A stretch of 24,276 bases of DNA from the IMG/VR virus record IMGVR_UViG_3300037672_000490, positions 1 through 24,276 of that record; one strand, 5' to 3'. The DNA is from a virus. The notes below the pieces were generated by a model. The model was not told the origin of the DNA, did no database searches, and saw only the letters and a list, made by a program, of their open reading frames with translations. This document shows positions 1 to 24,276 of this stretch, piece by piece; within the stretch, counting starts at the first letter, position 1; each line of letters starts with the position of its first letter. Position numbers and translations under genes: made by a program.

Positions 1-9
1 GTATATAAT

Positions 10-936
10 ATGGCATTAGCACAACATGAGTTTGGTAAAACTGTAGAAAAGAAGTTCTATTATTCTGAAATATTTCACAGTATTCAAGGTGAAGGACATT
101 ACACAGGTGTTCCAACAGCATGGATACGTTTCTTCTTGTGCAATTTGCAATGCAATGGGTTTGGGCAAATAGATCCAACCAACCCAGACACATATGATTT
201 GCCATTTGAAAATTTTGATGTATCTAGTGTAGACAAAGTTGAAGACTTGCCTGTTTGGGACAAAGGTTGTGATTCAAGTTACACATGGGCTAAGAAGTTT
301 AAAGAGCTGATGGGTCAAGAAACACCAACTGTGATGGCAAACAAAATAGTTGATATAATGAAGAATGAAAGTAATCCACAAGGATTATTTAAACACCCAG
401 TAACAGGACAAAGTCAACATTTGTGTATCACAGGTGGAGAGCCATTAATGGTTACAGGACAAACAGCAACCATAGGCATATATGAAGAACTTGAAAGACA
501 AGGTAACTTGCCTGGATCGATGACATTTGAAACTAATGGCACACAAAAACTTAGACAACCATTTATTGATTGGGTTAACAGAATTGATACAGAAATATTC
601 TTTAGTTGTAGTCCTAAACTGTTTACAGTATCCGGTGAGAAAAGAGAAAAAGCAATCAAGCCTGAGATTGTGGCAGAGTATAGAAAACTTTCTAGCAAAG
701 GACAATTAAAGTTTGTGGTAGGTCCTGATGATAGAGAGTGGGAAGAAATGGAAGAAGTAATTAAACTTTTTAAAGCACAAGGTGTTGATTGGCCAGTATG
801 GGTTATGCCTACAGGTGCAAGAGAAGAAGAACAAACAGCAGGTGCAGGAAAGGTTGCCGAAAAGGCTTTCAAACGTGGTTACAATGTCGCGGCGAGAGTT
901 CACGTTTATCTTTTTGGTAATGCGATAGGAACATGA
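10..936 (+). CDS. queE: 7-carboxy-7-deazaguanine synthase-like radical SAM enzyme (QueE)
   Basis: QueE enzymes are radical SAM proteins that contract 6-carboxytetrahydropterin to 7-carboxy-7-deazaguanine, a precursor of preQ0, queuosine and deazaguanine DNA bases. The 308 residues carry the family's N-terminal FHSIQGEG segment (22-29) and the SAM-binding GGEP (142-145). The three cluster cysteines appear to be C44, C48 and C87. The usual CX3CX2C is interrupted: after CNLQC about 38 residues intervene before CDSSYTW (87-93), which matches the CDTxYTW that normally follows at once. The protein is therefore longer than typical QueE. The start is the first ATG in the window and sits only nine bases from the edge, so upstream signals cannot be judged. 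It overlaps the next gene by 4 bases (ATGA). A DpdA-like gene near 20.1 kb gives it a likely purpose in DNA modification. Family call is confident; activity is inferred. Confidence 0.86.
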   Translation: MALAQHEFGKTVEKKFYYSEIFHSIQGEGHYTGVPTAWIRFFLCNLQCNGFGQIDPTNPDTYDLPFENFDVSSVDKVEDLPVWDKGCDSSYTWAKKFKELMGQETPTVMANKIVDIMKNESNPQGLFKHPVTGQSQHLCITGGEPLMVTGQTATIGIYEELERQGNLPGSMTFETNGTQKLRQPFIDWVNRIDTEIFFSCSPKLFTVSGEKREKAIKPEIVAEYRKLSSKGQLKFVVGPDDREWEEMEEVIKLFKAQGVDWPVWVMPTGAREEEQTAGAGKVAEKAFKRGYNVAARVHVYLFGNAIGT

Positions 937-1553
937 TCAAAGATATTTGGTTTAAAGCAGAAGAAATAGTTTCAAAAGTAGATGTAGCAGAAACAGTTGT
1001 CAAGGTATTTAAAACAACAATTATGTTTATTGCATGTGTGGGAGTATTTGCAGTGTTATTGATATCAACATTATTTAAAGATAGAAAAAGAATTATTTAC
1101 AACAGAGATAATACACGAGAGTATCTTGTGAGATACTATTTGTTTTTAAAAGATAGAAAAAACTTTCCTTTTAACTTTACATTACACAAAGTGATGTTAG
1201 GTGATGAACCAATACTACATAGTCATCCTTGGAATTGGGGTGCTATAATATTAAAAGGTGGATATTGGGAACATACTCCTAAAGGTAAATTTTGGAGGGG
1301 TCCTGGCAGTATAAGATTTAGAAAAGCAGAAGATTTACACTATTTAGAATTAGCCAAAGATGAAAATGGCAATGAAATTCCTTGTTGGAGTATATTTTTT
1401 ATGGGTAAAAAAACAGAAGGTGATCATTGGGGATTCCTTGTTAATGGTAAAATGATACATCACGAAGAATTTCTTAAAAACAGAGACAAATATCCAACAA
1501 CTAGATTAGAACAGATGTCTAATCTTACACACGATCCTATTGCACATTGCTAA
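933..1553 (+). CDS. Membrane-anchored cupin-like protein
   Basis: This 206-residue protein has a hydrophobic segment at about residues 27-47, followed by a basic stretch. A globular domain follows with cupin-like metal-site motifs: HSHPW at 96-100, the G-rich turn LKGGYWEH at about 107-114, and a later histidine in the EDLHYLEL segment (H136). Cupins are small beta-barrels that bind a metal through such histidines and serve as dioxygenases, isomerases or sugar-binding proteins. The sequence does not say which applies here. The N-terminal helix would place the barrel at the inner membrane. The start overlaps the queE stop by ATGA, so the two are translationally coupled. The domain assignment is fairly good; substrate and role are unknown. 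Confidence 0.62.
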   Translation: MIKDIWFKAEEIVSKVDVAETVVKVFKTTIMFIACVGVFAVLLISTLFKDRKRIIYNRDNTREYLVRYYLFLKDRKNFPFNFTLHKVMLGDEPILHSHPWNWGAIILKGGYWEHTPKGKFWRGPGSIRFRKAEDLHYLELAKDENGNEIPCWSIFFMGKKTEGDHWGFLVNGKMIHHEEFLKNRDKYPTTRLEQMSNLTHDPIAHC

Positions 1554-1554
1554 T

Positions 1555-1908
1555 ATGGATAGTACTAAATTAAAATTTATCCAACAGAATATCAGTCGTG
1601 CTAAGAACAGAGGCCAAAAATCTTGGTCAAGTGAAATAACTAAAATTGATGTATATAATATTGGCCAAAAACAAAATTGGAAATGTGCTATAACTGGAGA
1701 TGATTTAGAATTTGTACGTGGAGGAGGAAAATGGCAAAATAAATGGTGTAACCCACAATCGTGTACAATTGATAGGATAGATCCAACAAAAGGATATACA
1801 GTAGACAATATTCAACTATTAACACACAAAGCAAATACTTGGAAAAGTTCATTTACACACGATGAATTAAGAGATTTAAGTGAAAGATTTCTTCAAAAGA
1901 CCACTTGA
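1555..1908 (+). CDS. HNH-type endonuclease
   Basis: The 117-residue product shows the pattern of phage HNH nucleases: CAITG at 44-48, a further Cys pair (C65, C70), then TIDRID (71-76) and KGYTVDN (79-85), followed by an Asn/Lys-rich helix (NTWKSSF). In this family the IDRID/GYT.DN segment forms the beta-beta-alpha-metal active site, and the cysteines may bind structural zinc. An in-frame TTG at 1540 would overlap the cupin gene. I prefer the ATG at 1555, just after the cupin stop, although no clear ribosome binding site precedes either. Free-standing HNH genes in T4-like phages are often homing endonucleases that sit next to their target. Whether this one is mobile cannot be told from the sequence alone. 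A strong promoter begins at its 3' end. Confidence 0.72.
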   Translation: MDSTKLKFIQQNISRAKNRGQKSWSSEITKIDVYNIGQKQNWKCAITGDDLEFVRGGGKWQNKWCNPQSCTIDRIDPTKGYTVDNIQLLTHKANTWKSSFTHDELRDLSERFLQKTT

Positions 1909-1932
1909 CATTACCGCTAAATATGTTATAAT
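1905..1932 (+). promoter_or_regulatory. Sigma-70-type promoter with extended -10
   Basis: A perfect TTGACA (1905-1910) is followed after 16 bases by a perfect TATAAT (1927-1932), preceded by TGT (1924-1926) as an extended -10. Predicted +1 is about 1939. It overlaps the last codons of the HNH gene and fires into the FEN nuclease cluster. The heptamer CTAAATA lies in the spacer (1917-1923). Confidence 0.8.
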
Positions 1933-1966
1933 GACTTATATAGAATACTTAAAATGGAGAATAGAA

Positions 1967-2035
1967 ATGCTTAAATTTGATAATGTAATTATATTTCCCA
2001 TAGAAAAGACAATAAAAAATGAAAAAGAAAAATAA
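1967..2035 (+). CDS. Possible 22-residue leader peptide or micro-protein
   Basis: Directly downstream of the promoter, GGAG (1956-1959) lies 7 bases before an ATG that opens a 22-codon frame. The frame reads MLKFDNVIIFPIE and then a Lys/Glu-rich tail. It overlaps the start of the next gene (2019) in another frame. The frame is open back to an ATG at 1931, but that lies inside the -10 box and cannot be transcribed from this promoter. The ribosome binding site and position make translation plausible. It could be a coupling peptide for the next gene, which lacks a good site of its own. The short length leaves real doubt. Confidence 0.4.
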   Translation: MLKFDNVIIFPIEKTIKNEKEK

Positions 2036-2441
2036 AATACCATTTAACTTAAATCCAAAAGGATGGTTACTAAAAGGCAAGGACAAAGAACGTGCCAAAG
2101 CACATCATGAATTATCAGGTACAGAACTTGATAAGAAACTTGCTGATATAGATAACAAGCCTTTTGTGACTGTATTGAATACGAACTTTGATCCAGAGAA
2201 CCCAAAGAAAGGATACTTTGAGTTAGACTGGAATCAATCATTTATTGATATGTTATCTAAAAATAATTACACAGGTGTAACAGATGACGAAATTGTTAAC
2301 AAATGGTTTGATGATCTTTGCCGAGGCATTGTTTTAGAAACCATGGACCAAGATGTGTTTGAAGAATTAAAAGCACAACAAGAAAACAGAGAAAAAATTT
2401 CTAAAACTGAACTCAAAGATGGCAAAGTAGAATATTCGTGA
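2019..2441 (+). CDS. Hypothetical phage protein
   Basis: I do not recognise this 140-residue protein. It opens with a basic, Lys-rich stretch (MKKKNKIPFNLNPKGW), then has a charged region, and the second half looks globular and acidic (about residues 60-115, with aromatic positions such as YFELDWNQSF). The tail is charged and probably helical. There is no signal peptide, membrane segment or cysteine motif. It lies about 80 bases downstream of the predicted transcription start and ends in a GTGA overlap with the FEN nuclease gene, so the two are probably co-expressed early. That context suggests a replication or early-infection accessory role, which is inference only. Confidence 0.7.
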   Translation: MKKKNKIPFNLNPKGWLLKGKDKERAKAHHELSGTELDKKLADIDNKPFVTVLNTNFDPENPKKGYFELDWNQSFIDMLSKNNYTGVTDDEIVNKWFDDLCRGIVLETMDQDVFEELKAQQENREKISKTELKDGKVEYS

Positions 2442-3430
2442 CATATATATTAGTAGATACAGCAAACACATTTTTTAGGGCTAGACATGTTTCTAGTAGA
2501 GGAACTGACCTAGATACAAAGATCAGTTTGGCATTTCACATTCTTTTTAATTCACTTAAAAAAGCCAACACAATGTTTTCAGGATCACACGTTGTATTCT
2601 GTTTAGAAGGACGTAGTTGGCGTAAAGATTTTTACGAACCATATAAAAAGAATCGTGCAGTTGTACTTGACAAAAGAACTGAACGTGAAAAAGAAGAAGA
2701 TGATTTTTGGTGGGAAGCATTTGATCATTTTTGTACATTTGTAAAAGAAAATACAAACTGTTCTGTATTGCGTGAACCAACATCAGAAGCAGACGATTTA
2801 ATTGCGTTATGGACACAAGCACATCCAAATGATAAGCACATTATTATATCATCAGACTCAGATTTTTATCAGTTAATAAATCAAAACATCTCTTTATATA
2901 ACGGAGTAGCAAATCAAATTGTTACAGCAAATGGTTTTTATGATGAAAAAGATCGTCCTATTATAGATAAAAAAACAGGTGAAACAAAGTTACCACCTAA
3001 TCCAGAGTGGTTATTGTTTGAAAAATGTATGAGAGGTGACTCAACAGACAATGTTTTTTCAGCATATCCAAAAGTACGTAAAACTAAACTTGAAGAAGCA
3101 TTTGCTGATAGAGATAATCAGGGATTTGTTTGGAATAACATGATGTTACAACGTTGGACAGACCATAATGGTGTAGAACATAGAGTAAAAGAATGCTATG
3201 AAAGAAATAAGAAGTTAATTGATTTAACTAAACAACCAGAAGAAATTAGAACTAAAGTATTTGCAGAAATATTAAAAGCACAGAATCCAAAACATATTGA
3301 TCAAGTTGGAATACGTTTTATGAAGTTTTGTGCAAAGTATGGCTTAACAAAATTAGCTGAACAGCCAACTGATCATGCACAATACTTAAATGCAGGATAC
3401 AAAATTGTTGAAAGCCAAACAAATAATTAA
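2438..3430 (+). CDS. rnh: FEN-family 5'-3' exonuclease (T4 RNase H-like)
   Basis: This 330-residue protein is a flap-endonuclease-type 5' nuclease like T4 RNase H, which removes RNA primers and 5' flaps on the lagging strand. The acidic metal-binding residues are in place: D7 in ILVDTANTF, E117/D119/D120 in SEADDL, D140/D142 in SSDSDFYQL, and D201/D204 in MRGDSTDNV, followed by the helix-hairpin-helix-like PKVRKTK. The basic arch region is also visible (about 60-85, with WRKDFYEPYKKNR). T4 RNase H is about 305 residues, so this is full length. The start is a GTG overlapping the previous stop as GTGA. It would act with the polymerase (15.9 kb) and the clamp (19.4 kb). The residues beyond about 270 are less recognisable. 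Confidence 0.88.
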   Translation: MTYILVDTANTFFRARHVSSRGTDLDTKISLAFHILFNSLKKANTMFSGSHVVFCLEGRSWRKDFYEPYKKNRAVVLDKRTEREKEEDDFWWEAFDHFCTFVKENTNCSVLREPTSEADDLIALWTQAHPNDKHIIISSDSDFYQLINQNISLYNGVANQIVTANGFYDEKDRPIIDKKTGETKLPPNPEWLLFEKCMRGDSTDNVFSAYPKVRKTKLEEAFADRDNQGFVWNNMMLQRWTDHNGVEHRVKECYERNKKLIDLTKQPEEIRTKVFAEILKAQNPKHIDQVGIRFMKFCAKYGLTKLAEQPTDHAQYLNAGYKIVESQTNN

Positions 3431-3905
3431 AGATTCGTTTTGGATCTTAGAAGCCAATGAGCAAAAGATTGGCACTATGAGACATGCAAATAATATGTGG
3501 CAAGTATTGTTAGAAAAAGATCGAAAAGATTTTGACTCTTATAATAATGTAATTGAATTTTTAGGAGAAGATCCGTTAAAAGTTAATAGCAAATCACTAG
3601 CAGAACAACCAGTGCAAGGTGACTTTGATGTTGATGGATATTCTACTCCTGTACAACCTTATAATGTAGAAAAGTATAAATTACTTCCTACATACACTAA
3701 AACACCTAAATCTAATGTAAAATACAGTGCAGGCTATTATGGTATTGAGTTTTCAAAAGGCTGGGTACCCTCTTTTAACCCTAAATTAAACACTTTGCTA
3801 GAAGGTGCAATCTCGTATGTTGGTCCTTTCCACTCAGAAATGGAAATGAATATCAACATAAATAATAAAAAGCGAGAACGAAAGCACACACATGGCACAG
3901 TATGA
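3390..3905 (+). CDS. Conserved hypothetical phage protein
   Basis: This protein of up to 171 residues opens with a segment reading DSFWILEANEQKIGTMR, resembling a short beta-rich domain. A second beta-rich half follows (SAGYYGIEFSKGWVPSFNP), and the tail is basic. I do not know its function. The 5' end is uncertain. The ATG at 3390 lies 41 bases inside the FEN gene. TTG codons at 3405/3408 have AGGA a few bases upstream and would give a smaller overlap. The ATG at 3477 would drop the conserved-looking first segment. It overlaps the next gene by 14 bases. Position after the nuclease in one transcription unit suggests an early or replication-associated role, unproven. Confidence 0.66.
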   Translation: MQDTKLLKAKQIIKDSFWILEANEQKIGTMRHANNMWQVLLEKDRKDFDSYNNVIEFLGEDPLKVNSKSLAEQPVQGDFDVDGYSTPVQPYNVEKYKLLPTYTKTPKSNVKYSAGYYGIEFSKGWVPSFNPKLNTLLEGAISYVGPFHSEMEMNININNKKRERKHTHGTV

Positions 3906-4098
3906 TAATATTAAGAATTTCTGTAACAGAATAATTCATTTACAAAAAACAGGTAGTAAAGAAATTCGGTTGACTCAGCAAGAAGCTATTGAGATAATGT
4001 GTGAGCTCAACCAATTACTATTAAAAGAGCAAAATACTGTTCAAGTACCAACGGTGGAATCAAATGATCGACAGCCAGTTGACGCAGGAACATTCTAG
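3892..4098 (+). CDS. Small hypothetical protein
   Basis: A 68-residue product with one predicted amphipathic helical region (about residues 5-45, containing LTQQEAIEIMCELNQLL) and a polar, probably disordered tail. It contains no motif that I recognise. The start overlaps the preceding gene by 14 bases. The next gene, an exported protease, begins 8 bases after the stop and has its own strong ribosome binding site. The coding frame is continuous and sits in an otherwise gene-dense operon, so I consider it real, with no functional call. Confidence 0.6.
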   Translation: MAQYDNIKNFCNRIIHLQKTGSKEIRLTQQEAIEIMCELNQLLLKEQNTVQVPTVESNDRQPVDAGTF

Positions 4099-4106
4099 GA
4101 GATATC

Positions 4107-5210
4107 ATGAATAAAATTTTTAATGTAATACCAGCACTAATGGCAATGGTATTATTATTTACGACTAATGCACTAGCATCATATGATGACGACAATAATC
4201 CAAATACATTTGTATATAACTCTTGTATGTATAACACAACACCTGAAATAGTTGCAGAAACTATTCCTAGTGTTGTATACATTTATATGGAAAGAACTTT
4301 AGACACTGGAGAAGAAAGCGAATTTGGTGGATTAATGCCTAGTCTTCCGCAACCATCAGCAGGAGTAGGAACAGGTTTTTTTATTAATGATAATGGATAC
4401 ATTGTTACTAATGCACACGTTGTAAAAAATGCATCTAGTCTAAGAATATACTATTGGGAATCTCCTTTAGAATATAGCGAAGCAGAAATAGTAGGTGTAG
4501 ATGAAATTGCTGATATTGCCGTAATAAGAATTAATCCAGAAGGTCCAACAAAATTTGTTAAATGGGGAGATAGTGAAAAATTAGAAATAGGTGAAGATGT
4601 TATCGCAATTGGTCACGGGTTAAGTATGCCGTGGGCAGTTACAAAAGGAATTATAAGTTATAAAGATAGACGACCAGATACTACAAAACCTATGATTACA
4701 TATAATCAATCTGATACAGTTATTAATCAAGGTAACTCTGGAGGTCCATTATTTAATATGTGTGGAGAAGTTATTGGAGTAAACACATTATTATTTTCAA
4801 GAACTGGATCTTTCTCAGGAGTTGGATTTTCAGTTCCTTCAGATTTAGCAAAAAGATCAGTTGATCAAATTATAGAAAAAGGATATGTAACATATCCAGC
4901 AATTGGCATACATATGAAAGCAGTTGAAACACTGGAAGAAAGACAAGAATTATTAGATAAAGGAATAAGCTCAGTTGTTAAAGTTGATAAAACACCAGAA
5001 GACGGAGCGGCCTTTGTAGCAGGATTAAAATCTGATGATGTGATAGTTTCAGTAGGTGGCGAAGAAGTTATTGGATCACTTGACATTATTAAACAATTAT
5101 GGTATAATGATATTGGCGATACATTAAAAGTTAAAGTTTATAGAGATGGCAAGTTTATAACTTTTGATGTGAAACTAAAAGAATTTAAATTTGCTAAAGA
5201 AGGAAAATAA
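4107..5210 (+). CDS. Exported HtrA/Deg-type serine protease with PDZ domain
   Basis: This 367-residue protein has a clear signal peptide (hydrophobic about 6-20, likely cut after A24 in NALA-S). A trypsin-like domain carries the triad H104 (TNAHVV), D136 (EIADIAVIRI) and S211 (NQGNSGGPLF). One PDZ domain follows (about 262-355, with GLKSDDVIVSVGG). HtrA/Deg proteases degrade or refold misfolded proteins in the periplasm. One PDZ domain and this length match the DegS/DegQ-short type. All catalytic residues are present, so it should be active in the host periplasm. An AGGAG lies 5 bases before the ATG. A glutaredoxin follows two bases after its stop. The gene looks acquired from a bacterium. 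Possible roles are relieving envelope stress, acting on host envelope proteins, or inactivating periplasmic defence factors. Confidence 0.9.
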   Translation: MNKIFNVIPALMAMVLLFTTNALASYDDDNNPNTFVYNSCMYNTTPEIVAETIPSVVYIYMERTLDTGEESEFGGLMPSLPQPSAGVGTGFFINDNGYIVTNAHVVKNASSLRIYYWESPLEYSEAEIVGVDEIADIAVIRINPEGPTKFVKWGDSEKLEIGEDVIAIGHGLSMPWAVTKGIISYKDRRPDTTKPMITYNQSDTVINQGNSGGPLFNMCGEVIGVNTLLFSRTGSFSGVGFSVPSDLAKRSVDQIIEKGYVTYPAIGIHMKAVETLEERQELLDKGISSVVKVDKTPEDGAAFVAGLKSDDVIVSVGGEEVIGSLDIIKQLWYNDIGDTLKVKVYRDGKFITFDVKLKEFKFAKEGK

Positions 5211-5212
5211 TA

Positions 5213-5446
5213 ATGAAAGAAGTAATAGTATATAGTAAAAACATGTGTGGATATTGTGTACAAGCAAAAAATTGGTTAAAAAATAAAGGTGTTGAATTTA
5301 AAGAAATTAACATTGAAGAACAACCAGAAGCACGTGAGTTTATAATTGGTGAAGGTCATAGAACTATGCCTCAGATTTATATTGATGGATCGAGTATTGG
5401 TGGATATGACAAGCTAGTTAAACTAGATGAATCTGCATTTAATTAA
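5213..5446 (+). CDS. grx: Glutaredoxin
   Basis: A compact 77-residue thioredoxin-fold protein with the dithiol active site CGYC (12-15), the cis-proline loop TMPQIYIDG and the GGYD glutathione-binding turn near the end. It is a complete class I glutaredoxin of about the same size as T4 NrdC. Phage glutaredoxins supply electrons to ribonucleotide reductase or reduce disulfides in the cytoplasm. No reductase gene lies in this window. It starts two bases after the Deg-type protease stop, so the pair is expressed together. The start ATG is unambiguous because the protein begins directly with the first beta strand. Confidence 0.92.
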   Translation: MKEVIVYSKNMCGYCVQAKNWLKNKGVEFKEINIEEQPEAREFIIGEGHRTMPQIYIDGSSIGGYDKLVKLDESAFN

Positions 5447-5471
5447 GCTATAATGTCCAATAAATACTTGT

Positions 5472-6104
5472 ATGTTCAAGTTAAAAAACATATCAATAGA
5501 TGTAGAAATTTCAACAAAGTGTACAATTAAATGTCCAGCTTGTCCAAGAACTTATTGGAAAGACAATACCTGGAATACTGGATTTATGAAAGTTGATGTC
5601 CTTAAATCATTTGTATCAAATAGCAATTATTGGAGTTACAACTTTTGTGGAGCATTTGGAGATGCATTGTATCACCCAAACTTTAATCAAATAATGGAGT
5701 TTATGATTTCTCAAAATAAAGGATTTTCAGTTGAAACAAATGGTGCATACCGAAATGAAAAATTTTGGAATGAGTTTATTTCATTTAATTGGAATCCACG
5801 TTATCATAGATTTATTTTTAGTATTGATGGACTTGAAGACACTAATCATATATATAGAAAAAATAGTGATTGGAAAAGTATTATGCTGGCTCTTAATACA
5901 ATTACCTCGGTTCCTAAATATCGAAGACCACACCTTAAATGGAAGTATTTGGTTTTTCCTTATAATGAGCACCAAGTGGAAGAAGCAAGAGCACTAGCAA
6001 AAGATATTGGATTTGATCAGTTTGAAACTTACAAAAGTTTAAGAAAATACAATACACAATGGTTTGAAAATGATCAAGAAAGACGTAACATACAATGGCA
6101 GTAG
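5472..6104 (+). CDS. Radical SAM/SPASM protein, N-terminal part (catalytic domain)
   Basis: This 210-residue frame holds the radical SAM core: CTIKCPACPR with cysteines C17, C21 and C24 binding the 4Fe-4S cluster, then a strand-helix repeat region with a GAFGDALYHP segment (GD/GE-type SAM contact), FSVETNGA, and FSIDGLEDTNHIYRK (about 115-130). Such proteins with a C-terminal SPASM region modify peptides or proteins. The frame ends at a TAG (6102-6104) just where the rest of the protein continues in the -1 frame from 6095. Homologous architecture would be one chain of about 310 residues. Either this is a one-base deletion or sequencing error (for example TGGG to TGG near 6096), or the two halves are made as separate, coupled proteins. 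The substrate is unknown. Confidence 0.78.
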   Translation: MFKLKNISIDVEISTKCTIKCPACPRTYWKDNTWNTGFMKVDVLKSFVSNSNYWSYNFCGAFGDALYHPNFNQIMEFMISQNKGFSVETNGAYRNEKFWNEFISFNWNPRYHRFIFSIDGLEDTNHIYRKNSDWKSIMLALNTITSVPKYRRPHLKWKYLVFPYNEHQVEEARALAKDIGFDQFETYKSLRKYNTQWFENDQERRNIQWQ

Positions 6105-6418
6105 AAGATTTAGATCCAAAATGCTTTAAAGATATGGCACATTTTTTAAGTGCTGATGGTAATCTTTATCCTTGTTGCTTCGTATATGTTCAAAAAGACG
6201 AGCTTAAAGAGTGGGCTATAAAGAATAATGCTGATATAAACGATTTAAATATTGAAAAAAACACTCCAAATCAAGTAGAAACGTCTAATTTTATGAATAA
6301 ATTTAACAAATCGTTTGCTATAAAGACCTGTTATAGAGAATGTGGCAAAAAAGGGTATAATACTTCTCTAACTGGACAACCAAAGTGGGAAACGTATAAA
6401 ACAACGAATAAGGCATAA
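6095..6418 (+). CDS. Radical SAM/SPASM protein, C-terminal part
   Basis: The frame begins at an ATG overlapping the end of the upstream radical SAM frame by 10 bases and encodes 107 residues. It has the look of a SPASM-type auxiliary cluster domain: C10 in PKCF, then SADGNLYPCCF (C27, C28), then CYRECGKKG (C79, C83). On its own it has no catalytic domain. A stop in this frame lies only about three codons upstream of the ATG, so any fusion point must lie between about 6089 and 6101. The ribosome binding site is poor, which argues for coupling or for a broken single gene. The two frames are best read together as one radical SAM/SPASM protein. Confidence 0.7.
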   Translation: MAVEDLDPKCFKDMAHFLSADGNLYPCCFVYVQKDELKEWAIKNNADINDLNIEKNTPNQVETSNFMNKFNKSFAIKTCYRECGKKGYNTSLTGQPKWETYKTTNKA

Positions 6419-6421
6419 ATA
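6414..6421 (+). promoter_or_regulatory. Possible T4-type late promoter (NATAAATA)
   Basis: The octamer CATAAATA sits in the short gap before the gene at 6430. T4 late promoters read TATAAATA, and T4-like marine phages use relaxed NATAAATA forms. The first downstream genes are a plausible late unit. Predicted +1 is only about 3 bases before the ATG, and AT-rich DNA makes chance matches common, so this is weak. Confidence 0.25.
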
Positions 6422-6429
6422 CAATTGTT

Positions 6430-6915
6430 ATGGAAACACAAGATATATTAGATAATCATTACGCAGTTCATCAAAACACTAGCTTACTTGACATATTGTT
6501 AGAGTTTGAAAAATCTATGGACGAGATGGGCATTTACACTTACAAAAACTGGCTAGAAGGAGAAGTTGTAGATGGTCCTAAAGTTGGTAGATATTGGGTA
6601 GACATTACATTAATGTACCCAAGAGAGCAGATGCCAGATCCAGCCGGTGGTCAACGTCTATTAGGATATGACTGTAAAGTGTATTACAAAAAAGATTATT
6701 ACATGGCTCCACGTAGAGTAAAAACCCCAGGTGATTTTAAACCTGGAACAAAAAAACCACAAGCAGACGAAGTGCCAGTATGGTTGGTATCTATTAAGAT
6801 GCCAAAACGATTATTAGATAACTTTGATTTAGAAACTGATGCAGATGCAGAAGTAAAAAATCAAGCAAAAGACGAGGGGATTACAGATGAAACTACAATC
6901 ACTAGTAACGAGTAA
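6430..6915 (+). CDS. Conserved hypothetical phage protein
   Basis: A 161-residue acidic protein. Its N-terminal half contains a helical LLDILLEFEKSMDEMGIY segment, then WLEGEVVDGPKVGRYWVDI and a MYPREQMPDP stretch. A basic loop (about 100-117) and a strand VWLVSIKMPKRLLDNF follow. The last 25 residues are strongly acidic and look disordered. I recall similar proteins in T4-like cyanophages, always without known function; that memory is not evidence of role. It overlaps the next gene by 29 bases and is the first gene after a possible late promoter, so a virion or late role is possible. No enzymatic motif is visible. Confidence 0.72.
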   Translation: METQDILDNHYAVHQNTSLLDILLEFEKSMDEMGIYTYKNWLEGEVVDGPKVGRYWVDITLMYPREQMPDPAGGQRLLGYDCKVYYKKDYYMAPRRVKTPGDFKPGTKKPQADEVPVWLVSIKMPKRLLDNFDLETDADAEVKNQAKDEGITDETTITSNE

Positions 6916-7312
6916 ACGCCTTGAAGAAGGTTTAAGACCAGGTGACTTAGAACATCTAGTTTTAAACAAAGTTAGTATTGATCAATTTGAACCTAAAACA
7001 GGTGATTCAAAAGATATTTTAGTAATGGGCTTGTATTCAAAAGATGATGAACCAGCTCAAGATTTAGCAAGATTTATTGAACGAGGTTATATTGGTGTTG
7101 CAGATACAGAAGTATCACCAGGACCAGATGAAGATGGGAACTACATGGTTTTTGTAGAAATAAAAAAAGATGCAGAAACTTTAAATCGTGTAGTAGAAAT
7201 ACTCAACGACATTAAGAGTGTAACAACAGTTCGAGAATGGCAATTAAATTTTTATGGTGGTAAAACACACATGTTATCAGAAAAGATGATTACTCAAGCA
7301 CTAAAGAATTAA
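6887..7312 (+). CDS. Conserved hypothetical phage protein
   Basis: A 141-residue protein with the N-terminal segment [15 protein letters not shown]. An alternating strand/helix region follows, including [19 protein letters not shown], the acidic turn [15 protein letters not shown], and a closing helix-strand with [11 protein letters not shown]. The pattern looks like a small alpha/beta domain, perhaps ferredoxin-like. T4-like marine phages carry proteins with this RPGDL...FIERGY signature, but the function is not known to me. A GAGGGG ribosome binding site lies about 8 bases before the ATG, inside the preceding gene. It ends in a TAATG junction with the IF-1 gene, so the two are coupled. Confidence 0.72.
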
Positions 7313-7530
7313 TGCCAAAAGACGATATTTTAAAATTAAGCGGAACAGTATCAACAGTATTACCTGGAGGAATGTTTCGAGTAACGTTAGAAAATAAACA
7401 TGAAGTGTTAGGTCATTTAAGTGGAAAGATGAGAAAGAATCATATTCGAATTTTAGAAAATGATAAAGTTGACATTGAAGTTTCACAATATGATTTAACA
7501 AAAGGAAGAATAGTATATAGGTATAAATGA
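7312..7530 (+). CDS. infA: Translation initiation factor IF-1 homologue
   Basis: The 72 residues align end to end with bacterial IF-1, a single OB-fold protein that binds the ribosomal A site during initiation. Diagnostic blocks are [17 protein letters not shown] (about 9-27), [15 protein letters not shown] (34-48), and [13 protein letters not shown] at the C-terminus, matching the bacterial KMRKNYIRIL and YDLSKGRIVFR. The length equals that of the host protein, and nothing is missing. The start overlaps the preceding stop as TAATG, placing IF-1 inside a phage operon of unknown and membrane proteins rather than in a host ribosomal cluster. It may favour translation of phage mRNA or replace host IF-1 when host gene expression falls; the role is inference, the homology is clear. 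Confidence 0.95.
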
Positions 7531-7531
7531 T

Positions 7532-7774
7532 ATGTGGTTTTGGATTATAAAAGCAATGGCTGGAGCAATTATTGGAAATGCAACAGCAACATGGTTTCGA
7601 GATACCAAGCTAGGTGTATGGTTCTATAATAAGGTAGATTCACTATACAACTGGGCGGCAAAAAGGTATAACGTAAAACTTCTCACTGATGAGGAGAAAA
7701 GAATGGCGAAGTTTCCAGCTTTAACAAAAAAGTTAGCTGACCTTGAGAGTAGGATTTCAAAGGTAGAAAAATAA
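7532..7774 (+). CDS. Small membrane protein with coiled-coil tail
   Basis: An 80-residue protein with a hydrophobic, glycine/alanine-rich N-terminal helix (about residues 2-22, MWFWIIKAMAGAIIGNATA). An amphipathic middle follows, and then a charged C-terminal helix (about 52-80, LADLESRISKVEK) that looks like a short coiled coil. It begins two bases after the IF-1 stop. One membrane helix plus a cytoplasmic or periplasmic coil does not identify it. A holin-like, spanin-like or structural accessory role is possible given the lipase and spanin-like genes downstream. Confidence 0.68.
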   Translation: MWFWIIKAMAGAIIGNATATWFRDTKLGVWFYNKVDSLYNWAAKRYNVKLLTDEEKRMAKFPALTKKLADLESRISKVEK

Positions 7775-7806
7775 GCCATATAATAATATAATAAAAGGAG
7801 ATGAAC

Positions 7807-7965
7807 ATGAATTGGTTAACAGATAGACTTAAAGAAAAAGCGTCACATGGTGGACTAGGTTTAGTAGCAGTTGGTTTAATTATCTTATTCTTAGGTAGTT
7901 GGATTAACATTGCGGCTTATGCCGCGATTGCCTTTGGTGCATATCAATTTTTTACAAGAGGCTAA
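7807..7965 (+). CDS. Small two-helix membrane protein (52 residues)
   Basis: This short frame starts MNWLTDRLKEKASHGG and then contains two hydrophobic segments. One is at about 17-32 (GLGLVAVGLIILFLGSW) and one at about 33-48 (NIAAYAAIAFGAYQFF). It ends with a basic TRG. AAGGAG (7795-7800) lies 6 bases before the ATG at 7807; an ATG at 7801 touches the GGAG and is unlikely. The gene fits exactly between its neighbours: the next ATG is two bases after its stop. Small size, two membrane spans and the lipase/spanin neighbourhood make a holin-like role possible. It may equally be a small membrane protein of other function. Confidence 0.75.
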   Translation: MNWLTDRLKEKASHGGLGLVAVGLIILFLGSWINIAAYAAIAFGAYQFFTRG

Positions 7966-7967
7966 TA

Positions 7968-8459
7968 ATGAGATTTAGAGAACTAGTTCAGCAAATACAA
8001 GAGAGTATGAGTTTTTCAGCAGGTGCCAAAGATCCAAAAGATAATTATTGGAGATCATCTGTTGATTCGGGCGATAGATATCATCCTGATGTTTACAAAG
8101 CAGATTATCCGTATGATGCAGAGCCAAAACCAAATCCAGATTACAAACCTGAACTAGATCTCAGTCTTGCAAATACAAATATGAGACAAGTAATGGATGA
8201 ACTTGGGTATCCAACAGACTTAGAAGATGCATCACCTTTTCCAATTGATGAGTTTATAGCAAAAACTACACAATGGCTACAAAAAGCAATTGGTAAACCA
8301 TCACCAGAAGAACCAACAACAATTGATAAGTCCGGTGGCGGAGCAACAATGATTGGTGGCGGTAAACGTGAAGGCTACTATAATGATGTAATTAAAAGAA
8401 TGAATCATATTGCTAGAGTAGGTAAACAAAATGGAGCAACTCATGTCTGGGCCGCTTAA
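7968..8459 (+). CDS. Hypothetical phage protein, possibly structural
   Basis: A 163-residue protein. It opens with a basic amphipathic helix (MRFRELVQQIQESM), then a long proline- and tyrosine-rich, probably extended region (about 20-65, with YPYDAEPKPNPDYKPE). A helical segment (DEFIAKTTQWLQKAIG) and a glycine-rich stretch (GGGATMIGGGK) follow, and the C-terminus is helical. Low complexity of this sort is common in phage virion or tape-associated proteins, but there is no motif to prove it. It overlaps the lipase gene by 17 bases. It starts two bases after a small membrane protein, so all four genes from IF-1 on form one unit. Confidence 0.65.
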   Translation: MRFRELVQQIQESMSFSAGAKDPKDNYWRSSVDSGDRYHPDVYKADYPYDAEPKPNPDYKPELDLSLANTNMRQVMDELGYPTDLEDASPFPIDEFIAKTTQWLQKAIGKPSPEEPTTIDKSGGGATMIGGGKREGYYNDVIKRMNHIARVGKQNGATHVWAA

Positions 8460-9240
8460 TATTATTGTTGATAAATTTAACAAAGACACAGCAGTATTTT
8501 TTTCTAAATTAAGTAGTGCGGCATATTATACACCAAAGTCATTTACACATTTTTTACGTAAAGAAAATATAATTGATGATTATCATTATCAATTTTTAGA
8601 TAGAAACGGTTCTCAAGCATACATACTTTGGAATGATGATACTTTTATAATTGCTTTTAGAGGAACACAACCAAAAGAAATGAAAGATATATTTTCTGAT
8701 ATGAAGTTTTGGAAAAGGTCAGCATGGGAAGGTGGTAAAGTACACACTGGATTTTCAAACTATGTTGATGAAATTTGGGATGACATTAAAAGAATATTTT
8801 TTGAACATGGTACTAACTTAAAAACAAATAAAACTAAAAAAGTTTACACTACAGGACATTCATTGGGTGCGGCGGCGGCAACAGTTGCGGCTTCACGGTT
8901 AGGTACGTTTGCTAGAGGATGTTTTACTTACGGGTCACCTAGGGTTGGCAATAGAACATTTACAAAAACAATCAAATGTCCAGTGTGGAGATTTAGAAAT
9001 CAAAGAGATTTAGTTACAAGAGTACCGTGGGTAATAATGAACTATACACATGTTGGTAACTTTTGCTATATTGATCGTAATCATGATTTAAGAATTGGTG
9101 CAGTAAAGTTTTGGAGAATGTTTAAAGATGGTGTAGCAAGTATTTTTAATAAAACAGTTGGTGATGGTTTTGTAGATCACTCAATTGGCGACTACACTAA
9201 ATATATTGACAACTGTGATACAGTTCATAAAAAGGATTAA
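8443..9240 (+). CDS. Class 3 lipase-like alpha/beta hydrolase
   Basis: With the start at 8443 the protein has 265 residues. Lipase_3 hallmarks are IIAFRGTQ (the conserved AFRGT strand, oxyanion region), VHTGFSNYVDEIW, the nucleophile elbow TGHSLGAA with S140, FTYGSPRVGN after it, D189 in NQRDLVTRVP, and H246 in FVDHSIGDYTKYI. This gives a full Ser-Asp-His triad. The family hydrolyses acylglycerols or phospholipids. No signal peptide is visible. An ATG at 8431 is in frame, but GGAG (8433-8436) lies 6 bases before the ATG at 8443, which favours the shorter form. The spanin-like genes follow directly. It may remodel host membrane lipids for lysis, feed lipid catabolism, or be carried in the virion. 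Substrate is unknown. Confidence 0.87.
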   Translation: MSGPLNIIVDKFNKDTAVFFSKLSSAAYYTPKSFTHFLRKENIIDDYHYQFLDRNGSQAYILWNDDTFIIAFRGTQPKEMKDIFSDMKFWKRSAWEGGKVHTGFSNYVDEIWDDIKRIFFEHGTNLKTNKTKKVYTTGHSLGAAAATVAASRLGTFARGCFTYGSPRVGNRTFTKTIKCPVWRFRNQRDLVTRVPWVIMNYTHVGNFCYIDRNHDLRIGAVKFWRMFKDGVASIFNKTVGDGFVDHSIGDYTKYIDNCDTVHKKD

Positions 9241-9242
9241 AC

Positions 9243-9716
9243 ATGTTTGGCTACATTAAAGTTATTTTTACAGTACTAATTATTTCAGCTATAGCAGGGG
9301 CCGGCATGTATGTAATGAAATTACGTAGTGATAATGCTATATTAAAAGCAAATCAAATTGAATTAGAACGTAGTGTAGAATCACAAAAAGAATTATTACA
9401 AAAACAAAAAGAAGATTTTAAAGATATACTAGAATCAAATAAACAATTAAACAAGTTAATTAGCACACTTAAAAAAGACTTAGATGAATTAGACAAAAGA
9501 TTCAACAAAGGCAAAAGAGACGTGGGCAAACTTGCAATTGAAAAAACAGCACCAGTTGAAAGAATATTCAATAAAGGATCTGACAATGCTATAAGATGTA
9601 TAGAATTGGCGTCAGGTGCACCACACACTGAACAGGAGTTGAAGGCAACTAAAAAGTCGGAAATTAATCCAGAATGTCCGGCACTAGCAAATCCTTCTTA
9701 TGTACCATATGAATAA
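9243..9716 (+). CDS. Inner-membrane coiled-coil protein, candidate i-spanin (Rz-like)
   Basis: A 157-residue protein with an N-terminal transmembrane helix (about 5-24, IKVIFTVLIISAIAGAGMYV). A long charged heptad-like region follows (about 28-92, rich in Gln, Glu, Lys, Leu), and then a short C-terminal domain with two cysteines (C118 and C144) and a proline-rich end. This layout of an N-in membrane anchor plus periplasmic coiled coil is that of Rz-type inner-membrane spanins, which fuse inner and outer membranes at lysis. The next gene overlaps its end and encodes a protein with a lipobox, as expected for the partner. It starts two bases after the lipase stop with AAGGA upstream. Spanin assignment rests on architecture, since spanins share little sequence. 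Confidence 0.6.
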   Translation: MFGYIKVIFTVLIISAIAGAGMYVMKLRSDNAILKANQIELERSVESQKELLQKQKEDFKDILESNKQLNKLISTLKKDLDELDKRFNKGKRDVGKLAIEKTAPVERIFNKGSDNAIRCIELASGAPHTEQELKATKKSEINPECPALANPSYVPYE

Positions 9717-10179
9717 ACTTATTGATTTACACAAAAGACAAATAGAATGGTTTAAAAATAAATTTAACATGTCTGACTATGGCGTGATGTGGGTAGCCTA
9801 TCTTAAAGGTGCGTTTCTCGTATTAATAATTTGTGCATTAACTGGTTGTTCAATTGGCGGAGAAAAGAAAATAAAAATATTCCAAGTTGAAGAACCAAGA
9901 CAACAGTTAGATTATCCATTGCCAACACCATTAGAACTTGAACAAATACAATGGATTATTATTCACAGTGAAAATGCAGATGAAGTGTTTGCTAAAATGA
10001 AAGAGCAAGGATTAGATCCTGTATTGTTTGGTTTATCAGATAAGGATTACGAACTTTTGGCCAAAAACTTCGCACAGATTAGAGCAAAACTTCAAGAAAC
10101 AAATACACTGTTAGAAGAATATAAAAAGTATTACGAAGAATATGAATCAACTGAAGAAGTTGATAATAAGTCTAAATAA
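9700..10179 (+). CDS. Putative lipoprotein, candidate o-spanin (Rz1-like)
   Basis: Up to 159 residues, with a hydrophobic segment ending in a lipobox-like LTGC (C50 counted from 9700): WVAYLKGAFLVLIICALTGC. After it come a proline-containing extended region (VEEPRQQLDYPLPTP) and a helical, charged C-terminus. If C50 is lipidated, the mature protein would be anchored in the outer membrane, as for Rz1-type spanins. The annotated start gives an unusually long n-region. ATGs at 9709, 9769 and 9787 are alternatives, and 9787 gives the most typical lipoprotein signal. It overlaps the preceding coiled-coil gene by 17 bases (or 8 with the 9709 start), matching nested or overlapping spanin gene pairs. 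A transmembrane protein without lipidation remains possible. Confidence 0.6.
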   Translation: MYHMNKLIDLHKRQIEWFKNKFNMSDYGVMWVAYLKGAFLVLIICALTGCSIGGEKKIKIFQVEEPRQQLDYPLPTPLELEQIQWIIIHSENADEVFAKMKEQGLDPVLFGLSDKDYELLAKNFAQIRAKLQETNTLLEEYKKYYEEYESTEEVDNKSK

Positions 10180-10182
10180 TAC

Positions 10183-10210
10183 TTGACTTTATACTAATCT
10201 ATTGTATACT
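10183..10210 (+). promoter_or_regulatory. Sigma-70-type promoter, predicted leaderless start
   Basis: TTGACT (10183-10188) is followed after 16 bases by TATACT (10205-10210), with TG immediately before it. Seven bases past the -10 lies 10217, which is exactly the A of the dnaJ start codon. The mRNA would therefore begin with AUG. The heptamer CTAAATA lies just upstream of the -35 (10172-10178). Confidence 0.7.
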
Positions 10211-10216
10211 TAAACA

Positions 10217-11101
10217 ATGAGTCAGGATCATTACAAAACACTAGGTGTATCAGAACAAGCATCTCAAGATGAAATCAAAAGAGCCTACAAAAAGTTGGCT
10301 AAACAATATCATCCTGACATAAATGGTGGCGACGATACTAACTTTAAAAAAATTAACGAAGCAAATAATACTTTGAGTGATCAAAAACAACGTCAACAAT
10401 ATGACATGGAAAGACGATTTGGTGCCCAAGGAGGTCCTGGTTCTTTTAATTTTGGTGGTGGCGGATTTGATGATATTATTATTGATATGGAAGGACCTGG
10501 TGGGTTTCAATCTATGTTTAATCAATTCTTTGGTAGCAATCCAAAACAATCATATAGGCAAAGTCAAAGACAAAATAAGCCATTACGTAATCAAGACATT
10601 AGGATTAGTTTAACAGTATCATTAGAAGATGTTTATCATGGTAATACAAAAGAAGTAGTAGTAAAAACACCAGACGGAACAAACCAAAATGTTAAAATAG
10701 AAATACCAAAATCTTGTGATACAGGAACACAAATTAAATTTAGTGGTCTTGGTTCTAAACAATATAGTGATCTACGTCCTGGCAATTTATATGTTGTATT
10801 GAGTATTGCAGGTCATAAAAACTTTACAAAAAAAGAAAATAATTTATATACTAATTTAGATATTGATATATTTGATGCATTGTTAGGAACAAAAGTAGAT
10901 GTGCAACATTTCAACACAGTCATATCAGTTATTGTTCCACCATTAACACAACCAGAAGATGTGATTAGAGTTAAAGGTAAAGGAATGGTATTAACTAGTG
11001 GTACAGCAGGAAACTTATATATAAAGCTAAATTATAAAATACCTAAAACATTAACAGATGAACAAAAAGAATTACTTAAAAAAATTAAAGGAGAAAATTA
11101 A
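10217..11101 (+). CDS. DnaJ/CbpA-type co-chaperone
   Basis: A 294-residue Hsp40. The N-terminal J domain (about 1-70) has YKTLGVSEQAS, KRAYKKLAKQYHPD with the HPD triad at 32-34, and FKKINEANNTLSD. A Gly/Phe-rich linker (about 75-110) comes next, followed by the peptide-binding C-terminal domains (about 120-285, with QDIRISLTVSLEDVYHG and VKGKGM). There is no CXXCXGXG zinc finger, so it is of CbpA (type B) build. It would stimulate host DnaK. It is the first gene after a promoter and ends in a TAATG junction with peptide deformylase, followed by a ClpA-like unfoldase. The start ATG coincides with predicted +1, and no ribosome binding site is present. Confidence 0.93.
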   Translation: MSQDHYKTLGVSEQASQDEIKRAYKKLAKQYHPDINGGDDTNFKKINEANNTLSDQKQRQQYDMERRFGAQGGPGSFNFGGGGFDDIIIDMEGPGGFQSMFNQFFGSNPKQSYRQSQRQNKPLRNQDIRISLTVSLEDVYHGNTKEVVVKTPDGTNQNVKIEIPKSCDTGTQIKFSGLGSKQYSDLRPGNLYVVLSIAGHKNFTKKENNLYTNLDIDIFDALLGTKVDVQHFNTVISVIVPPLTQPEDVIRVKGKGMVLTSGTAGNLYIKLNYKIPKTLTDEQKELLKKIKGEN

Positions 11102-11589
11102 TGGATCTCGTTTATGCACCAGCAGATATATTAAAGAAACCTACAATAAGTGTTGACGAAGACATGGATAATGTAGTAAAATTAGCAGAGCAAATGCATA
11201 CAATTATGTCAAATAATAATGGGGTAGGACTAGCGGCACCACAAGTTGGTTTAGATAAAAGTTTTTTCATCATGGGAGATAAAACACGTTATAAACTAAT
11301 AGCTAACCCTAAGATTGTTGAAACAGGTAGTGAGCAAGGTTTAATTACAGAAGGATGTTTAAGTTTTCCAGGATTATTTTTAAAAGTTCTACGTCCACTT
11401 AATGTTGTTGTAGAATATGTAAATACTAATGGAGAGAAAGTTAATGAAAAACTCGACGGAATGATGAGTAGAGTCTTTCAACATGAAACTGATCACTTAA
11501 ATGGAGTAACATTTGATACGTTGGTTTCTAAACTTAAACTTGGCATGGCAATGAAAAAACGAAATAAAAGGTTAAAACAAAATGGCTGA
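11101..11589 (+). CDS. def: Peptide deformylase
   Basis: This 162-residue enzyme removes the formyl group from the N-terminal Met of new proteins. All three family motifs are present: GVGLAAPQ (41-48), EGCLSFP (84-90) with metal ligand C86, and QHETDHLNG (127-135) with ligands H128 and H132 and catalytic E129. Length is close to bacterial deformylases (about 170), with a short basic C-terminal helix (KKRNKRLKQ). Marine phages such as cyanophages also carry deformylases. The gene is coupled to dnaJ by TAATG and overlaps the ClpA-like gene by 8 bases, so the three proteins are made together. Confidence 0.95.
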   Translation: MDLVYAPADILKKPTISVDEDMDNVVKLAEQMHTIMSNNNGVGLAAPQVGLDKSFFIMGDKTRYKLIANPKIVETGSEQGLITEGCLSFPGLFLKVLRPLNVVVEYVNTNGEKVNEKLDGMMSRVFQHETDHLNGVTFDTLVSKLKLGMAMKKRNKRLKQNG

Positions 11590-13810
11590 AGAATACGATC
11601 CGATAGAATCCGTACTAGATAAAGCAATGGAGTATGCCTCGGAACGTAACCACGAATATGTGGTGCTCGAGCATCTTTTGTTAGCATTATCCGATGAAAA
11701 AGAAATACAGTCTTTAATTGTAGATGTTAAAGGCGATATTGAACAAGTTATGGTTGACTGTTCAGAATATCTTGATACTAGATTAAAAGATATTGTTGTA
11801 GAATCATCAGATGCACCACGCAAAACATCTGCTTTAGAAAGAGTGTTTAATAGAGCAGTGACCCAAGTTATATTCTCTGGAAGAAAAAAGTTAACTATTA
11901 AAGACATCTTCGTAAGTTTATTAAGTGAAAAGAATAGTCATGCGTTATACTTTTTAAAGAAAAACAATATTACAAGACAAGCAATCATCGAACAATTAAC
12001 AAAAGAAAGATACGGTGAAGACGTTGGTTTACAAGAAAGACAACAGGGCGGTGAGCCAGGTGGTGGAATTAGATTTGAAGATTACTGTACTGACTTAAAC
12101 AAAGAAGCTAAAGATGGAAAAATTGATTCACTAATTGGTAGAGAACCAGAACTAGATGACATTGTGCATATTCTTGCAAGACGTAAAAAGAATAATTGTA
12201 TTGTTGTTGGTGAACCTGGTGTTGGTAAAACAGCAATTGCAGAAGGTATCGCAAAAAAAATTGTAGATAAACAAGTTCCTGATGCAATTAAAGATAAAAT
12301 AGTTTACTCATTAGACGTTGCTTCATTAGTGGCAGGCACAAAATTTAGAGGTGACTTTGAAGAACGTGCAAAAGTAGTATTAGATAAATTACAAAAACAA
12401 AAAGATGTAATACTATTCATTGACGAAGTACATATGATAATGGGTGCAGGTAGTGCCGGACAATCAAACATGGATTTTGGTACATTATTAAAACCAATAC
12501 TTGCAAAAGGTAAACTATTGTGTATTGGTACAACAACAATTGAAGAATACAGAGAAAACTTTGAAAAAGATCGTGCATTAATGAGACGTTTCCAAAGATT
12601 AGACTTAGGTGAACCAAGTAAAACAGATGCAAAATTAATTTTAAATGGTATTCTTACATACTATGAAAAGTTTCATCAAGCAAAATATGATGATGGATGT
12701 GTTGATTTAGCAGTTGATCTTGCAGATAGATTTATACACAATAAATTTTTACCAGATAAAGCAATTGACGTTATTGATGCCGCAGGTGCAAAAGCAAAAT
12801 TGGCACAGGCACCATCAGTTACAAAGCATATGATACAACAACAAGTAAGCAAAATTTCAAACGTTCCTATGGATGTTATTGATGAAAAACAAACTGATAA
12901 CTATGCTGGTTTAGAAGGTAAAGTTAAAACAAAAGTATATGGACAAAATGAAGCAATTGAAAAAATAGTTGATTCTATTATGATTGCAAAAGCAGGGTTA
13001 AGACCATTTAATAAACCAATTGGATCATACTTGTTTGTAGGTCCAACAGGTGTTGGTAAAACAGAAGTTTGTAGACAACTAGCAGACTCATTAGGAATTA
13101 AACTATTAAAATATGATATGTCAGAATATCAAGAAAGACATTCAGTATCAAAATTAATTGGTGCTCCTCCAGGTTATGTAGGATATGCAGAAGGATCAAT
13201 TGGCTCAGGACAGCTAATTAATGACGTTGAAGATAATCCAAACTGTGTACTACTACTTGATGAGGTTGAAAAATCAGCACCAGAAGTATTACAAGTATTG
13301 TTACAAGTAATGGATGACGGTAAACTAACATCATCGACAGGTAAAACGGTGATGTTTAACAAAGTCATTTTGTGTTTAACTTCTAACTTAGGTGCTCAAG
13401 CAAGTGAAAAACCACCAATGGGTATTGGTCGTCCTGATTCAGTTAATGCAACTGATGATTACGTAAAAGACTTCTTTGCACCTGAGTTTAGAAACAGACT
13501 TGATGCAACAATACAATTTAACAAGTTATCAAAAGATAATATTTTAAAAATTGTTAATAAAGTTAAAGATGAAACAAACGAAATGTTAAAAGACAAAAAA
13601 GTTATTGTAGTGCTTGATGACACAGCGTCACGATGGATTGCTGATAAAGGTTTTGATCCGTCAATGGGTGCAAGACCAATGCAAAGAATATTTGATCAAA
13701 ATGTCAAACGTCCATTATCAAAAGAAATACTATTTGGTAAGTTAATTAATGGTGGTACAGTAATTGTTAAAGCAGTCAACGATAAACTAGAACTTGAATA
13801 CAAACAATAA
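11582..13810 (+). CDS. clpA: ClpA-like AAA+ unfoldase
   Basis: With 742 residues this is a complete two-ring Hsp100 protein close in length to E. coli ClpA (758). It has a Clp N domain (about 1-140) and a first AAA+ domain with Walker A GEPGVGKT (210-217), Walker B LFIDE (278-282) and the pore segment KFRGDFEER. The second has Walker A GPTGVGKT (487-494), pore loop GYVG (531-534), Walker B LLLDEVEK (557-564) and FRNRLD (636-641). There is no long ClpB-type middle domain. The ClpP-docking loop position reads PMGIGRPDS (612-620), possibly a variant of the IGF/IGL tripeptide. It should unfold proteins for host ClpP or act alone; no clpP lies in this window. It shares an operon with deformylase and DnaJ. 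A TAATG junction leads to the next gene. Confidence 0.94.
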   Translation: MAEEYDPIESVLDKAMEYASERNHEYVVLEHLLLALSDEKEIQSLIVDVKGDIEQVMVDCSEYLDTRLKDIVVESSDAPRKTSALERVFNRAVTQVIFSGRKKLTIKDIFVSLLSEKNSHALYFLKKNNITRQAIIEQLTKERYGEDVGLQERQQGGEPGGGIRFEDYCTDLNKEAKDGKIDSLIGREPELDDIVHILARRKKNNCIVVGEPGVGKTAIAEGIAKKIVDKQVPDAIKDKIVYSLDVASLVAGTKFRGDFEERAKVVLDKLQKQKDVILFIDEVHMIMGAGSAGQSNMDFGTLLKPILAKGKLLCIGTTTIEEYRENFEKDRALMRRFQRLDLGEPSKTDAKLILNGILTYYEKFHQAKYDDGCVDLAVDLADRFIHNKFLPDKAIDVIDAAGAKAKLAQAPSVTKHMIQQQVSKISNVPMDVIDEKQTDNYAGLEGKVKTKVYGQNEAIEKIVDSIMIAKAGLRPFNKPIGSYLFVGPTGVGKTEVCRQLADSLGIKLLKYDMSEYQERHSVSKLIGAPPGYVGYAEGSIGSGQLINDVEDNPNCVLLLDEVEKSAPEVLQVLLQVMDDGKLTSSTGKTVMFNKVILCLTSNLGAQASEKPPMGIGRPDSVNATDDYVKDFFAPEFRNRLDATIQFNKLSKDNILKIVNKVKDETNEMLKDKKVIVVLDDTASRWIADKGFDPSMGARPMQRIFDQNVKRPLSKEILFGKLINGGTVIVKAVNDKLELEYKQ

Positions 13811-14421
13811 TGCAATTTGAAACAACAACAAAATTATTTTATAGTAAATTTCCTTACAAAGCAGTATTAGTAAGTGAAGGATTTGATCTGGACTTTTATT
13901 ATGAAGATATGCGAAAAATGATTGAGTGGTTAAAAACACAAAACAAAGAAAATTATCAAATGCGTCATGCAAGAACAATACAAATGTTTTTTAAAAAACG
14001 TAAAGATTTAGAATATATTATTAATAATCATGGTAAATGGGTAAAAGAAGTATACGAGCCTTATAATAAAAAACATTATGAATATTTAATGGACAACAAA
14101 GATTGTATTACAAGAAACAGATTGTTTTGGAATAGGTATTCGTATAAAATGACATTTGGTGCACATACTAACATGGAAAAATCAATTGATTGGTTTCTTA
14201 ATTTTTTTACAGAAAAAGATCCATCACGATATAGATTTGGATCGTCATTAAATTCTCTACTAAAAGAAAAAGAAAGATGGAGAACTTATTGGTGTAATCC
14301 TGTATTATATTTAACTGACCACGATGATGTAATGTTATGTAAACTTGCACTAAATCATCATATAATAAAAATTGAATCAGCAGTTACGTTAGATCAATTT
14401 AAGGAGATAGTAAATGAGTAA
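13810..14421 (+). CDS. Conserved hypothetical phage protein
   Basis: A 203-residue soluble protein, basic and very rich in aromatic residues, with no membrane segment. Stretches such as GFDLDFYYEDMRKMIEWL, FFKKRKDLEYIIN and NRLFWNRYSYKMTFG suggest an alpha/beta fold with exposed aromatic helices. The end reads KLALNHHIIKIESAVT. I do not recognise the family. It is directly coupled to the ClpA-like gene by a TAATG junction, so an adaptor or partner of that unfoldase is conceivable. The sequence gives no resemblance to ClpS or SspB that I can see. An AAGGAG near its 3' end serves the next small gene. Confidence 0.7.
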   Translation: MQFETTTKLFYSKFPYKAVLVSEGFDLDFYYEDMRKMIEWLKTQNKENYQMRHARTIQMFFKKRKDLEYIINNHGKWVKEVYEPYNKKHYEYLMDNKDCITRNRLFWNRYSYKMTFGAHTNMEKSIDWFLNFFTEKDPSRYRFGSSLNSLLKEKERWRTYWCNPVLYLTDHDDVMLCKLALNHHIIKIESAVTLDQFKEIVNE

Positions 14422-14551
14422 TTTTGTTATTTGGCATTTATTCGCTATTTGTACTGTAATAGCAGTGTCATTTTTAATTGGATACAGTACAGCAAAACAA
14501 CAAGAAAAAAGAAAGAGAAAAATATGGATAAAGCACTCGGACGAGAGTTAA
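14414..14551 (+). CDS. Small single-span membrane protein (45 residues)
   Basis: AAGGAG (14401-14406) stands 7 bases before an ATG that opens a 45-codon frame. The product has one hydrophobic helix (about 4-24, FVIWHLFAICTVIAVSFLIG), then a strongly basic tail (QQEKRKRKIWIK). Positive charges after the helix suggest N-out/C-in topology. It overlaps the end of the previous gene by 8 bases and the start of the next (14524) by 28. The near-ideal ribosome binding site and coherent membrane design support translation. A role in membrane or lysis control is possible but unproven. Confidence 0.68.
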   Translation: MSNFVIWHLFAICTVIAVSFLIGYSTAKQQEKRKRKIWIKHSDES

Positions 14552-14832
14552 TTACTCGAAATATAATTAAAGCAGACACAGAAATAAGTGCTTGGTACTC
14601 AGCAGTTGCTTTTGGTGGAAGCGGTACAGTAGATAAAACTGGTGACTTCACAATACATAGTATTGATAATAATAATGGTAGCACAACATTTCATTCAAGA
14701 TCAAATGTAGATGGAAAATGGGAAGATGTTACTTTTGATAAAGTAATTTCTATAGATGGAATGGAACCATTAAAGTTAGCTGAAGCATATGGTATAAGAA
14801 AGAAAACTAAAAAGGTTAAAAAGAAAAAATAG
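14524..14832 (+). CDS. Hypothetical protein with lysine-rich tail
   Basis: From the ATG at 14524 the product has 102 residues. A short helix (MDKALGRELITRNIIKADTE) leads into a beta-rich middle (WYSAVAFGGSG, GDFTIHSIDNNNGSTTFHSR) and a helix with PLKLAEAYGIRKK. A strongly basic tail follows (KKTKKVKKKK). The frame is open further upstream to a TTG at 14431, but that extension is shadowed by the small membrane gene and reads as non-protein-like sequence, so I reject it. The tail suggests nucleic-acid contact. I know no family. Confidence 0.62.
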   Translation: MDKALGRELITRNIIKADTEISAWYSAVAFGGSGTVDKTGDFTIHSIDNNNGSTTFHSRSNVDGKWEDVTFDKVISIDGMEPLKLAEAYGIRKKTKKVKKKK

Positions 14833-14835
14833 TAT

Positions 14836-15864
14836 ATGAAAAATAATGTAGCAGTTATAGGAAATGGAAAGATTGGCCGAGTTATCGCCAGTTTACTACG
14901 ATCAGAAAATTATAATGGTGTAATAGGAGATTCAATAGCAAGTAATGGAGTTGTTTCGTTAGATGCATCTAATGAAACACAATTAGAACATTTTTTAAAA
15001 AATAAAGATGTAGTATGTTCTGCGGCCCCTTACTATTTAAATAAAGGTATTGCTAATGTGGCCTCAAAATTAGGTGTAGCATACTTTGATTTAACAGAAG
15101 ACGTTGAAGTAACTGACTATATTAAAGATTTAGATACTAAAACTTTTATGATGCCCCAATGTGGATTGGCTCCTGGTGCAGTTAATATTATTGGAAGTAA
15201 CTTAATTAAAGATTTTGATGAAGCACATGATGTACAAATGAGGGTTGGTGCATTACCACGTTATCCTTCAAACGAAATGAGCTATTACTTAACCTGGTCA
15301 ACAAATGGGTTGATAAACGAGTATTGTAATTTATGTGATGTAATTGCAGACGGCAAAAAATTAAAAATACCACCGTTAGATGGAGTCGAAAGAATTTATA
15401 TCGATGGCAGAAGATATGAAGCATTTAACACATCAGGTGGCGTAGCAACAATGTGTGAAACGTTTGATGGAAAAGTAAACACATTAAGCTATAAAACAAT
15501 TAGATATCCTGGTCATAGAGATAAAATGAACTTCTTATTACAGGATTTAAACCTAAAAAGTAACAAAGATAAAATAGGTGACTTATTTGATCAAACAGTT
15601 CCATATACTACAGAAGATGTTGTAGTTATGTTGATTAAAGTAATTGGAATGAAGAACGGAAAACTATTAGAAAAGTCATACCAGAAAAATATTTTTGGAA
15701 AAGATGGTATGAGTGCAATTCAGAGGTCGACAGCATCTGGAGTTTGTGCTAATATAGTATCATACTGTAGGGATGAGCTTACAGGTGAGGGTTTTGTTAA
15801 ACAAGAAGATGTTAAATGGCAAACTTTTATTAGCAATAAATTTGGCCAGGTGTATGTTGAATGA
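14836..15864 (+). CDS. Saccharopine dehydrogenase-like oxidoreductase
   Basis: A 342-residue protein with an N-terminal Rossmann fold (VAVIGNGKIGRVIA, nucleotide loop GNGKIG at 9-14). Then come the SAAPYYLNKGIANVASK segment and PQCGLAPGAVNIIG typical of saccharopine dehydrogenase (Lys9) and carboxynorspermidine dehydrogenase relatives. The C-terminal half contains GGVATMCETFDGK and KTIRYPGHRDKM, as in the catalytic domain of that family. Enzymes of this group act on lysine, saccharopine or polyamine adducts using NAD(P). Which one this is cannot be decided from sequence. L-lysine 6-dehydrogenase is another option. It ends in an ATGA overlap with the DNA polymerase gene. It is probably an auxiliary metabolic gene of bacterial origin. 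Confidence 0.82.
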   Translation: MKNNVAVIGNGKIGRVIASLLRSENYNGVIGDSIASNGVVSLDASNETQLEHFLKNKDVVCSAAPYYLNKGIANVASKLGVAYFDLTEDVEVTDYIKDLDTKTFMMPQCGLAPGAVNIIGSNLIKDFDEAHDVQMRVGALPRYPSNEMSYYLTWSTNGLINEYCNLCDVIADGKKLKIPPLDGVERIYIDGRRYEAFNTSGGVATMCETFDGKVNTLSYKTIRYPGHRDKMNFLLQDLNLKSNKDKIGDLFDQTVPYTTEDVVVMLIKVIGMKNGKLLEKSYQKNIFGKDGMSAIQRSTASGVCANIVSYCRDELTGEGFVKQEDVKWQTFISNKFGQVYVE

Positions 15865-18575
15865 GTTACGTAGACGCATATTTAAATAGAGATAAAGATC
15901 AAATCAATATAGTAGAACGTATTGATGGAAAAAGAATATACAAAACTTTTCCAACAACATATAGATTCTATTATGAAGATAAAGATGGGCAACACACATC
16001 AATACATAATCGCCCATTAAGTAAGTTCGAAACACTAAACAATAAATCATTTCAACGAGAAAAGAAACTATATGAAGGTCAGCGATTGTATGAAGCAGAT
16101 CTCAATCCTGTTTTTAGATGCTTAGAAGAAAATTATATTGAAAAAGAAGCACCAAACCTACATGTAGCACTATTTGATATTGAGGTAGACTTTGATAAGA
16201 ATCGTGGATTTGCAAGACCAAATGATCCGCATCAACGTATTACAGCAATCAGTGTACATCTTAATTGGTTAGATAGTTTAATTACACTATGTCTTGCTCC
16301 AAAAGACATGCCATTTGAAATGGCAGATTCAATTGCTAAAAAGTTTGACAATACTGTATTGTGTGAAACGGAAGCTCAATTACTAAACACATTCTTACAT
16401 TTAATTGAAGATGCAGATATATTAAGCGGATGGAATAGTGAAGGTTTTGATATTCCATACATTGTAAACAGAACTGAAATGGTATTGAGCAAAGATGATG
16501 TTAGACGTTTTAGTTTGTGGGACTTATATCCACGTGAAAGAATGTTTACAAAGTTTGGTAATGAACAACAAACATTTGATTTCTTTGGCCGTGTACATTT
16601 AGATTATTTGGAATTATATAGGAAATACACATATCATGAAATGCACTCATATAGACTTGATGCAATTGGTGAGTATGAAGTTAATGAAAAGAAAGTTCCA
16701 TATGAAGGAACACTTGATCAACTTTACAATGAAGACTTTGAAAAATTTATTGCTTATTCAAGACAAGACGTTGCACTACTATCAAAACTTGATGACAAAT
16801 TAAAATTTATTGATTTAGCAAATGTGTTAGCACACTCTAATACTGTGTTACTACAAACAACGATGGGTGCAGTTGCACAAACAGAACAAGCAATTGTAAA
16901 TGAAGCACATAAACGTGGACTTATTATTCCAAATAGACCATATAGAGAGCCTCACTCATCTGGTGCGGCAGTTGGAGCCTATGTAGCAAAACCTAAAAAA
17001 GGTTTGCATGATTGGATTGCATCAATTGATATTAATTCACTATATCCTAGTGTAATTAGATGTTTGAATATGGGTCCAGAAACTATAGTTGGACAGTTAA
17101 GACCAACACATACAGAAAAATATATTAATGACAAAATTTATAAAGAAAAAAAGTCTGCCGCAGATGCATGGGAAGGAATGTTTGGTACAATTGAGTACAC
17201 AGCAGTTATGGAAAAAGATCGCGGAGTAGAAATTATTGTTGACTTTGAAGATGGAACTACAGAACAAATGAGTGGAGCAGAAGTATATGCAATTGTATTC
17301 CATCAAAATCAAGGTTGGTGTTTGTCAGCAAATGGTACAATATTTGATACAACTACCAAAGCAGTTATTCCTGGATTGTTAGAAACATGGTTTGCAGAAA
17401 GAAAAGTATTACAAGGCAAAATGCGTGAAGCTATTGCAAGTGGTGATAAAGAACAAATAGAGTTTTGGGATAAAAGACAACTTGTTAAAAAGATTAACTT
17501 GAATAGTTTATACGGTGCAATACTAAATCCTGGATGTAGATTTTTTGATCAGAGAATAGGTCAGTCAGTTACACTCACAGGTAGAACAATCACAAAACAC
17601 ATGGGTGCAATCACAAATCAAATAATGACAGGTGAGTATGATCATGTAGGTAAATCAATTATATATGGTGATACAGACTCTGTTTATTTCTCAGCATATC
17701 CAATGGTTAAAGAAGATGTTAAAAGTGGTGCATTGCCGTGGACTAAAGAAAGTGTTATTGAATTATATGATAGCATAGCAGATGAAGTAAACAAATCATT
17801 TCCACCATTTATGATGAAAGCAACAAATGTGCCACGTGAGAATGGTGAAATTATTAAAGGTGGTAGAGAAATGGTTGCATCAAAAGGATTGTTTATCACA
17901 AAGAAAAGATATGCGGCATTAATATATGATTTAGAAGGTAATAGGCAAGATGTTGACAAGCCAGGTAAACTAAAAGCAATGGGGCTTGATTTAAAAAGAT
18001 CTGATACTCCTGATTTTGTACAAAACTTTTTATCAGACATATTGTTACAAGTTTTAACAGGTGTTGATAAAAAAGAAATATTAACAGCAATACAAGAATT
18101 CAAACGTAAGTTTGCAGACAGACCTGGTTGGGAAAAAGGCACTCCAAAACGTGTAAACAACTTAACCAAATATGTGCAAGATATTGAAAAATATAAACGT
18201 GCTACATCACGTATGGCTAATGGTGGTGCAAATGGCAAAATTAAAAAACCAGTAATGCCAGGACATGTAAGAGCAAGTATTAATTGGAATTCAATGCGTA
18301 GTGCATATAAAGATTTATATTCATTGCCAATTATGGATGGACAAAAGGTTATTGTGTGTAAATTAAAAGCAAATCCAATGAACTTTACATCTATTGCATA
18401 TCCAATTGATGAGTTAAATATTCCAAAATGGTTTAAAGAACTTCCTTTTGATCATGATGGTATGGAACAATCTATTATTGATCAAAAAGTTAGTAACTTA
18501 ATGAGTGAATTAGGTTGGGATTTAGAATCAACAAAAACATCATCAGTATTTGAAAGTTTATTTGAGTCAGCATGA
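15861..18575 (+). CDS. 43: Family-B replicative DNA polymerase (gp43-like)
   Basis: The phage replicase has 904 residues (T4 gp43 has 898). The proofreading exonuclease motifs are FDIEVDFD (Exo I, D106/E108), SGWNSEGFDIPYIVNR (Exo II, from 189) and YSRQDVALL (Exo III, 299-307). The polymerase motifs are DINSLYPSVI (motif A, 390-399), KKINLNSLYGAI (motif B, about 543-554) and YGDTDSVYF (motif C, 602-610, two catalytic Asp). The C-terminus (SSVFESLFESA) may hold the clamp-binding peptide, as in T4. All catalytic residues are intact. It overlaps both neighbours through ATGA. The sliding clamp gene follows 0.8 kb downstream, separated by an epimerase gene and a promoter. Confidence 0.97.
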   Translation: MSYVDAYLNRDKDQINIVERIDGKRIYKTFPTTYRFYYEDKDGQHTSIHNRPLSKFETLNNKSFQREKKLYEGQRLYEADLNPVFRCLEENYIEKEAPNLHVALFDIEVDFDKNRGFARPNDPHQRITAISVHLNWLDSLITLCLAPKDMPFEMADSIAKKFDNTVLCETEAQLLNTFLHLIEDADILSGWNSEGFDIPYIVNRTEMVLSKDDVRRFSLWDLYPRERMFTKFGNEQQTFDFFGRVHLDYLELYRKYTYHEMHSYRLDAIGEYEVNEKKVPYEGTLDQLYNEDFEKFIAYSRQDVALLSKLDDKLKFIDLANVLAHSNTVLLQTTMGAVAQTEQAIVNEAHKRGLIIPNRPYREPHSSGAAVGAYVAKPKKGLHDWIASIDINSLYPSVIRCLNMGPETIVGQLRPTHTEKYINDKIYKEKKSAADAWEGMFGTIEYTAVMEKDRGVEIIVDFEDGTTEQMSGAEVYAIVFHQNQGWCLSANGTIFDTTTKAVIPGLLETWFAERKVLQGKMREAIASGDKEQIEFWDKRQLVKKINLNSLYGAILNPGCRFFDQRIGQSVTLTGRTITKHMGAITNQIMTGEYDHVGKSIIYGDTDSVYFSAYPMVKEDVKSGALPWTKESVIELYDSIADEVNKSFPPFMMKATNVPRENGEIIKGGREMVASKGLFITKKRYAALIYDLEGNRQDVDKPGKLKAMGLDLKRSDTPDFVQNFLSDILLQVLTGVDKKEILTAIQEFKRKFADRPGWEKGTPKRVNNLTKYVQDIEKYKRATSRMANGGANGKIKKPVMPGHVRASINWNSMRSAYKDLYSLPIMDGQKVIVCKLKANPMNFTSIAYPIDELNIPKWFKELPFDHDGMEQSIIDQKVSNLMSELGWDLESTKTSSVFESLFESA

Positions 18576-19345
18576 AAATAATTGTAACAGGTAGTACAGG
18601 ATTTATTGGAAAACATCTAGTCCAACGACTAGCTGGTCGACATGAAGTTATTGAATGGGATAGAGCACACGGGAAAGATATCAAAGACCTTTCTCCTGCT
18701 ACTATACCAGCAGATATTGACTTTGTCGTACATTTGGCCGCAATAGCAGATGTAAGACGTAGTTTAAAAGAACCAGAATTATACTGGACAACTAATGTAG
18801 AATATAGTAAAAACATATTTGACCTATGTCATAAAAATAATATTCCTGTTGTATATGCATCTTCATCTTGTGTACATGCATGGTGGAAGTCACCATATGG
18901 CACAAGCAAAAAAGCAATGGAGGCAGTAGCACATCCTGGGCAAGTTGGTCTAAGATTTACAACAGTATTTGGTGACGGAGCCAGAGATACAATGCTAATG
19001 TCAAGAATACGCAATGGCACAGTTAAATTTGCTACAGAACACATACGAGATTTAATTTATGTAGAAGATGTTGTTTCAGCAATAATGATATTTGTTGAAC
19101 AAGGAACTGAAAATAGAAATACAACTTACGAAGTTGGAACTGGCCAAGGATATAAAGTATCTGATATAGTAAAACATGCAGGATATGATGTTCCTATACA
19201 AGAAGGCCAAGATGCAGAAGCTGACGATAATACAGCAGATAATTCAGAATTAAAGAAACTAGGGTGGAAAACAACGTTAAAACCAACTGAATGGATTGAT
19301 ATTAAAATTGCAGTGGATTATACAAATAAAGTTGTTGACAGATAA
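18572..19345 (+). CDS. NAD-dependent epimerase/dehydratase (extended SDR)
   Basis: A 257-residue extended short-chain dehydrogenase. The N-terminal TGSTGFIGKHLV (6-17) is the NAD-binding loop. VVHLAAIAD (52-60) is the conserved HLAA strand, the SSS of YASSSC (about 97-99) provides the catalytic Ser, and Y109 and K113 (YGTSK) complete the catalytic set. DLIYVEDVV follows later. The family epimerises or dehydrates nucleotide sugars such as UDP-glucose. At 257 residues it is shorter than the usual 310-330, but the core is complete. It may alter host surface sugars or make a sugar for the phage. It sits between the polymerase and clamp genes, overlapping the former by ATGA. The clamp promoter begins in its last codons. 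Confidence 0.88.
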   Translation: MKIIVTGSTGFIGKHLVQRLAGRHEVIEWDRAHGKDIKDLSPATIPADIDFVVHLAAIADVRRSLKEPELYWTTNVEYSKNIFDLCHKNNIPVVYASSSCVHAWWKSPYGTSKKAMEAVAHPGQVGLRFTTVFGDGARDTMLMSRIRNGTVKFATEHIRDLIYVEDVVSAIMIFVEQGTENRNTTYEVGTGQGYKVSDIVKHAGYDVPIQEGQDAEADDNTADNSELKKLGWKTTLKPTEWIDIKIAVDYTNKVVDR

Positions 19346-19364
19346 CCTAAATAAGTGTTATATT
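19335..19364 (+). promoter_or_regulatory. Sigma-70-type promoter for the sliding clamp gene
   Basis: TTGACA (19335-19340), an 18-base spacer, and TATATT (19359-19364) with an extended TGT (19356-19358). Predicted +1 is about 19371, giving a 27-base leader that holds a strong GGAGG (19384-19388), 9 bases before the clamp ATG. CTAAATA occurs in the spacer (19347-19353). It starts within the 3' end of the epimerase gene. Confidence 0.77.
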
Positions 19365-19397
19365 AGTAAAAATAACAAACGTCGGAGGTAAAAAAAT

Positions 19398-20141
19398 ATG
19401 TTAAAAGATGTATTACTAGACATTGTAAAACATACTCATTCGTTGGGCTTTATTCAAGCAGTAAAACTTGAAAGCACAGATGAAGGCACAAGTATTGAAG
19501 CAATGGATGATGATAGAACAGTAGTTCTAAAAGGTAAATTAAAAGATAAATTAGACAACGTTCCAGGATTAATTGGAATGGGTAGACTTGGTGTACTATC
19601 AGGCTACTTAAACTATGAAGCATATGGCAAAGATGGTGCAAACATCGAAGTTATGACAAACACAAGAGATGGTGTAGAAACAGCAGAAGAGCTAAAATTT
19701 ACATCGCCAGGTGGTTATACTGCAAACTATAGATTCATGGTAAGTTCTTTAATTGAAGAACAATTAAAAACAATCAAGTTTAAAGGTGTTGAATGGGATA
19801 TTACAGTACAGCCAACACAACAAAATATTAAAGACTTGACTTACTTTAATGGTATTATGGGTGGCTTTGAGCCAACATTTGTTGCAAAAACAGATGGTGA
19901 TACACTAAAGTTTTATATTGGAGATGGCGCAAATGACAGAGTTGAAATTCCATTTGCTCAAAATGTGCAAGGCAAACTAACTAAAGGTTGGGCTTGGCCA
20001 CTAGCACAGGTATTGAGTATTTTGAAATTAAGTGATACTTCACAAGCAAGTATGTCATTTAGTGATCAAGGTGCTATGCAGATATCAATTGATTCTGGCA
20101 CAGCAACTTATGATTATATCCTACCTGCTAGGAGTCAATAG
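19398..20141 (+). CDS. 45: Sliding clamp, DNA polymerase accessory protein (gp45-like)
   Basis: At 247 residues this is close to T4 gp45 (228), the trimeric ring that tethers the polymerase and also activates late transcription in T4. Recognisable features are the PGLIGMGRLGVLSGYL segment, the strand NIEVMTN, the middle IKFKGVEWDITVQPTQ, and the C-terminal QISIDSGTATYDYILPARSQ. The gene has the strongest initiation signals in the window: extended -10 promoter plus GGAGG. This fits a protein needed in many copies. The stop TAG shares its last base with the GTG start of the DpdA-like gene, so clamp and transglycosylase are transcribed and translated together. Confidence 0.88.
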   Translation: MLKDVLLDIVKHTHSLGFIQAVKLESTDEGTSIEAMDDDRTVVLKGKLKDKLDNVPGLIGMGRLGVLSGYLNYEAYGKDGANIEVMTNTRDGVETAEELKFTSPGGYTANYRFMVSSLIEEQLKTIKFKGVEWDITVQPTQQNIKDLTYFNGIMGGFEPTFVAKTDGDTLKFYIGDGANDRVEIPFAQNVQGKLTKGWAWPLAQVLSILKLSDTSQASMSFSDQGAMQISIDSGTATYDYILPARSQ

Positions 20142-21667
20142 TGTCAAAACCATACGGAGAAGATCTAACAGCCAGCCACAAAGACTATGCTGTGTTTTTA
20201 CCAGCAGTTAGTGGCTTTTATCAAACTTATGTAAGTAAGCAACAACAAACAGGCGGAACTGACAAACAGTTTGTGCCAGATGATAGAATCCCAAAAGGAT
20301 TTGAAAATGGTATTGAAGGACTAAACTATCTTAACAAAGAAAAAGGTTACTTCAATTACAAATATGGCTTATACTCAGCCGGCCACGCTCATCTAGATGT
20401 TGAAAAATCTATTGTGAACGAATCAATGTTTCACACAAGAAATAAAAAAGATACTATTATTGTAGGTGACAGTGGTGGATATCAAATTGGTAAAGGCATA
20501 CTAAAATTTGATTGGGAAAACTTCAAAGGCAAATCTGCAAACACAATGCGTAATAAGATTCTACATTGGTTAGAACTTACAGCAGATTGGTCAATGGTGT
20601 TAGATATTCCTAGTTGGGCAAGTGATGCCACACACAGCCCTAAGACAGGATTGAAATCGTATGGTGATTGTATTTCAGGTACAGTACATAACAATGAATA
20701 TTTTTTAAAACATAGACTTGGACAAACAAAGTTTCTGAACGTGCTTCAAGGCTTTGATATTCCAACTGGAGACGTATGGTATGATGCTGTGAAGCATTTT
20801 CCATTTGAAGGTTGGGCATTTGGCGGAAACAATATGTGTGATATGACAATGGCTCTCCGACGCCTAATTATATTACGTGATTCTAAATTACTTGATAACA
20901 GAGATTGGATACACTTTCTTGGTACAAGTAAATTAGATTGGGCTTGTTTCTTAACGTCAATTCAAAGGCAACTAAGAAAGCATGTAAATCCAAACCTGAC
21001 AGTATCTTATGATAGTGCAAGTGCGTTTGTGGCAACAGCACATGGTTTGGTATATACTTCACCGGTTCATACTAACAAGCGATGGTCATATATTATGGAC
21101 AAAGCAACTGATAGTAAAGCATTAAAACTTTCTACTATACCGTTTCCATGGGAGTCGGAGATTGGCAGAAGGCTTACTATTGGTGATATTTGTTGGTATG
21201 GGCCTGGTGATTTAAACAAGGTAGGCAAAGAAGGTAAAACATCTTGGGATTCATTTGCTTATGCATTGATGATGGGTCATAATGTTAATCAACATATTAA
21301 GATTGTACAAAAAGCAAATCAAATTACTGATATTGAATCATCTATACACAAGCCAGATTACAGACACTGGCGTAAAGTAAAACAAAAAGAAACATCAGCA
21401 GAATTTAGTGACTGGTGTCCTAGAAATGTACTTTACTTTAATGCTTTCATTGAAGATTTCTTCAAGTCAGAAACTCCTATGCAGATGTTAGAAGACAACC
21501 AAGCATTCTTACATGACATAAGAGGTGTGAGATGGACTGGACAATCTGGTAACAACTTCACTAATCTATTTGATGTTGATACACAAAGCTCAATGGGTGA
21601 TGGCGATCTAGGTGATCCAAATGATGTAAAATTAGAAGAGTTGGAAAAGGTGTTAGAAACTGTATAA
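20141..21667 (+). CDS. dpdA: DpdA-like 7-deazaguanine DNA transglycosylase (TGT superfamily)
   Basis: DpdA proteins swap guanine in DNA for a 7-deazaguanine base, using the same chemistry as tRNA-guanine transglycosylase. This 508-residue protein shows the TGT barrel landmarks in order: VGDSGGYQIG (108-117, base-binding Asp D110), MVLDIPSW (D155), LNVLQG (199-204), GWAFGGN (224-230), HFLGTSK (258-264), and VSYDSASAF with D291 as the probable nucleophile. The TGT zinc motif (CXCXXC...H) is not visible, and the C-terminal region differs, as expected for DpdA rather than a tRNA enzyme. The start is GTG with AGGAG upstream in the clamp gene. Coupling to the clamp suggests modification during replication. 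Together with QueE at the window start it argues for deazaguanine DNA. Confidence 0.83.
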   Translation: MSKPYGEDLTASHKDYAVFLPAVSGFYQTYVSKQQQTGGTDKQFVPDDRIPKGFENGIEGLNYLNKEKGYFNYKYGLYSAGHAHLDVEKSIVNESMFHTRNKKDTIIVGDSGGYQIGKGILKFDWENFKGKSANTMRNKILHWLELTADWSMVLDIPSWASDATHSPKTGLKSYGDCISGTVHNNEYFLKHRLGQTKFLNVLQGFDIPTGDVWYDAVKHFPFEGWAFGGNNMCDMTMALRRLIILRDSKLLDNRDWIHFLGTSKLDWACFLTSIQRQLRKHVNPNLTVSYDSASAFVATAHGLVYTSPVHTNKRWSYIMDKATDSKALKLSTIPFPWESEIGRRLTIGDICWYGPGDLNKVGKEGKTSWDSFAYALMMGHNVNQHIKIVQKANQITDIESSIHKPDYRHWRKVKQKETSAEFSDWCPRNVLYFNAFIEDFFKSETPMQMLEDNQAFLHDIRGVRWTGQSGNNFTNLFDVDTQSSMGDGDLGDPNDVKLEELEKVLETV

Positions 21668-21900
21668 TGTCATCAGATTGGCAAAACAAAGAAGCACAAA
21701 TGAGATACACAGCGGAATATATGGCAAATGAATATAAAAATGAATCAGCCAATATGAAGTACAAGTACAACGAACTAAAAAAAACAGTTAAAGAATTAAT
21801 TAAAGCAATACCACAAGATAGAATTTTATGGCAACAGGACGTAAAAGAACTTGTAGACAAAGTAGAAGAGCAAATGGAGGAAGATGATGTCAGAGATTGA
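21667..21900 (+). CDS. Small coiled-coil hypothetical protein
   Basis: A 77-residue, highly charged, almost wholly helical protein (MANEYKNESANMKYKYNELKK and VKELVDKVEEQMEED) with one predicted break around AIPQDR. It has no cysteine or membrane segment. It starts on the last base of the DpdA-like stop codon (TAATG), so it is coupled to that gene. It also carries the GGAGG that serves MazG at its 3' end. Its position makes it a candidate accessory to DpdA, with no direct evidence. Confidence 0.62.
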   Translation: MSSDWQNKEAQMRYTAEYMANEYKNESANMKYKYNELKKTVKELIKAIPQDRILWQQDVKELVDKVEEQMEEDDVRD

Positions 21901-22288
21901 TTTAAAAGAATATTCACAGTTTGTGGATAAAGTTACCAGCAACGAATCTAAAGATTCAACAGCATTTAGACAAAGGTTAGATGATTTAGGAAATAAAGAT
22001 GTTCCAAGATTACTAACAGCGGCAATGGGATTATCAGCAGAATCAGGAGAGTTTACAGAAATTGTAAAAAAACTAGTGTTTCAAGGAAAGCCACTAACAG
22101 AAGAAACTAAAACACACATGATTAAAGAACTTGGTGATGTTATGTGGTATTGGACACAAGGGTGTATGGCACTTGGTGTTGATCCTAACAAAGTAATTAG
22201 TATGAATAAAGAAAAGCTAATGGCCAGATATCCAGAAGGTGAATTTAATGTGGCCAAAAGTGAAAATAGAAAAGAAGGCGACATATAG
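21887..22288 (+). CDS. mazG: MazG-like nucleotide pyrophosphohydrolase
   Basis: From the ATG at 21887 the protein has 133 residues. It has the all-alpha NTP pyrophosphatase signature: ESGEFTE (E52, E55, E58) and KELGDVMWYW (E81, D84), which bind Mg2+. It resembles phage MazG proteins thought to hydrolyse NTPs/dNTPs; a role on (p)ppGpp has been proposed in cyanophages but is debated. Two adjacent ATGs exist; GGAGG (21876-21880) is 6 bases from 21887 but only 3 from 21884, so I prefer the second. It overlaps the preceding gene by 14 bases and is the last gene before a new promoter. Confidence 0.85.
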   Translation: MSEIDLKEYSQFVDKVTSNESKDSTAFRQRLDDLGNKDVPRLLTAAMGLSAESGEFTEIVKKLVFQGKPLTEETKTHMIKELGDVMWYWTQGCMALGVDPNKVISMNKEKLMARYPEGEFNVAKSENRKEGDI

Positions 22289-22289
22289 A

Positions 22290-22317
22290 TTGACAAAATC
22301 TGTATGTATGTTATTAT
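22290..22317 (+). promoter_or_regulatory. Sigma-70-type promoter, predicted leaderless start
   Basis: TTGACA (22290-22295), a 16-base spacer and TATTAT (22312-22317), preceded by an extended TGT (22309-22311). Predicted +1 is 22324, which is the A of the next gene's ATG, so the transcript would have no leader. It begins two bases after the MazG stop. Confidence 0.7.
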
Positions 22318-22323
22318 TGTACA

Positions 22324-22845
22324 ATGAAGCGAGAATACGATAATCAAGAGATCAAAGAGAATGTCACTGACTTTGTTGGCATAGAAGTTGAAAGAACTCC
22401 TTGCTATGGAATGAACACATATTTTGTAGTTGGGGTTCCAAAAGAAACACCAGTAAATTTTGTTAACAAAGTCATTAAACATGATATAGAACAAATTTAT
22501 TTTGGAGCCAATCATTCATTTAAAAACTGGAAAAAACAATGGACAGATCCTATGTTTGATCTTATTAAAGAATGTTTAAATGCAAAGCTACATGTAACAG
22601 TCGATGTTGATCCTGTAACAGTTCCAAATCAAATAAAACAGTTTCTTTCACATGCAAGATTTAGTTTAACTTATGCAATTGTAGTTCCTAACATTGATAA
22701 AATTAAAGGAACAATCAATATTAAACTTGATGATGAAGATTTTGAAGCAACAAATAATGGAGTATGGTCTACTACTATAGAAACAATTAAAGTTCCAAAT
22801 AACTATACAGGTTGGGAAGAATATAAAAAGGATAAGCCAGTATGA
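22324..22845 (+). CDS. Conserved hypothetical phage protein
   Basis: A 173-residue protein with segments IEVERTPCYGMNTYFVVGVP, HDIEQIYFGANHSF and TVDVDPVTVP. It ends with INIKLDDEDFEATNNGVWST. The order of strands and helices suggests an alpha/beta fold. I recall very similar blocks (YGxxTxFVVG, IYFGANHSF, DDxDFxATNxGVW) from T4-like cyanophage proteins of unknown function, so it appears to be a conserved marine T4-like gene. No catalytic motif is certain. It is the first gene of the last operon, at a promoter whose +1 coincides with its ATG. It overlaps the next gene by 4 bases (ATGA). Confidence 0.75.
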   Translation: MKREYDNQEIKENVTDFVGIEVERTPCYGMNTYFVVGVPKETPVNFVNKVIKHDIEQIYFGANHSFKNWKKQWTDPMFDLIKECLNAKLHVTVDVDPVTVPNQIKQFLSHARFSLTYAIVVPNIDKIKGTINIKLDDEDFEATNNGVWSTTIETIKVPNNYTGWEEYKKDKPV

Positions 22846-23078
22846 AATCAACAACAATAACATTGAAAGTTGGTGACAGCATTGAGCTTGGTAGATTTAA
22901 AAATGTCAGTGCAAAAATTAAAGATATTAAAAAAGATTTACATGGACAGCCTGTTATTGTTACAAGCAAAGGCGATAAAAAAGCATTAAGTTTTAGGTTA
23001 AAAAAGTTAGAACCAACAGCAAAAGACTTTATAAGGAGTACAAATGGTAACAGCAAAAGAACTAAAGCAAGAACATAA
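22842..23078 (+). CDS. Small basic hypothetical protein
   Basis: A 78-residue lysine-rich protein. The first 55 residues alternate strands and turns (STTITLKVGDSIELGRF, GQPVIVTSKGDKKALSF) in a way that could form a small beta-barrel, followed by a basic polar tail. No cysteine, signal or membrane segment is present. The start overlaps the previous stop as ATGA, and its 3' end overlaps the next small gene by 35 bases. The basic charge suggests nucleic-acid binding, with no further support. Confidence 0.6.
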   Translation: MKSTTITLKVGDSIELGRFKNVSAKIKDIKKDLHGQPVIVTSKGDKKALSFRLKKLEPTAKDFIRSTNGNSKRTKART

Positions 23079-23223
23079 AAACTTAAAGAAAAAAGTAAAC
23101 GAAGCAGAAAAATTAAGACAACATGCTAGAGATTGGTTAACCAAAGAAGAATTAGTGAATCTAAAAAAAGAAAAACTAATAGCAAAAGATAAGTTAAAAA
23201 ATAATAACAACGGAGGTTTATGA
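23044..23223 (+). CDS. Small YdcH/DUF465-like helical protein (59 residues)
   Basis: AAGGAG (23033-23038) precedes the ATG by 5 bases. The 59-residue product is a two-helix charged protein: ELKQEHKNLKKKVNEAEKLR, then LTKEELVNLKKEKLIAKDKL. The pattern LKxEHxxLxxxV...LKKxKLxxKDxL resembles the small bacterial YdcH/DUF465 family, whose function is unknown. The gene overlaps its upstream neighbour by 35 bases, in another frame. It ends in ATGA with the next gene. Good initiation signals and a family-like sequence support it as real. Confidence 0.66.
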   Translation: MVTAKELKQEHKNLKKKVNEAEKLRQHARDWLTKEELVNLKKEKLIAKDKLKNNNNGGL

Positions 23224-23420
23224 CAAGTGTAGATGATTACGATCATGATAAAACTTATGAAAACGAGCAGTCAATGGTAACAATACCATTAAAAGAATAT
23301 GACAAGCTAAAAGAAAAATCTAAGTATATAACAGATAGAGATTTAATTGGCTGTATTGATAAAATTGAAGAGCTTGTTAGAGCATTAAGGAAACACATAG
23401 TTAGAACGGAGATAGATTGA
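23220..23420 (+). CDS. Small hypothetical protein
   Basis: A 66-residue acidic protein. The N-terminus is polar and probably disordered (MTSVDDYDHDKTYENEQ). A strand follows (MVTIPLKEYDKLKEK), then a C-terminal helix (DKIEELVRALRKHIV). The middle VTIPLKEYDKL segment is reminiscent of short dimerising modules in phage regulatory proteins, but this is too brief to assign. GGAGG lies just upstream in the preceding gene's last codons (about 23212-23216), and the start overlaps that stop as ATGA. Confidence 0.6.
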   Translation: MTSVDDYDHDKTYENEQSMVTIPLKEYDKLKEKSKYITDRDLIGCIDKIEELVRALRKHIVRTEID

Positions 23421-23863
23421 TGAAAAAACTAATTTGGGTAACATTTAGAAAAGAAGGAATACATAAGTATCCGGCGGCATTAGATGACCCTAAACTTGCA
23501 ACAGGTGATGAATATGATGTTAGTTTTTTAGGATATCCACATAGACATATATTTCATTTTAAAGTCGCTATTGAAGTATTCCATGATGATAGAGATATTG
23601 AATTTATACAGTTTAAAAGATGGCTTGAAAAACTATATGCAGAAAAAACACTTGAACTTGATTATAAGTCATGTGAAATGATGGCAGATGATTTATATAA
23701 AGAAATTAAGCAAAAGTATGTTAAACGTGATGTAAGAATTGAAGTATCTGAAGATGGTGAAAATGGTTGTGAAATATATTATCCAAAAGATGAAAGTGTA
23801 AAAACAGGTTACAAAACATACGGAGACATGGTAGAAGGAAAAGATAATCATGCAACTCACTAA
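23420..23863 (+). CDS. Divergent QueD/PTPS (T-fold)-like protein
   Basis: From the ATG at 23420 this is a 147-residue protein whose layout follows 6-carboxytetrahydropterin synthase (QueD). It has VTFRKEGIHKYP with H15 in place of the FxAAH zinc His, then PHRHIFHFKV (H41, H43) in place of LHGHxY. DIEFIQFKRWL (59-69) matches the DFxxLK segment, SCEMMADDLYKEI matches the TSExLA helix, and VSEDGENG (109-116, E111) matches the final ETxxxG strand. The three zinc histidines are present, but the catalytic Cys expected just before HGH is absent. So either the reaction differs or the protein is non-catalytic. A TTG three bases upstream is in frame; I chose the ATG because GGAG (23408-23411) is 8 bases away. 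Related proteins occur in cyanophages. The family call is by eye. Confidence 0.6.
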   Translation: MKKLIWVTFRKEGIHKYPAALDDPKLATGDEYDVSFLGYPHRHIFHFKVAIEVFHDDRDIEFIQFKRWLEKLYAEKTLELDYKSCEMMADDLYKEIKQKYVKRDVRIEVSEDGENGCEIYYPKDESVKTGYKTYGDMVEGKDNHATH

Positions 23864-24276
23864 TAATTTTTCACTAGCAGAACTTTGCAAAAGTCAAACA
23901 GCATTACGTAAAGGTATTGATAACTTACCAAAAGATCCTGATATTGTTTCTAAAATGCAAACACTTGCAGAAGAAATATTACAGCCTGTTAGAGATAAGT
24001 TTGGTCCTACAGTAATTAATTCAGGTTATAGATGTAAAAAATTAAACACAGCAATTGGTGGTTCCAAAAAATCACAGCATTGTTTTGGAGAAGCGGCAGA
24101 TATAGAAGTACCAACTCTCAGCAATAGAGATTTAGCAGAATGGATCAAAAACAATTTAGACTTCGATCAGCTAATACTTGAATTTTATAATGGCAAGGAC
24201 CCACGTAGTGGCTGGGTTCATATATCATATAAAGACAATGCCGATAACCGAAAACAAGTACTTACAATTAATAAAC
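23850..24276 (+). CDS. M15-family D-Ala-D-Ala carboxypeptidase-like endolysin (3' truncated by window)
   Basis: The frame starts at ATG 23850, overlapping the previous gene by 14 bases, and runs off the window after 142 codons. It matches peptidase M15 endolysins: INSGYRCKKLNTAIGG (56-71), then SQHCFGEAADIE (75-86) with zinc ligands H77 and D84. QLILEFY (107-113) carries the likely catalytic E111, and GWVHISY (121-127) the third ligand H124. These enzymes cleave peptide cross-links of peptidoglycan, as phage endolysins do. No signal peptide is visible, so it would need a holin to reach the wall. Everything needed for catalysis lies inside the window; perhaps only a few C-terminal residues are missing. 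Confidence 0.9.
   Translation, partial: MQLTNNFSLAELCKSQTALRKGIDNLPKDPDIVSKMQTLAEEILQPVRDKFGPTVINSGYRCKKLNTAIGGSKKSQHCFGEAADIEVPTLSNRDLAEWIKNNLDFDQLILEFYNGKDPRSGWVHISYKDNADNRKQVLTINK

Follow-up and report, generated by a model that had tools for sequence, protein, structure and literature searches.

A dpdA-like gene behind a sliding clamp gene

The window analysed here is a 24.3-kb virus fragment whose carrier is described as a giant marine phage. A gene of 508 codons with a GTG start lies on its plus strand at positions 20141–21667, and conserved residues, profile alignment, an AlphaFold model and Foldseek searches characterise the product as a DpdA-like, putative DNA-guanine transglycosylase. 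The start region (20130–20143, plus strand) lies at the end of the preceding clamp gene, which contains an AGGAG Shine-Dalgarno sequence (20130–20134) ending six bases ahead of the GTG (20141–20143), and this start codon shares its first base with the end of the clamp stop codon, TAG (20139–20141). The open reading frame and its one-base overlap, as proposed in the initial annotation, are thus real. The label given there to the upstream gene (19398–20141, plus strand, 247 aa) is correct as well: its structure model (pLDDT 91) has the PCNA fold, all 50 top matches being PCNA structures with E-values of about 1e-10 to 1e-11. Compared by hhalign with one T4 gp45 sequence, the clamp family showed no signal. 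Farther upstream, a family-B replicative DNA polymerase, relatives of which are annotated as DNA polymerase, is encoded at 15861–18575 (plus strand); in phage PA5oct, a gene for a Hef-like homing endonuclease divides the polymerase into two genes (L007:2608-7834).

The association of the two genes is conserved. The clamp gene precedes dpdA on the same strand in 86 of 86 loci and is never more than about 1.35 kb away; the distance is at most 20 nt in 38 of them and 300–420 nt in another 34. The 1-nt overlap was seen again in 16 of the examined loci. The gene order in the wider jumbo-phage clade is PolB, clamp, dpdA, c3, c4, a glycosyltransferase-like gene and folE, followed by cupin, phosphoribosyltransferase, HIT protein, queE and RNase H. 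In the window, c3 (22324–22845, plus strand) codes for a conserved 173-aa protein without convincing Pfam or PHROG match, which follows dpdA in 80 of 90 loci, and c4 (23417–23863, plus strand; PHROG 17812, a family without assigned function), possibly a QueD-like T-fold protein, is present in 77 of 90. The window's own subclade has queE, cupin and RNase H 19 kb upstream instead (10–3430), with QueE, 7-carboxy-7-deazaguanine synthase, at 10–936 (plus strand; PHROG 2076, E 3e-54, NCBIfam QueE models below cut-off) and the cupin ('cysteine dioxygenase', PHROG 4786), which in relatives is usually near queE or folE, at 933–1553 (plus strand). Since folE precedes queE by about 3.6 kb in the nearest large relative, its position would be just beyond the left end of the window.

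Genes coding for proteins of 90–99% identity were found on six contigs, one of them 328 kb long, and a wider profile search gave more than 540 relatives on viral contigs, 80 of which were kept. Cultured phages with a homolog comprise PA5oct-like Pseudomonas jumbo phages (41% identity), Vibrio phage 2.275.O (31%) and Sinorhizobium phage Phosso (28%), whose records give the gene as a hypothetical protein. The window protein itself had zero matches by sequence in Pfam, PHROGs, NCBIfam, PADLOC or the PDB. In addition, a TGT-like gene was seen in jumbo phages of Pseudomonas putida and Xanthomonas (L010:5881-7251 and L011:5572-7278); the P. putida phage copy retains the zinc region (as CNCPVC) and scores above the Pfam TGT cut-off, and its lysine-rich tail has no clamp peptide.

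Fold, catalytic residues and the predicted base

The AlphaFold model of the protein, built from 55 family members, reached a pLDDT of 85.8. In a Foldseek search of the PDB, all 32 matches below 1e-3 were TGT or DpdA structures, with the next match at 2e-3; the best ones were TGTs, namely Zymomonas mobilis structures with E-values as low as 2.8e-8, and DpdA, the DNA preQ0 insertase of bacteria (7ui4), was matched with 1.8e-5. A non-TGT barrel as best structural match, which would have refuted the initial annotation, did not come out. Among viral models (BFVD), the DpdA2 of phage nt-1 (E 6.7e-8) and several phage TGT-like proteins were recovered, as was a 596-aa model (E 1.2e-28) of the same length as the Vibrio 2.275.O homolog. 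Profile–profile comparison with DpdA2 yielded an hhalign E-value of 1.9e-6 across the catalytic blocks, in which the DSGG, Q-G and SYDS blocks pair with those of nt-1 DpdA2.

All TGT-barrel landmarks that had been recognised in the sequence, GDSGGYQ (with D110), LNVLQG (Q203-G204), GWAFGGN (G228-G229) and SYDSASAF (D291), are present, and residues D110, S111, G112, G113, Q115, D155, Q203, G204 and D291 are invariant in the 55 aligned family members. D110-S111 of the DSGG motif (20468–20473) is, by its position in the TGT motif, the counterpart of E. coli TGT D89; D155 (20603–20605), within SMVLD, aligns with the FD of FDEIP in DpdA2 (FDEC in TGT); Q203-G204 (20747–20752) corresponds to the base-recognition Q-G pair; and D291 (21011–21013), the predicted nucleophile, pairs in the profile alignment with E. 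coli TGT D264 of the DCVMPTR motif (all plus strand). Hence, the features of the TGT superfamily, i.e. the barrel fold, a catalytic Asp pair and the Q-G site, were found, and the assignment of D110 and D291 to the active site holds insofar as both fall on TGT catalytic positions by alignment, without geometry. The TGT zinc motif is missing, as initially noted: CxCxxC is absent from 55 of 55 members.

Fold and catalytic residues are observed in this family, on which no experiment exists, and DNA as the substrate is inferred. The TGT fold would equally suit a tRNA-guanine transglycosylase that alters host or phage tRNA and thereby boosts translation, and raised tRNA queuosine has been proposed for phages that have 7-deazaguanine genes without a recognised DpdA (PMC6884629). 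We regard such a role as very improbable given the absent zinc motif, the nearest sequence profile being that of DpdA2, a DNA enzyme family, and the placement of the gene within the replication module. That no sequence family recognises the protein could also be expected of a degenerate TGT-fold protein without enzymatic role, for instance a replication accessory factor, but catalytic residues that stay invariant across diverse members and co-occurring deazaguanine genes leave hardly any room for it. The fold matches below 1e-3 confined to TGT and DpdA, the match to nt-1 DpdA2 and the accompanying 7-deazaguanine genes instead uphold the DpdA-like identity proposed initially, and the enzyme, for which there are no activity data, is a new, unannotated branch of this known kind.

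The gene cluster also supports a 7-deazaguanine base. In searches of 17 whole records, controls 9g and nt-1 included, QueE was found in 17, FolE in 13 and QueD in 11, and a clear QueC only in Vibrio phage 2.275.O and the two controls; most of the jumbo phages covered, PA5oct, Phosso and a 353-kb contig among them, were without it. The homolog of Vibrio phage 2.275.O sits in a full QueF-YhhQ-QueC-FolE cluster, and an 'Amidoligase' match adjoining it is weak (E 1.8e-4). A weak QueC-like match in the nearest large relative was rejected, as it reads as an NAD synthetase-like ORF. Thus, the synthesis genes agree with the 7-deazaguanine initially predicted, but the base is not necessarily preQ0: with queC missing from most genomes, it may be 7-carboxy-7-deazaguanine or host-supplied preQ0. 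The simplest prediction, in which the base is inferred, is that the jumbo phages make and insert 7-carboxy-7-deazaguanine, or that host QueC finishes preQ0; Hutinet et al. raised the same possibility for Mycobacterium phage Bipper (PMC6884629). An inserted base that is host-made preQ0 rather than 7-carboxy-7-deazaguanine would change only the identity of the base and be compatible with the explanation favoured below. This is a serious possibility, to which we give somewhat less than even weight: QueC is present in most bacterial control genomes, and expression of 9g DpdA alone leads to dPreQ0 in E. coli (PMC6884629), but if host preQ0 sufficed, it would be odd for PA5oct, Phosso and the 353-kb contig to have FolE, QueD and QueE without QueC.

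The role of c4 remains tentative. Residues H16, H42-x-H44 and E87 are conserved as in QueD-type T-folds, and one c4 relative gave a PTPS match (E 0.017); with profile support only weak, the assignment as QueD was not adopted. Copies of c4 accompany dpdA in both jumbo and DpdA2 phages (e.g. L144:11323-11706 and L149:9241-9594), and the protein may act on the base in DNA.

Several further observations concern the same genomes. In the 328-kb relative (G001), a region around 266000-280000 of its contig C1 (L220) holds what appear from the ORF sequences to be genes for EF-G, ribosomal protein L11, IF-3, an S21-like protein and ClpX, lying near queD and NAD synthetase. G001 and related contigs have up to 15 extra weak radical-SAM matches to the QueE profile per genome, which suggests expanded radical-SAM repertoires. 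In the window, a radical-SAM domain (5472–6104) and a SPASM-like domain (6095–6418) are encoded by two overlapping ORFs that differ in frame and may be a single gene broken by a frameshift.

Clamp-type peptides in DpdA tails

The last 45 residues of the modelled protein are mostly of low confidence and include NNFTNLFDVD (residues 471–480; 21551–21580, plus strand), a putative clamp-binding peptide for which there are no binding data. It resembles the C-terminus of the polymerase of the same phage, SSVFESLFESA (18540–18572, plus strand), the counterpart of the clamp-binding tail of RB69 gp43, and four of its residues are conserved: N471 in 43, F473 in 40, L476 in 47 and F477 in 52 of 55 members. 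Near-identical pairs of DpdA and polymerase peptides occur in relatives, such as NTFGSLFSFEE/NTFGSLFSFD (L067) and NNNDLFGW/NNTDLFDW (Vibrio phage 2.275.O). The strict pattern F..LF[DESTG] had 148 matches in 392,157 residues (shuffle mean 0.6, maximum 4), 83 of them in the tails of polymerases and 49 in those of DpdAs, i.e. 132 of the 148 in these two families, and a relaxed pattern was found in 79 of 89 DpdA tails (shuffle mean 12.8, maximum 22). After clustering at 90% identity, 50 of 53 members of the jumbo family had the loose and 28 the strict pattern. These patterns were chosen after the sequences had been seen, the raw counts overstate independence owing to family kinship, and motifs this short can arise by chance. 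A test for pairing with the own polymerase was marginal (4.55 vs 4.31) and confounded by relatedness. The polymerases of T4 and RB69 bind the clamp with their C-terminal peptide (PMC3012046), and the clamp-binding C-termini of T4 gp43, gp55 and gp33 are interchangeable (PMC2988020). The peptide of the jumbo family is usually internal in the tail rather than terminal; a fused gp55-gp33 is functional with the gp55 motif internal (PMC2988020).

Peptides of the same kind were observed in DpdA2 and DpdA1. In DpdA2 proteins from 78 contigs, 70 end in a T4-type peptide (31 of 34 after 90% identity clustering), with ends like those of the cognate polymerase (TTLDELFE/PSLDDLFE in ACP17, QSLEELFG/SSLESLFG in X1). 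Only 57 of 1,498 other non-polymerase genes in these loci have it, nearly all being the glycosyltransferase-like gene directly upstream of dpdA2 or c4 relatives, some DpdA2-linked copies of which end in NDLFN. This glycosyltransferase-like protein of about 454 aa, seen at L154:8631-9995 and in many of the loci L133-L212, ends in SLESLFA and may glycosylate the inserted base. The peptide is not universal, however, as the DpdA2 of nt-1 and KVP40 have no clamp-type tail. DpdA1 proteins end in Qx0-2[LIM]F (e.g. QELF) in 55 of 77 cases (38 of 60 after clustering at 90% identity) vs 0 of 801 other genes, the beta-clamp consensus being QLxLF (PMC2705854), and a DnaN gene follows on the same strand in 67 of 80 loci, within 10 nt in 41. 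The DpdA of 9g ends in RLQDLFDE, and that of CAjan, encoded one small gene ahead of a processivity factor, in VMELF. The clamp gene comes first in the jumbo group and dpdA first in the DpdA1 group, from which we infer that the association with the clamp probably arose more than once.

We consider it probable that the protein is a DpdA-type DNA-guanine transglycosylase without zinc motif, held to the clamp at the fork by its PIP-like tail peptide while inserting 7-deazaguanine. On this explanation, the peptide in the flexible tail would dock on the PCNA-type clamp, the product of the preceding gene, at a surface also used by the polymerase tail, and keep the enzyme at the replication fork. D291 would break the glycosidic bond of guanine in DNA, and the guanine would be replaced by 7-deazaguanine from phage FolE-QueD-QueE, i.e. 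7-carboxy-7-deazaguanine, or preQ0 if host QueC acts. Newly copied DNA would be modified as the clamp passes, and the phage would disguise its DNA while copying. Physical clamp binding, the timing and protection from restriction are all inferred.

A DpdA-type DNA transglycosylase whose link to the clamp is only genomic, with both genes co-expressed in the replication phase and the tail peptide serving otherwise, is conceivable given the dense packing of phage genes, many of which overlap, and given that the clamp–dpdA gap measures 300–420 nt in 34 of 86 loci and is larger in some. What makes it unlikely in our view is that the peptide fits the clamp type, FxxLF occurring with the PCNA-fold clamp, SLEDLF with T4-type polymerases and QELF with DnaN, and that L476 and F477 are conserved among variable positions of a low-confidence tail. 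The link to replication, initially inferred from the gene overlap alone, is accordingly strengthened by the polymerase-like peptide and the matching peptides of DpdA2 and DpdA1. The initial annotation knew of no description of such a link; the adjacency as such is not unique, being found in 9g and CAjan, and a literature search for DpdA with clamp returned no paper on the link among the matches listed.

Phage DpdAs are thus probably clamp clients, although binding data are lacking. With only slightly better than even confidence, we extend the clamp-bound reading to phage DpdAs generally: the peptides of three diverged families fit their own clamp types, base exchange would be coupled to replication, the tails of the glycosyltransferase-like protein and c4 in DpdA2 phages suggest a line of clamp-held enzymes acting on the DNA base, and the base inserted by the QueC-less jumbo clade may be 7-carboxy-7-deazaguanine, plain or decorated. 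The published work that we found treats DpdA as a free enzyme and leaves unexplained both its access to guanines across a replicating genome and the range of modification, from only about 0.1% of G in nt-1 to up to 27%, about a quarter, in 9g (PMC6884629). A clamp tether, if true, would explain genome-wide access and timing and be a new mechanism for the whole DpdA kind. It also makes the variation in level testable, with DpdA2 of nt-1 and KVP40 lacking the peptide and DpdA1 of 9g and CAjan having it; that its presence in 9g and absence in nt-1 parallel the modification level is suggestive only, as pathways and methods differ. In CAjan, deletion of dpdA abolishes dPreQ0, and DpdA is essential for DNA modification (PMC6884629). 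Finally, the assignment gives a named DpdA to a large set of jumbo phages, the P. aeruginosa phages PA5oct, MIJ3 and Paride among them, in which the gene is listed as hypothetical protein, and thereby bears on restriction resistance and on work with such phages.

Comparison with known systems

DpdA2 of Vibrio phages nt-1 and KVP40 (YP_008125322, PHROG 10773) is likewise a zinc-less TGT fold with aligning DSGG, D-x-P, Q-G and SYDS motifs, clusters with FolE and QueC and, in most of its wider members, ends in a clamp-type peptide. In contrast to the jumbo family, the DpdA2 genes looked at do not adjoin a clamp gene, and identity in the profile alignment is only about 17%; PHROG 10773 did not match the window protein or those of PA5oct and Phosso, and that of 2.275.O only with E 0.13. 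DpdA1 of 9g and CAjan is also a phage DNA-guanine transglycosylase adjoining clamp and polymerase genes, with the clamp-like C-terminal peptides given above, but it goes with a DnaN-type clamp and its gene precedes the clamp gene rather than following it. Sequence similarity to it was undetectable (9g: BLASTP E 0.76, hhalign 0.17; CAjan: no profile match). The DpdA3 subfamily is presumably present in Campylobacter phage CP220 and Cellulophaga phage phiST; the family profile had no match in either genome, and BFVD links one phiST protein weakly (9e-3) to the model. Bacterial DpdA (7ui4) shares the fold but belongs to a restriction-modification island of bacteria. Bacterial TGT, represented by the Z. 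mobilis structures, gives the best fold matches and shares the catalytic motifs, but acts on tRNA and has a CxCxxC zinc site (CDCYTC at 302 in E. coli) that the jumbo family is without. The T4 alpha-glucosyltransferase, which was pulled down with the sliding clamp gp45, is a phage DNA-modifying enzyme that binds its clamp, as we propose here, but it adds glucose to hydroxymethylcytosine and differs in fold and chemistry; in the same 2026 T4 study, clamp binding did not set its share of glucosylation (PMC13216743).
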